Of a stretch of DNA of 53,987 nt, positions 1 through 53,987 are shown one piece after another; within the stretch, counting starts at the first letter, position 1, and the number at the start of each line of letters is the position of its first letter. The stretch spans positions 1 through 53,987 of the IMG/VR virus record IMGVR_UViG_3300046009_004608. One strand, 5' to 3'. Both the position numbers and the translations under genes were made by a program. This DNA is from a virus. The notes under the pieces were generated by a model that did no database searches, had not been told where the DNA came from, and saw nothing but the letters and a program-made list of their open reading frames with translations.

Positions 1-117
1 GCCATGGTTGCCGATGGTGATGAGGAGCGTTTCAAGAGGATGCTGAAAAGTCTTAAAGAAATGATCGAGGCTCAGGCAAGGGACTTTGCAAAAGAGGAGC
101 GCCAGTGGTTGAACTAA
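1..117 (+). CDS. C-terminal part of small helical protein, duplicate of the window end
   Basis: This is the last 38 codons plus stop of the gene that starts at 53696. It reads in frame from base 1 (A-M-V-A-D-G-D) to a TAA at 115-117. It is present only because the contig ends overlap, so it should be merged with the right-end copy. The downstream resolvase gene starts inside it at a GTG (105), overlapping by 13 bases, so the two are translationally linked. Function unknown. Confidence 0.85.
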   Translation, partial: AMVADGDEERFKRMLKSLKEMIEAQARDFAKEERQWLN

Positions 118-126
118 CGCTGCCAT
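1..126. repeat. Terminal direct repeat, left copy
   Basis: These 126 bases are identical to positions 53861-53986. Base 127 is g here, while the last window base, 53987, is t. An overlap of this length at the ends of an assembled contig usually means a circular assembly graph, which fits a circularly permuted or circularised phage genome of about 53,860 bp. It could instead be a genuine short terminal repeat, but it cuts through a coding region and looks like an assembly overlap. Confidence 0.9.
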
Positions 127-476
127 GGCCACCATCAGTAAATCATTACTGGAGGTCTTACCGGGGAATGGTGGTGATCAGTGAGGCCGGCAGGAAGTAT
201 CGGAAAGCTGTTGGCGAGCAAGTATTTTTGCAAAGCCGCGGCAAGTCCACGGTCGGGCCGGTAAAGGTGGTGATTGAAGCCTATCGGCCGGATAACCGCC
301 GCAGGGATTTGGACAATTTATTAAAGGCAGTTCTTGATTCGCTGGGTCATGCCGGTATTTACATTGATGACTCATTGATTGTGGATCTAAGAATTTATTG
401 GGCCGAGAGCATCGGCGGGATGTTGAAAATAAAAGTAGAGGAATTAGATGGCCAGAAGAGAAGCGTGGGCAATTAA
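105..476 (+). CDS. rusA: RusA-like Holliday junction resolvase
   Basis: This 123-residue protein belongs to the RusA family of phage endonucleases that resolve four-way DNA junctions made during recombination and replication, clearing DNA for packaging. The N-terminal LPWPPSVNHYW segment is the usual family start. The metal-binding core is DLDN (D68, D70) followed by K74, D78 and a DD pair at 88-89, matching the essential acidic residues of E. coli RusA. Length is normal for the family. The start is GTG within the end of the preceding gene. It sits in the early region after the helicase operon, so it is probably expressed with replication genes. Family assignment is firm; activity is inferred. 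Confidence 0.93.
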   Translation: MVELTLPWPPSVNHYWRSYRGMVVISEAGRKYRKAVGEQVFLQSRGKSTVGPVKVVIEAYRPDNRRRDLDNLLKAVLDSLGHAGIYIDDSLIVDLRIYWAESIGGMLKIKVEELDGQKRSVGN

Positions 477-651
477 AACGAAGCGAGAGTACTTTGTGAA
501 TTACCCGCCAAGAGAGTATTGGGAAGCCGACAGGACGATGTTATTCAGAACCCGGCGGCAGGCGCAGGCGTGGTTAAAAGAGAATCAGTTTTGGGCCCTG
601 AAAGGGGAAGTTGTGAAAGTAATAGTCACTGTGAAGGAGTACGGAACATGA
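448..651 (+). CDS. Small hypothetical early protein (67 aa)
   Basis: This basic, aromatic-rich small protein was not recognised. The start ATG lies inside the end of rusA, with AGAGGA a few bases upstream as ribosome site, and its stop overlaps the next ATG (ATGA). Residues 1-40 are rich in Arg, Tyr and Trp; the C-terminal half (WALKGEVVKVIVTV) looks like beta strand. This could be a small nucleic-acid-binding or host-modifying protein, but nothing in the sequence proves that. Translational coupling on both sides makes the gene itself credible. Confidence 0.7.
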   Translation: MARREAWAIKTKREYFVNYPPREYWEADRTMLFRTRRQAQAWLKENQFWALKGEVVKVIVTVKEYGT

Positions 652-767
652 ACGCAGAGATCTGGATGTCGATGGTCAAGGCATCACACGCAACTGATGT
701 TTGGATATTCGTAGTTTCAATGGTGGCAATTATCGGAGGGGTGTTATGGCTAGACAAAAGAAAGTAG
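648..767 (+). CDS. Tiny single-span membrane protein (39 aa)
   Basis: The start ATG at 648 overlaps the preceding stop (ATGA) and has GAAGGAG about 9 bases upstream. The product has a short polar N-terminus, one hydrophobic segment at about residues 17-35 (WIFVVSMVAIIGGVLWL) and a basic end, DKRK. This is the plan of a small inner-membrane protein with a cytoplasmic positive tail. Function unknown; it is one of several envelope-directed small genes in this early stretch. A longer reading from 519 exists in the same frame but ignores the good ribosome site. Confidence 0.65.
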   Translation: MNAEIWMSMVKASHATDVWIFVVSMVAIIGGVLWLDKRK

Positions 768-925
768 AGGAGCCGGGATTGCTGGATCTGTACGCAGGGT
801 TTGCCTTGGCTGGATTGGTGGGTCGGGCAGATGTAATGGAACCACCATCCTCATTAGCAAAAGATGCGTTTGAGATAGCGAAAGCGATGTTAGAGCGAAG
901 AGAAGAGGAGTTAAAAAATGACTGA
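746..925 (+). CDS. Small hypothetical early protein (59 aa)
   Basis: The start ATG at 746 is preceded by a strong GGAGGGG, and it overlaps the end of the small membrane gene by 22 bases. The product is helical, with a DLYAGFALAGL segment near the N-terminus. That segment resembles a type of small early protein common in phages and prophages, usually with a short segment like D-Y-F-A-A, whose role is not known. The C-terminal 25 residues are charged and probably helical (EIAKAMLERREEEL). It overlaps the next gene by 8 bases. An in-frame extension to 701 is unlikely. Confidence 0.7.
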   Translation: MARQKKVEEPGLLDLYAGFALAGLVGRADVMEPPSSLAKDAFEIAKAMLERREEELKND

Positions 926-1247
926 AAGAGACCCGCACGATGCAGTTGATTACATTTTTGATAACGCAAAGCTATACGCAAAGGCAAAAGCGGAGCGAGT
1001 GTATTTGGAAGAGTTTCGGAAATCTCAAAAAGCATTGCTGATGAAACGAAGCCTTGAGGAATCTATCGGGGCACAAGAGCGAGAGGCGTATGCCCATGAG
1101 GACTACCGGAAGCTAATTAAAGGTTTGCAGGCGGCAGTTGAGATGGAAGAGCGGTTGCGCTGGGAGTTAGTCGCTGCACAGACACGGGTCGAGATTTGGC
1201 GAACCGAGCAGGCCAACCTTAGAGCCGAGGGCAGGGTAACGATTTAA
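918..1247 (+). CDS. Coiled-coil early phage protein of unknown function (109 aa)
   Basis: This helical, charged protein has the pattern RVYLEEFRKSQKALLM, then GAQEREAYAH, then EERLRWELVAAQTRVEIWRT. It resembles a protein kind found widely in early or recombination regions of Gram-negative phages, for which I know no proven function. No catalytic motif is visible. The gene is followed without a gap by the next ATG at 1248, so the two are probably co-translated. The whole chain looks like two long helices, suggesting oligomerisation. Confidence 0.78.
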   Translation: MTERDPHDAVDYIFDNAKLYAKAKAERVYLEEFRKSQKALLMKRSLEESIGAQEREAYAHEDYRKLIKGLQAAVEMEERLRWELVAAQTRVEIWRTEQANLRAEGRVTI

Positions 1248-1478
1248 ATGACACCGGAGATCGTGGAAGGGGACTGGGTATTGATCTGCGAGACCAATGA
1301 AAAAGGAGTGGTCGAGGCGGTATTCGATAAGGGGGAGCGGTTTCTAGTGGTGGTCGAGGGCGATAACGAGTGGCCGCACCCAAAAAGATTCCATGTGATG
1401 GTCGAAAAGATAAGACGGATTCGTACACCGAAACCGAAAAAGCAAGAAGTTAAGTGGCATCAAATAACTTTATTGTGA
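1248..1478 (+). CDS. Small hypothetical protein with SH3-like beta pattern (76 aa)
   Basis: The start ATG follows directly on the preceding TAA. The first 50 residues alternate as short strands (GDWVLICETNEKGVVEAVF, then RFLVVVEG), as in small SH3-like or KOW-like barrels. The tail is strongly basic (RIRTPKPKKQEVK). This could be a nucleic-acid-binding adaptor, but this is inference from composition only. No family was recognised. Confidence 0.65.
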   Translation: MTPEIVEGDWVLICETNEKGVVEAVFDKGERFLVVVEGDNEWPHPKRFHVMVEKIRRIRTPKPKKQEVKWHQITLL

Positions 1479-1485
1479 GGAGATT

Positions 1486-1692
1486 ATGAACGGACATCCA
1501 TTAATTGAGTGGAAGAAATTTAAGGCTTGGTGTAAGTCAGCATGGGCCGAGTCGCTTGGTATTGTGATTGCGCTGGTGCTTGGGATGCTGATAGGCGTCT
1601 TATACAGACAGACGGACATTACCGAAGACTGTCGATATTCAGGATCATTTCGGGTGGGCACACAAGCATTTAATTGTCAGCGGAGAATGTAA
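1486..1692 (+). CDS. Small membrane protein with one span and cysteine-bearing tail (68 aa)
   Basis: GAGGAG lies 5 bases before the ATG. Residues 1-22 are polar with tryptophans. Residues 23-41 form one hydrophobic span (LGIVIALVLGMLIGVLY). The tail contains two cysteines (EDC and FNC), which could form a disulfide if the tail is periplasmic. It overlaps the secreted Rap1a-like gene by one base, so the two envelope proteins are probably made together. Function unknown. Confidence 0.7.
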   Translation: MNGHPLIEWKKFKAWCKSAWAESLGIVIALVLGMLIGVLYRQTDITEDCRYSGSFRVGTQAFNCQRRM

Positions 1693-2027
1693 TGAAAAAA
1701 TTTATTTTTGTATTGCTAATGATTCCCGCTGTGGCCCGAGCAGAATTTTGGACAGGAAATAATCTGTACGACAGGCTAACAAGTAGTGAGGCGGGTGAGC
1801 GAATACAGGCCTTGGGATATGTCATGGGCGTCTACGATGTTGCTGTCCATTTGTTTTTCTGCCCACCCGGATCGGAGACAACCATTACCGCCGGACAGAT
1901 CAGGGATATGGCTAGAAATTGGCTAGCAAATAACCCCCACCGCAGAAACGAATCAGCAGAAAAGCTGGTGACCGAGGCATTCAAACAAGTGTGGCCGTGC
2001 AGAAACCGCGGAGGCACAAGACTATGA
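1692..2027 (+). CDS. Secreted Rap1a/Tai-like immunity-fold protein
   Basis: The 111-residue product starts with a clear Sec signal peptide (MKKFIFVLLMIPAVARA, likely cut after ARA). The mature part shows the pattern of the Rap1a immunity-protein family: FWTGN-LYDRL, ALGYVMGVYD, FC-P, TAGQIRDMARNWL, NNPHRR and a final WPC. C57 and C103 are placed to form the expected disulfide. Rap1a-type proteins bind and block periplasmic amidase effectors of type VI secretion. Phage versions are known as hypothetical proteins, and their job is unproved; shielding the infected cell or altering cell-wall hydrolysis are possibilities. The start at 1692 overlaps the previous stop, and the end overlaps the next ATG (ATGA). 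Confidence 0.75.
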   Translation: MKKFIFVLLMIPAVARAEFWTGNNLYDRLTSSEAGERIQALGYVMGVYDVAVHLFFCPPGSETTITAGQIRDMARNWLANNPHRRNESAEKLVTEAFKQVWPCRNRGGTRL

Positions 2028-2227
2028 AAATCGTTCTTTATGGTTCCATGATTGCGGTGGCATGGTTGCTGGCTGACCATCAAATCGATAAGGCCCATGC
2101 GGAGGGTTTTAAATTGGGAATGAACTACGCCTTAAAGGCTGACCCCCCATCGGAGGAGCTGGAGCTGCGGTGTGCTGGGCTTTGGGTCGGTGAGCAAAAT
2201 AAAAAGTGGTTTAACAAAAACAAGTGA
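2024..2227 (+). CDS. Small secreted or membrane-anchored protein (67 aa)
   Basis: GGAGG sits upstream of the ATG, which overlaps the previous stop. The N-terminus is hydrophobic (MKIVLYGSMIAVAWLLA) followed by DHQIDKAHAEGF, a typical signal or anchor region with a possible AHA cleavage site. The later part, ELELRCAGLWVGEQNKKWF, matches a pattern common in small phage proteins of unknown role. It forms a group of envelope proteins with the genes at 1486 and 1692. It overlaps the next gene by 4 bases (GTGA). Confidence 0.7.
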   Translation: MKIVLYGSMIAVAWLLADHQIDKAHAEGFKLGMNYALKADPPSEELELRCAGLWVGEQNKKWFNKNK

Positions 2228-2523
2228 CCCATTACCGGAATAAAACCCTTTTGGAGGTCGTCAGATCCTCTCCCTGCCAATCCTGCGGCCGGGAGGATGG
2301 AACGGTGGTGGCGGCCCACTCAAACCAGCTACGGGACGGAAAAGGACGCTCAATCAAGGCCCACGACTACCGGATAGCCGCTCTCTGTCATCGATGCCAC
2401 ATGGAGCTTGATCAGGGAGCCTCCCTAAACAGGGAGGAGCGTCATGAGCTGTGGGAGGAAGCCCACCGCAAGACCATCGGTTGGCTGTTCGAGCAGGGAC
2501 ACATCAAGATAATACCCGACTAA
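2224..2523 (+). CDS. Zinc-binding HNH-like protein of YbcO/DUF1364 type
   Basis: The GTG start overlaps the previous stop. The 99-residue product has CQSC (residues 17-20), AAHSNQ, then ALCHRCHMELDQG, a four-cysteine zinc site with conserved histidines. This layout resembles the lambdoid YbcO/Rap-type DUF1364 nucleases that act with recombination proteins on branched DNA. With RusA upstream, a role in processing recombination intermediates is reasonable. The HNH catalytic histidine would be the one in AAHSNQ. Family placement is by motif only. Confidence 0.72.
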   Translation: MTHYRNKTLLEVVRSSPCQSCGREDGTVVAAHSNQLRDGKGRSIKAHDYRIAALCHRCHMELDQGASLNREERHELWEEAHRKTIGWLFEQGHIKIIPD

Positions 2524-2547
2524 AACTTAGGGGGTATTCAAAAAAAA

Positions 2548-2611
2548 TTGAAAAAGAGCTTGCAAGAGAATCTAACTTGAAATTACACTCTCCTTACGGT
2601 CGCAGTGACCG
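2548..2611 (+). promoter_or_regulatory. Candidate early promoter and leader hairpin
   Basis: In the 108-base gap there are two possible sigma70-type pairs: TTGAAA (2548-2553), 17 bases, TCTAAC; or TTGCAA (2560-2565), 18 bases, TACACT. The downstream stretch TAACTTGAAATTACACT closely resembles TAACTTAGAATTACATT in the gap near 3439, suggesting a shared promoter type. A small hairpin follows, CGGTC (2597-2601) with GACCG (2607-2611). The leader then carries AAAGGAAAGCGAA just before the ATG at 2632. Confidence 0.5.
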
Positions 2612-2631
2612 GACAGCGAAAGGAAAGCGAA

Positions 2632-2928
2632 ATGAAAACCGTAGACATCCAACTGACCCAGATCGACGAACTCGGCACTCTGCTGGCCACCATCGCAGAT
2701 CTGACCGCCAAGGCTGACGCAATCAAGGACGAGCTCAAGGATGCAGCCACCGCTCCCGGCGGCTCCAAGGTCTTTGAGGGCAATCTCTTCAAGGCTACCG
2801 TTATCGAGTCCAACCGGTCCACGGTTGATTACAAGGCAATCATGGCCAAGTACAAGATCCCCGCTGAGGTCGTTGCCGAGCACACCAAGACGACCGCAGT
2901 GTTTTCTGTCAAAACCACCGCACGATAA
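2632..2928 (+). CDS. Hypothetical early protein, helical (98 aa)
   Basis: The ATG at 2632 follows AAAGGAAAGCGAA and is the first gene after a likely promoter. Residues 1-45 form a heptad-like helix (IDELGTLLATIADLTAKADAIKDELK). The second half (VFEGNLFKATVIESNRSTVDY, then AIMAKYKIPAEVVAEHT) alternates strand and helix. Similar proteins occur near single-strand annealing or nuclease genes in other phages, but I do not know a function. It is 10 bases upstream of the metallopeptidase-like gene. Base composition is GC-richer than its neighbours. Confidence 0.75.
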   Translation: MKTVDIQLTQIDELGTLLATIADLTAKADAIKDELKDAATAPGGSKVFEGNLFKATVIESNRSTVDYKAIMAKYKIPAEVVAEHTKTTAVFSVKTTAR

Positions 2929-2938
2929 GGAGACAGCC

Positions 2939-3382
2939 GTGAGAACAGAAATCTACGGTGAGCTGGTCTCCCCCCGCCCGGTCTACCAGCCGGTGCGGCG
3001 CCGGGAGCGTGATACCCAGCGCAGCAAGGTCTACGCTTGGGAGCGTTCCGAGTTTGGCTGGGATAAGGAGGTCATGAGCCTTGAGCAGTGCCAAGCCTTG
3101 GCCCGATCAATCCGACCCGGAGTTTGGGCTGGAGATGGTTGCGGCCGCCGGGCTGCCTGCGCCGTCCCTCAGGAAAACGTCATCAAGCTGCCCAAGTGGG
3201 CCCGGACCAAGTGGGTGGTGCTTCATGAAGTGGCTCATCTGATCGCTTGGGATGGCCGCAGAGCTGCCCACGGCCGAGAGTTTATGGCTGAGTACCTAGA
3301 CCTGCTGGCGACCCATTACAAGCGGGATAAGGACCTGCTTTGGGCCTCGGCTCTGGCGGCCGGTCTGAGGGTGGGCTACTAG
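2939..3382 (+). CDS. HExxH metallopeptidase-like protein (147 aa)
   Basis: AAGGAGA precedes the GTG start. The centre contains WVVLHEVAHLIAW, a zinc-protease HExxH motif, followed by AAHGREFMAEYLDLL, whose histidine (HEVAH-x11-H) could be the third ligand. The layout resembles small SprT-like or TIGR04338-type metallohydrolases found in phages and actinobacteria. The N-terminal third is basic and probably disordered. Substrate unknown; candidates are host regulatory proteins or DNA-bound proteins. It is the last gene before a hairpin and a second promoter. Confidence 0.78.
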   Translation: MRTEIYGELVSPRPVYQPVRRRERDTQRSKVYAWERSEFGWDKEVMSLEQCQALARSIRPGVWAGDGCGRRAACAVPQENVIKLPKWARTKWVVLHEVAHLIAWDGRRAAHGREFMAEYLDLLATHYKRDKDLLWASALAAGLRVGY

Positions 3383-3387
3383 GGGTG

Positions 3388-3405
3388 GGGGGTAGGGTTA
3401 CCCCC
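3388..3405 (+). terminator. Hairpin after the metallopeptidase gene, possible terminator
   Basis: GGGGGTA (3388-3394) pairs with TACCCCC (3399-3405) over a four-base loop. It lies just past the TAG stop. What follows is TATAAAAATATTG rather than a clean T run, so it may be a weak terminator or an RNA 3-prime stabiliser. It sits directly upstream of the next candidate promoter, a usual place to end one transcript and start another. Confidence 0.5.
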
Positions 3406-3419
3406 TATAAAAATATTGT

Positions 3420-3469
3420 TTGACTTCTGGGAAGTGTGTAACTTAGAATTACATTACTGCATCAAGCAG
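3420..3469 (+). promoter_or_regulatory. Candidate sigma70-type early promoter and leader
   Basis: TTGACT (3420-3425) is followed after 18 bases by TAGAAT (3444-3449), close to the sigma70 consensus. The segment TAACTTAGAATTACATT resembles the gap before the 2632 gene. A small hairpin follows, CTGC (3457-3460) with GCAG (3466-3469). The leader then contains AAAGCGAATAGAAAGCGAG before the ATG at 3505, the same AGCGAA wording seen before other early genes. Confidence 0.6.
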
Positions 3470-3504
3470 GTAACCCAAAAGCGAATAGAAAGCGAGAAAC
3501 AAAA

Positions 3505-3756
3505 ATGAATTTAGTCAAGGTAACCAAAGTCTCAGCAGGTCGATACAACATCGACGTAAATGGTCTGTCGTTTTTCCTCGAAGACTCTCATCCCGAATAT
3601 TGTGGCTGCGCGAGAGTCGAGTCGTGGGTTCTCTGGAACGCAAACGATTTAGAAATCATGCGGTTCGATACAAAAAAATACGCAATCCAAGCGTTCAAAG
3701 ATTGGACACCAGAATTGATTGCTGAAATGGGTAATCGCAAATATTTCGGTTATTGA
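3505..3756 (+). CDS. Hypothetical early protein (83 aa)
   Basis: This is the first gene after a good promoter. The product begins with a strand-rich part (VTKVSAGRYNIDVNGLSFFLE), then a CGCARVESW segment and a helical end. No family was recognised. Codon use is more AT-rich than the flanking genes, as is the next gene. A small host-takeover protein is possible from the position, but that is inference. Confidence 0.7.
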   Translation: MNLVKVTKVSAGRYNIDVNGLSFFLEDSHPEYCGCARVESWVLWNANDLEIMRFDTKKYAIQAFKDWTPELIAEMGNRKYFGY

Positions 3757-3790
3757 TCAACAGCGCTTAAACCATATTAAGGAGATAAAA

Positions 3791-3994
3791 ATGAAAAAAG
3801 TTTATGAGGTTTATGTTTACGAAGATCGCGGATGCTTTGTTGCTGAAACACCCGCAATTTGTATCAACACCAACATAAAAGAGCTTCAGGGCACCCCGGT
3901 AGAGTTTTATGACAATTCCCGTAATGGTGTTATCCAGCAGGTTTTAAAAGAGCTGAAGGCAAGAGGCCATAGCGGTGTTTTACGGGTTATGTAA
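3791..3994 (+). CDS. Hypothetical early protein (67 aa)
   Basis: AAGGAGA lies just before the ATG at 3791, so this start is chosen over an in-frame upstream start at 3719 that would overlap the previous gene. The product alternates strands (KVYEVYVYEDRGCFVAE) and a helix (GVIQQVLKELKARG). No known family was recognised. It is followed after 5 bases by a compact GC hairpin that may end the small early transcript. Confidence 0.68.
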   Translation: MKKVYEVYVYEDRGCFVAETPAICINTNIKELQGTPVEFYDNSRNGVIQQVLKELKARGHSGVLRVM

Positions 3995-3999
3995 TTAAC

Positions 4000-4013
4000 G
4001 GGGCTTCGGCCCC
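4000..4013 (+). terminator. GGGGC-TTCG-GCCCC hairpin, possible terminator or attenuator
   Basis: A five-base-pair GC stem is closed by the very stable TTCG tetraloop, followed by only TTT. It lies in the 34-base gap between two genes, with AGGAGA for the next gene following right after. The short T run suggests partial termination or RNA stabilisation rather than a full stop. Confidence 0.6.
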
Positions 4014-4028
4014 TTTCAGGAGACAATA

Positions 4029-4277
4029 ATGGAAGACCAAAACGCAGAACCAAAACGGATTGATCCGGAGCACGATGCGGTCATCACAAACGAGGTGGAG
4101 CAAATGCAGACCGTGCTGTACGTTTGGGATTCTCCAAACGAGATCAACATGAGCTATTCGCTCTATGATTTAGAGGACGGCAGCGTCTTAAAAAAAGCTG
4201 TCATCTACCTATCAACCGAGGAGGCCTCTGCTCTGGTGGATCTGCTGCAAAAGGCTTTAGTCCGGCAGGGAGACTAA
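4029..4277 (+). CDS. Hypothetical early protein (82 aa)
   Basis: CAGGAGA precedes the ATG. The product is acidic at the start. It then has a TVLYVWDSPNEINMSYSLYD segment and a helical end rich in Leu and Ala (EEASALVDLLQKAL). No family is recognised. The stop is one base before the next ATG, so it is the first gene of a tight run of four. Confidence 0.68.
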   Translation: MEDQNAEPKRIDPEHDAVITNEVEQMQTVLYVWDSPNEINMSYSLYDLEDGSVLKKAVIYLSTEEASALVDLLQKALVRQGD

Positions 4278-4278
4278 T

Positions 4279-4446
4279 ATGGCACTAGGATGGGTAGTAG
4301 TTAAATTCAACAAGAACGCAACCCCCGGGTTACCGGTTCCCACGGTAGCGTGGTTCGAGGAGAAGTTCGAGGCGCAGGAAGAGGCTGAGAGGCTTAACGA
4401 AACCGCCCCCGAGGGGGTCTTTTATGGATGGGAGAAAAACAGATGA
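4279..4446 (+). CDS. Short hypothetical protein (55 aa)
   Basis: ATG at 4279 to TGA at 4444-4446 gives a 55-residue product beginning M-A-L-G-W-V-V-V-K-F. It has a Pro-rich turn (TPGLPVPTVAWFEE), an acidic helix (AQEEAERL) and ends GVFYGWEKNR. The pattern, a short strand then FEEKFEAQEEAERLNE, resembles small phage proteins of the type found next to early genes. It fills what would otherwise be a 150-base gap and is coupled to the next gene by an ATGA overlap. Confidence 0.68.
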   Translation: MALGWVVVKFNKNATPGLPVPTVAWFEEKFEAQEEAERLNETAPEGVFYGWEKNR

Positions 4447-4652
4447 CAGTCATTAAAATGCGCCGGCCGGTGGACTTTCACCAAGCCGCCAACACAATGG
4501 CTAACGGCCACCTCGGGGGCTTTGCTGAGTCCTTGGCGCTCACTTGGTTTCGGGCTGACTCCCTGAACCGGGAGAAGATCCAGTCAACTTGGCCAGAGCT
4601 TTTTATTACCGCCTTCGAACTATTTGAGAACCGAGACAGAAACCATGGATGA
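4443..4652 (+). CDS. Hypothetical protein (69 aa)
   Basis: The ATG at 4443 overlaps the upstream stop (ATGA), preferred to an in-frame start 15 bases upstream. The product is one helical domain: AANTMANGHLGGFAESLALTWFRADSLNREKI, ending in an acidic and aromatic part. Not recognised. It overlaps the following gene by 8 bases. Position in a tight early run is the main support. Confidence 0.66.
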   Translation: MTVIKMRRPVDFHQAANTMANGHLGGFAESLALTWFRADSLNREKIQSTWPELFITAFELFENRDRNHG

Positions 4653-4875
4653 GCTGACCGTGCATCCGGCCTATTGCGATTATCTTGCCCACTTGATCTC
4701 TAAGCACTTGAAAGCCAACGACTACAACCGACTGATCGACTCTGTCGGGAAGGTTCGGTTTGACTTGGGCAAGGACGGGAGTATGCTATCCACAACCAAG
4801 CGAATTACGGTGATTGATGTGCAGGGTAAGGCTTACACCATCACCATCGAAGAGGCTAAGAATAAGACAATTTAA
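4645..4875 (+). CDS. Hypothetical protein (76 aa)
   Basis: The ATG at 4645 is chosen over a TTG at 4624 because it gives a small overlap and a usual start. The product begins MDELTVHPAYC, has a helix (YLAHLISKHLKANDY) and ends in beta strands (TKRITVIDVQGKAYTITIEEA). Not recognised. It is the last gene before a cluster of short palindromes. Confidence 0.65.
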   Translation: MDELTVHPAYCDYLAHLISKHLKANDYNRLIDSVGKVRFDLGKDGSMLSTTKRITVIDVQGKAYTITIEEAKNKTI

Positions 4876-4879
4876 CCGA

Positions 4880-4910
4880 CGGTTAACCGGCCGTTAACGG
4901 TTGGCTAACC
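4880..4910. promoter_or_regulatory. Cluster of three short palindromes around GTTAAC
   Basis: In the 53-base gap two perfect 10-base palindromes follow one another, CGGTTAACCG (4880-4889) and CCGTTAACGG (4891-4900). They overlap a short inverted repeat, GGTT-GGCT-AACC (4899-4910). Dense palindromes immediately before a gene suggest an operator or other protein-binding site. No T run follows, so this is not a simple terminator. What binds is unknown. Confidence 0.45.
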
Positions 4911-4928
4911 GCCCGTTGAGAGGACAAA

Positions 4929-5123
4929 TTGAAGATAGATGACGGTAACAACTTGGGATCAAACGTAGCCCGCCTGACGATCCTGACTACCCAGCTCCAA
5001 AAGATGGCGGCTAACGGGGTAGACACGATAGGCATCCTGAGGGTCACGGTCCAGATGCAGGCCGAACTCGATCAGGTCCGGGCGTGGGTATTGCGGCAAG
5101 AAAGCAAGGAAGCAATGGCCTAA
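4929..5123 (+). CDS. Small helical protein upstream of terminase (64 aa)
   Basis: The start is TTG at 4929 with GAGAGGA four bases upstream. The product is almost entirely helical, with a heptad pattern (VARLTILTTQLQKMAANG, then ILRVTVQMQAELDQVRAWVLRQ). It may form a small coiled coil. Its place just before the structured segment and the terminase genes suggests a late or packaging-related role, but this is not shown. Not recognised. Confidence 0.62.
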   Translation: MKIDDGNNLGSNVARLTILTTQLQKMAANGVDTIGILRVTVQMQAELDQVRAWVLRQESKEAMA

Positions 5124-5129
5124 GACGCA

Positions 5130-5244
5130 TGGGTGCTGCCAACAGTCGTCCGGTCCCCACCGGGGTAGCACCCAGCCGCCTTGGGAGCCAGAACAAACGA
5201 ATTTTCGGCAACGTGGGTTCGGTTGTTGTACACAACTGGCTCCC
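5130..5244 (+). ncRNA. Two stacked stem-loop elements upstream of terS
   Basis: The 156-base gene-free gap holds two strong folds. Element 1 pairs 5130-5140 with 5164-5174 (11 pairs, one G-T) and has an inner stem, CCGGT 5150-5154 with ACCGG 5159-5163, around a CCCC loop. Element 2 pairs GGGAGCCAG (5183-5191) with CTGGCTCCC (5236-5244). It continues as 5192-5201 with 5218-5227 (one mismatch), leaving an eight-base bulge. This could be a structured leader RNA, a small RNA or the packaging recognition site next to the terminase genes. It is not a tRNA: it lacks a T arm and is too short. Confidence 0.6.
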
Positions 5245-5279
5245 GCCAGAGTAGCGAGAAGTAAAGAGAGGCCGTATCA

Positions 5280-5921
5280 TTGCCCGATATCAATTTGATT
5301 GGAATAAGGGTGATGCCTGAAACAACTAAGAAGCCGAAAGCCCCGAAGGAGCAAGCCAACGGCTCAACCACTAGCTCAACGGATGGTTCAACCATCGGCC
5401 AACCGCCGGTTCAAGACCCGCCAAAACAAAAGACCGGTCGCCCGACAGACTACAACCTAAAACTCGCCGCAGAGATCTGTACTCGTATATCTAACGGAGA
5501 AGCATTAAGACAGATCTGTATGAGGGAAGATATGCCGGTTCAGTCGGCTGTGTATGTGTGGTTGGCGCGTCATCCTGAATTCAAGGAGATGTACACACGC
5601 GCACGGGAAGAACAGGCCGATACTTTGGCTGACGAGATTCAGGCTATTGCTGACGAAACGCCTGAGATGAACCCGATCTACACCAAGGACGGGGAGCTGA
5701 TCCGCATCGAGCTGCACGGCGCCTATATCCAGTGGCAGAAGAACCGGATCGATGCCCGCAAATGGGTGGCCGCCAAGCTCAAGCCCCGGAAGTACGGTGA
5801 CCGGGTGGAGCTGACCGGGGATAAAGACAACCCCCTGCACATCAACGCTCAGGTGGAGACCAAGACCCTCTTTTCGACCATCCTGCAGAACCTAGAGCTA
5901 AAGAAGCAGGCTCAGGAATGA
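5280..5921 (+). CDS. terS: Terminase small subunit
   Basis: This 213-residue protein has a disordered Ser/Thr/Gly/Pro-rich first 55 residues. After that comes the helix-turn-helix part (GRPTDYNLKLAAEICTRISNGEALRQICMREDMPVQSAVYVWLARHPEFKEMYTRAREEQ) expected of phage terminase small subunits, which recognise the packaging site. A central segment, QWQKNRIDARKWVAAKLKPRKYGDRVEL, is typical of this family and may help oligomerise. The start is TTG at 5280 behind AGAGAGG; an ATG at 5313 is the alternative. It is followed by terL after 3 bases, as expected. Confidence 0.88.
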   Translation: MPDINLIGIRVMPETTKKPKAPKEQANGSTTSSTDGSTIGQPPVQDPPKQKTGRPTDYNLKLAAEICTRISNGEALRQICMREDMPVQSAVYVWLARHPEFKEMYTRAREEQADTLADEIQAIADETPEMNPIYTKDGELIRIELHGAYIQWQKNRIDARKWVAAKLKPRKYGDRVELTGDKDNPLHINAQVETKTLFSTILQNLELKKQAQE

Positions 5922-5924
5922 GGG

Positions 5925-7331
5925 ATGACTGATCTTGCTGAGTTGCTGGCCAACCCAGAGATTCAGGCCAAGTTCTCCATTTTGCCAGCCGAAGATCAGG
6001 CCGCATGGGCTTGGCGGGCTAACTGGCTCACTAAGGCCCATAAGCACCAGATTGTGCCGGCTGGGGATTGGTGGACGATATGGCTTATGCTCGCCGGCCG
6101 CGGTGCCGGCAAAACCCGGACGGCTGCGGAGCAAGTGGGGTGGTGGGCATGGCAGGAAGCAGGCACTCGCTGGCTGGTTGGAGCGCCCACCAGCTCAGAT
6201 GTTCGGGCTACCTGTTTTGAGGGAGATTCAGGGCTCCTATCAGTTATACCCAGTTCACTTGTGGCAGATTACAACCGCGCCTTCCACGAGATTAAATTGA
6301 CTAATGGCAGCCTGATCAAGGGAATCCCTGCGTCTGAACCTGAGCGCTTCCGGGGGCCGCAGTTCCACGGGGCATGGCTAGATGAGCTGGCCGCTTGGGA
6401 CTACCTCGATGAGGCGTGGGATCAGATCATGTTTTCCGTCCGGCTTGGCTCTAGAACCCGGATTATCGCCACCACAACCCCGCGGCCGAAGGACTTGATC
6501 ATCGATCTGGTCGGCCGGGATGGGGACGATGTAACGCTTACTACTGCGTCCACCTACGACAACCTAGCCAATCTGTCGCCCAACTTCCAGAAGCAGATCC
6601 TTCAGTACGAGGGAACCAAGCTGGGGCGGCAGGAGATCTACGCCGAGATCATCGACCCCGAAGAGTCGGGAATCGTTAAGCGGGAGATGTTCAAGCTCTG
6701 GCCGGCTGAGAAGCCCTTCCCGAAGTTCGACTTCATCCTTCAGTCCTATGACTGCGCCTATACCGAGAAGACCATCAACGATCCCACTGCCTGCACGACT
6801 TGGGGGATCTTCCAGCCCATGGACGGACCGACCGCGGTCATGCTGATAGACGCATGGCAGGACAGGCTCCAGTACCCCGACCTGCGGCCGAAGGTCATCG
6901 AGGAATACAAGGTGACCTACGGGGAGGGCAAAGACGGCAAGAAGGTTGACCTGATCCTTATTGAAGACAAAGCCTCGGGCATAAGTCTCATCCAAGACCT
7001 GCAGCGGGCGCGTCTGCCGGTGAGGGCATATAACCCCGGCCGGGCGGATAAGATCCAACGGCTATCGATTGTGGCCAACATCATCGCCCATAAGCGGGTC
7101 TACATCCCCGAGTCTATGGTTAAGAAAGGCTACGTCAGGGATTGGGCTGAGGGGTTCGTCAGTCAGATCTGCTCATTCCCAGAATCCACCCATGACGACT
7201 TTGTCGATACCTGTACTCAGGCGCTGAGATACCTTAGAGATGCGGGGTTCCTTGACATAGACCCACCGGCAAGGGACGATGATGATTACGCCGAATTCAG
7301 ACCTAAGCGCGTGAACCCTTATGCAGCGTAG
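5925..7331 (+). CDS. terL: Terminase large subunit
   Basis: This 468-residue protein is the packaging motor that cuts concatemers and drives DNA into the prohead. Walker A is LAGRGAGKT (residues 56-64) and Walker B is GAWLDE (149-154). A coupling TTTPRP motif is near 184. The C-terminal RNase H-like nuclease shows D276 (SYDCAY), ED at 347-348 (LILIEDKASG) and the DD/D group at 424-428 (THDDFVD). Length and motif order fit the Terminase_6 type. It overlaps the next small gene by 11 bases. Confidence 0.97.
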   Translation: MTDLAELLANPEIQAKFSILPAEDQAAWAWRANWLTKAHKHQIVPAGDWWTIWLMLAGRGAGKTRTAAEQVGWWAWQEAGTRWLVGAPTSSDVRATCFEGDSGLLSVIPSSLVADYNRAFHEIKLTNGSLIKGIPASEPERFRGPQFHGAWLDELAAWDYLDEAWDQIMFSVRLGSRTRIIATTTPRPKDLIIDLVGRDGDDVTLTTASTYDNLANLSPNFQKQILQYEGTKLGRQEIYAEIIDPEESGIVKREMFKLWPAEKPFPKFDFILQSYDCAYTEKTINDPTACTTWGIFQPMDGPTAVMLIDAWQDRLQYPDLRPKVIEEYKVTYGEGKDGKKVDLILIEDKASGISLIQDLQRARLPVRAYNPGRADKIQRLSIVANIIAHKRVYIPESMVKKGYVRDWAEGFVSQICSFPESTHDDFVDTCTQALRYLRDAGFLDIDPPARDDDDYAEFRPKRVNPYAA

Positions 7332-7509
7332 CCAACTGATGCTAACCCTTGACCGACTTCTCTCAAACGGCTGGATCGATGAAGCCTACGCAAAGAAGAA
7401 GGGGATCGGTCGTCTGCCGGCGCAAATCCATAGACTCAGGGCAAAGGGCTACACCATCTTGGCAATCCGTAACGGCAATAAGTCTAAGTATGTGATCGGG
7501 GAGCCCTGA
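7321..7509 (+). CDS. Small helix-turn-helix-like protein (62 aa)
   Basis: The product starts inside the end of terL. It has a helix, a short turn and a second helix (LSNGWIDEAYAKKKGIGRLPAQIHRLRAKGY) then two strands (TILAIRN, KSKYVIGE). This is a winged-helix-like layout seen in small phage DNA-binding proteins. It is tightly packed between terL and the large polyvalent-like gene. A regulator or packaging accessory role is possible; nothing more can be read. Confidence 0.62.
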   Translation: MQRSQLMLTLDRLLSNGWIDEAYAKKKGIGRLPAQIHRLRAKGYTILAIRNGNKSKYVIGEP

Positions 7510-10500
7510 TGCCAATTAAAGCAGCCCTAACGATTGGAGCTAAAGGCGCAGGCAAGGTAGCCAAGGCCACTGACCAAGAGGCTTTGGTTGAGGCGGCTAA
7601 GGCGGCGGATCGGGCGGCGGCTGGACGGCGGGCTGCAGATGTAGCTAAGGCGACAGAGCCGATGAAGATCTCCGAGGCGTTAGGTAACCTAAACGTCGAG
7701 GGTAAGGGCAAATTAAAAGTCACCCAGTCCGACCGCACTAGAGTCGGCGGCGGGAATATCGGCGGCGCCATGTTCTCCGGTCTACAGCAGGTCGATCCGT
7801 TTTATGAGGGTTTGGTCTGGGGTGTCGGTGAAAAGGGCACAGCCAGCAAAATGATTGGCCAGTCCGATCCTTTTACATTTTGGTCAACCATCCTTGGCGC
7901 CGAAGACCAGTTGAAGTCAAACCCTCTGGTGTTCAATAAACTGCGTAAAGGTTTCACTGACGCCATGAAAGAGGGCAAGCTCACTAAAGAGCTTGAGAAG
8001 AAGATCAATCACAATCTGGCCCTGACCTTCGGGGAGGGTGCCGAGATCCGCGACCCGAAGATTTGGCAGAAGGCCGACACCTTTGAGAAACGGGCAGCTC
8101 TTGCAGACATTATGTTGGGCAAGGGCATCCCACCATCCAAGGGCGGCGTTGCATTAGGCGGTGAGAAGAGCGGCAAGGGCGTGATCTTCCGTCCGACTGA
8201 TATTCTGAAACAGGAGACTGAGCCGCTTTTGTTACACCCAGAGCACGGTGGAGATGTCCCAACGTTTGCGGTTGGACCGCGGCTATTTAACCTTGAGGGA
8301 AATGTCGTTCACCGTCCAGACCTGCACCCGGGTTTCCCTTATCTTCTGACCGGCGAAGATACTGGCATGGTGTTTAAGCCCGGTGAGGCCGAGAAGATCA
8401 TGCGGGATTATGCGCAGAGGCTGAAAGATCAAGGCAAGGCAAGGATCGGTTATTACGAGTGGACCTTGGGTGAAAAGGGTAAGGGCCTGCCGACTCAAGA
8501 CATCAACGAGGAATATCTCACCTACCTGCAAAAGCAGGGTATGGCCGAGGGCGGCCCAGTTGAGGATCAAGATCTGAGCCTAGAAGGCGTCATAGCTGCC
8601 GGAGAAAAAGATCGTGAGGGTATTACGGATGAGGCACTGTTCTATCTAAACCAAGAATTGCGGGAAAAAATTAGTCAATTAAGGGCCGGTCAGATAGGCG
8701 GCTCTGAGCTTCAAAAGTTTTTTCCGAATTACAGCAGTTTTGAAATTGAACGGATGTTTGGTTTTACAGACACAGAGAGCGCAAAGAATCCAGAGATCAC
8801 CAATCCGTCATCTAAAAGAGAAGAGTTTGAACGAACAATAGACATATCAAATGCGCTAAACAGAGAATTAGCGGAAGATCAAAGTCGTGGATTGTGGTAC
8901 CCAAACCTTGCCTCCCGTAAACGCAGGGGCGAAATATTTGCGCAAGGAGGATCTGTCGGATCACCCGAGGGCATCCCCTCGATGGTGTCAGACCTAGAGG
9001 CGCAGTATCAGGCATATAAGGCCGGTGGTGCGGTCCAGATGCGGGACGGCGGCACACCGATTACGGATGAGATCAGCGGGATGTTGCCCGCCCTAGATCC
9101 GAATCAAGAGTCTTATGGAAGTCCGACCTTTGAGGCTACGAAATTCATCGCCTCGCAGATTCCTAAGGCTTTGGTCTCCCCGTTTGTCGGGGCTTACAAG
9201 ACCGTTACTTCAGGGAAGTTTGGAACCCAAGAAGGTATCAAGGCAGGGGAAAAGGCTATGGAAGAGTTCATGCTTCCAAGCGGAGAGCTATCGCCTGAGG
9301 CCGCAGAGAAGGTCGGTCAGTTTGGTAAGTTTATGGAGGAGCTTGAGACCAAGTACAAGCTGCCCCCGATAATGCCCGAGGTGTTTGGGCCGGTTACGGG
9401 ATCGCTGACGGGGATGGGGCCGCAAGCCCGATCCATCGCAGGTAAGGCAGGCACGGCCGTGAAAGAGGCGGTATCTGAAGTCCCGCCGCTACCGGTTGGC
9501 CTATCGATTGAGCCGGTTGGTAAACCTATCGCAGAGGTAATCAAACCGGGCAAGGTAAAGGTGCCGGCTACGGATCTAGGCTTTTACTCCCCGATTGAAA
9601 AGGCTTTGGAGAACAGCCCCCGGAAAGCCGGTCCCGGCCAAGCCTTCATTAACGACATCATGAAGTTCAGCCCCAGCTCAGGCGAGCTTGAGGGAACGGG
9701 CATTATTGACTGGCTGAAGACCCAAAAGAATGTGACCAAGCAGGATGTGCTGGACTACCTAAGCGGCAATAAGATTGAGATTCAGGAGACCGTCCGGGGA
9801 ACAATTCTTACTCCGGATGAGCGTCTGCGATTAAATGACATCAATCGGCTGATATCTAAAGGTGAATATGTTCCTCTAGAAGAAGAAAAATGGTTTGAGG
9901 CAACAAAAGCAAGACTGCAAGAGTTTAAAGAGCCAAAGTATGAAAGCGAAAATTTAATCCTTCCGGGCGGCAAGAACTATCGGGAGATCGTGCTGAGTTT
10001 GCCTGAAGTAAAAAATGCCCCGATTGATAGTGGAAAATCTGCGGCCACAATGTTGTTTGAGCGTGAAATGATGGAGAAATATGGCGGTCAAGATTTTCCA
10101 TCGGTATATCAAAAATTAACGCCCAATGAAATTGACAAGTACGATATGTATGTCCGAGAAGATATAAATAGCCGTAAAACCGAATCAATTTTGCAAGACA
10201 AGCGCAATAACTTCCAATCCTCCCACTTCCCCGAAAAAAACATCCTCGCCCATATGCGGACGCAGGATATGAACATCGGCGGCAAGAAGACTTTGGTTGT
10301 TGAAGAAATTCAATCGGATTGGCATCAGGAGGGGCGTGAAAAGGGTTACAAGCCAAACGATTTACAAAACATGAAATTGCCTAAAAATTATTCAGTAAAA
10401 CAAGATGCAAGTTCAAACGAAAATCCTTATGCCGTATTTGATGAACAGGGAAATCCATTGACTGCTGGATTTCACAAAGATAAAGAATCTGCCCTTAATG

Positions 10501-11333
10501 AATTTTTTAGCAATAAATTTAAAAATGCTGTGCCTAATGCTCCATTTAAAAAGGACTGGTATCAGCTAGCCATCAAGCGGCTGATGAAATACGCCGCAGA
10601 TAACGACTATGACCAGATCGCCTTAGTCGGGCCTGAGGAACAGATCCGCCGTGGCAGCCTTGGAACCTATGTTGATGGCCTGACCTTTGAAAAGAATAAG
10701 GATGGCTCCATCAAATTGCTGGCCGAGAAGGGTGAGTCGGTGGTCTTGGATAAGACCGTCAAGCCTGAAGATCTTGAGCTTTATGTCGGCAAGAATGTGG
10801 CCAAGAAGATCCTAAGCACTGAGGACGTAGACGGGACGCTTACTGGGGACGATCTGATGATCGGCGGGGAAGGGATGCGCCAATACTACGGCCGCAGCTA
10901 TCCGGACTCAATCAACCGGATCGGCAAGAAGTACAACGCCAATATTGAGAAGCGTGATCACATCCTCAAAGAGTTTGATTCAAAAGATGTTGAAACAATA
11001 CCGACCGGGGAAGCGGATCGGTTTGGCAGGGAAATGATGGCCTATGGAGTTAAAGACCCCGAGACAGACGAATATATTTCGTTTGAGTATGACTTTGAGA
11101 AAGCCTTGTCTGAGGCCAATAAGAAAGCGCCTCGTACTTCCATGTGGTTTATGGACCTACCGGCAAACCTAAAATCCGATGTGAAGATTGGCCAGCCCTA
11201 CAAAAAGGGTGGCGCAGTCAAAATGCAACGAGGCGGCCCAATCATCGCCCCGTTTAACACCGTTCCAGACGTAACAGATGCGGGAAATTTAATTAACTTT
11301 TCCCTCCAACAGGAGCTAAAACGCTATGCCTGA
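7509..11333 (+). CDS. Large polyvalent-like virion protein (1274 aa)
   Basis: This is the largest protein in the genome, lying between terL and portal. The N-terminus (1-60) is Ala/Lys-rich. Four glycine-bead motifs occur (AEGGPV, AQGGSV, KAGGAVQMRDGG, KKGGAVKMQRGG). Residues about 690-1255 resemble a module found in large polyvalent phage proteins: GFYSPIEKALEN, DWLKTQKNVTKQDVLDYL, then HFPEKNILAHMRTQD, EEIQSDWHQEGREKGY (E932), APFKKDWYQLAIKRLMKYAA, GGEGMRQYYG (about 1120) and a final SDVKIGQP. Such proteins are thought to be injected and to counter host defences. Parts at about 8590-8930 and 9830-10560 are more AT-rich than the flanks, suggesting mosaic growth. Enzymatic activity is not shown. 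Confidence 0.8.
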   Translation: MPIKAALTIGAKGAGKVAKATDQEALVEAAKAADRAAAGRRAADVAKATEPMKISEALGNLNVEGKGKLKVTQSDRTRVGGGNIGGAMFSGLQQVDPFYEGLVWGVGEKGTASKMIGQSDPFTFWSTILGAEDQLKSNPLVFNKLRKGFTDAMKEGKLTKELEKKINHNLALTFGEGAEIRDPKIWQKADTFEKRAALADIMLGKGIPPSKGGVALGGEKSGKGVIFRPTDILKQETEPLLLHPEHGGDVPTFAVGPRLFNLEGNVVHRPDLHPGFPYLLTGEDTGMVFKPGEAEKIMRDYAQRLKDQGKARIGYYEWTLGEKGKGLPTQDINEEYLTYLQKQGMAEGGPVEDQDLSLEGVIAAGEKDREGITDEALFYLNQELREKISQLRAGQIGGSELQKFFPNYSSFEIERMFGFTDTESAKNPEITNPSSKREEFERTIDISNALNRELAEDQSRGLWYPNLASRKRRGEIFAQGGSVGSPEGIPSMVSDLEAQYQAYKAGGAVQMRDGGTPITDEISGMLPALDPNQESYGSPTFEATKFIASQIPKALVSPFVGAYKTVTSGKFGTQEGIKAGEKAMEEFMLPSGELSPEAAEKVGQFGKFMEELETKYKLPPIMPEVFGPVTGSLTGMGPQARSIAGKAGTAVKEAVSEVPPLPVGLSIEPVGKPIAEVIKPGKVKVPATDLGFYSPIEKALENSPRKAGPGQAFINDIMKFSPSSGELEGTGIIDWLKTQKNVTKQDVLDYLSGNKIEIQETVRGTILTPDERLRLNDINRLISKGEYVPLEEEKWFEATKARLQEFKEPKYESENLILPGGKNYREIVLSLPEVKNAPIDSGKSAATMLFEREMMEKYGGQDFPSVYQKLTPNEIDKYDMYVREDINSRKTESILQDKRNNFQSSHFPEKNILAHMRTQDMNIGGKKTLVVEEIQSDWHQEGREKGYKPNDLQNMKLPKNYSVKQDASSNENPYAVFDEQGNPLTAGFHKDKESALNEFFSNKFKNAVPNAPFKKDWYQLAIKRLMKYAADNDYDQIALVGPEEQIRRGSLGTYVDGLTFEKNKDGSIKLLAEKGESVVLDKTVKPEDLELYVGKNVAKKILSTEDVDGTLTGDDLMIGGEGMRQYYGRSYPDSINRIGKKYNANIEKRDHILKEFDSKDVETIPTGEADRFGREMMAYGVKDPETDEYISFEYDFEKALSEANKKAPRTSMWFMDLPANLKSDVKIGQPYKKGGAVKMQRGGPIIAPFNTVPDVTDAGNLINFSLQQELKRYA

Positions 11334-13860
11334 AATGCCAATAGACCCGGAGTTCGGGCGCTTTATTCAAGGCTTAAAGACCACGCCCGATGGCGGTGCG
11401 GTCGTTGAGCTGACAGAAGAAATCACTCAGGTTGAGGAAATGCCTGACGGATCGGCTGTGGTGAACCTGAGCGATCAGTTTACCGGCCCGATGGAGTCTA
11501 AAGACTTCTATGAGAATTTGGCCGACTCCTATGATCTGACTGAGCTTAATTCTATTTCGATGCGCTACCTCGACCTTATCAAAAAAGATAAGGAAGCAAG
11601 GGAAAAGAGAGATAAGCAATACGAGGAGGGCATTCGCCGGACAGGCTTAGGTGATGACGCCCCCGGCGGAGCGCAGTTCATGGGCGCTTCCCGAGTGGTT
11701 CACCCCGTGATGGCTGAGGCTTGCGTGGACTTTGCTGCCCGGGCGATTAAAGAACTATTCCCGCCTGATGGCCCTGCCAGAACCAAGATCTTGGGTGAGG
11801 TCGATCAAACTAAGACTGAAATTGCCGAGCGCAAGAGGGATTACATCAACTGGCAACTAACCGAGCAGATTGAAGAATTTAGGGATGAGCAGGAGCAATT
11901 ACTGACTCAACTGCCCCTTGGCGGCTCTCAATATATGAAGCTCTGGTACGACGAGGAAAAAAAGCGCCCCTGCGCAGAGTTCGTGCCCATAGATAACATT
12001 CTAATTCCTTTTGCCGCGGCTAACTTCTATACCGCCCAGCGGGTCTCGGAAATTCAAGACATCACGGAATGGGAGTTCAAGCGCCGTATCGACCGAGGTC
12101 TATACCGAGATATTGATTTTGTGCGGGCCACCATGGAGCCGGTCGAGACTGCGGCTGAGAAGGCTACAAACAAGATTGAGGGCAAGAAGTTTGAGGATAA
12201 CGAGGACGGTTTACGGCGGGTGTTTCATATCTATACCTACCTGACGCTTGATGACGATCCGTATAGCAAAGGACAAAACGCCCCCTACATCCTGATGATT
12301 GACGACCTTGAGCATGAGGTCATCGGTCTTTATCGGAACTGGGAAGAGGGCGATGAGACCATGACCAAGCTGGACTGGCTCATAGAGTTCAAATTCATCC
12401 CTTGGCGTGGAGCCTATGCAATTGGTCTGCCCCACCTCATCGGAGGCTTGTCGGCCGCTCTTACCGGGGCGCTGCGGGCTTTGCTGGACACTGCGCATAT
12501 CAATAACTCGGCGACCATGCTCAAGATAAAGGGAGCCAAGATCTCTGGGCAGTCCCAGCAGGTTGATGTCACCCAAGTAACCGAGATTGAGGGTGCGCCG
12601 GGGGTAGACGATATCCGCAAGATCGCTATGCCGATGCCATTTAACCCGCCTTCCCCGGTTCTGTATCAGCTTTTGGGATGGCTTACGAGCGCCGCCAAAG
12701 GGGTCGTGACGACCGCGGAAGAGAAGATTTCGGACATCGGGCAAAACACTCCGGTGGGTACGACTCAGGCCCTAATTGAGCAAGGTGCCGCGGTTTTCTC
12801 TGCGATCCATGCCCGTTTACACGACAGTCAACGTCGGGTCCTGATGGTCCTCGGACGGATAAATCGGTGGTATCTAGACGATCAAAGGAAGGGTGACATC
12901 GTTGAGGAGCTTCCGGTTCAACGGGAAGACTTCAAGCGCAATAGCGACGTAGTGCCGGTCTCTGATCCGCACATCTTCTCGGAAACCCAGCGGATATCCC
13001 AGATGCAGGCAGTCCTGCAGATGGCCTCTGCCTATCCGCAATTCTTTGATCAGCGGGTGGTGGTGTCTCGGATGCTCAAACAGTTAAAGGTTCCCAACGT
13101 CAACGAGCTCATGCCCACGGCGCCAACGACCGATGAGATATCGGCCGCTGAGGAAAATGCCGCTATGGCTTTGGGTAAGACCGCCTACGCCTACCCGCGG
13201 CAGGATCAGATTGCCCATATCCATACCCACCTGAGTTTTGCCCTCGACCCGGCCTTGGGATCTAACCCGATCATGGCCAAGCAGTTGATTCCTCAGGTCT
13301 TGGAGCACGTTAAGCAACACATGGTCCTTTGGTACACCAACCGGATGAACGGCTATGTGCCAATGGATCAGGCCAAGTATGAGGATATGCCAGAGGTCAT
13401 GGGGGTAGATCACCAGATCGCCATGGCCGCAGACAACGTAAAGGCCGAAAGCCAGCAGATTTTTGGTTCTCTGATGCCCATGCTCCAGCAGCTCATCCAG
13501 ATGAATCAGCAGTTTGCCCAGCAGGCTATGCAGGCACCCCCTGACGCTGAGGCTCAGGCGGTATTGCAGGCTTCTTTGGCTGAAACCCAACGTCGGGCCA
13601 CGGCAGATCAGGCTGATTTGCAGTTCAAGACCCAGAAGCTACAGGCTGACCTGCAAGACAGTATGCGTAAAGACCAGCAGAAGGCCGCAGAGGCGGCCGC
13701 AAGGCTTCAGGCAGACATTGCCATGAACGCCGAGAACAACCTGACTGAGGAGCGGATACGCAGTGCAGAGCTGGTTTTAGACGAGCAGAAGCTCCGAAAA
13801 GAGCAGGTTGAGACCGCAGTAAGACTTAATAATGAAGTTCAACGCCAACTAGGAGGTTAA
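11326..13860 (+). CDS. Portal protein
   Basis: This 844-residue protein is the dodecameric head-vertex channel through which DNA passes. Position after terL, length and pattern fit P22-like podovirus portals. Diagnostic segments include FMGASRVVHPVMAEACVDFAARAIKELFP, GGSQYMKLWYDEEKKRPCAEFVPIDNILIPF, and the wing part around IPWRGAYAIGLPHLIGGLSAALTGALRALLD. The last 150 residues are a long Gln/Ala-rich coiled coil, like the P22 C-terminal barrel. The N-terminus has two DG-(G/S)-AVV motifs also present once in the scaffold-like protein. It starts 8 bases inside the previous gene. Confidence 0.93.
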   Translation: MPEMPIDPEFGRFIQGLKTTPDGGAVVELTEEITQVEEMPDGSAVVNLSDQFTGPMESKDFYENLADSYDLTELNSISMRYLDLIKKDKEAREKRDKQYEEGIRRTGLGDDAPGGAQFMGASRVVHPVMAEACVDFAARAIKELFPPDGPARTKILGEVDQTKTEIAERKRDYINWQLTEQIEEFRDEQEQLLTQLPLGGSQYMKLWYDEEKKRPCAEFVPIDNILIPFAAANFYTAQRVSEIQDITEWEFKRRIDRGLYRDIDFVRATMEPVETAAEKATNKIEGKKFEDNEDGLRRVFHIYTYLTLDDDPYSKGQNAPYILMIDDLEHEVIGLYRNWEEGDETMTKLDWLIEFKFIPWRGAYAIGLPHLIGGLSAALTGALRALLDTAHINNSATMLKIKGAKISGQSQQVDVTQVTEIEGAPGVDDIRKIAMPMPFNPPSPVLYQLLGWLTSAAKGVVTTAEEKISDIGQNTPVGTTQALIEQGAAVFSAIHARLHDSQRRVLMVLGRINRWYLDDQRKGDIVEELPVQREDFKRNSDVVPVSDPHIFSETQRISQMQAVLQMASAYPQFFDQRVVVSRMLKQLKVPNVNELMPTAPTTDEISAAEENAAMALGKTAYAYPRQDQIAHIHTHLSFALDPALGSNPIMAKQLIPQVLEHVKQHMVLWYTNRMNGYVPMDQAKYEDMPEVMGVDHQIAMAADNVKAESQQIFGSLMPMLQQLIQMNQQFAQQAMQAPPDAEAQAVLQASLAETQRRATADQADLQFKTQKLQADLQDSMRKDQQKAAEAAARLQADIAMNAENNLTEERIRSAELVLDEQKLRKEQVETAVRLNNEVQRQLGG

Positions 13861-13862
13861 CC

Positions 13863-14042
13863 ATGGCAACCACTGAGAAAGACGAGCAACAAGAAGCCGT
13901 AAAACAGCACCACCGCATGGCGGCAGGCGCTTGGATTACGGGTAGCGAACTAAAAGAGCAAGGTACAGCGACCCTTCCGAAAGCCAACAGCGATCACGGT
14001 AATTTTTCAAGCGGCAAGGGTGTGGATAAGTCCAACGCATGA
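13863..14042 (+). CDS. Short hypothetical protein after portal (59 aa)
   Basis: AGGAGG lies just before this ATG, inside the end of the portal gene. The 59-residue product runs to a TGA at 14040-14042. It is polar: a Lys/Glu/Gln-rich start, HHRMAAGAWITGSELKEQG in the centre and a Gly/Ser/Asn-rich disordered end. It is coupled by an ATGA overlap to the next gene. No family was recognised; position suggests a minor head component. Confidence 0.72.
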   Translation: MATTEKDEQQEAVKQHHRMAAGAWITGSELKEQGTATLPKANSDHGNFSSGKGVDKSNA

Positions 14043-14224
14043 GGTACACATCCGACTTTATTGGCGCCGTAAAGGCGCGTCAGGCGCTGATCCAGCAGTC
14101 CATGGCACAGGGTAACCCTGTCGATTGGTCTGCCTATCAGCGTTTAGTCGGGGAATATCAAGGACTTGAACAGGCTCTTTCCATCCTTAACAACCTTTTA
14201 AAGGAAGAAGATGAAGATGAATGA
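14039..14224 (+). CDS. Short helical protein (61 aa)
   Basis: The start ATG overlaps the preceding stop. The product is mostly helical (IGAVKARQALIQQSMAQGNPVDWSAYQRLVGEYQGLEQALSIL) and ends in an acidic tail, KEEDEDE. The acidic helical form resembles small head-associated or chaperone-like factors. Similar small proteins occur between portal and co-chaperonin genes in aquatic phages, but the role is unknown. It overlaps the GroES-like gene by 14 bases. Confidence 0.7.
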   Translation: MRYTSDFIGAVKARQALIQQSMAQGNPVDWSAYQRLVGEYQGLEQALSILNNLLKEEDEDE

Positions 14225-14639
14225 ACCGGTGGCGGGTGAATCCGCCGATTTGCGGGATGCCTTTCCTGCTGTAGACCCCGGTGCGAAGCCTTTGGGCGCA
14301 AGAATTTTGGTTCAGTTGCGCCGCACAAAGAAGAAAACAACTGGTGCCGGGATTATTTTGGTCGAAGAGACCAGAGAAGCCGAAAAGTGGAACAACATGG
14401 TGGCCAAAGTCGTTGAAATTGGCCCGCTTGCTTTCAAAAAGCGAGACACCATGGAACCATGGCCTGAGGGGTCGTGGTGCAAAGTAGGTGACTACTTACG
14501 AGTTCCTAAGTGGGGTGGTGATCGCTGGGAGGTAAAAGTCCCGGGCGAAGAAGAGCCAGCCCTTTTCATGGTCTTAAACGACCACGAAGTGATCGCCAAG
14601 GTCACGGGTAATCCCTTAGAAATGAAGGCACTGGTATGA
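14211..14639 (+). CDS. GroES-like co-chaperonin
   Basis: The 142-residue product carries the Cpn10 barrel: PLGARILVQLRRT, a mobile-loop stretch (KKKTTGAGIILVEETREAEK), then MVAKVVEIGPLAF, KVGDYLRVPKWGGD and a closing HEVIAKVTG. Cpn10 proteins cap GroEL. Phage versions such as T4 gp31 adapt host GroEL to fold capsid protein. Here it lies between portal and scaffold, close to the major capsid gene, which fits that job. It has a 25-residue N-terminal extension and an inserted loop (about residues 80-95). No GroEL gene is present, so it would work with the host chaperonin. Confidence 0.85.
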   Translation: MKMNEPVAGESADLRDAFPAVDPGAKPLGARILVQLRRTKKKTTGAGIILVEETREAEKWNNMVAKVVEIGPLAFKKRDTMEPWPEGSWCKVGDYLRVPKWGGDRWEVKVPGEEEPALFMVLNDHEVIAKVTGNPLEMKALV

Positions 14640-15655
14640 GCGAGACACAAAACGCACAGAAAGACCTAGAGTTAATCAAGGTCGAAGAGTCTGCCGACGG
14701 ATCTGCGGTTATTGAGCTTCCGGCAGACATTCCTAGCCCGGATGTAGAAGAAAAACCGGCAGAAGTTGCCGCTTCTGATGACTCTGAGGGGTCAGATGAG
14801 GAGGACGAGGCCGCCCGAGAGGCAGAAATGGCCGATGGCGGGGAGGTAGATCCTGACCAAGAGGCTGTTCGGGAGGCAAAAAGGGCCAAAAGACGGGCTC
14901 GCAAGGAGTATCACAAGCAGGTAGCCGCTGAAAAGAACATTGAGCTGCAGCTTTTAAGGCAGGAAAACCAAGAAATGCGGGAGCGCATGGCCGTTTTAGA
15001 GCGCAAAACGCATGGATCTGAGATTGCTCAGATAAATAAGGCGATTGAGGACCAAGAAACTCGGATTGCCTTTGCCAAAGCCAAGATCAAAGAGGCTACC
15101 GAAAACGGAAACGGCGATCTTTTGGCTTCTGCCCAAGAAATGTGGTTTGAGGCACGAAAAAACCATGAAGCCTTGCAGGAGCTGAAGAAAAGAGCTACCG
15201 CACCGCAAAAGGAACAGACAATCCGGGCGCCAAATCCAATCGTTCAGCAGTACGCCAACGAGTGGATGAGCGAAAACTCATGGTATGACCCAAACGGCCG
15301 GGATCAGGACTCAGCCATCGCCCTTCAGATTGACAAACGACTGTCCGAGGAGGGGTTTAACCCCGAACAGAAACGTTATTGGACGGAATTAACGAATCGG
15401 TTGCGGAAGTATTTGCCGCACCGATATACTGACGATGCAGACGATGAGCCTGCTCAACCAGTTAGAAAGCCGAGGTCGGTAGTGACGGGATCAGGGCGTG
15501 AAAACGCAACGAGTAGTGGCGGCAAGGGGAATACGTTTACGTTAACCCCTGAGCAAGTTCGTGCCATGAAAGATGCGGGTATGTGGGATGACCACGAAAA
15601 ACGCATGAAAATGATCAAACGCTACGCCGAAGCAGCTCGGCAACAAAGGAGTTGA
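14636..15655 (+). CDS. Scaffold-like acidic coiled-coil protein
   Basis: This 339-residue protein has an acidic, disordered N-terminal 75 residues (rich in Asp, Glu and Ser, with a DGSAVIEL motif near residue 20). A long basic-acidic coiled coil follows (about 85-190), then a compact helical part (PIVQQYANEWMSENSWYDPNGRDQDSAIALQIDKRL). The end is basic with LTPEQVRAMKDAGMWDDHEKR. Order, charge and placement two genes before the capsid protein fit a scaffolding protein that directs prohead assembly. No protease domain is visible. It begins by overlapping the GroES-like gene by 4 bases. Confidence 0.8.
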   Translation: MSETQNAQKDLELIKVEESADGSAVIELPADIPSPDVEEKPAEVAASDDSEGSDEEDEAAREAEMADGGEVDPDQEAVREAKRAKRRARKEYHKQVAAEKNIELQLLRQENQEMRERMAVLERKTHGSEIAQINKAIEDQETRIAFAKAKIKEATENGNGDLLASAQEMWFEARKNHEALQELKKRATAPQKEQTIRAPNPIVQQYANEWMSENSWYDPNGRDQDSAIALQIDKRLSEEGFNPEQKRYWTELTNRLRKYLPHRYTDDADDEPAQPVRKPRSVVTGSGRENATSSGGKGNTFTLTPEQVRAMKDAGMWDDHEKRMKMIKRYAEAARQQRS

Positions 15656-15657
15656 GA

Positions 15658-16191
15658 ATGGACTCACGTTTAAAAAAATCTTTATCCGCTGGTGGTCGTG
15701 AGAATCGTGCCTTGCAAGACAAGGAAAGATCCGCACCTGAGGACAATTTCGTGTCATCCGAAGAGCGTCGCAAGATGTGGAAGGACGAATGGACACAAAG
15801 CGCACTGCCGAATGCTCCGGATATTCCGGGGTGGCACGTTTGCTGGTTATCAACCACCAACGGTTACGACAGTATCGATAAGCGGATTCGCCTCGGATAT
15901 GTTCCGGTTAAAGCCGATGATATTCCCGGGTTTGAAAATTACCGCGTAAAAGCTGGACAGTACGATGGTTATGTAGCGTGTAATGAAATGCTACTTTTCA
16001 AAATCCCTGAAGACATTTATCAAGAAATCATGGCGCATTTTCACCATGAGGCTCCTCTTGAGGAAGCCAACAAGATAAGGATGCAGGCGGAAAGTATGCA
16101 ACAACGCGACAGTTCCGGGAAACCTCTCGGAAAGGTTGAAGGCGACGGGCTAGGCGACATTGATAAACCCCTACCCGCACCGGTTTTTTAG
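15658..16191 (+). CDS. Structural protein of unknown function before the decoration gene (177 aa)
   Basis: The ATG at 15658 follows AAAGGAG; an in-frame TTG at 15652 is less likely. The start is basic and disordered. The middle, DIPGWHVCWLSTTNGYDSIDKRIRLGYVPVKADDIPGF, followed by ACNEMLLFKIPEDIYQEIM, is a compact strand/helix unit found in related podovirus head modules without known role. The end is polar with a Pro-rich tip. Its position between scaffold and decoration gene suggests a head assembly or completion factor. Confidence 0.72.
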   Translation: MDSRLKKSLSAGGRENRALQDKERSAPEDNFVSSEERRKMWKDEWTQSALPNAPDIPGWHVCWLSTTNGYDSIDKRIRLGYVPVKADDIPGFENYRVKAGQYDGYVACNEMLLFKIPEDIYQEIMAHFHHEAPLEEANKIRMQAESMQQRDSSGKPLGKVEGDGLGDIDKPLPAPVF

Positions 16192-16226
16192 TGAGGGGAG
16201 GACTTTCAACCATTAAGGAGTAAGAA

Positions 16227-16826
16227 ATGAGTGCAACCTCTGCTCCGTTTGGTCTGCGCCCCGTATTCCACCCGTCAGGACTGGATCGTGCTTTTGCGTT
16301 GGCTAACGGAATTCAAGCAGTTTCGACCTCAGGGAATGTCTCCGCTGGCTTTGCTAGCAACATTCTCAAGGGTCAGCCTGTCAAGATGAACACTGCTGGA
16401 TGGATTGAGCCCGCCGCTACTGGTGAAGCGTTCCTTGGAGCCTTTGCTGGTGTTGAGTGGACTGATGCCACCGGTCGTCGTCGTGTAAGCAACTACTGGC
16501 CCGCCAACGAGTCATTCCAAGTCGGTTCCGTAATTGTTTATTTCTACCAAGACGCCAACATTGTGTATGAGATTCAAGCTGCAGGTTCCTTGGTCCAAAC
16601 CTCAGTTGGTGACGAGTTCGATATTACAAACGAAACCGCTGGCTCAACCACAACCGGCCTGTCGCAAGCTACCCTAGGTACTTCGGCTGCTGGATCTGGC
16701 AACGCTAAGCAGTGTCGTGTTATCGACATCGCTCCGTACCCCGACAATGCTTGGGGAGATGCGTACACGATTGTACGGGTTCAGATCAGCGAATCGCAGT
16801 ACGCAGGTACTGTTAACGCTATTTAA
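16227..16826 (+). CDS. Capsid decoration-like structural protein
   Basis: The gene has AAGGAG before ATG and lies directly upstream of the major capsid gene. The protein begins SATSAPFGLRPVFHPSGLDRAFALANGI. It is rich in strands, with a central ILKGQPVKMNTAGWIEPAATGEAFLGAFAGVEW part and a final YTIVRVQISESQYAGTV. This matches the small beta-rich proteins beside many podovirus capsid genes, usually considered head decoration or stabilising proteins. The exact role is inferred from position and fold pattern. Confidence 0.75.
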   Translation: MSATSAPFGLRPVFHPSGLDRAFALANGIQAVSTSGNVSAGFASNILKGQPVKMNTAGWIEPAATGEAFLGAFAGVEWTDATGRRRVSNYWPANESFQVGSVIVYFYQDANIVYEIQAAGSLVQTSVGDEFDITNETAGSTTTGLSQATLGTSAAGSGNAKQCRVIDIAPYPDNAWGDAYTIVRVQISESQYAGTVNAI

Positions 16827-16839
16827 GGAGGGCAAATAA

Positions 16840-17754
16840 ATGGCAGCCCCGATGCGCAGTACCGACTTTAGAAGCATAGTTGAGCCAATTCTCAATGAGT
16901 GCTTCGACGGAGTCTATGATCAGCGTACCGATGAATGGTCACGGGTTTTCCGTGAGCAAGAAGGTATCCCCCGTAACTACCACGAAGAGCCTGTCCTTTA
17001 TGGATTTGGCGCAGCACCCCAACTGCCTGATGGAACTCCGGTTACCTATCAGCAGGGTGGTGTTCTGTTCCTCAAGCGCTATGTGTACTCGGTGTATGGC
17101 CTTGCCTTCGCCCTGACCAAAGTGCTGGTTGAGGACGGCGACCATATCCGTATTGGTCAAGTTTACGCTCGTCACCTTGCCCAATCTTTGATTGAGACCA
17201 AGGAGACACTGAGCGCAAACGTGCTCAACCGTGCGTTTAACTCTTCGTATCCCGGCGGCGACGGTGTTGCACTGAATAGTGCCTCTCACCCAATCGTCAA
17301 CGGCACATTCAGCAACCTGCTGACCACGCCCGCTAACCTGTCACAGACCTCGCTTGAGCAGATGCTCATTCAGATCCGTCAGGCAGTGGACAACAACGGC
17401 AAGAAGATCCGTCTGGTTCCGCGTCAACTGATCGTGGCACCGGGCAACGTCTTCCAAGCTGAGGTTCTGCTGAAGTCCGTTCTTCGCGCTGGTAACGCAA
17501 ACAACGACATCAACCCGATCAAGTCGATTGGTCTTCTGGACGAGGGCGCAGCAGTTCTGTCGCGTCTGACTTCCGCCACCGCATGGTGGGTGCAGACCGA
17601 CGCTCCTGAGGGCATGAAGTTGCTGATGCGTCGCAAGCTAGAGAAGACGATGGAAGGTGACTTTGAGACTGACACCATGCGCTACAAGGCAACTGAGCGT
17701 TATGACGTCGGCTTCACTGATCCCCGTGCCGTTTACGGTACACCGGGTGTTTAA
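16840..17754 (+). CDS. Major capsid protein
   Basis: This 304-residue protein has a strong AAGGAGG ribosome site, expected for the most abundant virion protein. The pattern is that of a phage major capsid protein, presumably of HK97 fold: a long N-terminal arm (RSIVEPILNECFDGVYDQRTDEWSRVF), a spine helix (IGQVYARHLAQSLIETKETLSANVLNRAF), an A-domain (IRLVPRQLIVAPGNVFQAEVLLKSVL) and a terminal part with RYDVGFTDPRAVYG. No cleavage site or protease was recognised. It is followed by a beta-helix protein, a layout seen in related phages. Confidence 0.92.
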   Translation: MAAPMRSTDFRSIVEPILNECFDGVYDQRTDEWSRVFREQEGIPRNYHEEPVLYGFGAAPQLPDGTPVTYQQGGVLFLKRYVYSVYGLAFALTKVLVEDGDHIRIGQVYARHLAQSLIETKETLSANVLNRAFNSSYPGGDGVALNSASHPIVNGTFSNLLTTPANLSQTSLEQMLIQIRQAVDNNGKKIRLVPRQLIVAPGNVFQAEVLLKSVLRAGNANNDINPIKSIGLLDEGAAVLSRLTSATAWWVQTDAPEGMKLLMRRKLEKTMEGDFETDTMRYKATERYDVGFTDPRAVYGTPGV

Positions 17755-17777
17755 CCATTAGAGAACAGGAGTAAATC

Positions 17778-18806
17778 ATGCTGACTAATTTCCCTAACGG
17801 GATTACTAGCTTCGGTGTGCCTGTTCTCGGAACCATTGGTGGCCTTCCGTTTACTGGAAACTACTATTTCGTAGACCCCGTAAATGGTGCTGATGGTAAC
17901 GATGGCACACCTGAACTACCGCTGAAGACTCTGTACGGAGCTTTGGCAAAGTGCACCGCTGGCAATAACGATGTCGTCGTCCTGATGGGCGATGGCAGCT
18001 CTGCCGGCTCTGCTCGACTGTCAACCGCTTTGGCTCAGACGATTGATTCTTCGGCAACCGCGGGAACCCTGAATTGGAACAAAAACGCCACGCACCTAAT
18101 CGGTGTGGCTGCTCCCACCATGGTGGCGCAGCGGGCGCGTATTGCTCCCCCGACGGGAACCTACACTGCTGCAACCTTTAACAGCGACGCTTTCATCAAT
18201 GTCACTGCCTCGGGTTGTTACTTTGCTAACCTGTCCGTTTTCTGTGGATTCTCCACAGGTTCGGCCAGCATGATTGCGTGGACCGATTCTGGTGGTCGTA
18301 ACGCATACAGCAACGTCAACATCTATGGCATGGCTGATGCAGCTTCTGCTGGCGGTGCAAACGCTCGTACCTTAAAACTCAATGGTGGTGGTGAGCACAC
18401 CTTCATCAATTGCGTTTTAGGTGGCGATACGATTGCCCGCAGTGCAGCAAATGCAACGGTTGAACTGGCCGGCGGAACGGCTCGCAACATTTTCGAAGGT
18501 TGCGTATTCCCGTTCCAAGCAAGTGCCGCAACTCCCATTGGACTGAAAGTTGGTGCTGCCTCTGGCATGGACCGTTACGCTCTGTTCAAGGGATGCTCGT
18601 TTATCAACAACGTTGGATCGACCTCCACAACCCTGAGTGCTTTTGCAACTCTGGCAGCTTCGGCTGGTGGCCAAGTCGTAATCCAAAACTCGTTGAGCTT
18701 GGGCATCACGGAGTTTGGCTCTGACGCCGCTTCCCTTGGTCAGATTTACGTCGATATGGCTGCGCCGAGTGCATCGGCTGGCGGTATCGCTGTGAATCCG
18801 AGCTAA
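17778..18806 (+). CDS. Beta-helix virion protein after the capsid gene (342 aa)
   Basis: The AGGAG ribosome site is followed by a protein with repeated short strands and turns typical of right-handed parallel beta-helices (pectate-lyase-like): YYFVDPVNGADGNDGTPELPLKTLYGAL at the start, then HTFINCVLGG, NIFEGCVFPF, ALFKGCSFINN and VVIQNSLSLG. The xxxFxNCxxxG rungs are plain. With no catalytic residues apparent, a surface decoration or head-fibre role is more likely than an enzyme. The adjacent capsid gene supports a head location. Confidence 0.77.
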   Translation: MLTNFPNGITSFGVPVLGTIGGLPFTGNYYFVDPVNGADGNDGTPELPLKTLYGALAKCTAGNNDVVVLMGDGSSAGSARLSTALAQTIDSSATAGTLNWNKNATHLIGVAAPTMVAQRARIAPPTGTYTAATFNSDAFINVTASGCYFANLSVFCGFSTGSASMIAWTDSGGRNAYSNVNIYGMADAASAGGANARTLKLNGGGEHTFINCVLGGDTIARSAANATVELAGGTARNIFEGCVFPFQASAATPIGLKVGAASGMDRYALFKGCSFINNVGSTSTTLSAFATLAASAGGQVVIQNSLSLGITEFGSDAASLGQIYVDMAAPSASAGGIAVNPS

Positions 18807-18811
18807 CGAAT

Positions 18812-18834
18812 ACCCGGGGGGAAACCCTCGGGGT
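18812..18834 (+). terminator. GC-rich hairpin after the beta-helix gene
   Basis: ACCCGGGGGG (18812-18821) pairs with CCCTCGGGGT (18825-18834) around AAA, with one mismatch and one G-T pair. No T run follows. It could attenuate transcription, or protect the very abundant capsid mRNA upstream from 3-prime decay. The next gene has its own AAGGAG ribosome site. Confidence 0.55.
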
Positions 18835-18854
18835 TCTAACCTAAGGAGCCAGAT

Positions 18855-19877
18855 ATGGGTCAGTTTAAGCCGATGGTCAAGATGATGACTACGGAGCCCA
18901 CCGTTGAGCTAAAGCTCAAAAAGGGCGGTGCCGTCATGATGAAAAAAGGCGGCAAGGCAGTAAAGAAGATGGACGGTGGGGCTTTGGGAGCCATGTCCGG
19001 CACCCCGGCTTTAATCGGACGTCCTGCTGTAAACGCTCCAGTTCGCTCTCCGATGCGTCCTACGATGACTGCTCGCCGCAAGGCAATGGCAGTTCGTCCT
19101 ATGGGCCGCACTATGAAAGAGGGCGGAGAGACCGAAAAAGAGCACAAGGAAGAGGCCAAAAAAATGGCTTCGACCGAAAAGAAGCTGGAAAAACACGCTT
19201 CTATGCCGGCATCTAAAGCCCATAAAGGCTTAAAGACCGGCGGTGTTGCTAAAGGTCAGGGCGGTTATGCCACAGGTGGTGTGGTGTACGGGCAAGGTGG
19301 TTACAAGCACGGCGGCAAGATTAAGAAGTATGCCAAAGGCGGAATCATCACCGAGCAGGAGGGTTCAAGGGACGCAGGTCCCTATAAGAACACTCTGATG
19401 CACACTGCAAAACCTGATCACTCGCCTGCTAAAACAGGAGGTGTTCGTCTTGGTAATGCAGGTGGTTACAAATCAGGCGGTATGGCACAAGGTATGCAAA
19501 AACCTCAAAAAGAGCAGAAAGAACAGATGAAACAAAGTTACAAATCTGCTGATGACTCTTATAGGGAAGAAGGCAAGGGCTTTGCTTACAAGAAAGGTGG
19601 TGCCGCAAAAAAGTATGCTAATGGTGGGTCGGTAAATGACTCTGGTAAGGCGGTGAATATGCCGCAGGGCCAGAAGAAACCCTCCACACCAGTAAGCATC
19701 AATCAGCTTTCCGGAACCTTTAAAAACGGTGGCAAGGTTATGACTCCAGCGGAGAAGCGTCTGACAAAGACATTTGACAAGGAAAATGCCCCGGCAATGA
19801 AGGCTGCTAAGGCCGACAGTAATGAGGTCTACAGCAAATACGGAAAGATGAAAATGCGGTCCGGCGGTATGTGCTAA
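18855..19877 (+). CDS. Lys/Gly-rich protein with many glycine-bead motifs
   Basis: This 340-residue, strongly basic, low-complexity protein has at least ten repeats of a hydrophobic/aromatic-K/A-x-GG-x-V/I bead, for example LKKGGAV, LKTGGVA, YATGGVV, YKHGGKI, YAKGGII, YKSGGMA, YKKGGAA, YANGGSV, FKNGGKV. Between the beads are Lys/Glu helical stretches (EKEHKEEAKKMASTEKKLEK) and a Met/Arg-rich part. No catalytic domain is visible. Composition and place after the capsid genes suggest a virion-internal DNA-binding or cargo protein. The same bead occurs in at least six other proteins of this genome. It is followed by a clear terminator. Confidence 0.75.
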   Translation: MGQFKPMVKMMTTEPTVELKLKKGGAVMMKKGGKAVKKMDGGALGAMSGTPALIGRPAVNAPVRSPMRPTMTARRKAMAVRPMGRTMKEGGETEKEHKEEAKKMASTEKKLEKHASMPASKAHKGLKTGGVAKGQGGYATGGVVYGQGGYKHGGKIKKYAKGGIITEQEGSRDAGPYKNTLMHTAKPDHSPAKTGGVRLGNAGGYKSGGMAQGMQKPQKEQKEQMKQSYKSADDSYREEGKGFAYKKGGAAKKYANGGSVNDSGKAVNMPQGQKKPSTPVSINQLSGTFKNGGKVMTPAEKRLTKTFDKENAPAMKAAKADSNEVYSKYGKMKMRSGGMC

Positions 19878-19884
19878 ACAAGGT

Positions 19885-19908
19885 GGGGGCGCTAAGCCCC
19901 CGCTTTTT
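19885..19908 (+). terminator. Rho-independent terminator
   Basis: GGGGGC (19885-19890) pairs with GCCCCC (19896-19901) around GCTAA, followed by GC and five T. It lies 8 bases past the stop of the glycine-bead gene and ends the head-gene transcript at least in part. The next gene follows only 12 bases later with its own AAGGAA, so read-through or a hidden promoter must feed it. Confidence 0.88.
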
Positions 19909-19920
19909 AAGGAACATAGA

Positions 19921-20226
19921 ATGAAACTTCAAACTGTTTCTCAAACCGGCGTAGGATCGACCACCCCGATTGTGATGAATACCAACACCACGCCTTTTAA
20001 TGTGGGCTTTGGTGTAGTCAAGTCTGGTACGGTCAACTATACGGTTCAACACACTTTTGATGATCCAGCGGTTGGATTTTCAACTTGGTTCCCTCACCCC
20101 ACAGTGGCGGCGGCGATTGCCAATGCAGACGGAAACTATGCTTTCCCTGTAACTGCGATTCGACTGACCATGAACTCTGGTGACGGCACCGCAACCCTGA
20201 AACTTATTCAGGCTGGAATTGCGTAA
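19921..20226 (+). CDS. Small beta-rich structural protein (101 aa)
   Basis: This small protein is made of strands and turns: LQTVSQTGVGSTTPIVMNTNTTPFNVGFGVV, TVNYTVQHTFDD and a final IRLTMNSGDGTATLKLIQAGIA. It resembles short virion proteins in aquatic podoviruses annotated only as hypothetical. Its likely place is the head surface or head-tail joint. Stop and next ATG overlap by one base (TAATG). Confidence 0.7.
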   Translation: MKLQTVSQTGVGSTTPIVMNTNTTPFNVGFGVVKSGTVNYTVQHTFDDPAVGFSTWFPHPTVAAAIANADGNYAFPVTAIRLTMNSGDGTATLKLIQAGIA

Positions 20227-20450
20227 TGGCTGGTGGCGTCGGCTTTGAAGCGGTAGTTAATTTTGCTAACACCTATCCGGGTCTTGCCGATGGTGTAGTA
20301 GCTGACGCTAATAACGGGTATGGCAATGATGTAGGAGGGCAGTCGGTAATTGTCCGAGGCCCAGTTGCTGCAGGACCGTTTTACATCCTGATGGAAAATG
20401 CAGGGTATGTTCTTCAGGAAAATGACGACAAGATTGAGTTGGAGTCCTAA
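20226..20450 (+). CDS. Small hypothetical virion-region protein (74 aa)
   Basis: The start overlaps the previous stop by one base and the next gene follows directly. The protein is Gly/Ala/Asn-rich, with FEAVVNFANTYPGLADGVVADANNGYGND and an end with strands (FYILMENAGYVLQENDDKIELES). No family was recognised. Tight coupling to two structural genes suggests a small tail or head component. Confidence 0.65.
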   Translation: MAGGVGFEAVVNFANTYPGLADGVVADANNGYGNDVGGQSVIVRGPVAAGPFYILMENAGYVLQENDDKIELES

Positions 20451-21032
20451 ATGGCAGATACCAAGATTTCAGCAATGACCGCAGCGGCTCTTCCCTTAAC
20501 CGGGGCAGAGTTGGTTCCTATTGTTCAAAGCGGTGACAACAAAAAGACAACGGTTGGCGACATCATTGCTTATAACCAAGCGTATGGTGCATGGAGCGAT
20601 TCCACAGATCAAACAGGTAGCACTACTGCAGGAACTGCAATTACTTATAACACTCAAGATATTTCTGACGGTGTAACGCTTGTTGATAACAGCAAGTTAA
20701 CGGTGCCAAATACCGGAATCTACGATGTTCAATTTAGCGCACAATTTAAAAATATCTCAAATTCTCAGCAAATTGTGACGATTTGGGTCAAGGTTAATGG
20801 TTCAGATTTAGCAAACTCAGCAACAAACGTAACAATTCCAGCAAGAAAAAGTGCAGGAATTTTTGGTTATCAAGTTGCAGCTTGGAACTTTTTCTTTCAG
20901 CTTAATTCTGCTGATTATGTTGAGCTCTATTGGTTACCTGAGAGTTTAGATGTAACGCTTGAGCATTTGCCGTCAACTGCGCTACACCCGGCAATTCCGT
21001 CAATGTTGGTGACCGTTCAGCAGGTAGCCTAA
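20451..21032 (+). CDS. Fibre-like protein with C1q/TNF-like jelly-roll
   Basis: The N-terminus, TKISAMTAAALPLTGAELVPIVQ, followed by KKTTVGDI, is a fibre-attachment motif also found at the start of the collagen-like fibre at 23005. The remaining 130 residues look like a C1q/TNF jelly-roll: GIYDVQFSAQFKNI, QQIVTIWVKVNGSDL, and FFFQLNSADYVELYW. Such domains trimerise and bind surface sugars or proteins. It is probably a short fibre or a decoration attached to the virion. Confidence 0.72.
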   Translation: MADTKISAMTAAALPLTGAELVPIVQSGDNKKTTVGDIIAYNQAYGAWSDSTDQTGSTTAGTAITYNTQDISDGVTLVDNSKLTVPNTGIYDVQFSAQFKNISNSQQIVTIWVKVNGSDLANSATNVTIPARKSAGIFGYQVAAWNFFFQLNSADYVELYWLPESLDVTLEHLPSTALHPAIPSMLVTVQQVA

Positions 21033-21590
21033 ATGCCAGCTAAATCTAAGGCCCAATTTAGGCTCATGAAAGCGGCTGAGTACAACCCAAAGTTTGCCAA
21101 GAAGGTTGGAATCAAGCCTTCGGTGGCTGCTGAATATACCGAGTCTAACGTGGGCAAAAAGTCTTACGCCAAGCTGCCTGAGGCGATGAAACAAGGTGGT
21201 GTAGTTCATTCATTGAAAAAAGCAGGTTTTTATGAGCCGTCTAAAAATCAAGCTGAACGGTTAAAAATTGTTAACAAAGTAACGACCAAACCCCAACGGT
21301 TAAAAATAGTAGAAAAGTTGTTTTCGGATAAAAAATTAAAAAGTGGTGGTGATGTGTCTCTTGCCGTTGGTCGTGGTGAAAAACTGCCGGCAAGCCAAGG
21401 TGCTGGACTAACCGCTAAAGGCAGGGCTAAATACAACCGGGAGACCGGATCTAATTTGAAGGCACCGCAACCACAGGGAGGAAAGCGGCGTGATTCGTTC
21501 TGTGCTCGTATGGGGCCAGTGGCGGAAAAAAGCGAGCGGGGAAGTCGTTCCCGCGCATCAATGAAACGCTGGAATTGCCCGGGGTGGTAA
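21033..21590 (+). CDS. Basic virion protein with SFCARM-type C-terminal module
   Basis: This 185-residue basic protein begins MPAKSKAQFRLMKAAEYNPKF, a start seen in many aquatic phage proteins. It contains two glycine beads (MKQGGVV, LKSGGDV) in the middle. The end has a module: GAGLTAKGRAKYNRETGSNLK, then GKRRDSFCARM, then SRASMKRWNC. This kind of module recurs in cyanophage-like virion proteins. Two cysteines and many Lys/Arg residues suggest DNA binding or metal binding. Role unknown; a virion-internal protein is the best guess. Confidence 0.72.
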   Translation: MPAKSKAQFRLMKAAEYNPKFAKKVGIKPSVAAEYTESNVGKKSYAKLPEAMKQGGVVHSLKKAGFYEPSKNQAERLKIVNKVTTKPQRLKIVEKLFSDKKLKSGGDVSLAVGRGEKLPASQGAGLTAKGRAKYNRETGSNLKAPQPQGGKRRDSFCARMGPVAEKSERGSRSRASMKRWNCPGW

Positions 21591-22664
21591 ATGGCTTACT
21601 CAGGAACTGTTGGAACTACAGTAATTGATGTCCAAACGCTGATAGATCACGCCGCCCGCCGGTGCGGGAAACTGGCTGAAGAGTTAACGTCAGAGCAACA
21701 ACTATCTGCCCGTGAATCTTTATTTTTCGCTCTATCTGCCTTGGCCAATATTGGCATCAATTATTGGGCAATCAGCAAAAAGGTCTTCGGTTTAAAGGCA
21801 GACCAGTACATTTATCAGCTCCCGTTGGGCGCAATCGATGTATTAAACGCCCTTTACCGGACAATGAACCGTCCGAGCGGCGATTACGCAACCAGCGCAG
21901 GGGGGAATGTCAGCTTTGTCGCAGACTCCGATATTGACACTTATTGTCAGCAAACCTCAGCCAACGGAAACATCTCCGTCTTCTACGGAACCAATAACCC
22001 AATTTACGCAGGATCTATTGGTCTTCTGCCTTACGTTTCAGGTGGCGGTAGTGCTACTTGGTCCATTATTTATGAATATTCTGTGGACGGCACAACGTGG
22101 CAAACCCTTGAAGACTTAGGTCAGGTTGTTGTCACAGATAATCAATGGATTTGGACGGATGTAGATCCGGGTGAGACTGTAGAGTATTACCGTATTCGGG
22201 GATACAACGGCACGACTTTGGCTATTCGGGAGTGGTTCGTAGGAAACAATAGTCGAGAGATTACGATGGCCCGCCTAAATCGCGACGACTACACAAACCT
22301 ACCGAATAAGAACTTTACGGCCAATCAGCCCTATCAGTTTTGGTTTGACCGCACGATCCCCCAACCTTCAATCTATCTTTGGCCAACCCCATCAGATCCG
22401 TTTATTCAGATGACGGTATGGTATTCCCGTCAGATCATGGATGTAGGAGCGCTGACCGATGAGCTGGAAGTTCCGCAGCGTTGGTATGAGGCTGTGGTTA
22501 TGATTCTTGCCCACCGGATGGCCTTAGAGCTGCCGCAGGTTTCGCCAGACAGGATTGGTTATCTTGAGCGTATGGCCGATAAGTATCTCTTCGAGGCCGA
22601 ACAGGAAGAGCGGGATAAATCGCCAATTTACTGGGCGCCAAATATCAGCGTGTATACAAGATAA
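21591..22664 (+). CDS. Head-tail adaptor (P22 gp4/T7 gp11-like) with inserted beta domain
   Basis: The first 95 residues (IDVQTLIDHAARRCGKLAEELTSEQ, helical) and residues 225-357 (REITMARLNRDDYTNLPNKNF, QPSIYLWPTPSDPFIQMTVWYSRQ, PQRWYEAVVMILAHRMALELP) show the adaptor layout that connects portal to tail. Between them, residues 95-220 form an extra beta-rich domain (WSIIYEYSVDGTTWQTLEDLGQ, YRIRGYNGTTLAIREWFVGNN) like carbohydrate-binding or F5/8-type sandwiches. The insertion would project from the tail neck. A second adaptor-like gene is at 38217. Confidence 0.8.
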   Translation: MAYSGTVGTTVIDVQTLIDHAARRCGKLAEELTSEQQLSARESLFFALSALANIGINYWAISKKVFGLKADQYIYQLPLGAIDVLNALYRTMNRPSGDYATSAGGNVSFVADSDIDTYCQQTSANGNISVFYGTNNPIYAGSIGLLPYVSGGGSATWSIIYEYSVDGTTWQTLEDLGQVVVTDNQWIWTDVDPGETVEYYRIRGYNGTTLAIREWFVGNNSREITMARLNRDDYTNLPNKNFTANQPYQFWFDRTIPQPSIYLWPTPSDPFIQMTVWYSRQIMDVGALTDELEVPQRWYEAVVMILAHRMALELPQVSPDRIGYLERMADKYLFEAEQEERDKSPIYWAPNISVYTR

Positions 22665-23005
22665 TGCCTATTTTTCTTGACACTACCGGACTGACTTCTT
22701 TAGCAATCGGCATTTGTGACCGATGCAAGATGAAGCGAACCTATGTAAGCCTTGGAACCGATCCAAACTTTCCGGGGTTACGGGTGTGTGATCAAGGTTG
22801 TGCGGATCAGAAAGACCCTTACCGTTTGCCGGCCAGAAAGACTGAGCGGATTAACCTTCGCTTTCCTAGGCCGGATGTCAGCGTTGCCAATGTTCAGCCT
22901 GCCTTGCAAACTGGCGGTTATGGCCAGTTTTTAATTTCGACTCAAGGCAATCAGGATGACCCAGAAAACAACGGAAACCTAGACGTTATTAGCCCGAGTC
23001 CATAA
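22664..23005 (+). CDS. Zinc-ribbon-like tail-region protein (113 aa)
   Basis: The protein has four cysteines placed as in a small zinc ribbon: CDRC near residue 19 and CDQGC near residue 43. DPYRLPARKTERINLRFPRPDV follows, a pattern recurring in podovirus adaptor modules. The last third is Gln/Asn/Gly-rich and disordered. It is adjacent to the adaptor gene (one-base overlap), so it may stabilise the connector. No enzymatic motif is visible. Confidence 0.72.
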   Translation: MPIFLDTTGLTSLAIGICDRCKMKRTYVSLGTDPNFPGLRVCDQGCADQKDPYRLPARKTERINLRFPRPDVSVANVQPALQTGGYGQFLISTQGNQDDPENNGNLDVISPSP

Positions 23006-24915
23006 TGCCTTCAGCACAAGTCACTATTACCCAATTACCGGCTGCGGGCCCAATTACGGGCACCGAGTCAGTTCCTATCGTCCAAAACGGTCAGACAGTA
23101 CAAACAACAACGGGGGCGATTGCCGCCTCCCCAAGTCAGACTCAGACCTTTATTACAGTTAACCAAGAGCCGAGCCTAATCAATAGCCGGTCATTGTCTG
23201 TCGGGTCAGGTCTTACTCTTACCGATGGTGGCGCCCAGTCCACCATGCAGGTCAACCTATCGGGTGCGGTTGCTAGCCTAGATTCTTCAACCGTAGGGAT
23301 GCAGGCTAAGACTAACGCTTCAACCATGGTTGGCCGCACAATTACGGGGTCAACTGGAGTTTCAGTCACAAACGGTAACGGCGTAGCGGGAAACCCCACA
23401 ATCAGCCTTACAGGGACCGTAGGGGCTTTGGCTGGGCTTGCCGGAACCGGAATTCTAGGCATCGTTGGCGGCTCTACCGTCACCGCGGTCGATATCACTG
23501 GGACGACCAATGAGATCGATGTAGCTAACGGAACCGGCCCCGGAAACCCAACTATTGGGATTTCTGACAACCCTCGGATGCCCGGCACCGGAGGGATGCA
23601 GGTTCCGACCGGAACTACAGCTCAAAGGATCGGAAGCCCAGACGGGTCTATCCGATATAACACCGACACCGATCAATTTGAGGGATTAGTTAACGGCACT
23701 TGGCTTAACGCCTTAGGTGCGTCTGGCTTTTCCGGAATCAGTGGATTTTCAGGTTTTAGCGGTATATCGGGTTTTTCGGGATTTAGCGGATTTTCAGGAT
23801 TTTCTGGCTTTTCTGGACTTAGCGGTATATCAAGCACCTTTTATCCATACCGCACTAATACGGGAAGTACCTCTGGAGACCCCGGATCAGGCAAGCTGTT
23901 ATGGAATAACGGAACTCAGACAAGCGCAACACAAATCAATGTCAATCACATAACGGACGATGGCGTTGATATTGATGTCTTTTTGGCCCTGCTTGCCCAA
24001 ACAGAAAACTTCATCATTCAGGATCAAGCTAATAGCGCAAACTTTCAGAAGTGGTTGATTAGCGGGGCACCATCAAACGCAGGCACTTACTGGACTATTC
24101 CTTGTACGCTAGTTAATTCTGGAGGTACAGGTACAACTGGATTTGCAGACAACCTCGAAGTCATCCTTGCAGTCGTAAACGGTATCAGTGGTTTTTCCGG
24201 AACGAGCGGGTTTTCGGGATTCTCAGGAATTTCCGGCTTTAGCGGATTTTCAGGAACGAGCGGATTCAGCGGTTTTAGCGGATTTAGCGGCGAGTCTGGA
24301 TTTTCAGGTTTCAGCGGAATTTCAGGATTTTCGGGCAATAGCGGCACGTCTGGCTTTTCGGGCTTTAGCGGTTATTCCGGATTAGACGGAGTCGCTCAAA
24401 GCGGTGTTTCTGGATTTAGCGGATTTTCGGGAGAAAGCGGATTTTCTGGCTTTAGCGGAATCTCCGGCTTTTCAGGAACCTCTGGATTTTCCGGCGGTGA
24501 TGGCGCGTCCGGATTTAGCGGATTTAGTGGCACATCGGGTTTTAGTGGCGAGTCAGGATTTTCAGGGACGTCCGGCTTTAGTGGCGAATCGGGATTTAGC
24601 GGATTTTCCGGAATAAGTGGATTTTCTGGAATTTCGGGATTTTCAGGAGAATCTGGAACCTCAGGATTTAGCGGAACGTCCGGATTCAGCGGGGCCTCAG
24701 GAATTAGTGGTTTTTCGGGCTTCAGCGGCACATCGGGATTTTCGGGTGCGCCGCCAACCACAATTGATGTCGCTACGACTTCTACGACGCCGGTTTACCC
24801 TGTTTTAGTAGCTGGAACTACGGGAAGTCAGAGCGCGTTGACGGATTCGGATTTGAGCTACAACGCAACAACTAATGCGTTTTTGTCTGGGGTTCAGGGC
24901 GGAACATTCTCATGA
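23005..24915 (+). CDS. Tail fibre with Gly-Phe-Ser collagen-like repeats
   Basis: This 636-residue fibre begins with an attachment motif (ITQLPAAGPITGTESVPIVQNG) shared with the protein at 20451. A Gly/Thr/Val-rich shaft follows (to about residue 235), then a first run of Gly-X-Ser triplets (about 240-276), a folded insert (about 277-392, with FLALLAQTENFIIQDQAN), and a second long run (about 395-583). X is mostly Phe, with Ile, Thr, Glu or Ala, and the third position is almost always Ser. The end is short, with GGTFS. Probably a trimeric host-binding fibre. Confidence 0.85.
   Translation: MPSAQVTITQLPAAGPITGTESVPIVQNGQTVQTTTGAIAASPSQTQTFITVNQEPSLINSRSLSVGSGLTLTDGGAQSTMQVNLSGAVASLDSSTVGMQAKTNASTMVGRTITGSTGVSVTNGNGVAGNPTISLTGTVGALAGLAGTGILGIVGGSTVTAVDITGTTNEIDVANGTGPGNPTIGISDNPRMPGTGGMQVPTGTTAQRIGSPDGSIRYNTDTDQFEGLVNGTWLNALGASGFSGISGFSGFSGISGFSGFSGFSGFSGFSGLSGISSTFYPYRTNTGSTSGDPGSGKLLWNNGTQTSATQINVNHITDDGVDIDVFLALLAQTENFIIQDQANSANFQKWLISGAPSNAGTYWTIPCTLVNSGGTGTTGFADNLEVILAVVNGISGFSGTSGFSGFSGISGFSGFSGTSGFSGFSGFSGESGFSGFSGISGFSGNSGTSGFSGFSGYSGLDGVAQSGVSGFSGFSGESGFSGFSGISGFSGTSGFSGGDGASGFSGFSGTSGFSGESGFSGTSGFSGESGFSGFSGISGFSGISGFSGESGTSGFSGTSGFSGASGISGFSGFSGTSGFSGAPPTTIDVATTSTTPVYPVLVAGTTGSQSALTDSDLSYNATTNAFLSGVQGGTFS
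23722..24756 (+). repeat. DNA encoding Gly-Phe-Ser triplet repeats (two blocks)
   Basis: Two blocks (23722-23832 and about 24187-24756) repeat nine-base codons for Gly-X-Ser, such as ggatttagc, ggattttcg and ggcttttct. The codons are varied at third positions, so the amino-acid pattern rather than the DNA is conserved, which argues for selection on the protein. Such repeats are prone to length change by slippage or recombination. Confidence 0.85.
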
Positions 24916-26321
24916 AGTATTCCGTAGTCATCCCAACCTATAACCATTGCGACGACCTGCTGCGGCCGTGTCTTGAATCTATTTTCAAGTACACGGACAT
25001 GAGCGAGGTCGAAGTCTTGGTTTCGGCCAACGGATGTACGGACAATACCCGCTGGTATCTTGAGTCACTAAAAAATCAATTTACCCGAATAGGCTTTGGG
25101 GATCACTTTAAGGTTATTTGGAGTGACACTCCACTTGGATATCCGGTGGCCTGTAATGTGGCCATACGGCATTCGACCGCAGATAAGATTGTTTTGCTCA
25201 ATAACGACTGCGTTTTGATTGAGCAGGACAAAAATACTTGGCTAAACCTTCTTGATGCGCCTTTTGAAAGCCCAAAAACTGGCATTTCCTGCGTAGTTAA
25301 AAACCGTTGTGAGATCACTAACCGTGAATTTGCAATTTTTTTCTGCGTTATGGTGCATCGCAAGGTATTTGAGACCATTGGCCTCTTAAATCCGGAGTAT
25401 GGGGTTGGCGGATGTGAGGACATCGACTTCTGTATTGAGGCCGAAGAGGCTGGTTTTGAGGTCACCCAGTGCGGAAGCAAGTTTTGGGACGGAAAAACTT
25501 TCGTTGGCGAGATGCCGGTCTATCACAAGGGCGAGGGAACCGTTTACGACACGGCTCTAGTTCAGGACTGGGACAATAAATTCAGGCAAAACCAGCTCAA
25601 ACTGGCTCAAAAGTACAGCCCAGCCAAGGCCGCCCAGCTTTCTTTAGCTTGGATGGCAGAAAACGGGCCGGAGGCGGCAGAGCTTTACAAGGAGGTTGTC
25701 GTTGAGAACGTTTATCAAGTCTCGGAGGACCTTATTAAAGGCCGTCCGGTCATCGATATCGGTGCCAATGTGGGTACTTTTGCTATTTTGGCTGCTAGCC
25801 TTGGGGCCTCAAAGATCGTGGCTGCCGAGCCGGTTTCTGAGACCTATGATCGCTTGGTTCAAAACCTACAAAGGGCGAGTGCCAACGCCGTAGCGATGAA
25901 GGCAGCAGTCATGGATAAGGTTGGAACCGTAGAGATTGGGGTAAACCCGAAGAGTGGGCATAACAGTCTTTACAAGTCTGAGAGCGGATCTGAGTCCGTC
26001 CCCTCGGTTACCTTGGCTGATCTGCTTGAGCACGTTGAGGGCAATGACATATTCCTCAAAATGGACTGCGAGGGGGCTGAGTACGATATTTTGATGGCCG
26101 CCACCCAAGAGGAAATGGACCGTATTGGCCGGCTGGCTATTGAGATTCATGGTGATATGCACCCCAAATACAAGGGTTTGGAGACCCTTTGGAGCCGTTT
26201 AGAGGCCCTTGGCATGAAACTTGTAGACCGCAAGCAGATCGGGGCTTGGGATGTCGATTCTGAGGGCAGAATGGTCAATTACCGTGACCTTCCCCGGACT
26301 AATGAGATTTGGAGCCGGTGA
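24912..26321 (+). CDS. Fused glycosyltransferase (GT2) and FkbM methyltransferase
   Basis: Residues 1-265 are a GT-A family 2 glycosyltransferase: YSVVIPTYNHCDDLLRPCL, EVLVSANGCTDNT, KIVLLNNDC and the acceptor part VGGCEDIDFCIEAEEAGF with ED. Residues about 275-450 are an FkbM-type SAM methyltransferase: PVIDIGANVGTFAILAAS, KIVAAEPVSETYDRL, IFLKMDCEGAEYDIL. The pair could add and methylate a sugar on phage tail proteins or on host surface glycans. It starts by ATGA overlap with the fibre gene, so it is probably made with it. Fusion within one chain is notable. Confidence 0.9.
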   Translation: MKYSVVIPTYNHCDDLLRPCLESIFKYTDMSEVEVLVSANGCTDNTRWYLESLKNQFTRIGFGDHFKVIWSDTPLGYPVACNVAIRHSTADKIVLLNNDCVLIEQDKNTWLNLLDAPFESPKTGISCVVKNRCEITNREFAIFFCVMVHRKVFETIGLLNPEYGVGGCEDIDFCIEAEEAGFEVTQCGSKFWDGKTFVGEMPVYHKGEGTVYDTALVQDWDNKFRQNQLKLAQKYSPAKAAQLSLAWMAENGPEAAELYKEVVVENVYQVSEDLIKGRPVIDIGANVGTFAILAASLGASKIVAAEPVSETYDRLVQNLQRASANAVAMKAAVMDKVGTVEIGVNPKSGHNSLYKSESGSESVPSVTLADLLEHVEGNDIFLKMDCEGAEYDILMAATQEEMDRIGRLAIEIHGDMHPKYKGLETLWSRLEALGMKLVDRKQIGAWDVDSEGRMVNYRDLPRTNEIWSR

Positions 26322-27280
26322 TGGTTCTCTGCTCGATCTCCACCCGTGGCCGCTATCACACCACGCTGCCTTTAGCGATTCAGGGGGTTTTGAGCCAAAC
26401 CCGGCCGGTCGATAGGCTGGTCATATTCGATGACAACGATGAGCCAAAGGATGTCCGAGAGGATTCGACCTATTTGGCGCTTTTGACCATGCTAGACCGC
26501 AAGGGCATCGCTTGGGAGTGGGTTTTTGCAGGTAAGAAGGGGCAGCACTATAACCATCAGGTGGCCAATACGATGGGCTATGAGTGGGTCTGGCGGGTGG
26601 ATGACGATGCCATCCCAGAGCCACATACCCTTGAGATCCTTCTGTCCTACGCCGATCAAGGGGTGGGAGCGGTCGGCGGGGCAATCCTAATCCCCGGAAA
26701 GCAGTTCGATACCTCAAAGTCCACCGGCAAGATTGAGAACATCGACTTTGAACCAAACCTTCAGTGGGCCGAGCTATCAAAGGCTACAGAAGTTGATCAC
26801 CTGCACTGCTCATTTTTATACCGGGCTGGGGTGGTGGACTATAACCTCGGGCTTTCAAGAGTGGCCCACCGGGAAGAGACTTTGTTTACCTACGGTTTAA
26901 GGAAAAAGGGCTACAAGATTCTTGCCGTGCCGAATGCGGTGACTTGGCATCTAAAGTCTGAAGGGGGTATCCGGATGGAAAAGAACCCCGGACTTTATGC
27001 CCACGATGAGAAGATTTTCCAAAACTTCATAAAGCACAAAGACGACACCATAGTGGTGCTAAACGGGGGTATGGGAGATCATATTGTCTTCACCCATGTG
27101 CTGCCGGACGTTAAAAATCCGATTGTATTTGGGTGCTATCCCGAGGTTTTGCCGTGTGAGTCGATTGCCAAGGCAAAAGAAATGTTCGGGGATATTGAAC
27201 CGTACAGTATTTATAAAAAGATGAACCAGTGGGGATGGAAAGATAGTTTAGAGAACGCTTATCGCAAACTGTACCTATGA
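26321..27280 (+). CDS. Glycosyltransferase family 2-like protein with GT9-like start at its end
   Basis: The ATG at 26321 overlaps the previous stop (TGATG); an in-frame TTG 12 bases upstream is weaker. The GT-A part has SISTRGRYHTTLPLAIQGVLSQT, LVIFDDND and the metal site RVDDDAIPEP (about residues 92-101). From about residue 243 the pattern changes to TIVVLNGGMGDHIVFTHVLPDV, like the first strand-loop of ADP-heptose type (GT9) transferases. The next gene looks like a GT9 C-terminal half, so the two chains may form one functional GT-B enzyme. Confidence 0.82.
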   Translation: MVLCSISTRGRYHTTLPLAIQGVLSQTRPVDRLVIFDDNDEPKDVREDSTYLALLTMLDRKGIAWEWVFAGKKGQHYNHQVANTMGYEWVWRVDDDAIPEPHTLEILLSYADQGVGAVGGAILIPGKQFDTSKSTGKIENIDFEPNLQWAELSKATEVDHLHCSFLYRAGVVDYNLGLSRVAHREETLFTYGLRKKGYKILAVPNAVTWHLKSEGGIRMEKNPGLYAHDEKIFQNFIKHKDDTIVVLNGGMGDHIVFTHVLPDVKNPIVFGCYPEVLPCESIAKAKEMFGDIEPYSIYKKMNQWGWKDSLENAYRKLYL

Positions 27281-27720
27281 TTTTAATAGCGCCATATGCA
27301 AAAAAGCTAAGGAACGGAAAGCGAAACCCAAAGGACTATCCGTACTGGGAAGAGTTAATAAGAATGATTGATGAGCCGATCATTCAGGTGGGAATAGAAG
27401 GCGAAGAGCAGTTAGTTGAGGATTTTAGGAAAAACTTAAAGATTTCAGAATTAAGGGGTCTGATTAGACAGTGCAGGACATGGATAGGATGCGACAGCTT
27501 TTTCCAACATCTGGCTTGGGACGAAAAGAAGCCGGGAATTGTGCTTTGGTCGGTTTCAGATCCGCTGATATTCGGGCATCCGGAGAACATCAACCTGCTC
27601 AAGGATCGGTCTTACTTGGCTCCAAACCAGTTTCTTTGGTGGGAGATGGTCGAACACAAATTGGAACGGTTCGTTGAGCCGGAAGTTGTTTTAGAACATT
27701 TACTTGAGGTTGTCACTTAA
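27277..27720 (+). CDS. GT9-like (heptosyltransferase-type) C-terminal domain protein
   Basis: The 147-residue product is one Rossmann half: ILIAPYAKKLRNGKRNPKDYPYWEELI, IQVGIEGEEQLVEDFRKNL, RTWIGCDSFFQHLAWDEKKPGIVLW and IFGHPENINLLKDR. In GT9 enzymes this half binds the sugar nucleotide, with the D-S-F-x-x-H segment near the active site. It lacks its own N-terminal half, which the end of the previous protein may supply. ATGA overlap couples the two. Likely job: sugar transfer to virion proteins or host envelope. Confidence 0.8.
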   Translation: MILIAPYAKKLRNGKRNPKDYPYWEELIRMIDEPIIQVGIEGEEQLVEDFRKNLKISELRGLIRQCRTWIGCDSFFQHLAWDEKKPGIVLWSVSDPLIFGHPENINLLKDRSYLAPNQFLWWEMVEHKLERFVEPEVVLEHLLEVVT

Positions 27721-27732
27721 AGAGGTAAAACT

Positions 27733-28050
27733 ATGCCACAAGCAGGATATACGCCAATTCGGCTTTATTACAGCACCACCGGAGCAGCGGTTCCATTGGC
27801 CGCAAATATGCAGGCTGGAGAGCTTGCATTAAATATCGCTGATAACGATATGTCGATGTATACGGAAAACGCTACAGGAACTGTAAAGTTGTTTTTCAAC
27901 AATCCCGCGGCGCTCAAATACCCAACTGCGGATGGAACCAGCGGCCAAGCAATTGTCAGTAATGGGGCTGGAGTTCTTTCTTTCTCAACCATAACCAGCG
28001 GTGTATCAAAAGGGCAATCCATCGCATTCGCCCTTATCTTTGGACTATAA
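27733..28050 (+). CDS. Small tail-fibre-type protein (105 aa)
   Basis: The start PIRLYYSTTGAAVPLAANMQAGELALNIADNDMSMY is a common phage motif in fibre and appendage proteins, where the GELALNIAD part precedes a shaft. The rest is a short Gly/Ser-rich strand region ending hydrophobic (IAFALIFGL). It may be a short trimeric adaptor carrying larger fibres. AGAGG lies before the ATG. Confidence 0.72.
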   Translation: MPQAGYTPIRLYYSTTGAAVPLAANMQAGELALNIADNDMSMYTENATGTVKLFFNNPAALKYPTADGTSGQAIVSNGAGVLSFSTITSGVSKGQSIAFALIFGL

Positions 28051-28060
28051 GGAGTAAATC

Positions 28061-28438
28061 GTGGCAAACCCAAATATTGTTAACGTCGCGGCGATATACG
28101 GAAACAATTCCAGTACATCGCTTTCTACCACTAACGCAACGGCAATCGTCAACAACCCGGCATCTAGCGGTAAGGTGTTCAAAGTCAACATGATTACCGT
28201 GGCTAACGTGGACGGAACTAGTGCTGCCGACATTACGATTAGCAAGTACAGCCAAGATGATATTGGCGGAACCGCTTATCAGATTGTCTCAACCGTATCG
28301 GTTCCTGCTGACGCTACTCTGATTGTGCTGGATAAGACAACGGCGCTGTATCTGAAAGAAGACGAGTCCATCGGTGCTACGGCGGGTACGGCCAGCGACC
28401 TTGTGGTGACTGCAAGCTGGGAGGAGATAAACGCTTAG
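28061..28438 (+). CDS. Beta-rich tail appendage protein (125 aa)
   Basis: GTG start behind AAGGAG. The protein is a compact strand series: IVNVAAIYGNNSSTSLST, KVFKVNMITVANVDGTSAADITISKY and LIVLDKTTALYLKEDESIGATAGTASDLVVTASWEEI. This resembles small virion proteins found between fibre genes in marine phages, and looks like a jelly-roll. No enzymatic motif is visible. Lies just upstream of the propeller gene set. Confidence 0.72.
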   Translation: MANPNIVNVAAIYGNNSSTSLSTTNATAIVNNPASSGKVFKVNMITVANVDGTSAADITISKYSQDDIGGTAYQIVSTVSVPADATLIVLDKTTALYLKEDESIGATAGTASDLVVTASWEEINA

Positions 28439-28466
28439 GTCAGCCACTAATTAAAAAGGACTCATT

Positions 28467-29699
28467 ATGAGTTTCCGTTATCCAAAGGGCGGGTTTATAA
28501 CTGCCTTTTATGATCCGCTACAGGTGCCAAATGCGCCGACCATTGGGACTGCTACTGCCGGAGATACGCAGTTATCGGTGACCTTTACTGCGCCAGCAAA
28601 TGTTGGCGGAAGTGCAATTACAGGTTACGGAGCCGTTGCTGTTGATAGTTCTGGAAATTCAATTAGCGGAACAGGGTCATCATCGCCAATTACAGTTACT
28701 GGACTGAGCAATGGAACGGCATACACCGCCAAGGTGTGGGCAATCAATAGCTACGGCCCAAGTCCTTATAGTGCAGCGAGTGGAAGCGTGACTCCGGCAT
28801 TTCAGCGAGCAGTATTTGGCGGGGGTTATGACACTAATGGAGTAACTAATGTTATTTCCTATATCAACATGGCATCAACCTCTGGAAATTCAATTGATTT
28901 TGGTGATTTAACCGTAGCTAGAAATGGACTTAGCGCAACATCATCGTCAAGCAGGGGAGTGTTTGGTGCCGGATTAAATAGTGGAAATACAAAACAAAAT
29001 GTGTTGGATTACATAACTCTTGCATCGATTGGAAATGCAATTGACTTTGGAGATTTAACTGTCGCTGTTAGCTATAACGCAGGTTGCGGGTCAAGCACAA
29101 GAGGTTTGTACGGAGGCGGTCAAAATACTTCAAATATTCCAGTGACTACTATTGGATACATAACAATAGCAACAACTGGTGATGCAACATCCTTTGGGGC
29201 GTTAACATTAGATCGGTACCAGCTAGGAGCTTGTTCATCAAGCACTAGGGGTGTTTGGGCGGGTGGATATAATAATGATGGCGGTGGTGCAAGACATAAT
29301 GTTATTGATTATGTAACGATTGCCTCCACTGGCAATGCTACTGATTTTGGAGATTTGCCAACGACAACAAATGCTTTGGGTGGGTGTTCATCTGCCACAA
29401 GGGGATTATTTGCCGGTGGGTCTACCGATAGCGGAGACACTAATGTCATCAATTACATTACCATTGCTTCAGCAGGAAATGCTAGTGATTTTGGGGACTT
29501 AATAAATCAACCATACAATTTTGCCGCTACATCATCTTCAACCAAAGGATTTTTTGCTGGCGGTTATTTTGGCGGAGAAACAAACGTAATTCAGTATGTC
29601 ACCATAGCGTCAACTGGAAACGCCATAGACTTTGGTGATCTTACGGCCGCAACAAATGGAATAGCTGGCTGCTCATCTGACCACGGAGGACTTCAATAA
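28467..29699 (+). CDS. Fibronectin III plus six-repeat kelch-like propeller protein
   Basis: Residues about 20-110 form a fibronectin type III domain (PNAPTIGTATAGDTQLSVTFTAP, then GSAITGYGAVAVD, YTAKVWAINSYGPS). The rest has six repeats of about 50 residues with a core like NVIDYVTIASTGNATDFGDL and a following SSTRG-FxGG. GG pairs and the spacing resemble kelch blades, so one six-bladed propeller is likely. It ends CSSDHGGLQ, matching the ends of the two following proteins. Probably a receptor-binding appendage. AT-richer than the flanking structural genes. Confidence 0.82.
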   Translation: MSFRYPKGGFITAFYDPLQVPNAPTIGTATAGDTQLSVTFTAPANVGGSAITGYGAVAVDSSGNSISGTGSSSPITVTGLSNGTAYTAKVWAINSYGPSPYSAASGSVTPAFQRAVFGGGYDTNGVTNVISYINMASTSGNSIDFGDLTVARNGLSATSSSSRGVFGAGLNSGNTKQNVLDYITLASIGNAIDFGDLTVAVSYNAGCGSSTRGLYGGGQNTSNIPVTTIGYITIATTGDATSFGALTLDRYQLGACSSSTRGVWAGGYNNDGGGARHNVIDYVTIASTGNATDFGDLPTTTNALGGCSSATRGLFAGGSTDSGDTNVINYITIASAGNASDFGDLINQPYNFAATSSSTKGFFAGGYFGGETNVIQYVTIASTGNAIDFGDLTAATNGIAGCSSDHGGLQ

Positions 29700-32600
29700 T
29701 GCCATCGTATTCAGGCGTCTGGAACCTCCAGCCGGTCTACCAAGCGGTAGCTCAGGGGCTGTGGCCGTATAGCCCGACTAACGGCCCGATTGGGTTGTTT
29801 GGGGGTGGGTTTACTACTACTGGCACAAATACAATACAACAAATAATTATTGCATCCCTTGGCGACGCTACCGACTTTGGAGATTTAACTCAAGCAAGAT
29901 ATCAAGGTGCATCTTGTGCCAGTTCAACAAGGGGAATTTTTGGCGGTGGTACTGTAGCAGGAAGTTATGTTAATGTAATTGATTATGTCACCATCGCTTC
30001 AGCAGGTAATGCTAGTGATTTTGGAGACTTGGTTGGTGCATACGCATATTTATCAGCAACATCAAATTATGTAAGAGGCATTTTTTTTGCTGGATACGAT
30101 GGATCGCCAATAAATATAATTCAATACATTACCATAGCAAGCACAGGCAACACTTCTGATTTTGGAGATTTATCATTATCTTGTTATACAAATGCGGCTT
30201 GCTCATCAAGCACAAGGGCATTAACTGCGTTAGCTTATACAACAGGAAATGTAAACATAATTGAATATGTAACTATTGCATCATCAGGAAATTCAACTGA
30301 TTTTGGAGATTTAACAGTCTCAAGAAATTCTTTATCAGGATCAGCATCAGACACAAGAGGATTGTTTGCTGGCGGAAACACTGGTTCAGTCTCTAATGTA
30401 ATTGACTATGTGACTATTGCTTCGGTAGGCAACGCTACTGATTTTGGTGATTTAACATTAGCAAGGTATTACATAGGATCTTGTGCATCAGCAACAAGAT
30501 CTGTAATGGGTGGTGGGTATACAGGATCAGCAGGATCAAACGTAATTGATTATGTAACCATTGCATCGACCGGTAATTCAACCGATTTTGGTGATCTTCT
30601 TGCAGCAACAAGTATTTACAATGCCGCCTGCTCCAACGCCGCATCAGCCGTTCAACCCACACCAACCAGCGCAGAAATGGCGTTTATTGGTGGAGGTAGA
30701 TCGGCAAGTGGTACACAAACCGTAATTCAATATGTAAACATTGCTACAACAAGCGACGCTTATATGTTTGGTGATTTAACATCAGACCGTGGATTTACCG
30801 GAGCGTGTTCTAGTTCCACAAGAGGAGTATGGAGCGGTGGTTATACTGAAGGTGCAGCAATAAATTTAAATATTATTGACTACATCACCATGTCAACATT
30901 TGGCAAAGCTACCGATTTTGGTGATTTGTTAAGCGCAACACGATTTGTTGCCTCATGTAGTAGTAGTACGCGCGGATTAATTGGCGGTGGCTTTATTGCT
31001 GCCGCGACAAATGTAATTGCGTACATAACGATTGCATCAGTTGGTGATGCACTAGATTTTGGTGATTTAAGCCAAGCTAGACAAGGACTTGCTTCATGCT
31101 CATCAACTACTAGAGGAATTTTTGCGGGTGGATATTCCGGAGCAACAAACTTTAATATTATTGATTATGTAACTATTGCATCAATTGGTAACGCTACAGA
31201 TTTTGGAGACTTAAATGGAGTTAGACAAACTTGCGCTGGATGCTCATCGGCAACACGCGGTTTGATTGGCGGTGGGTCGGACAATGTTGGAAATATAAAT
31301 GTAATTGATTACATCACAATTGCATCGGCTGGAAATGCAACGGACTTTGGTGATTTAACTGTTGCAAGAACTCAAATTAGTTCTGCATCGTCAACAACAC
31401 GAGGTTTGTTTATGGGTGGAAACCCAAGCGGCAACGTAATTGACTATGTGACCATTGCTTCCGCTGGAAACGCTACTGATTTTGGAGATCTTTTATATAA
31501 CACCAATACGGCGTCTGCTACATCAAACTGCCACGGAGGACTATAAATGAGCAAAAAATGGCCCGGCGGTTTTATTAAGCCGATACCTCCGACACCGACC
31601 GGCCCGTATCAAGACGGGGGTGCAACAGGGGTTTGGACGCTTGATCAGATGTCCTATTGGCTAAAGCAGGGTCTGTGGCCGATTGCTGGAAACGTGGCGC
31701 CAATTGGGTTGTTTGGTGGGGGGTTTGATGTTGGTTCATCAAATGTTATTGATAGCGTTGTGATTGCCACAGCAGGGAATTCAACAGATTTTGGAGACCT
31801 AAGTTTATCTAGATATGGTTTGGCAGGTTGTGCGTCAAATGTTCGTGGAGTATTTGGCGGAGGTACAACTGGAAGTAGTTCGAACGTAATTGACTACGTC
31901 ACAATTGCAAGTGCTGGTAATGCCACAGATTTTGGTGATTTAAGTGTCGCTAGACACTATTTAGCGGGTTGTTCAAATTATGTTAGGGGAACATTTGGTG
32001 GAGGAACAACAAGTAATGCTGCCGCAAGCCTTAATGTAATTGATTATATTACGATTGCTTCTGCCGGTAATGCAACAGACTTTGGTGATTTAACTGCAGC
32101 TTTTCAGTACATTGCAAGTTGTGCTTCGTCTACTCGTGGCATATTTGGAGGCGGAACAAATACAAGTGGTACAGACGTAAATATTATTAATTACGTAACA
32201 ATAGCCTCTACTGGAAATGCAACAGACTTTGGTGATTTGACGTTAGCAAGATACGCACTAACATCATGTTCATCAGAAACTAGGGGGACTTTTGGTGGTG
32301 GTGGAACTGGTCCAAGTAATGTAATTGATTACATCACAATTGCTTCCGTAGGAAATGCTACAGATTTTGGAGATTTGTTGGGCAACAATAGATTTCTAGC
32401 AAGTTGTGCCTCAAATGTTCGCGGTCTGTTTGGGGGAGGCTATGACGGCAGTGTTTATCTTAACGTTATTCAATTTATAACAATTGCAAGCACTGGAAAC
32501 TCTACCGATTTTGGAGATTTAACTGGGGCAAGAGGTTATTTAGCAGCCTGCTCCAACGCCGCATCAGCCGTTCAACCCACGCCGACCAGCGCAGCTATGG

Positions 32601-33480
32601 CGTTTTTTGGTTCCGGTGAAACAAGCGAGGGAAGACAAACTGGAATTCAATATGTAAACATTGCAACTACTGGAAATGCTTATTTATTTGGTGATTTAAC
32701 TTTTGGAGCGGTTACACCTGCCGCCTGTTCGTCGTCAACTAGAGGTCTTTGGGCGGGTGGAGAATTAAGTGATGGAACTACAAATACAAATGCAATTGAG
32801 TTTGTAACATTTTCAACTTTTGGCAAAGCAACTGATTTTGGAGATTTGCTTGGTGGAGCAAGATTACAAGGGGCTTGTTCTAGCGAAACCCGTGGTGTCT
32901 GGGGTGGCGGTCAAAATGCATCAGCAGTTATACAAAATGTTATTGAATATGTAACTATTGCGTCTGCCGGAAATTCAACAGATTTTGGAGATTTAACCGT
33001 AACTAGACAAGGATTGGCTGGATGCGGGTCAACAACAAGAGGTTTATTTGGAGGTGGTGAACCAGCAAGTGGTTTATCTAATGTTGTGGATTACATAACC
33101 ATTGCGTCTGCTGGGAACGCCACGGATTTTGGTGATTTAACTGTTGCAAGACAAAGTTTGTCTTCATGCTCATCATCAACTAGAGGTTTGTGGTTTGGTG
33201 GAGAGTCTGCCGGATCTGTTAAAACAAACATCATTGACTATGTAACTATTGCGTCGGACGGGAATGCTACCGATTTTGGGGATATAACTACTGGAACAAT
33301 AAGATGTTCATCGGCGTCTTCGTCAACAATAGGACTGGTTGGCGGAGGAATTCAAGCATCAAGAACAAATGTTATAGAGTATGTAACTATTGCATCGACA
33401 GGAAATGCTACAGATTTTGGTGATTTGTCTGGGGCAATTTCTAGTGGAGCAGCTTGTTCCAATGCCCACGGTGGACTATA
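28806..33480 (+). repeat. Tandem propeller-repeat array across three genes (30 repeats)
   Basis: I count 6, 12 and 12 copies of the FGDL-type repeat in the three successive proteins, about 50 residues (150 bases) each. A recurrent DNA core resembles gcaacagattttggtgattt with third-base variation. The linker between blocks of six is almost the same in the two larger genes, at about 30628-30690 and 32548-32610. This pattern suggests duplication of whole six-blade units followed by drift, with high potential for recombination. Confidence 0.85.
29699..31546 (+). CDS. Twelve-repeat kelch-like double propeller protein (615 aa)
   Basis: The N-terminus SGVWNLQPVYQAVAQGLWP is a widespread virion-attachment motif in phage appendages. 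Twelve repeats of the FGDL type follow, split six and six by a linker around SNAASAVQPTPTSAEMAF. This implies two six-bladed propellers in tandem. The end is SNCHGGL, close to its neighbours. No enzymatic site is visible. Its start overlaps the previous stop by one base. It is probably a paralog of the next gene, arisen by duplication. Confidence 0.82.
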   Translation: MPSYSGVWNLQPVYQAVAQGLWPYSPTNGPIGLFGGGFTTTGTNTIQQIIIASLGDATDFGDLTQARYQGASCASSTRGIFGGGTVAGSYVNVIDYVTIASAGNASDFGDLVGAYAYLSATSNYVRGIFFAGYDGSPINIIQYITIASTGNTSDFGDLSLSCYTNAACSSSTRALTALAYTTGNVNIIEYVTIASSGNSTDFGDLTVSRNSLSGSASDTRGLFAGGNTGSVSNVIDYVTIASVGNATDFGDLTLARYYIGSCASATRSVMGGGYTGSAGSNVIDYVTIASTGNSTDFGDLLAATSIYNAACSNAASAVQPTPTSAEMAFIGGGRSASGTQTVIQYVNIATTSDAYMFGDLTSDRGFTGACSSSTRGVWSGGYTEGAAINLNIIDYITMSTFGKATDFGDLLSATRFVASCSSSTRGLIGGGFIAAATNVIAYITIASVGDALDFGDLSQARQGLASCSSTTRGIFAGGYSGATNFNIIDYVTIASIGNATDFGDLNGVRQTCAGCSSATRGLIGGGSDNVGNINVIDYITIASAGNATDFGDLTVARTQISSASSTTRGLFMGGNPSGNVIDYVTIASAGNATDFGDLLYNTNTASATSNCHGGL

Positions 33481-33481
33481 A
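31547..33481 (+). CDS. Twelve-repeat kelch-like double propeller protein (644 aa)
   Basis: This begins with a Pro/Gly-rich tip, then GVWTLDQMSYWLKQGLWP, the same attachment motif as its neighbour. It has twelve FGDL repeats split six and six by SNAASAVQPTPTSAAMAF, and ends ACSNAHGGL. It follows the previous gene with no gap and is clearly its paralog. Two six-bladed propellers are expected. Differences between the two lie mostly in the variable loops, as expected for receptor-binding diversity. Confidence 0.82.
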   Translation: MSKKWPGGFIKPIPPTPTGPYQDGGATGVWTLDQMSYWLKQGLWPIAGNVAPIGLFGGGFDVGSSNVIDSVVIATAGNSTDFGDLSLSRYGLAGCASNVRGVFGGGTTGSSSNVIDYVTIASAGNATDFGDLSVARHYLAGCSNYVRGTFGGGTTSNAAASLNVIDYITIASAGNATDFGDLTAAFQYIASCASSTRGIFGGGTNTSGTDVNIINYVTIASTGNATDFGDLTLARYALTSCSSETRGTFGGGGTGPSNVIDYITIASVGNATDFGDLLGNNRFLASCASNVRGLFGGGYDGSVYLNVIQFITIASTGNSTDFGDLTGARGYLAACSNAASAVQPTPTSAAMAFFGSGETSEGRQTGIQYVNIATTGNAYLFGDLTFGAVTPAACSSSTRGLWAGGELSDGTTNTNAIEFVTFSTFGKATDFGDLLGGARLQGACSSETRGVWGGGQNASAVIQNVIEYVTIASAGNSTDFGDLTVTRQGLAGCGSTTRGLFGGGEPASGLSNVVDYITIASAGNATDFGDLTVARQSLSSCSSSTRGLWFGGESAGSVKTNIIDYVTIASDGNATDFGDITTGTIRCSSASSSTIGLVGGGIQASRTNVIEYVTIASTGNATDFGDLSGAISSGAACSNAHGGL

Positions 33482-33508
33482 GAATTAAACTAGAAAAGGA
33501 GAAGTGGA

Positions 33509-34363
33509 GTGTCAAACGATCTAATTATCCGAAATATGCAGACGGCTTTAGAAGTTAAAAAGCCAGAGTACAACCTGATGTTGAAAAACATCGACGAGCG
33601 GCTTCCTGCTGTTCAGAGGGATACCAGTAACTTCCACAAGTCCCATAGCCAGTTCATGCAGGTGACTTTGGATGTAACTGCCATCACCCCGATTAGATCC
33701 ATTAAGCACACCTTAGCTGAGATTGACCGCACCCGCTCGGCCCTGCAAGAGGCGTATATCAATATGCGCAAAAAGCAAGTGGAACTCAAGAAGAAGAAAG
33801 ATCAGCTTGAAAACCCCAAGGAGCCATTAGACGCCTTTGACAAAGAGCTGCTTGAGATTGAAATTCTTGAACTAGAGGGTCAGCTTGAAGGAACTCAGAA
33901 CCATGTCAACGGCGCCATTCGTAAGATGAACTTCATGGTCAACCAGCACAAACAACTGCTGGAAAAAGTTGGCAAGGACGAGATCTCTGAAGAAGACTAC
34001 GAGCGTGAGGAGTCCCGGTACCACATTATGACTTGCATGAAGCAGGCTCTGAACGCCGCCCGTAGCCGTAACGGCATGATTGATGAGGGAAACCTAATTT
34101 ACCTATTCGACCTTGGAATCAACGCAGCTCAGGCCCAAGCCGAAGTCTTTGCCTACCTAAACATGGAGAATCAACTGATCTCCAACGGACAGGCACCCAC
34201 TCATGAGATGACCATGCGCTGGCTTGAGGCTTGCGCTGATAAGTGGGAAAAAGACCCGGAGACCTTTGCCAAGCGTCGCGGCTTCTCAATCTTTGATCGT
34301 TCAAGCCTGACCAACTCACCCCTGCTAGAGCAGGCTCCTCCCCCGGAAGAGAAGGTGGCCTAA
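33509..34363 (+). CDS. Conserved helical phage protein of unknown function (284 aa)
   Basis: GTG start behind AAAAGGAGAAGTGGA. The protein is long and helical: TALEVKKPEYNLMLKNIDERLP, SFxxSH-like KSHSQFMQVTLDVTAITPIRS, KHTLAEIDRTRSALQEAYI, then a charged coiled coil (about 95-150) and YHIMTCMKQALNAARSRNGMIDEGNLIYLFDLGI. This is conserved in many aquatic phages beside glycosyltransferase genes. No enzymatic motif was seen. It may be a cytoplasmic accessory or assembly factor. The last 30 residues are Pro-rich. Confidence 0.75.
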   Translation: MSNDLIIRNMQTALEVKKPEYNLMLKNIDERLPAVQRDTSNFHKSHSQFMQVTLDVTAITPIRSIKHTLAEIDRTRSALQEAYINMRKKQVELKKKKDQLENPKEPLDAFDKELLEIEILELEGQLEGTQNHVNGAIRKMNFMVNQHKQLLEKVGKDEISEEDYEREESRYHIMTCMKQALNAARSRNGMIDEGNLIYLFDLGINAAQAQAEVFAYLNMENQLISNGQAPTHEMTMRWLEACADKWEKDPETFAKRRGFSIFDRSSLTNSPLLEQAPPPEEKVA

Positions 34364-35104
34364 ATGCACCTAATGGTCGGGACACCGATGTACGGAGGGA
34401 TGTGCAACAGCGAATATGCACAGTCCATGATGGAGCTGCGGGAGTCGATGCAGAAGTACGACCACACGGTCACCTGCGTCTTCCTTGGCAATGAGTCGTT
34501 AGTCCAGCGGGCAAGGAATACCATCGCTTGGCACTTCCTGAACTCAGACGCCTCGCACCTACTCTTTATGGACGCAGATCAGAAGTTCCGTCCGGGAGAT
34601 GTAGCAAAGATGCTCAAGGCAGACAAGGACATCATCGGCGGGGCGGTTCCCATGAAGGGCATCAACTGGGATCGGGTACGGCAGGGGGCGGTATTAAACC
34701 ACCCAGACCTGTCGTTACTGACCGGCCACTTCAATGTGAACAAGCTAGACGGCCACGACATGGTTAAGCCAGACGAGCCGTTTCAGGTCAAGCACGTTGG
34801 CACTGGATTCATGCTGATTAAGCGCGAGGTCTTTGGCAAGCTCCAGCAACACGTTGACTACTACACCAACGGCGGGGCTACGATTCCTCCGGGTGAGAAG
34901 GTATACAACTTCTTTGATACCGGAGTGGTTGATCACGAGTTTCTGTCCGAGGACTATTGGTTCTGTAATAAGTACCGCGAAATTGGCGGTCAAGTTTGGG
35001 TTGCCCCGTGGTGTCAGGTGGGGCATTTTGGTTCTTATCTCTTTAGCGGGCAGTATGCCCAAGGAGCATTTCATGGCGCACCATTGCATAAAGTATCGTC
35101 TTAA
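34364..35104 (+). CDS. Glycosyltransferase family 2-like protein (246 aa)
   Basis: The protein starts HLMVGTPMYGGMCNSEYAQSMMEL, then LVQRARNTIAWHFLNSDASHLLFMDADQKFRPGDV, where DAD is the metal-binding motif, then IIGGAVPMK. Later HVGTGFMLIKREVF and DTGVVDHEFLSEDYWFCNKYREIGG match the acceptor side (ED) of GT-A enzymes. Such genes are common in T4-like and aquatic podoviruses, probably decorating virion or host glycans. It follows directly on the previous gene, so it is co-expressed. Together with three genes at 24.9-27.7 kb this makes a fourth sugar-transfer gene. Confidence 0.85.
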   Translation: MHLMVGTPMYGGMCNSEYAQSMMELRESMQKYDHTVTCVFLGNESLVQRARNTIAWHFLNSDASHLLFMDADQKFRPGDVAKMLKADKDIIGGAVPMKGINWDRVRQGAVLNHPDLSLLTGHFNVNKLDGHDMVKPDEPFQVKHVGTGFMLIKREVFGKLQQHVDYYTNGGATIPPGEKVYNFFDTGVVDHEFLSEDYWFCNKYREIGGQVWVAPWCQVGHFGSYLFSGQYAQGAFHGAPLHKVSS

Positions 35105-35417
35105 CGCTGACGGCACTATTCCTTCTTTCCTCTGCCTGCACCCCGAAGGGGTAGGTGGGGTATTTGTCGTTGGAGACTCTTCAACACCTAGCCCCCGCGA
35201 CATGGTAATGATTGGCCTGTCTGAGGATGACAACACCGGGGATGCTGAAGTTATCGCTACTCAAGCTGATCTTCAGGCTTACCTAGCCAACGTCGGGGCT
35301 AACTGGACGCAGCCTGACCCGGCCAATCCTACTGACCCGGAAGCCACAATTCCTTTTGACCCTGCCGCCGCAGCCGCTTGGGTGTGGGGCCGCAAGAACG
35401 CACTGAATGGAGCTTAA
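35073..35417 (+). CDS. Hypothetical protein (114 aa)
   Basis: The ATG at 35073 has AAGGAG six bases upstream, and the frame continues to 35417, overlapping the glycosyltransferase gene by 32 bases. An earlier in-frame start would be deep inside that gene. The protein begins MAHHCIKYRLNADGTIPSFL, with strand pairs (GVGGVFVVGD, MVMIGLSEDD) and an Asp/Pro-rich tail with WVWGRKNALNGA. No family known. It may be a small accessory of the appendage module. Confidence 0.68.
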   Translation: MAHHCIKYRLNADGTIPSFLCLHPEGVGGVFVVGDSSTPSPRDMVMIGLSEDDNTGDAEVIATQADLQAYLANVGANWTQPDPANPTDPEATIPFDPAAAAAWVWGRKNALNGA

Positions 35418-35419
35418 TC

Positions 35420-35683
35420 ATGGCTAAAGACTTTCCTGATCTGACAGGTGATGGCAAGGTAACCCAAGCCGATATTCTTAAAGGCAAGGGAGTCTTTAAA
35501 AAGGGCGGAAGCACTGACAAATGGATTCAAAAGGCAATTTCTAAGCCCGGGGCGCTGAAGAAACAACTAGGCGTTCCTGCCGATAAAAAAATTCCTGCCA
35601 AAACTCTGAATAAAGCCGCCAAGGCTCCGGGGAAGCTAGGTCAGCGGGCGCGATTGGCTAAAACACTACGAGGTTTTGATTGA
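35420..35683 (+). CDS. Small basic protein with EF-hand-like loop and WIQ/KLGxRARLA module
   Basis: The product (87 aa) starts AKDFPDLTGDGKVTQADILKG, where DLTGDGKVTQAD resembles a dockerin or EF-hand calcium loop. A glycine bead (FKKGGST) follows. The rest is the module KWIQKAISKPGALKKQLGV, then APGKLGQRARLAKTLRGF. This last module appears in many aquatic phages and large viruses, with no known role. The high Lys/Arg content suggests nucleic-acid binding or packing in the virion. Confidence 0.75.
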   Translation: MAKDFPDLTGDGKVTQADILKGKGVFKKGGSTDKWIQKAISKPGALKKQLGVPADKKIPAKTLNKAAKAPGKLGQRARLAKTLRGFD

Positions 35684-35880
35684 TGGAGCAGTCTATAGAG
35701 ACCAAGTTGGCCGTCCATGAGGCGGTCTGTGCTACTCGATATGAGCAGATCTCTGCCTCATTAAGAGAGGGTGATCGTCGTATGAGCAAGATCGAATACT
35801 TGCTTTATGCGGTGATTATTGTTGTGCTTTTTGGTCCGGGTGTGGCAGCAGAGTTTTTTAAGAAGTTGATTGGAATGTGA
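35683..35880 (+). CDS. XhlA-like membrane protein, lysis cassette (65 aa)
   Basis: The product has an amphipathic N-terminal helix (METKLAVHEAVC-like: MEQSIETKLAVHEAVCATRYEQ), a charged turn (REGDRRMSKIEYLL) and one membrane span (YAVIIVVLFGPGVAAEFF). This matches haemolysin XhlA-like proteins, which work with holins. The start overlaps the previous stop by one base. It is the first gene of a cluster of membrane proteins before the endolysin, supporting a lysis role. Confidence 0.75.
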   Translation: MEQSIETKLAVHEAVCATRYEQISASLREGDRRMSKIEYLLYAVIIVVLFGPGVAAEFFKKLIGM

Positions 35881-35881
35881 T

Positions 35882-35959
35882 GTGGGTTTTTGGGCATTTA
35901 CTTTTTTAGGAATTTTAATAATTTTGATTTCTATGTCCTTGTACCCATGGAGCTTCTAA
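35882..35959 (+). CDS. Possible 25-residue hydrophobic peptide
   Basis: A GTG at 35882 opens a frame of 25 codons ending at TAA 35957-35959, exactly adjacent to the next GTG start. Its product is nearly all hydrophobic (FWAFTFLGILIILISMSLYPW), enough for one membrane span. No good ribosome site is visible, so it may not be translated. If real it would be a tiny lysis accessory. The alternative is plain AT-rich spacer DNA. Confidence 0.35.
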   Translation: MGFWAFTFLGILIILISMSLYPWSF

Positions 35960-36418
35960 GTGTCAAAACTACCCGATCCTACCGACCCACAACAGGTCGT
36001 TCAGGCCGCCTTGGGTGGAATCAAGGAGGCTTTGAAGGCTGGGCGGGATATCAAGGAGACCGCCAAGGAGGTCAATGCCTTTTTGGACGAAGAAGCAAAG
36101 GCTCGGGTCGCATGGAGGAAAAAGCAGCAAGATGTAATGCGTCGAGGGGACATGATGTATATCGATGCAATCAACGAGTACCGAATTATTTACAACATCC
36201 GCCAACAAAAAGAGCGGGCGTTTGAGCAGATTGAAAAAGAGTTTGGGAAAAAGGCAATTCAGGAAGTAAACGCACTAGAAGAAAGACTTAGAAAAGAGAA
36301 AAAAGAGCTTCAAAAAGAATACGACTCTGACCGCAAGGCAACACGAAACGAATGGTTAGTAATTCTGTTACTCGGTGCAGTCATCTACGGAATTCTAAAA
36401 GCAACAAAGGTGTGGTGA
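35960..36418 (+). CDS. Coiled-coil protein with C-terminal membrane span (152 aa)
   Basis: GTG start with GGAG 9 bases upstream. Residues 10-130 are helical and charged (IKEALKAGRDIKETAKEVNAFLDEE, then FEQIEKEFGKKAIQEVNALEERLRKEKKELQKEY), a long coiled coil. The C-terminus is one hydrophobic span (WLVILLLGAVIYGILKA). The form is reversed relative to an i-spanin, which has an N-terminal anchor. It may anchor a cytoplasmic coiled coil, or be inverted in topology. Related genes exist in aquatic phages as hypothetical. Confidence 0.7.
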   Translation: MSKLPDPTDPQQVVQAALGGIKEALKAGRDIKETAKEVNAFLDEEAKARVAWRKKQQDVMRRGDMMYIDAINEYRIIYNIRQQKERAFEQIEKEFGKKAIQEVNALEERLRKEKKELQKEYDSDRKATRNEWLVILLLGAVIYGILKATKVW

Positions 36419-36759
36419 TGGAAAAAAGTGCAAAGGAATTAGCAAGTAAAGTCATCGGGGTAATAGGCATTCCGTCCATTGTACTTATGGTAGGTATGGT
36501 GATTTATTCGGCTATGAGATTAGAAGCCGAGGCACTAACTCCAATTGTGGGTATGGCCTCTGGCGTCATCATGGCCCTGATCTCCATGATCGCCGGAATT
36601 ACCGGAACCAAGGACAAAGAAGAAAAACCGGAATTTAAAGTTATCACCGATCTAATTGCCCGGTTAGACCAAAAAGAAGCTCCGATGCGGGTTGATGTTG
36701 AGGACGGCAAGGTTACAGTTCGTAAGGGTGATGATACGGTGAATATGGAGTCGAAATGA
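36418..36759 (+). CDS. Two-span membrane protein, possible holin (113 aa)
   Basis: The ATG at 36418 overlaps the upstream stop (TGATG). After a short polar start, two hydrophobic segments follow (VIGVIGIPSIVLMVGMVIYSAM and LTPIVGMASGVIMALISMIAGITG). The tail is hydrophilic, rich in Lys, Glu and Asp. Two spans, a small size and a position just before the endolysin are typical of class II holins. The acidic tail is longer than usual. It overlaps the next membrane gene by 4 bases. Confidence 0.7.
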   Translation: MEKSAKELASKVIGVIGIPSIVLMVGMVIYSAMRLEAEALTPIVGMASGVIMALISMIAGITGTKDKEEKPEFKVITDLIARLDQKEAPMRVDVEDGKVTVRKGDDTVNMESK

Positions 36760-37238
36760 TTACTTTACTTTCTACCCTCGTTTCCTTCCTGATGGGCGGT
36801 CTGCCCAAGGTCTTAGATTTCTTCCAAGATCGGTCGGATAAGGCTCATGAACTAGAACTCGCTAGGATGCAAACGGAGCGGGAGCTTCAGATGCTGGAAA
36901 GAGGTTTTGCCGCCCAAGCCCGGGTTGAGGAGATCCGGACTGACCAAGTCGCCATGCAGACTGCCGTTCAGGAGCGTCAAGCCTTGTACGCCCACGACAT
37001 CGAGATCGGCAAGGGAGCCTCTCAGTGGGTGGTCAATATGCGGGCCTCTGTCCGTCCCGTTATTACCTACGGGATGTTTTCCCTTTTGCTTTTTGTAAAC
37101 ATCTTTGGGTTTTTCTACGCTTGGAAGACCGGAGTGCCGTTTGATCAGGCGATGGAGATTTTGTGGGATGAGGACTCGGCCATCATCTTTTCAAGTGTGA
37201 TTGCGTTTTGGTTTGGTAGCCAATCCTTTAAAAAATGA
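36756..37238 (+). CDS. Holin-like 3TM membrane protein (160 aa)
   Basis: The product has an N-terminal hydrophobic segment (ITLLSTLVSFLMGGLPKVLDFF), a long charged helix (DKAHELELARMQTERELQMLERGFAAQ), RVEEIRTDQ, then two hydrophobic segments (RPVITYGMFSLLLFVNIFGFFYAW and AIIFSSVIAFWFGSQSF). This pattern is common in podovirus lysis regions, described as 3TM holin-like. It lies by ATGA overlap just before the lysozyme. Either it or the preceding protein could be the holin. Confidence 0.78.
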   Translation: MITLLSTLVSFLMGGLPKVLDFFQDRSDKAHELELARMQTERELQMLERGFAAQARVEEIRTDQVAMQTAVQERQALYAHDIEIGKGASQWVVNMRASVRPVITYGMFSLLLFVNIFGFFYAWKTGVPFDQAMEILWDEDSAIIFSSVIAFWFGSQSFKK

Positions 37239-37711
37239 GAGTAGAAGAGCGTGTCATTGAAATGGTCAAACATCACGAAGGGGTCAGACTTCGTCCCTAT
37301 CGTTGCCCTGCTCTGCTTTGGACTGTGGGCGTTGGTCATGTCATTGATGCTCGGCACATAGGAGTCAAACTTGAAGAACGCAAAACTCTACCCATCCCGG
37401 ACGGCTGGGACAGAACCCTCAGCATGGATGAAGTCAACAAGATTCTTTCTGAGGATCTGGGCCGGTTTGAGGCAGGGGTATTCCGACTATGTCCTAATGG
37501 GCTTACTCTTGGTCGCTTTGGCGCACTCGTCAGCTTCGCTTTCAACGTTGGTCTGGGCAACCTCCAGCGGTCTTCCATCCGGATGAAACATAACCGGGGA
37601 GAGTATGAAGAAGCGGCAGAGGCTTTTATGATGTGGACTAAGGCAGGGGGGAAAGAATTGCCGGGTTTGGTAAAACGCCGTAGGGATGAAAAATCGTTGT
37701 ACCTCAGTTAA
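37235..37711 (+). CDS. Endolysin, GH24 lysozyme
   Basis: The 158-residue protein has the phage lysozyme active site: HHEGVRLRPYRCPALLWTVGVGH, with E15, C24 and T30 in the usual E-x8-C/D-x5-T spacing. Helices follow (MDEVNKILSEDLGRFEAGVF, GALVSFAFNVGLGNLQRSSI) and a WTKAGGKELPGLVKRRRDE closing segment, typical of GH24. It cuts peptidoglycan glycan strands. No N-terminal signal or SAR anchor is visible, so a true holin is required for release. The gene overlaps the holin-like gene by 4 bases. Confidence 0.93.
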   Translation: MRVEERVIEMVKHHEGVRLRPYRCPALLWTVGVGHVIDARHIGVKLEERKTLPIPDGWDRTLSMDEVNKILSEDLGRFEAGVFRLCPNGLTLGRFGALVSFAFNVGLGNLQRSSIRMKHNRGEYEEAAEAFMMWTKAGGKELPGLVKRRRDEKSLYLS

Positions 37712-37726
37712 ATTGGAGGGGTAAAA

Positions 37727-37813
37727 ATGAAAAAACTTATTGAAAAAATAAAGGCTTTGTTTCAAAAATTAAAGCAAAAAATTAAGTCAATAACCATAAA
37801 AGCCAAAAAATGA
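37727..37813 (+). CDS. 28-residue cationic amphipathic peptide, candidate lysis factor
   Basis: A very good ribosome site (GGAGGGG) lies six bases before ATG 37727. The product has 28 residues: 11 Lys, one Glu and regularly spaced hydrophobics (residues 4, 5, 8, 11, 12, 15, 19, 22 and 24) that line one face of a helix. It starts MKKLIEKIKALF. Net charge is about +10. It is 15 bases after the endolysin stop and overlaps the next gene by ATGA. This is the plan of an antimicrobial-like peptide. A cationic phage peptide that disrupts the outer membrane in place of spanins (disruptin, phiKT) is known. Function here is inferred. Confidence 0.7.
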   Translation: MKKLIEKIKALFQKLKQKIKSITIKAKK

Positions 37814-38217
37814 GCACGGCCGTTAAATCTGACCCATCCAAATGGAAGCGCATCGTTGCCTCGGTGAAAGCCTCGGGCAAGGGTGGCGCTCCGGGTCAGT
37901 GGTCGGCTCGAAAGGCTCAATTGGCCACCCAGAAGTACAAGTCTTCCGGGGGTGGCTATAAAGGCCCAAAAAAGGCCGATAACAGCCTCTCCCAGTGGGG
38001 AAAGCAGGAATGGACTACCAAGTCTGGGAAGCCCTCTACGGTCGGCCCTAAGGCCACTGGGGAGCGATATCTGCCCAAAAAAGCCATCCAAGGGCTTTCC
38101 TCGGCTGAATACGCCGCCACAACCCGTGCCAAGCGGGAGGGGAAGGCTGCCGGTAAACAGTTTGTCTCTCAGCCCAAGGGTATCGCTGAGAAGACTAAGA
38201 AATATAGGAGCTGGTAA
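37810..38217 (+). CDS. DUF5872-like basic protein (135 aa)
   Basis: The protein shows the pattern of the DUF5872 family: KWKRIVASVKASGKGGAPGQWSARKAQLATQKY, then GGGYKGPKKADNSLSQWGKQEW, TKSGKPS, GERYLPKKA, and LSSAEYAATTRAKREGKAAGKQFV. This family is found in aquatic phages and large DNA viruses and has no known function. It is highly basic, so binding of nucleic acid inside the virion is plausible. It is translationally coupled to the cationic peptide gene. Confidence 0.8.
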   Translation: MSTAVKSDPSKWKRIVASVKASGKGGAPGQWSARKAQLATQKYKSSGGGYKGPKKADNSLSQWGKQEWTTKSGKPSTVGPKATGERYLPKKAIQGLSSAEYAATTRAKREGKAAGKQFVSQPKGIAEKTKKYRSW

Positions 38218-38852
38218 TGACGGTTGCGGCAGTTATGACCTATGACAGCTTGGTGGCTGATATTTCGTCCTATTTGGAGCGGACGGACACGGCCACGCTG
38301 GAGAAGATCCCGACGTTCATTATGCTGGCCGAGCAGGTAATTGCTTCCCAAATTAAGTTTTTGGGCAACCTGACGGTAAATACTAGCACCATGACTACTA
38401 GCCAGCCGATCATCGATAAGCCGGCCAGATGGCATAAAACCGTGTCCATGAACGTCACAGTAAACGGGTCGAAAAGCCCGGTTTTGCTCCGCAAGTATGA
38501 GTATTTAAGGGAGTATTGGCCGGACGCTACCGACACTGGGATTCCTAAGTTTTACGCCGATTACGACTATACCCACTGGCTAGTCGCCCCGACCCCGGCC
38601 GATGACTTTGTTTTTGAGGTTCTGTACTACGAGCGGATTCAGCCCCTTGATTCCTCAAATCAGACCAATTGGTTCACGATTTATGCGCCTCAGGCGCTGC
38701 TTTACGGCACCCTTTTGCAGGCCATGCCGTTCCTTAAAAACGATGAGCGCATCCCGATGTGGCAACAGCAGTATGACCTGATCATGCAGACGCTGAAGGC
38801 CGAAGACATCCAGAGGATTGGCGACCGTCAAGCCACCGTATTGGATAGCTAA
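38217..38852 (+). CDS. Tail adaptor-like protein (T7 gp11/P22 gp4 type)
   Basis: This 211-residue protein has helices at both ends and central strands: YDSLVADISSYLERTDTATLEKIPTFIMLAEQ, then PVLLRKYEYLREYWPDATDTGIPKFYADYDYTHWLVAPTPADDFVFEVLYYERI, and YAPQALLYGTLLQAMPFL. This matches tail tubular or adaptor proteins that link portal to tail. It is separate from the other adaptor-like gene at 21591, so two different connector rings are likely. It overlaps the previous stop by one base (TAATG). Confidence 0.8.
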   Translation: MTVAAVMTYDSLVADISSYLERTDTATLEKIPTFIMLAEQVIASQIKFLGNLTVNTSTMTTSQPIIDKPARWHKTVSMNVTVNGSKSPVLLRKYEYLREYWPDATDTGIPKFYADYDYTHWLVAPTPADDFVFEVLYYERIQPLDSSNQTNWFTIYAPQALLYGTLLQAMPFLKNDERIPMWQQQYDLIMQTLKAEDIQRIGDRQATVLDS

Positions 38853-38854
38853 TC

Positions 38855-40081
38855 ATGAGTTATAACAGCCCATTTACCGGAAACGTCATTCAGCCCACGG
38901 ATGTCTCCTATCGGGCCATTACGCTGTCGGCTAACACCCAGCTTGAGTGGCCAATCAACGGGAATGCAACAGACGACTATGCCGCCCGGATCATGAATGT
39001 GACGGCGACAGCCGGCAGTCTGAACCTCTATATGCCCCCTGCGGATCAAGCCTCCGTAGGACAAGACGCCCTAATCCGAAATGTCGGAGCAACCTCTTTC
39101 ACGGTTAAGGACTATAACGGGGTCAATACGATTATCACGATTGCCGCGGGTGAGGCTAAATATATCTACATCACGGCCAACCCAAATAATCAAGGCACTT
39201 GGGGAATTATTTCCTTCGGAGTTGGCTCTTCCTCAGCAGATGCGGCAAGTCTTGCTGGATATGGTCTTTTGGCCGTCACGACAACCCTAAATCAGTCACA
39301 TCCAGTCACTACGTTTAGTAGTAATGCGACTGCGACCGTTGCTTACCGAGCACAAGCCTATGTCTGGACGGGTGGAGCTGGGACATTAACTCTTGATTCA
39401 ACCTCCACTCTTGGCAACAACTGGTTCATGCTAATCAGAAATGGTGGAACTGGAGCTTTAACAGTCTCTCCATCGGGTGGAACTCTGATTAACGGGTCAG
39501 CGTCTATTGTTATGCAACCCACCGATTCGTGTGTTTTGGTGTGTTCTGGAACGGCGTTTTATACAGTAGGTCTTGGTAAATCTACATTATTTAATTTTAC
39601 CCAACTTACAAAAGACGTATCAGCCGGCGGTACATTTACACTAACTCCGTCAGAAGCATCAAACGTTATACAGAAATACACAGGAACATTAGCCGGAAAC
39701 GTAACGGTAGTTGTTCCGCCAACAGTTCAGGTTTATTACATTGTCAATGAAACTGTCGGAGGAGTAAGCAATTATACCGTTACCATTTCAACCGGTTTAG
39801 GAACCAATGCAATTATTACCGCAGGTCAACAATCAACTTTGGTATGTGATTCAGTAAATCTGTTTAACGCAAATACAGTACTAGCCGGCTCTTCCACGAT
39901 TAGTTTGAATAACGGTACAGTAGGTGCGCCATCATTAAATTTTTCAGCAGAAACCTCAACTGGAATTTATCGGGCAGGAGCTGGTCAATTTAATATTACG
40001 GTTGGCGGTGTAAACCAATTTACACTTACATCTAGCGGTTTAACAATCCCAAGTGGAATAGCAGGCGGAACCTTTACATGA
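38855..40081 (+). CDS. Beta-rich tail spike or needle-like protein (408 aa)
   Basis: This starts SYNSPFTGNVIQPTDVSYRAITLSANTQLEWP, a motif common at the N-terminus of podovirus tail proteins. It continues as beta strands and turns with Gly/Thr/Ser-rich rungs (ARIMNVTATAGSLNLYMP, ALIRNVGATSFTVKDYNG, repeated in different forms). The end is SAETSTGIYRAGAGQFNITVGGVNQFTLTSSGL, like other fibre ends, closing GGTFT as in the collagen-like fibre. Probably trimeric. No enzyme motif. Confidence 0.73.
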   Translation: MSYNSPFTGNVIQPTDVSYRAITLSANTQLEWPINGNATDDYAARIMNVTATAGSLNLYMPPADQASVGQDALIRNVGATSFTVKDYNGVNTIITIAAGEAKYIYITANPNNQGTWGIISFGVGSSSADAASLAGYGLLAVTTTLNQSHPVTTFSSNATATVAYRAQAYVWTGGAGTLTLDSTSTLGNNWFMLIRNGGTGALTVSPSGGTLINGSASIVMQPTDSCVLVCSGTAFYTVGLGKSTLFNFTQLTKDVSAGGTFTLTPSEASNVIQKYTGTLAGNVTVVVPPTVQVYYIVNETVGGVSNYTVTISTGLGTNAIITAGQQSTLVCDSVNLFNANTVLAGSSTISLNNGTVGAPSLNFSAETSTGIYRAGAGQFNITVGGVNQFTLTSSGLTIPSGIAGGTFT

Positions 40082-42153
40082 CACAAAAGGTTTTTGCCCT
40101 TGATACTCGTCCCGGTGTTCAGCGGGACGGTACTTATTTCGATAAAGACTTTTACACGGCGGGCCGTTGGGTTAGGTTTCAACGTGGCCGTCCCCGTAAG
40201 ATCCTTGGTTATCGAGCAATCACAAATGCAATTAACGGTTTATCTAGAGGCATTTATGTGAACTCCGAGGACGGCTTAAACCGTGTTTTTAATGGTTATG
40301 AAAGCGGCCTTGAAGTCTTAGAAATTGACAATAACGGCATTGGTTCGGGTATCACAGCAATCACTTTTGGTGGGCCTATTTTGACCCTTGGGGCCGTAGT
40401 TGGCGGGAGTCTTTACACCAACGGCACTTATACAAATGTAACATTAACAGGCGGATCTGGAACCGGAGCTAAGGCAACAATTGTCGTTGCGGCAGGAGCG
40501 GTATCAACGGTCACAATTACAACCGCCGGATCTTCCTACAAGGTCGGAGATAGCCTAAGTGCAACGGCGGCAAGCATAGGTGGAACTGGATCTGGATTTA
40601 GCGTTCCAGTAGCAACTATCGAAGATGGGTTTGATTCCAATCCTAATAATGTATGGCAGTTTGATGCCATGTTCGACACTCAAGGGGTAAATGCAACTCT
40701 GCTTTTAGCTCACCCCGGACAGAATCTTGCTCAAATTGACAGCACTATAAACACACCAGTTCTTTCCTGTCCGGTTACAGGAAGCATATCTACCCCTTTA
40801 AAAGACATCAATGGATCAAACCCAACCGGAGCGACTATATCGGTCTCTGGTGGGGTAGTGGTGTTACATCCTTACGTCTTCGTTTATGGCGACAATGGGT
40901 TAATTAAAAATTCATCAGCCGGAGATCCGTTTAACTGGAACGGTGCAGATGCAAACGAGGTCAACGTAGCCTCAACTAAAATTGTTAAGGGTCTCCCAGT
41001 TCGAGGCGGCTCTAACGCTCCGTCAGGACTGTTTTGGGCATTGGATTCTTTAATTCGTGTGTCCTACGCTCCGACATCAGTAGGCGTCGCTGGAACTGGA
41101 AACTATGGCCCAACCCTTTACTGGCGTTATGACACCATTTCTACCCAAACCTCAATTTTGTCATCTCAATCGGTTATTGAGTATGACGGAATTTATTACT
41201 GGATAGGTGTTGATCGGTTTCTTCTCTACAACGGTGTCGTTAAAGAGATTCCGAACAACATGAACCAAAACTACTTTTTTGACAATCTGAACTATTCCCA
41301 GCGGGAAAAGGTGTGGGCTACCAAAGTGCCGCGGTTTGGTGAAATTTGGTGGTTCTTTCCTAATGGAGACTCAGAAGAGTGCAATGACTGCATTATTTAT
41401 AACATTCGAGAGAATACTTGGTATGACGGTGGGCAGGCTTTGGGCTCCCGTAGGACCGCCGGATACTTCTCGCAGGTCTTTGCCTACCCAATAAATGCCG
41501 GGACTAATTTGTCAGTCGAAGAGACCGTATTCTCAGCGACCATTGATACCACTAATGCCTCAACCGATATTGAAATGCTCGAAACCAATCAAATTCGGAT
41601 TGGATTGGTGGTGGACTCAGCCAGCGTCCCAGCCGGTACGACTGTTGTGGCGATAGCGCCAAGCGCTACCCCCGGAAATATCACGGTGACCCTATCCGCG
41701 GCGGCTACGGCAACCCAGACGGAAACCGCCAATTTCTTGACCCCGCCCGGGCTTACCACCCTTTGGCAGCATGAAATTGGCACAGACGAGGTCAACGGGG
41801 AGGTTTCGTTAGCCATAGAGTCGTTTTTTGAAACCTCAGATCTTGGCTGGGTGGGTGGTGGCCCATCGCAGACGGGGCTGGATGGACTGAATAAGTGGTT
41901 GCACCTTGAGCGGGTAGAACCAGACTTTTTGCAAAACGGGGATATGGAGCTTTATGTGGTTGGCCGCCCGTATGCCCAAGCCGAAGACAAGATTTCTAAT
42001 CCTTATGTCTTTGCCCCCGGAACCCACAAAATCGATATGCGGGAGCAACGGCGGGAGCTAAGGCTAAAGTTTCGTAGCAATGTGGTCGGTGGCAACTACC
42101 AAATGGGTCGGGTATTGTTGAACGCTAACTTCGGTGATGTCCGAGGCTACTGA
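40078..42153 (+). CDS. P22 gp10-like tail hub / packaged-DNA stabilisation protein
   Basis: This 691-residue protein seems to be a large propeller with inserted domains: WVRFQRGRPRKILGYRAI, LSRGIYVNSEDGLNRVF, then KGLPVRGGSNAPSGLFWALDSLIRVSYAP, YWRYDTISTQTSILSSQSVIEYDGIYYWIGVDRFLLYNG, and SQREKVWATKVPRFGEIWWFFPNGD. These blades resemble P22 gp10, the hub below the adaptor. A phage-type Gly/Thr insert (about residues 100-180, with GGSGTGAKATIVV and GGTGSGFSVP) and a second insert (about 480-560) enlarge it. The similarity is by motif, not alignment. Confidence 0.7.
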   Translation: MTQKVFALDTRPGVQRDGTYFDKDFYTAGRWVRFQRGRPRKILGYRAITNAINGLSRGIYVNSEDGLNRVFNGYESGLEVLEIDNNGIGSGITAITFGGPILTLGAVVGGSLYTNGTYTNVTLTGGSGTGAKATIVVAAGAVSTVTITTAGSSYKVGDSLSATAASIGGTGSGFSVPVATIEDGFDSNPNNVWQFDAMFDTQGVNATLLLAHPGQNLAQIDSTINTPVLSCPVTGSISTPLKDINGSNPTGATISVSGGVVVLHPYVFVYGDNGLIKNSSAGDPFNWNGADANEVNVASTKIVKGLPVRGGSNAPSGLFWALDSLIRVSYAPTSVGVAGTGNYGPTLYWRYDTISTQTSILSSQSVIEYDGIYYWIGVDRFLLYNGVVKEIPNNMNQNYFFDNLNYSQREKVWATKVPRFGEIWWFFPNGDSEECNDCIIYNIRENTWYDGGQALGSRRTAGYFSQVFAYPINAGTNLSVEETVFSATIDTTNASTDIEMLETNQIRIGLVVDSASVPAGTTVVAIAPSATPGNITVTLSAAATATQTETANFLTPPGLTTLWQHEIGTDEVNGEVSLAIESFFETSDLGWVGGGPSQTGLDGLNKWLHLERVEPDFLQNGDMELYVVGRPYAQAEDKISNPYVFAPGTHKIDMREQRRELRLKFRSNVVGGNYQMGRVLLNANFGDVRGY

Positions 42154-42401
42154 TGACAATTGCCATAGTCTACGATCCGAGATACCACACATGGGATTCA
42201 TGGGCTTCCCTAATGGTGGAGGCATTTGCTGCCCAGCAGTTGTCAGTTCCGGGTCCGGAAACTGAGTGGAAATCTTGGGCGGAAGGTTTAAAAGCAATAG
42301 ATGTATTTACAAATGAGGCTATTCCCGGTCCGGGGCCATTTATGAATTGGCAGGACTGGGCGGCCGCTTTGGTCAACGCTATCAATAGGCCGGTGGAATA
42401 A
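42153..42401 (+). CDS. Small hypothetical tail-region protein (82 aa)
   Basis: The start overlaps the hub stop (TGATG). The product has paired aromatic segments: YHTWDSWASLMVEAFAAQQLSVPGPE and a similar MNWQDWAAALVNAINRP. The two halves resemble each other (W-D/Q-x-W-A-x-x-L/M-V), with central WKSWAEGLKAIDVF as a third. Similar small proteins appear next to podovirus tail genes. It may be a trimeric tail tip or chaperone. Function unknown. Confidence 0.68.
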   Translation: MTIAIVYDPRYHTWDSWASLMVEAFAAQQLSVPGPETEWKSWAEGLKAIDVFTNEAIPGPGPFMNWQDWAAALVNAINRPVE

Positions 42402-42403
42402 CT

Positions 42404-44161
42404 ATGGCAACCTTAGAAGATATTCAAGCATATTTAACTGCAAATCCAAATATGACGGATCAGCAAATTGCTGCCGCCATGAACCAGTTTAGTGTCTCTC
42501 CGCTTCAGATGTCTCAAGCCACTAACGTTCCGCTTGAAAATATTCAGCAGAGATTTGATGCAGCTGTGGGACAAGACCAAGCCATCGCTAATCGAATAGC
42601 AGAAATTCAACAATCGGGTGGTAGTGAATACGATATCGCTAGAGAGGCGGCGGCAAACAAAATATCAGCCGCAGACTTGTCCCGCATTACTGGGCTTTCC
42701 GCCGATCAAATTATGCAAATGTCAGGCGGAGTTTTAAAAGACTCTACTATTCCTCCGCGACCCACTTTCAGCGGTATGGTTGCCGAATGGAATAAAAGCC
42801 ATGAGGCACGGTTCGGAGCGCCTGTAAATTTGGCAACGTCTGGCCAAGAAAACCTGCAAAAACAGGCCACTGAACTTGCCGCAGAAACTAAGCGGCGTCA
42901 GGAAGAGTGGGATAAAACCTATGGAAATACGCCTGAGGGCAAAATTATTAAAGAAAATCCGCCACCGGATTGGCGAGATATCTATGAGCCTTGGTCGCAG
43001 AGTCATCAAAAACAATTTGGAAACATAATTGATCGTCCGTGGAATACAGATGAGGCTACTATCAAGCAAAAAAGAGAGCTTGATGATAAGTACATAAAGT
43101 CTATTCAGGATTACAACGCAAAATACGGAACTAACATCAGTCCAGATCCGAATGTATTGGGAAGTTTCAGTCAGCCCAGTGAGTTTTATAAAGAGCCGGA
43201 AAAAGACAAGTGGTATGAAAATCCGTTAAATATAGCCGCTCTTGCCGCGCTAGCTTATTTTGGTGCGCCGTATGTTACTAACGCACTAAGCAGTTTAAGC
43301 AGTCTAGGCGCTGCGGAAGTTTTACCGGGTGCTGGCGCTGAAGTCTTTGCTTTGGGCGATGTTGCTGTTCCTACAATCACATCCATTCCAGCAGTAGAAG
43401 CTGCCGGGACACTCGCTGCTAGTAATTTAGTGAACAATTTGCCCGTAGAAATTATTGATAAAAGCATACCTTTTGATCCAAAGGCTTACGATGCAATTTC
43501 AACGACTACGGGTTTATCTAACCTTGCCAAAGCTGGATTAGAAACTCTTACTCAAAATCCGCTTACAACGCTACGCACCGCAAATACGGTAAAAAATATT
43601 TACGATGCTTTTACTGGAGGTGGTGGGGACACTGGTGGTTTAACTGGCGGTTTAGATAAAAACTCTTCTAGTCTGCTATCGCAAGGTTTGGCCATGCTTC
43701 AGCCGGGTCAATCGCAATATGCTCTACCCGGAAGCCTTGAGTCTACTTATCTCGCTCCGGCATCCGGCGCCACCCAACAGCAGGCTCAGTTTCTGTCGCA
43801 GTTAAAGCAGTTATATCCTGAGCTTCGAGGTGCAGACGATAACCTGTTATCAACGATTGCCTCCCGGACCGGCGTAGCTGCGGCTAAGGGTGGCCATATT
43901 CCTGAGTTTATTACTGGCGCTACCGGACACTATGTTCAGGGTCGTGGAGATGGTCAGTCAGATGAGATTCCAGCCATGCTTGCCGACGGTGAGTATGTGT
44001 TTGATGCCGACACCGTAGCCGCACTTGGGAACGGTTCAAACAAGGCAGGTGCCAAGATGCTGGACAAAATGAGAGAAAACATCCGTGAGCACAAGCGTAA
44101 AGCGCCTACGGACAAAATACCTCCTAAGGCCAAGTCGCCTTTGGAATACCTAAGGGGTTAA
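42404..44161 (+). CDS. Virion internal/ejection-type protein with GRGDG-QSDEIPAMLADGEY motif
   Basis: This 585-residue protein has helical repeats near the start (LEDIQAYLTANPNMTDQQIAAAMNQF, PLQMSQATNVPLENI, LSRITGLSADQIM), a charged middle and hydrophobic segments at about residues 275-345 (NIAALAALAYFGAPYV, LPGAGAEVFAL). Near the end is a well-known phage pattern: YVQGRGDGQSDEIPAMLADGEYVF, then ADTVAALGNGSNKAGAKMLD, preceded by a glycine bead (AAKGGHIPEF). Such proteins are often thought to be ejected with the DNA. No enzyme domain. Confidence 0.74.
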   Translation: MATLEDIQAYLTANPNMTDQQIAAAMNQFSVSPLQMSQATNVPLENIQQRFDAAVGQDQAIANRIAEIQQSGGSEYDIAREAAANKISAADLSRITGLSADQIMQMSGGVLKDSTIPPRPTFSGMVAEWNKSHEARFGAPVNLATSGQENLQKQATELAAETKRRQEEWDKTYGNTPEGKIIKENPPPDWRDIYEPWSQSHQKQFGNIIDRPWNTDEATIKQKRELDDKYIKSIQDYNAKYGTNISPDPNVLGSFSQPSEFYKEPEKDKWYENPLNIAALAALAYFGAPYVTNALSSLSSLGAAEVLPGAGAEVFALGDVAVPTITSIPAVEAAGTLAASNLVNNLPVEIIDKSIPFDPKAYDAISTTTGLSNLAKAGLETLTQNPLTTLRTANTVKNIYDAFTGGGGDTGGLTGGLDKNSSSLLSQGLAMLQPGQSQYALPGSLESTYLAPASGATQQQAQFLSQLKQLYPELRGADDNLLSTIASRTGVAAAKGGHIPEFITGATGHYVQGRGDGQSDEIPAMLADGEYVFDADTVAALGNGSNKAGAKMLDKMRENIREHKRKAPTDKIPPKAKSPLEYLRG

Positions 44162-44163
44162 AG

Positions 44164-46965
44164 ATGGCTACACCAGAGCAATTAGCACAGTTTCAAAATT
44201 TGGTGCAAAGCGGTGATTTTGCTAAAGCGGCTACGCTTGCACAGGGTCAGGGATTTGGCGCTCAAGATGTGACCAATTACATCAATACTAATCCTGCCTT
44301 ATTTGGGTTTCCTAGCGAAGTTCCGTTAAGTGCGGTTCAGCCATTTTTTACGACAGGAACAACTGGTGCGCCAGCCACGACTGCAACTACAACAACTACG
44401 CCAACGAAACCGACAACCCCAACGACTCCAACGACCCCAACAACACCGTCAACCACAACCCCGGTAACAACGGTCACTACGCCCACAACGACCCCGACTC
44501 AGACCGGGGGTAGTTTTACTCAAGGTGCGCCGCTTCCGAACATTACGACCACCCAGACGCAGGCAACCTCTGCCCCGTCTTGGTACATGGATTACTTGTC
44601 CGGGCTTGCCCAAAAGAGCGCTCAGGCCGCTCAAGGGGCTCAATATGTCGGTGCATCCCCGCTTCAACAGCGGGCTTTTGATCTGACCGGTCAAGCGGCT
44701 GGCCAATATGCTCCGATGCTCCAAAAGGGTGCGGGGTTTGCTGAGACCGCCGGTGGTGCTAAGGCTTATCAAGACATCGATAAGTACATGAACCCCTATG
44801 TTCAGGATGTGGTTAAACGCATCGGGGAACTAGGGCAACGTCAAATTGAGCAAAATATCGCCCCCGGTGTTACTTCCGGTCTTGTCGGGGCTGGTCAGTT
44901 TGGCTCCAAAAGGGGCGCAGAAGCTCTTGGACAGACTCTCAGGGACGTCCAGCAAAACATCCTAGGTCAGCAGTCCCAAGCCCTACAGTCGGGCTATACG
45001 CAAGCCTTAGCGGCCGCACAAGGGGATCTATCCCGTCAGTTGACCGCTGGCCAGCAGTTAGGCGCCCTTGCCCAAGCCGGTCAGGGCATGAATGTCGCTG
45101 ATATCAATGCCCTTGCAACCCTCGGTGCGCAGCAACAAGCCATCCAGCAAAATAAGGAACTCTTTCCTCTACAGCAGCTGGCTAATCAGGCGGCAGTCAT
45201 GCGTGGCTACGCAGTCCCGACCAGTGTTTCAACCCAATACACCGGACCGATTCCGGGAGCATATGCGGCTTCCCCGCTTCAGCAGATCGCTGGTATTGCT
45301 GCCCTTCTTGGTGGAATGAGTAATACCAAATTGGGTACAACCGCAGGCAACGCAATAAGCAAAGCCCTAAGCAGCATATTTAGTAGCGGCTCTAGCGGCA
45401 CAAGCGGCGGAAATATGACCGATTTAGATTGGTTAAATTGGGCAAAATCCGGATCTTCTGGAACACCGGGGGTGCCGTTTTCGTTAGAAGACCTAGCGAA
45501 TATGCCAGTAAAAGACGGTGGCTCCATAAAAAAGTATCGTCACGGCGGTGATGTGCGCGGATACGCCACCGCTGGTTCGGTAAGCCCGCCCCCTATCCCG
45601 GGGGGTCTATCCGTAGACTCAAAAGCCCGCGAAGATTATTTCGCTGAACTAAACAAGTTACTTGAGGCAATTGAGGAACGGGGTGAAGGCGGCCCAAACC
45701 TGTTTCAGGTAGCTGGAGCCTTACTTGATCCCGGTCGAACCGGTGGAGCCGGAGAGGCTTTAGGTCGGGCATCTGCCGTAATGGGCGAGAAGATTGAAAG
45801 AGAGCGGGAGAGAATGTTGCCGCTTGCTCAAGCTAGAGCCAGCATTGCAGGTCAGAAATTCCAAATTGAAAACGAAGCACGGGCTCTTGAGTTGGTTGCC
45901 AAAACTTTGGGAACGACTCCAGAAGTCATTGGTAATCAAATTTCCGACGGCACGGTTCCGACCGATATGCTTTCAAGAATGACTCCGGGGTTATTTCTGA
46001 CGGTCAATAAACTTGATCCGAAACTTGGTTCTGCCTTGAAGTCCATGTTTGATATGGATGTTGAGCGCAAGAAACTTGTTCAGGCCGATGTCACCGCCGG
46101 AATGAATTACGCTGAAGGAATTGCTAAGTACGGTTCAGACTTTGCAAAACTTCTGCCAAGAGGAATTAGGGTTCCGGGTATGCCAGAGCCGGTAACGGCT
46201 GGGGCTACAAGCTCGCCACAGCCTCCGAGACCTGCTGTTCCAACTTCTGCCGCCCCGGCGAAGGCTCCTCCAGAGGCTACGTCAGATTTAGAGGGAATGC
46301 CTCTAGCCGCCCGAGCTGATGTGTTGCGTGACCGTGCCAAGACAAGGGAAGAAGAAACTAAGCCCATGCGGGCAGACATCATGCAGTGGACGCCCCAAGC
46401 GATCAGTTTGGCTAATAACCGTTTAGATGAGCTGATTGACATCTCTAATGATCCCGAGGGAGCTAGAGTTTTTGGTCTGATGCAAAAGCAAGGTATTTTG
46501 CCTGCCATGGCCGCTGCAGCTCAAGAAGCCGTAAGGGTTGGACAAACCACAGTGACGTTCCCTGTTCAGCAGTTTTTAGAAAAACTAAATCTAACCCCGC
46601 CGCAACAGAGAATTTTGCGTAGAGCATCTCAGTTGTTGACTGAAGAGTTTTTTGAAAGCGCTAAACTTACTCGATCCGTATTGGGACCGCAGATGTCTAA
46701 TGCCGATACGATCATCCAGCAGCGCCCCATGGCAACCATTGAGGATGCCGCATCAACGGTTGATTACTGGGCCAAACAGCGCAAACTTCTAAACTATCAG
46801 CGTAGAGATATGTTTGGAGCGCTGGATAGATGGGATCGTCGAGTTGGTGTACAGGCCCCGGCAAGCCAATTCTTCACTTCACGCGAGTATCAAGAGATCG
46901 TTAATAAGTACGACGACCTGCAGAAACAGTTCCGTCAGAAGTATCCCGGCTTTGGAGCACGATAA
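44164..46965 (+). CDS. Large internal virion protein with Thr/Pro linker (933 aa)
   Basis: An N-terminal helical part of about 60 residues resembles the start of the previous protein. A low-complexity Thr/Pro linker follows (about 72-118). After it is a long Gln/Ala-rich helical part (AAQGAQYVGASPLQQRAFDLTGQAAGQYAP, then GVTSGLVGAGQFGSKRGAEALGQTL), a glycine-bead pair (VKDGGSIKKYRHGGDV) and a further helical part to the end (RRASQLLTEEFFESAKLTRSVLGPQMSNADT). Size and order fit an ejection protein that spans the host envelope. No lytic transglycosylase motif was found. Confidence 0.74.
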   Translation: MATPEQLAQFQNLVQSGDFAKAATLAQGQGFGAQDVTNYINTNPALFGFPSEVPLSAVQPFFTTGTTGAPATTATTTTTPTKPTTPTTPTTPTTPSTTTPVTTVTTPTTTPTQTGGSFTQGAPLPNITTTQTQATSAPSWYMDYLSGLAQKSAQAAQGAQYVGASPLQQRAFDLTGQAAGQYAPMLQKGAGFAETAGGAKAYQDIDKYMNPYVQDVVKRIGELGQRQIEQNIAPGVTSGLVGAGQFGSKRGAEALGQTLRDVQQNILGQQSQALQSGYTQALAAAQGDLSRQLTAGQQLGALAQAGQGMNVADINALATLGAQQQAIQQNKELFPLQQLANQAAVMRGYAVPTSVSTQYTGPIPGAYAASPLQQIAGIAALLGGMSNTKLGTTAGNAISKALSSIFSSGSSGTSGGNMTDLDWLNWAKSGSSGTPGVPFSLEDLANMPVKDGGSIKKYRHGGDVRGYATAGSVSPPPIPGGLSVDSKAREDYFAELNKLLEAIEERGEGGPNLFQVAGALLDPGRTGGAGEALGRASAVMGEKIERERERMLPLAQARASIAGQKFQIENEARALELVAKTLGTTPEVIGNQISDGTVPTDMLSRMTPGLFLTVNKLDPKLGSALKSMFDMDVERKKLVQADVTAGMNYAEGIAKYGSDFAKLLPRGIRVPGMPEPVTAGATSSPQPPRPAVPTSAAPAKAPPEATSDLEGMPLAARADVLRDRAKTREEETKPMRADIMQWTPQAISLANNRLDELIDISNDPEGARVFGLMQKQGILPAMAAAAQEAVRVGQTTVTFPVQQFLEKLNLTPPQQRILRRASQLLTEEFFESAKLTRSVLGPQMSNADTIIQQRPMATIEDAASTVDYWAKQRKLLNYQRRDMFGALDRWDRRVGVQAPASQFFTSREYQEIVNKYDDLQKQFRQKYPGFGAR

Positions 46966-47852
46966 TGGCAAAACTTGAGGATCTTGACCCATCCCTTGCT
47001 AAAGGCCCCCGGCAACGGCAGGAGGTTGACACCTCCGCATTAGAGGCTCTCGATCCGGTATTTCGTCGCCCACCCCCAAGGTTTGAAAAGAACGAAGAAA
47101 TTTCGGTTTCAGAGCTTCCGGCGGCCTACCAGATGGTTAAAGGTGCGCTGATCGGTGAGAGCGAGCCGGACACTGGGATGTTTACCTTAGGAGGCGCTGG
47201 AACCGGAGCCATGCTAGGGGCTGCCGAGCAAAGCCGAAATATCATGCGGCTGTTCAGCAATCCTAAAGTTCAGGCCGCGGCAACAGAGGCGGTGGCAGAC
47301 AACCCAGAGCTTGCTAAGTGGCTCAAGAACTGGGCAGGTATTGAGCGTCCAGCAGATGTAGGCGGGGTTCCGTCACAGTCTCAGATCTATCAGCGTACCA
47401 AAACCCATGGCAAGGCCGGAGAAAAGTTATACAAAAAGTTTGGCACTGATCCGCTCGACATTTTGCGTCAGGCAGAAAAGGCTAAAGAAACACAAGCTGC
47501 GGCTGAAGCTGCCGCACGGTCTGCTCGTATGGCCCAATTAGGGGAAAAAGCCAGTTCGGTAAGCCGTGGGCTGGGATACATCCCCGGTCTCAGTGTGGCC
47601 GCAGGTGGCCTCGGGGGATACGACATTGCTGAGGCCATGAAACGCTATGAGTCGGGTGACACGCCCGGGGCGCTCATTCAGGGTGTCGGTGGTTTAGGCG
47701 CATTAGCATCTCTTCTGCCTCATCCCGTCCCCAGAATTCTAGGTGGGGGTTTAAGTTTAATGTCTATGCCGGCGCTTTATATGTATGAAGCAATGACCGG
47801 CAAAAGACCGCCAAGTGAGCCAGCCGCCGGCCTAGGATCAATGGCGCCGTAA
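46965..47852 (+). CDS. Internal virion protein, membrane-active end (295 aa)
   Basis: The last gene of the late unit starts by one-base overlap (TAATG). The start is Pro-rich and charged (KLEDLDPSLAKGPRQRQEVD). The centre is helical (QAAATEAVADNPELAKWLKNW, RQAEKAKETQAAAEAAARSARMAQL). The end is hydrophobic and Gly-rich (YIPGLSVAAGGLGGYDIA, LIQGVGGLGALASLLPH, ILGGGLSLMSMPALYMYEAM), likely to insert into membranes. It fits a third ejection protein. It ends 52 bases before a strong terminator. Confidence 0.73.
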   Translation: MAKLEDLDPSLAKGPRQRQEVDTSALEALDPVFRRPPPRFEKNEEISVSELPAAYQMVKGALIGESEPDTGMFTLGGAGTGAMLGAAEQSRNIMRLFSNPKVQAAATEAVADNPELAKWLKNWAGIERPADVGGVPSQSQIYQRTKTHGKAGEKLYKKFGTDPLDILRQAEKAKETQAAAEAAARSARMAQLGEKASSVSRGLGYIPGLSVAAGGLGGYDIAEAMKRYESGDTPGALIQGVGGLGALASLLPHPVPRILGGGLSLMSMPALYMYEAMTGKRPPSEPAAGLGSMAP

Positions 47853-47904
47853 TTGTCTCCTCAGGGGGATTCGTGGCCTTAACACTCCTGCCACACCCTC
47901 TTTT

Positions 47905-47928
47905 GCCCCCTACTCGGGGGCTTTTTTT
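47905..47928 (+). terminator. Rho-independent terminator ending the late operon
   Basis: GCCCCC (47905-47910) pairs with GGGGGC (47916-47921) around TACTC, followed by seven T. It ends rightward transcription after the last virion gene. The reverse strand has no T run on its exit side, so it is one-way. The stop codon and last codons of the convergent small gene (47910-48062) lie inside the hairpin and T run. Confidence 0.92.
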
Positions 47929-48062
47929 GCCACATCGGCAAGTATTAGCGCCTCAAGTTTCCTAGCGAACTCAATGATGTCTACATCGTTGGCGTAAAAA
48001 CCATTCGGGTCTTTGTTTTCGCAGTAAAAGAAAATCTGCTTGATGTCTTCATTTGTCAGCAT
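47910..48062 (-). CDS. Short hypothetical protein at the end of the leftward operon (50 aa)
   Basis: ATG on the reverse strand at 48062 has GGAAG about 7 bases before it and gives a product starting MLTNEDIKQIFFYCENKD, ending VAKKAPE. A longer reading from 48131 covers the end of the upstream gene and is unlikely. The reverse codons for the final KKAP read through the late terminator. The product is helical and acidic with one cysteine. Function unknown. Confidence 0.65.
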   Translation of the reverse strand: MLTNEDIKQIFFYCENKDPNGFYANDVDIIEFARKLEALILADVAKKAPE

Positions 48063-48264
48063 TTTTAATCTTCCATAGCTCCCAGTTGATAACTGTGTTT
48101 CTGGCAATGCTCTTTTGAACCGATGCCACATAAGGGTTCAGTTCGCTTGCCAAAAACTCCTCTACAACATTTCGATGCTCTAAAAACTTTTCGTGTTTTT
48201 TGGCCTCAGCTTCAATGGTGAAGACTTTGCCATCCGAAGTTTGGAATGCCTGTATTGTTTTCAT
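48049..48264 (-). CDS. Hypothetical protein (71 aa)
   Basis: ATG on the reverse strand at 48264 overlaps the stop of the nuclease-like gene (ATGA), so this start is preferred to one 81 bases upstream. The product starts MKTIQAFQTSDGKVFTIEAEAKKHEKFLEHRNVVEEFL. This strand-then-helix form, with a D/G-K-x-F/Y-x-x-E-x-E-A pattern, is common in small phage proteins of unknown role. It overlaps the following gene by 14 bases. Probably expressed with the recombination genes. Confidence 0.7.
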   Translation of the reverse strand: MKTIQAFQTSDGKVFTIEAEAKKHEKFLEHRNVVEEFLASELNPYVASVQKSIARNTVINWELWKIKNADK

Positions 48265-49040
48265 TTGTGGTTGTTCTTCAGTTGCCAAAATTCTAAAAGG
48301 CGGATGAACATCTTCCAGCCCCGCTCTAAATCCTCTTCCGACCATTCAATGATCTTGGTTAGACCCGGAACATTCCGTGATACGAAGACATTCGCGCATC
48401 GAGCCGCTGGACATCCAAGACCCACCCGGTAGGCGGCCAACTGCATAAGGTGATCGTCAAAGCCTTCGACTTTGTCCGGATCGGTAAACTCTTTGGTCTT
48501 TATGTCTACCACCAAACCGGCGTGTTTATCTGACGCAGGTACATGGAGGTCACACTTTCCGCCGAATCCCAGCTCATGGGCAAAGGCTCTCTCCGCAATC
48601 CACTCCCAGTCATTGAAGTGTGCCGATATAGCCTTAATACATCCGTCCACATAGTTTTGGTAAGCGGCTGGGGTTTTACCCTCGTAATGCGTTTGAATGG
48701 CTGCATGGATGTCAGTGCCAACCTCGGCCGCGGCTTTGCCCTGCTCTTTTGAGTCGGCAATGATCCGGTCGATGTAAGCTGATTCGGCCTCTTGATCCCA
48801 GCGGGGAAGGGTTAGGGCGGCAAGCAAGACCTGCTGGAGCTTCCAGTTCTCAAGCCCCGGCTTGGCCATCACATTTAGGATTGTGGTGACCGACGGGACA
48901 AGACTTAGTTTTCTGGCATCCCGCAGGGTTGTAGGCCGCTCTTTTTTGTTGCTGCCGACCGTTGTGTAAGCCGGCTCTCCATCCCGGGTATACCAATGCC
49001 CAGCCTCTGATTTGAACGATGAAACAATAAGTTCCGCCAC
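48261..49040 (-). CDS. PD-(D/E)XK exonuclease-like protein (Cas4/RecB-like)
   Basis: The GTG at 49040 (reverse strand) has AGGAGA before it and lies one base after the upstream stop; an upstream in-frame TTG is less likely. The 259-residue product shows the RecB-nuclease motif set: GTDIHAAI (108-115), LGFGGKCDLH with D164, LVVDIKTKEF with D179 and K181, and QLAAYRVG (200-207). This type trims DNA ends for recombination or helps replication in many phages. Together with SSB and RusA it suggests a phage-encoded recombination route. No separate recombinase was recognised. Confidence 0.85.
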   Translation of the reverse strand: MAELIVSSFKSEAGHWYTRDGEPAYTTVGSNKKERPTTLRDARKLSLVPSVTTILNVMAKPGLENWKLQQVLLAALTLPRWDQEAESAYIDRIIADSKEQGKAAAEVGTDIHAAIQTHYEGKTPAAYQNYVDGCIKAISAHFNDWEWIAERAFAHELGFGGKCDLHVPASDKHAGLVVDIKTKEFTDPDKVEGFDDHLMQLAAYRVGLGCPAARCANVFVSRNVPGLTKIIEWSEEDLERGWKMFIRLLEFWQLKNNHK

Positions 49041-49041
49041 T

Positions 49042-49701
49042 TCAGTCTCCTGTTTTGTCGTCGTAAGTAAATGTGGTGGTATCACCGAGTCGCCATTTGG
49101 CAAACTGCTCTACTCGGTACTTTTTGGTCGCTACCTTGAAGTCGGGATGCTTCAGTTGTTCCGGATTGAAAGCTGGTTCAAAGAAGCGGCAGCGGTTATT
49201 GGGTTGCAGGGCAAACTGGCCATTGTCCAGCTTTAAGAGGTTGTAGCTCTTATGCTCGTCGGCAGTCTCCGATAGGGTGAAGTCCGGAATCCTAGGGTCT
49301 GGGTTACAGGTGTCCAAGGTGAACATATATTCCCCCTTGTGGGTCTGGCGATCCTTGCCAAAGAACTCAGCCCGTAGCCCCTTGAGGAACGGCTTCTCCA
49401 CCACGGTAACGTAGTAGCTCAACGCATCCCAGATCTGGAGGACATCAAGCGGCAACTCATCTTCTGGCAGCTCATCTCCATCGCCTTTGGTGTCAAGGTG
49501 TCTAAAGGCGTGGATCGGTAGCTTGTCATACAAGGCGCCGTACTCAGGAAGATAAGTCTCAAACCTGAACGCCTCGCCCCGAATGGCCTTGACACTAACC
49601 CAAATCCCTTTGATCCAAGGTTGTGGATCATTTTGAAAGTCGTACAGGTATTCAGGACGAACCCAAACTTTAACCGGAGGAAGTGGGCAAACAAATGTCA
49701 C
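49042..49701 (-). CDS. Hypothetical protein in the recombination operon (219 aa)
   Basis: GTG start on the reverse strand at 49701 with GAGGAG 8 bases before. The product is strand-rich: VKVWVRPEYLYDFQNDPQPWIKGIWVSVKAIRGEAFRFETYLPEYGALYDKLPIHAFRH, then QIWDALSYYVTVVEKPFLKGLRAEFFGKD, GEYMFTLDTCNPD and LDNGQFALQPNNRCRFFEPAF. Not recognised as a known enzyme; an all-beta or mixed fold is expected. Similar genes sit beside exonuclease and SSB genes in other aquatic phages. It may be an accessory of DNA metabolism. Confidence 0.7.
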   Translation of the reverse strand: MTFVCPLPPVKVWVRPEYLYDFQNDPQPWIKGIWVSVKAIRGEAFRFETYLPEYGALYDKLPIHAFRHLDTKGDGDELPEDELPLDVLQIWDALSYYVTVVEKPFLKGLRAEFFGKDRQTHKGEYMFTLDTCNPDPRIPDFTLSETADEHKSYNLLKLDNGQFALQPNNRCRFFEPAFNPEQLKHPDFKVATKKYRVEQFAKWRLGDTTTFTYDDKTGD

Positions 49702-49716
49702 TGGTTCCGCTCCTCG

Positions 49717-49884
49717 TTACCACCATCCAAACCAAATACCCGTGCCATGAACCCAAGCAACGGGAAAGAAGATTGCTCCAGCAATCAGAAAGCCCCAAGA
49801 GGCGGTTTGAAGGCAGACGGCGATATGGGTAAACCAAGATCCCACTAACCAAATAACGAATAGCGCACCCCAGATTTGATTCAT
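49717..49884 (-). CDS. Small two-span membrane protein (55 aa)
   Basis: ATG on the reverse strand at 49884 overlaps the previous stop (ATGA) and has AAGGGGA just upstream. The product is rich in Trp and hydrophobics: ALFVIWLVGSWFTHIAVCL, then WGFLIAGAIFFPVAWVHGTGIWFG. Two membrane spans are clear. Small proteins of this kind, with the W-G-F-L-I-A-G-A-I-F-F-P type motif, occur in various phage early operons. Role unknown, possibly modification of the host envelope. Confidence 0.72.
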   Translation of the reverse strand: MNQIWGALFVIWLVGSWFTHIAVCLQTASWGFLIAGAIFFPVAWVHGTGIWFGWW

Positions 49885-50375
49885 ATGTTCCCCTTTGGCA
49901 TCAATAAAATTTTTGCATCCGACATATCAATGAATGCGTTATTTCTTACGATCTGGCCACCGTTTACCGTTCTTTGGGTCGTTGTATTTTCGGTCTTCAT
50001 CTTGCATACGAAATTTCCCTTGTCGTCGGTAATCTTTCGGGCAAGCAAGATCTTGTCTGTAACCAAATACAAAAATCCAATGAGCGGCACTCCGAGGCCA
50101 GTCGCAACACTTCTAGAATTTAAAATCTTGTCGTAAGTCACAAGCCACTCGTTATTGCGCTGAGTTGAAAAGGTCTCCAAATCCATGTCGTATCGACACT
50201 TAGTTTCTACGCAATACATGATGACCTTATCCTTGACGAGCATGGCATCGACCAAAGCGGGCTGATCCTTCGGGGTTTGAACATATTGATACGCCGGGAA
50301 GTTTCTTTCCCAAATAAGCGCAGCGTCTTGTTCGTCCCGAAGGGTTTGCTGCCCACGTTCAGTCTTTATGTCCAT
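49881..50375 (-). CDS. PD-(D/E)XK-like protein (164 aa)
   Basis: ATG on the reverse strand at 50375 overlaps the SSB stop. The product has QPALVDAMLVKDKVIMYCVETKCRYDM, where D43, E57 and K59 form the D-(E)-x-K core of restriction-like nucleases. E15 could be the upstream acidic residue. The second half (LIGFLYLVTDKILLARKITDDKGNF) is strand-rich. It could be a Holliday-junction type or end-processing nuclease, or a non-catalytic relative. It sits directly after SSB. Confidence 0.68.
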   Translation of the reverse strand: MDIKTERGQQTLRDEQDAALIWERNFPAYQYVQTPKDQPALVDAMLVKDKVIMYCVETKCRYDMDLETFSTQRNNEWLVTYDKILNSRSVATGLGVPLIGFLYLVTDKILLARKITDDKGNFVCKMKTENTTTQRTVNGGQIVRNNAFIDMSDAKILLMPKGNI

Positions 50376-51022
50376 CAAAAAGGAATATTGTCATCGAGCT
50401 TTGCAATGTTATTCATTGCTGACGGAATGCCTTCCGTAACGCCACCGGAACGCTCTTGCCACTCTGGTGAGGCCATAATTTTGTTTTTAATACCGTCACT
50501 GAAAGTCTGAAATAACTCCATGTCTGGGGTTTCAATGGAAAAGATTACAGGCTCGTTGAATCCAGCCGGTAGCCCAGCTTTTTTGATGTTGGCCGGCACC
50601 GGCATGACCGCCCCGATGTTGGTGTATTCCTTGCCGTCTTTACCGGGTGACCGGGTCACGGTGATCATGGCCCACTTATCAAGGATGTTTTTAAGTTCAA
50701 ACCCCTTGAGTTCCTCAGGCGTAAAGTCCCGGCCCCGCCAATTTTTAAGATCCACACGAAGCGTGGCTTTTTCAGATAGCGATGCCGTGTAGTTCTTGCT
50801 GATCGACATCGGCTCACCCTTAGGGGTCACCAAGGGGTTACCTTGATCATCCTCACCGTGAACCTCAAACTGAATCATGACCTTAGGTACATACTTGGTT
50901 TGACCCATGTACTCAGACTTCTGAGTTCCGAGATCGATAATTCGATAGCAACGGGCCAAGTGCATCCCCGGGGGTACGGGGGCGAAACTGCTTTCATTAC
51001 CGGCTTTGACTGTTAGACTCAT
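50375..51022 (-). CDS. ssb: Single-stranded DNA-binding protein
   Basis: The 215-residue product is strand-rich with an OB-fold-like layout (PPGMHLARCYRIIDLGTQKSEYMGQTKYVPKVMIQFEVH, NYTASLSEKATLRVDLKNWRG, KWAMITVTRSPGKDGKEYTNIGAVMP). It ends in LDDNIPF, the acidic-hydrophobic tip of SSB proteins that recruits partners. This type is widespread in phages, beside exonuclease genes. Reverse ATG at 51022 has AAAGGAAAGCGAA upstream. It coats single strands in replication and recombination. Confidence 0.82.
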   Translation of the reverse strand: MSLTVKAGNESSFAPVPPGMHLARCYRIIDLGTQKSEYMGQTKYVPKVMIQFEVHGEDDQGNPLVTPKGEPMSISKNYTASLSEKATLRVDLKNWRGRDFTPEELKGFELKNILDKWAMITVTRSPGKDGKEYTNIGAVMPVPANIKKAGLPAGFNEPVIFSIETPDMELFQTFSDGIKNKIMASPEWQERSGGVTEGIPSAMNNIAKLDDNIPF

Positions 51023-51180
51023 TTTTCGCTTTCCTTTTGTTTAGAAAGACCGCAGGCGGCCCAAATCAGCTTCCAGTCGTCCTGACTGGCCTGACCTGCC
51101 TCTGCCCTATGCAGGGCGTCCTCGGTCTCTTGCATTAGCTCTAAATTCGCTTGTTCCCACATCGCTCTGTCGTCTTCCAT
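51019..51180 (-). CDS. Short hypothetical protein, first gene of the leftward operon (53 aa)
   Basis: Reverse ATG at 51180, with GAAAGCGAA just before it, opens a 53-residue frame that ends in ATGA overlap with the SSB start. The product is helical and acidic (MEDDRAMWEQANLELMQETEDALHRAEAG), then DDWKLIWAACGLSKQKESE. As promoter-proximal leader gene it may only ensure coupled translation of SSB. Not recognised. Confidence 0.68.
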   Translation of the reverse strand: MEDDRAMWEQANLELMQETEDALHRAEAGQASQDDWKLIWAACGLSKQKESEK

Positions 51181-51296
51181 GGTTCGCTTTCGGTGTTTAA
51201 GGAGCCTAAAGCATAAAGTATCTAACTAGGAAATACAAGCCTCTTGCAATGGCTGAAAAAGAGTGTAACATCCAGTTATCGTCTGAAAGGAATGAG
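51181..51296. promoter_or_regulatory. Divergent early promoter/operator region
   Basis: The 116 bases between the leftward SSB operon and the rightward HTH gene should hold both promoters. Rightward, TTGCAA at 51243 is followed after 16 bases by TAACAT. Leftward (reverse), TTGTAT, 17 bases, TATGCT is possible. Boxes are only approximate. The adjacent HTH protein probably binds here. Both early gene sets carry the AGCGAA-type leader near their first ATG on the left side. Confidence 0.55.
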
Positions 51297-51506
51297 ATGA
51301 CTTTAAAAGAGTATTTTTCAACTAAACCCTATGGCTCGAAAGCCAAGCTGGCTAAGGCGTTGGGGATCAGTAGGACATGGCTTGGGCAGATCACAAACGG
51401 GTTCAAAGTACCCAGTCCAGAGCTGTCCTTAGAGATCGAGCGGATTACGGAGGGATGTGTAAAGCGGGTAGACCTTCGCCCAGACCTATTCGGGGAGGTC
51501 AAGTGA
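51297..51506 (+). CDS. Cro/YdaS-like helix-turn-helix regulator
   Basis: The ATG at 51297 with AAAGGA upstream is chosen over an in-frame ATG at 51249. The 69-residue product has a lambda-repressor-type HTH: KAKLAKALGISRTWLGQITNGFKVPSPELSLEIERIT (about 15-51), closest to small Cro or YdaS proteins. No dimerisation or cleavage domain follows, so it is Cro-like rather than CI-like. It lies at the divergence of two early operons and probably regulates both. It is coupled by GTGA overlap to the replication gene. Confidence 0.85.
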   Translation: MTLKEYFSTKPYGSKAKLAKALGISRTWLGQITNGFKVPSPELSLEIERITEGCVKRVDLRPDLFGEVK

Positions 51507-52207
51507 ACTACTACAAATTTCATATTGGAGACTACCTGACCCGGACCATGCACCTAGCGGATGCCGAGGACTTGGCCTACAGGCGGCTTTTAGACCTTTA
51601 CTACATCACTGAGAAGCCCCTGACCTTGGATATGGGTGCGCTTGCCAAGAGGGTACGGCTTGATTTGGAAGTCATCGAGCCGGTGCTAAATGAGTTCTTT
51701 GAACGGACGGTTAACGGATGGTTTAACGAGCGTTGCGAAAACGAAATAAAAAAGTATCAAAAATTCGTTAAACAAAACGTTGAAAACGCCAAAAAAAGCG
51801 TGTCTGTCAGGAAAAAGAAAGCCTCCAAGAGCCGCGCCAGTAAAGGCTCTGAACCGGCGGTTAACCAGCCGTCAACCGGCGGCGAGCCGATGGGGGGCAT
51901 AACCAATAACCAAGAACCAATAAAAGAAACCCCTATATCCCCTTTCGATGAGTTTTGGTCGATTTGGCCTACCGGACCTCGAAAGATCAACAAAACCGGT
52001 TGCCGGGACAAGTGGCTGGCTCATGGGCTAAACGATGTTGCCAAACAGATCCTGACCCATGTCCGGGCGATGAAGCAGACCCAGCAGTGGAAGGAGGGGT
52101 TTGTGCCTGCTCCGATGACCTACATCAACCAGTCCCGGTGGCTTGATGGCGACCCTAACGGGGACAGTCCAAATGAGGGAGTTTTTGCTGGGAGGAAGGT
52201 CGTATGA
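51503..52207 (+). CDS. DUF1376-type replication initiator (YdaU/O-like)
   Basis: GTG start at 51503 after GGGGAGG. The 234-residue protein begins with the DUF1376 domain: YYKFHIGDYLTRTMHLADAEDLAYRRLLDLYYITEKPL (1-85), a winged helix. A basic, disordered linker follows (about 90-145, KKKASKSRASKGSEP). The C-terminal part is FDEFWSIWPTGPRKINKTGCRDKW, then APMTYINQSRWLDGD, typical of phage O/DnaT-like proteins that load helicase. A candidate origin lies in the linker codons. The DnaB-like helicase is two genes downstream. Confidence 0.85.
   Translation: MNYYKFHIGDYLTRTMHLADAEDLAYRRLLDLYYITEKPLTLDMGALAKRVRLDLEVIEPVLNEFFERTVNGWFNERCENEIKKYQKFVKQNVENAKKSVSVRKKKASKSRASKGSEPAVNQPSTGGEPMGGITNNQEPIKETPISPFDEFWSIWPTGPRKINKTGCRDKWLAHGLNDVAKQILTHVRAMKQTQQWKEGFVPAPMTYINQSRWLDGDPNGDSPNEGVFAGRKVV
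51852..51935 (+). other. Candidate replication origin: three 11-base iterons plus A-rich block
   Basis: Three units begin at 51852, 51863 and 51874: AACCGGCGGTT, AACCAGCCGTC and AACCGGCGGCG, spaced one helical turn. They are followed at 51900-51935 by an A-rich stretch containing three near-copies of ACCAATA (ataaccaataaccaagaacc and on). This is the lambda-ori arrangement: iterons then A-rich DNA within the initiator linker codons. It could also be only a Pro/Asn/Gly-rich linker with biased codons. Confidence 0.45.
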
Positions 52208-52551
52208 CCGGAGATGTGCCTCTCAGACGCATGAGGATGAACCGTAAGGCTCCCAAAGCGGTGTGGGTATGGGTAGGTATCAACCCATCATCTATAGCCT
52301 CGCTATGGCCTGAAATTCCTGAGTTCTGGAATCACCCCGAGGTGGACATTTTGCCCTCGGACCGAATCGATCTTTTGGACCTTCGGTTTGCGGTCGGGTT
52401 ACAGGTTCACATCGATGGCAACGATACCCGGGATCGGATTCTGTCTGCCCACCGAGCTTTCAGTCTTGCCGGGGCCAAGTCGGTTTTCACCCTGATCGAG
52501 GGAAATCTTATCTACAACGAGGGAGTAAAAGTTGAACATCCTGCAGTCTGA
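52204..52551 (+). CDS. Hypothetical protein in the replication operon (115 aa)
   Basis: ATGA overlap with the initiator gene. The product has a basic tip (MRMNRKAPKAVWVWVGINPSSIASLWPEIPEF), a central DILPSDRIDLLDLRFAVGLQVHIDGND, and RILSAHRAFSLAGAKSVFTLIEGNLIYN. It resembles a Rossmann-like or TOPRIM-like pattern of strand and helix but no catalytic motif is plain. It overlaps the helicase start by 20 bases. A role in replication is implied by context only. Confidence 0.7.
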   Translation: MTGDVPLRRMRMNRKAPKAVWVWVGINPSSIASLWPEIPEFWNHPEVDILPSDRIDLLDLRFAVGLQVHIDGNDTRDRILSAHRAFSLAGAKSVFTLIEGNLIYNEGVKVEHPAV

Positions 52552-53482
52552 CCAGATCGATTTCTCTGCATACCTACACGCCACCGAGCCGCAGCAGAAG
52601 ATTCGGGAGGCCGGGGTTTGGTTAGAGGACATCAAGCAAGACGTAGTCAATCCACCCAAGGAGGCGCTGATCGCCATGCCTTGGACTAAGACTCAGGCGT
52701 CGTTCCATTTCCGACCGGGAGAGGTCACGGTGTATGCCGGAGGCAACGGGGGAGGGAAATCCCTAATCACCGGGCAGATCGCCATGGGACTCATAAAGCA
52801 GGGTCAAAAGGTCTGTATCGCCTCATTTGAGATGAAACCCAAGCGGTCGATCTATCGAATGATCAGACAGTTCTCAGGCGAGAACATCGATAAACCGCGG
52901 TTTTCCGATAAGAGTCGGTACATCGGAGAGCTGGTGGATCGATTCAGAGACTTTTCTGCAAATCACTTGTGGTTTTACGACCAGCAGGGGACGACAAATG
53001 CACAGCAAGTGATCGCCATGGCGAGATATTGCGCGGTAAAACTTGGTATCACCCATGTATTTATCGACTCACTTATGAAATGCGTCCCAAGCGAAGACGA
53101 TTACAACGCTCAAAAGTATTTTGTTGATGAGCTGACAGCCTTGGCCCGGGATCACAACATTCATATTCATTTAATTCATCACATCAGAAAACTTACGAGC
53201 GAAGAAGTGACGCCGAATAAAAACGACATCAAGGGAACCGGATCGATTGCAGATCAGGTGGATAACGTTTTGCTTGTCTGGAGAAACAAAAAGAAGGAGC
53301 ATTCCGCACAGGCAGGTAATAGCGTAGATAACGCTACACCAGATGCGATGTTGATGTGTGAGAAGCAGCGAAACGGGGAAAGCGAAGATTGGTATTCACT
53401 TTGGTTTCATAAAGACAGCCATCAGTTTTTGGAAAACCCAGACTCAATGCCGATGACGTTTGATCAGAAAGGCGATTTTTAA
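52532..53482 (+). CDS. DnaB-like replicative helicase (RecA-fold, no primase)
   Basis: TTG start at 52532 after GGGAG. The 316-residue protein has Walker A GGNGGGKS (70-77), Walker B THVFIDS (174-180), the motif HIHLIHHIRK (211-220) and a GTGSIADQVDNVLLVW end (235-250). These place it in the DnaB/T7 gp4 C-terminal helicase family. It lacks a primase or the DnaB N-terminal domain, so it would need a host primase. It forms hexamers on DNA at the fork. The initiator upstream probably helps load it. Confidence 0.93.
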   Translation: MNILQSDQIDFSAYLHATEPQQKIREAGVWLEDIKQDVVNPPKEALIAMPWTKTQASFHFRPGEVTVYAGGNGGGKSLITGQIAMGLIKQGQKVCIASFEMKPKRSIYRMIRQFSGENIDKPRFSDKSRYIGELVDRFRDFSANHLWFYDQQGTTNAQQVIAMARYCAVKLGITHVFIDSLMKCVPSEDDYNAQKYFVDELTALARDHNIHIHLIHHIRKLTSEEVTPNKNDIKGTGSIADQVDNVLLVWRNKKKEHSAQAGNSVDNATPDAMLMCEKQRNGESEDWYSLWFHKDSHQFLENPDSMPMTFDQKGDF

Positions 53483-53483
53483 T

Positions 53484-53705
53484 GTGGATGTTTACGAAAA
53501 ATATAAAAACTGGAAAGAAGGGCAGGGCGAAGACCAAAGCCGACATCGGCACCTTGTCCGATGGGTCATACGAATGCGACTTTCAGATCGAGACAAAGCG
53601 CATAAGTGGTTACAAGGCTGGAATGAAAAACATCCCGGCTCTGTTTTGGAATCCGATGTGATGGATCAATGGAAAAAAGGAAACCGAGGCGATACATGGA
53701 AATGA
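53484..53705 (+). CDS. Hypothetical early protein (73 aa)
   Basis: GTG at 53484 behind AAAGG is the likely start, just past the helicase stop. The product is charged: VYEKYKNWKEGQGEDQSRHRHLVRWVIRMRLSDRDKAHKWLQGWNEKHPGS, then SDVMDQWKKGNRGDTWK. Similar proteins with HLVRW and final QWKxGNRG are found in aquatic phage early regions without known role. It is strongly basic and may bind nucleic acid. A competing 59-residue frame (53482-53661) is less protein-like. Confidence 0.7.
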   Translation: MDVYEKYKNWKEGQGEDQSRHRHLVRWVIRMRLSDRDKAHKWLQGWNEKHPGSVLESDVMDQWKKGNRGDTWK

Positions 53706-53977
53706 TCAATAAAGATAAAGTTCAAGAAATATGCGAAGAGGCCGGCCGGGTTGCGAATGTTGCCTTGGAGGAATTAAGGGAGTTAGCCCATGAGCATGAC
53801 GTTGCGTTTGCTTTGGCGGTGATGAATGAGACCGGAACCCTGCTTTGTGCAAAAGCGATGGCCATGGTTGCCGATGGTGATGAGGAGCGTTTCAAGAGGA
53901 TGCTGAAAAGTCTTAAAGAAATGATCGAGGCTCAGGCAAGGGACTTTGCAAAAGAGGAGCGCCAGTGGTTGAACTAA
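53696..53977 (+). CDS. Small helical protein upstream of rusA (93 aa)
   Basis: ATG at 53696 (GAGG about 7 bases before) or ATG at 53702 (ATGA overlap) are both possible. The product is helical: VQEICEEAGRVANVALEELRELAHEHDVAFALAVMNETGTLLCAKAMAMVADGDEERFKRMLKSLKEMIEAQARDF. No catalytic residues are visible; the end is a clear amphipathic helix. Its last 38 codons appear again at window positions 1-117. It is coupled to rusA, whose GTG lies inside its end. Confidence 0.75.
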   Translation: MEMINKDKVQEICEEAGRVANVALEELRELAHEHDVAFALAVMNETGTLLCAKAMAMVADGDEERFKRMLKSLKEMIEAQARDFAKEERQWLN

Positions 53978-53986
53978 CGCTGCCAT
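53861..53986. repeat. Terminal direct repeat, right copy
   Basis: Identical to positions 1-126; the final base 53987 (t) differs from base 127 (g). See the left copy. It overlaps the end of the small helical gene and the first 22 bases of rusA. Confidence 0.9.
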
Positions 53987-53987
53987 T
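53965..53987 (+). CDS. First codons of rusA, duplicate of positions 105-127
   Basis: GTG at 53965 starts the same M-V-E-L-T-L-P reading as at 105 and is cut by the window end. It is not a second gene; it reflects the overlap of the contig ends. Confidence 0.85.

Follow-up and report, generated by a model that had tools for sequence, protein, structure and literature searches.

A 28-residue lysine-rich amphipathic peptide gene behind the GH24 endolysin of a phage without recognisable spanins: a candidate disruptin-like lysis gene

Introduction

The Rz/Rz1 spanins consist of an anchored coiled-coil protein and a lipoprotein, which fuse membranes. To our knowledge a single disruptin has been studied experimentally, and Holt et al. 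(J Bacteriol 2022) are said to have found that this protein, gp28 of Escherichia phage phiKT, complements a spanin defect.

The product of phiKT gene 28 has been described as a disruptin (PMC12819732), and phiKT is listed among the spanin-less phages (PMC6139136). The latter are not rare, as 91 of 677 phages of Gram-negative hosts (~13%) have no recognisable spanin (PMC6139136). Whether they use disruptins or other means is a stated open question, because disruptins are too diverse for sequence-based prediction (PMC12819732). Kongari et al. considered that the outer membrane of some hosts possibly needs no dedicated factor (PMC6139136). A cationic amphipathic helix is also present at the C-terminus of the phiKMV-like endolysins (cited in PMC6139136).

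Here we analyse a virus sequence of 53,987 nucleotides (IMG/VR record IMGVR_UViG_3300046009_004608), the whole of which we call the window, and in which a 28-residue peptide is encoded directly behind the endolysin gene. Like phiKT gp28, this peptide is short and cationic, has its gene immediately after that of the endolysin and occurs in the absence of spanins. The two differ in that gp28 has 56 residues, a net charge of +7 and a hydrophobic central stretch and is followed by a holin gene, whereas the window peptide has half that length and three times the charge density; BLASTP produced no alignment between them at E≤100. They differ as well in that the function of gp28 has been shown experimentally and the role that we propose for the window peptide is a sequence-based candidate. 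The peptide resembles the phiKMV-like endolysins in its predicted helix, cationic and amphipathic, which might provide another path through the outer membrane. Their helix, however, is part of the endolysin, and the peptide is encoded separately, behind a ribosome site of its own.

Results and Discussion

The features of the lysis module and its downstream neighbours, all on the plus strand, are the following.

35680-35880, plus strand: 66-aa lysis-module protein with a C-terminal hydrophobic segment
35960-36418, plus strand: 152-aa charged helical protein with a C-terminal hydrophobic segment, a layout opposite to that of an i-spanin
36421-36759, plus strand: 112-aa lysis-module membrane protein with a hydrophobic N-terminal half and a charged tail
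36756-37238, plus strand: 160-aa membrane protein, phrog_6637, putative holin by position and by hydrophobic segments read by eye
37235-37711, plus strand: GH24 endolysin, 158 aa (PF00959, E=2e-34; endolysin PHROGs; no N-terminal anchor seen by eye)
37715-37721, plus strand: ribosome-binding site GGAGGGG of the peptide gene, 5 bases 5' of the ATG
37727-37813, plus strand: 28-aa Lys-rich amphipathic peptide gene, stop included (ORF reading, simulations, helical wheel, relatives)
37810-38217, plus strand: 135-aa basic protein, its start overlapping the peptide stop (phrog_14910, E=8e-33; phrog_17747)
38217-38852, plus strand: SU10-adaptor-like virion protein (PF24175, E=2e-25)

An earlier sequence-only reading had described the peptide frame as lying behind a GH24 endolysin, with a strong GGAGGGG site and an ATGA overlap with the next gene, and we confirmed each of these points. 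The frame starts with ATG and encodes MKKLIEKIKALFQKLKQKIKSITIKAKK, which has 11 Lys and one Glu, as that reading had counted, and neither Arg nor Asp, giving a net charge of +10 over 28 residues. Its TGA stop shares the ATGA at 37810-37813 with the ATG of the 135-aa gene. The peptide has no transmembrane segment, no anchor and no lipobox. The GC content of the gene is 0.21 compared with ~0.50 for the genome, partly because of its composition. A homologue of the 160-aa putative holin precedes the endolysin in most relatives, and a promoter and terminator scan gave nothing that clearly exceeded shuffles.

An open frame that arises by chance in an AT-rich spacer might show such a low GC content, and two further matches to our Lys-rich patterns (L171 and L172, outside lysis cassettes) proved to be second frames within longer ORFs and were rejected. 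In a six-frame search of the window for ORFs of 20-60 aa with a ribosome-site-like motif, a net charge/length of at least 0.28 and a helical moment of at least 0.45, the peptide frame was the sole ORF to pass, and composition-matched first-order Markov sequences contained a mean of 0.5 such ORFs. Not one such ORF with at least nine Lys arose across 20 Markov simulations. This absence, the codon-substitution bias and the retention of reading frame and ribosome site in three divergent contexts (both described below) make a chance frame scarcely credible. The ORF at 37727-37813 is a genuine conserved coding gene.

On a helical wheel, all seven strong hydrophobics of residues 2-20 (positions 4, 5, 8, 11, 12, 15 and 19) cluster in an arc of 120 degrees (P=0.0012), so that the spacing which had been likened to that of an antimicrobial helix is real. 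The maximal helical moment of the peptide relative to shuffles is a weaker statistic (P about 0.04), and that of the related type B peptide introduced below is unexceptional (P=0.19). Judged by its sequence, the peptide is cationic and amphipathic.

Four queries were run against 2.9 million viral contigs: the downstream gene, the endolysin and two degenerate patterns for the peptide. We turned to degenerate DNA patterns since a peptide this short fails the E-value test of a profile search, which for that reason confirmed identical copies only. The peptide was found on five further contigs and in three sequence types: identical copies in L002 and L003, a 79% identical copy on the 55.8-kb contig L004, and in L092 and L093 a 26-aa type B peptide, MKKIVAKIKEFFASLKAKIQSLFKKK, with 54% identity to the window peptide in alignment. 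Every copy begins at, or at most 15 bases from, the GH24 stop, and each has a ribosome site. The peptide is rare. Direct similarity searching with it gave no matches in 50,697 phage records, a PDB search returned designed helical proteins only, and the one PHROGs match was weak (E=0.03) and to a PHROG of unknown function. Type B has as its best Pfam match CAP18_C, a cathelicidin domain that binds LPS; with E=0.007 the match falls short of the curated cut-off and is a hint only, because Lys-rich helices resemble one another. Cathelicidins (CAP18/LL-37) and the window peptide have the Lys-rich amphipathic helix in common as a resemblance of properties, with no significant homology.

Between the window and L004, five of the seven substitutions in codons 2-20 are synonymous where 21% would be expected (P=0.006), and all four changes in codons 21-24 alter the amino acid. 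This pattern points to purifying selection on the helix codons 2-20 and to a free tail. Type B is hydrophobic at all seven face positions and its changes are mostly on the polar side. Lack of conservation of the frame or its ribosome site in related phages had been named as grounds for refutation; both are conserved, and most of the drift spares the hydrophobic face. These comparisons also bear on whether the gene acts only as a translational coupling or leader cistron with an irrelevant product, for which its shortness, its strong ribosome site and its overlap with the next start codon would be suited. We regard this as improbable, since the selection on codons 2-20 and the conserved amphipathic pattern argue that the product matters, and since relatives without the peptide need no such cistron, their endolysin stop directly abutting or overlapping the same downstream start.

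The genome of L004 (G001) aligns with the window at 88% over 38 kb. Nucleotide homology is missing from the greater part of the lysis module upstream and comes back at 37717, which is inside the ribosome site of the peptide, and the L004 endolysin is 30% identical to that of the window. With DNA homology absent from the upstream module and restored at 37717, the lysis module was replaced and the peptide kept. In the genome of L093 the lysis module is homologous to window positions 36409-37689 and the gene after the peptide is different. From these two comparisons it follows that the peptide stays beside an endolysin whichever neighbour changes.

Peptides of this kind are also found elsewhere in phage genomes. 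L175, L189 and L381 (1209-1292), from AT-rich phages, encode Lys-rich amphipathic peptides of 28-33 aa (e.g. MKILLKRIKNFFKKIKTKISKWKKKKKK) in a cluster of head-tail connector genes; where upstream sequence is present, an HK97-gp10-like gene immediately precedes them. Their sequences are divergent and their place is the same, and they look like real genes. Such peptides are therefore not unique to lysis, which leaves room for the window gene to encode a small basic virion or nucleic-acid-binding peptide that belongs with the virion genes next to it. The Lys/Arg-rich gene whose start overlaps its stop is followed by the adaptor gene, and two of the peptides have phiKZ internal head proteins as their best, sub-threshold, Pfam match (E=0.016-0.12). 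However, such matches are of the kind that Lys-rich composition yields, the hydrophobic face is sharply segregated, and in L092 and L093 the peptide stays with the endolysin in front of a different gene. We consider a virion or nucleic-acid-binding role rather unlikely.

Window and L004 genome are circularly permuted relative to each other, and only ~125 bases at the ends of the window find no match, which suggests that the window is near complete; the absence of spanins from it would therefore be meaningful. PHROGs recognised the terminase and portal of the window. Among isolates with a named host, Caulobacter phages are the closest by these two proteins (44% and 51.5% identity), and the relatives of the downstream protein include HMO-2011-type phages of SAR116, Roseobacter and SAR11 as well as Methylophilales phages. 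Because of these two lines of relationship the host is probably Gram-negative. Neither a prophage nor a host turned up when bacterial genomes were scanned for the endolysin.

An all-frame scan for lipoboxes and N-terminal anchors detected no spanin in the window, so that the earlier statement that it has no i-spanin/o-spanin pair holds. The scan is heuristic and recovered the o-spanins in three of three spanin-bearing control loci scanned; neither the window nor G001 and G013, two other near-complete peptide carriers, yielded a plausible o-spanin lipobox. The single lipobox hit in the window, a frame of 44 aa, runs antisense to a large gene, which leaves the window with no plausible lipobox ORF for a unimolecular spanin (lipobox plus C-terminal transmembrane segment). 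The 152-aa protein at 35960-36418 was rejected as an i-spanin, its hydrophobic anchor being C-terminal.

With the 135-aa gene as an anchor, we compared the slot between it and the endolysin in 80 relatives that have the same downstream gene (77-100% identity). The slot holds a spanin pair in six of them, the peptide in three (the window being extra) and nothing in 70, with one unclassified. In the six (L017, L018, L020, L021, L025 and L026) the pair is an embedded Rz/Rz1 arrangement, the o-spanin lying inside the i-spanin, and is Rz-like by PHROGs (i-spanin E=9e-9; two o-spanins 2e-4 and 3e-5). Rz/Rz1, which have an anchor and a lipobox, and the window peptide, which has neither, thus occupy one and the same slot between the GH24 gene and the 135-aa gene. 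The GH24 endolysins of the spanin-bearing loci are SAR-type, to judge by a hydrophobic anchor read by eye at the N-terminus, whereas the endolysin seems to be without such an anchor where the slot holds the peptide or is empty. It seems that a change of endolysin type goes with a change of outer-membrane device. In 19 relatives (L005-L016, L023, L024, L027-L030 and L061) a peptidase-like endolysin replaces GH24 and the slot is without a spanin; by sequence likeness only, these enzymes resemble M15 D,D-peptidases.

Five near-complete spanin-less relatives (G006, G008, G009, G010 and G011) are also without the peptide. Because of these and of the 70 empty slots, a separate outer-membrane factor may be needless in this phage group. 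In the cassettes of HMO-2011 and the Roseobacter phage CRP-13, read by eye, we recognised no peptide or spanin.

A helix that is amphipathic and cationic will bind to any anionic membrane, and the inner membrane is no exception. The peptide could accordingly be a lysis accessory that acts there, aiding or timing the holin or improving endolysin release and leaving the outer membrane alone, and its gene does lie in the lysis module among other small membrane proteins. We hold this to be unlikely: the slot alternates with Rz/Rz1, an outer-membrane device, the same holin-endolysin layout is kept in relatives without the peptide, and the peptide has no transmembrane segment.

The reading that we prefer, and to which we give about even credence, is that the peptide carries out the outer-membrane step of lysis in the manner of a disruptin in a spanin-less phage. 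Residues 2-20 would fold on membranes as an amphipathic helix followed by a flexible basic tail. The holin would open the inner membrane, and the soluble GH24 endolysin and the peptide would escape through this lesion to the periplasm, where the endolysin would cut the wall and the peptide would bind LPS and phospholipid and break the outer membrane.

The sequence-only reading had likewise proposed that the peptide, if confirmed, would be a much smaller member of the disruptin functional class. This is favoured by the conservation of the peptide, by the lack of a spanin and by Rz/Rz1 in the same slot of relatives; its rarity, the mostly empty slot of relatives and the lack of any sequence relation to gp28 speak against it. 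As would suit a disruptin, the peptide is encoded in the lysis cassette, directly behind GH24 in the window and in all carriers, it is small, cationic and amphipathic with no lipobox (the helix itself being predicted), and the window and the two carriers scanned are spanin-less. The peptide is a candidate for this functional class and not a member by homology: it belongs to no known sequence family, and the most apt description of it is disruptin-like in its presumed mode of action.

What is new here is the size (26-28 aa) and the alternation with Rz/Rz1 in the same slot. The fuller claim, that in spanin-less aquatic tailed phages a peptide of 26-28 residues, half as long as gp28 and unrelated to it in sequence, does the outer-membrane step and is swapped with Rz/Rz1 in one slot, is one that we advance tentatively, as somewhat less than an even prospect. 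If it is true, outer-membrane disruption is a swappable module that can be filled by a 28-codon gene. If it is confirmed, 28 codons suffice for the last step of lysis and gene callers probably overlook such genes. The exchange of Rz/Rz1 and a small peptide in one slot offers a route to disruptin prediction that is independent of sequence.

Further observations concern the neighbouring regions. The 135-aa protein matches two PHROGs, phrog_17747 in its N-terminal and phrog_14910 in its C-terminal part, and their counterparts in CRP-13 are two overlapping genes (gp66 and gp65); the gene has therefore been fused or split in evolution. Within the structural region, window positions 24912-26321 encode a 469-aa protein with methyltransferase and glycosyltransferase PHROG matches. 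Window positions 29150-33150 contain many stretches that are mutually similar in comparison with one region of G013 (L193, 1899-4596), which indicates an internally repeated, tail-type gene region.
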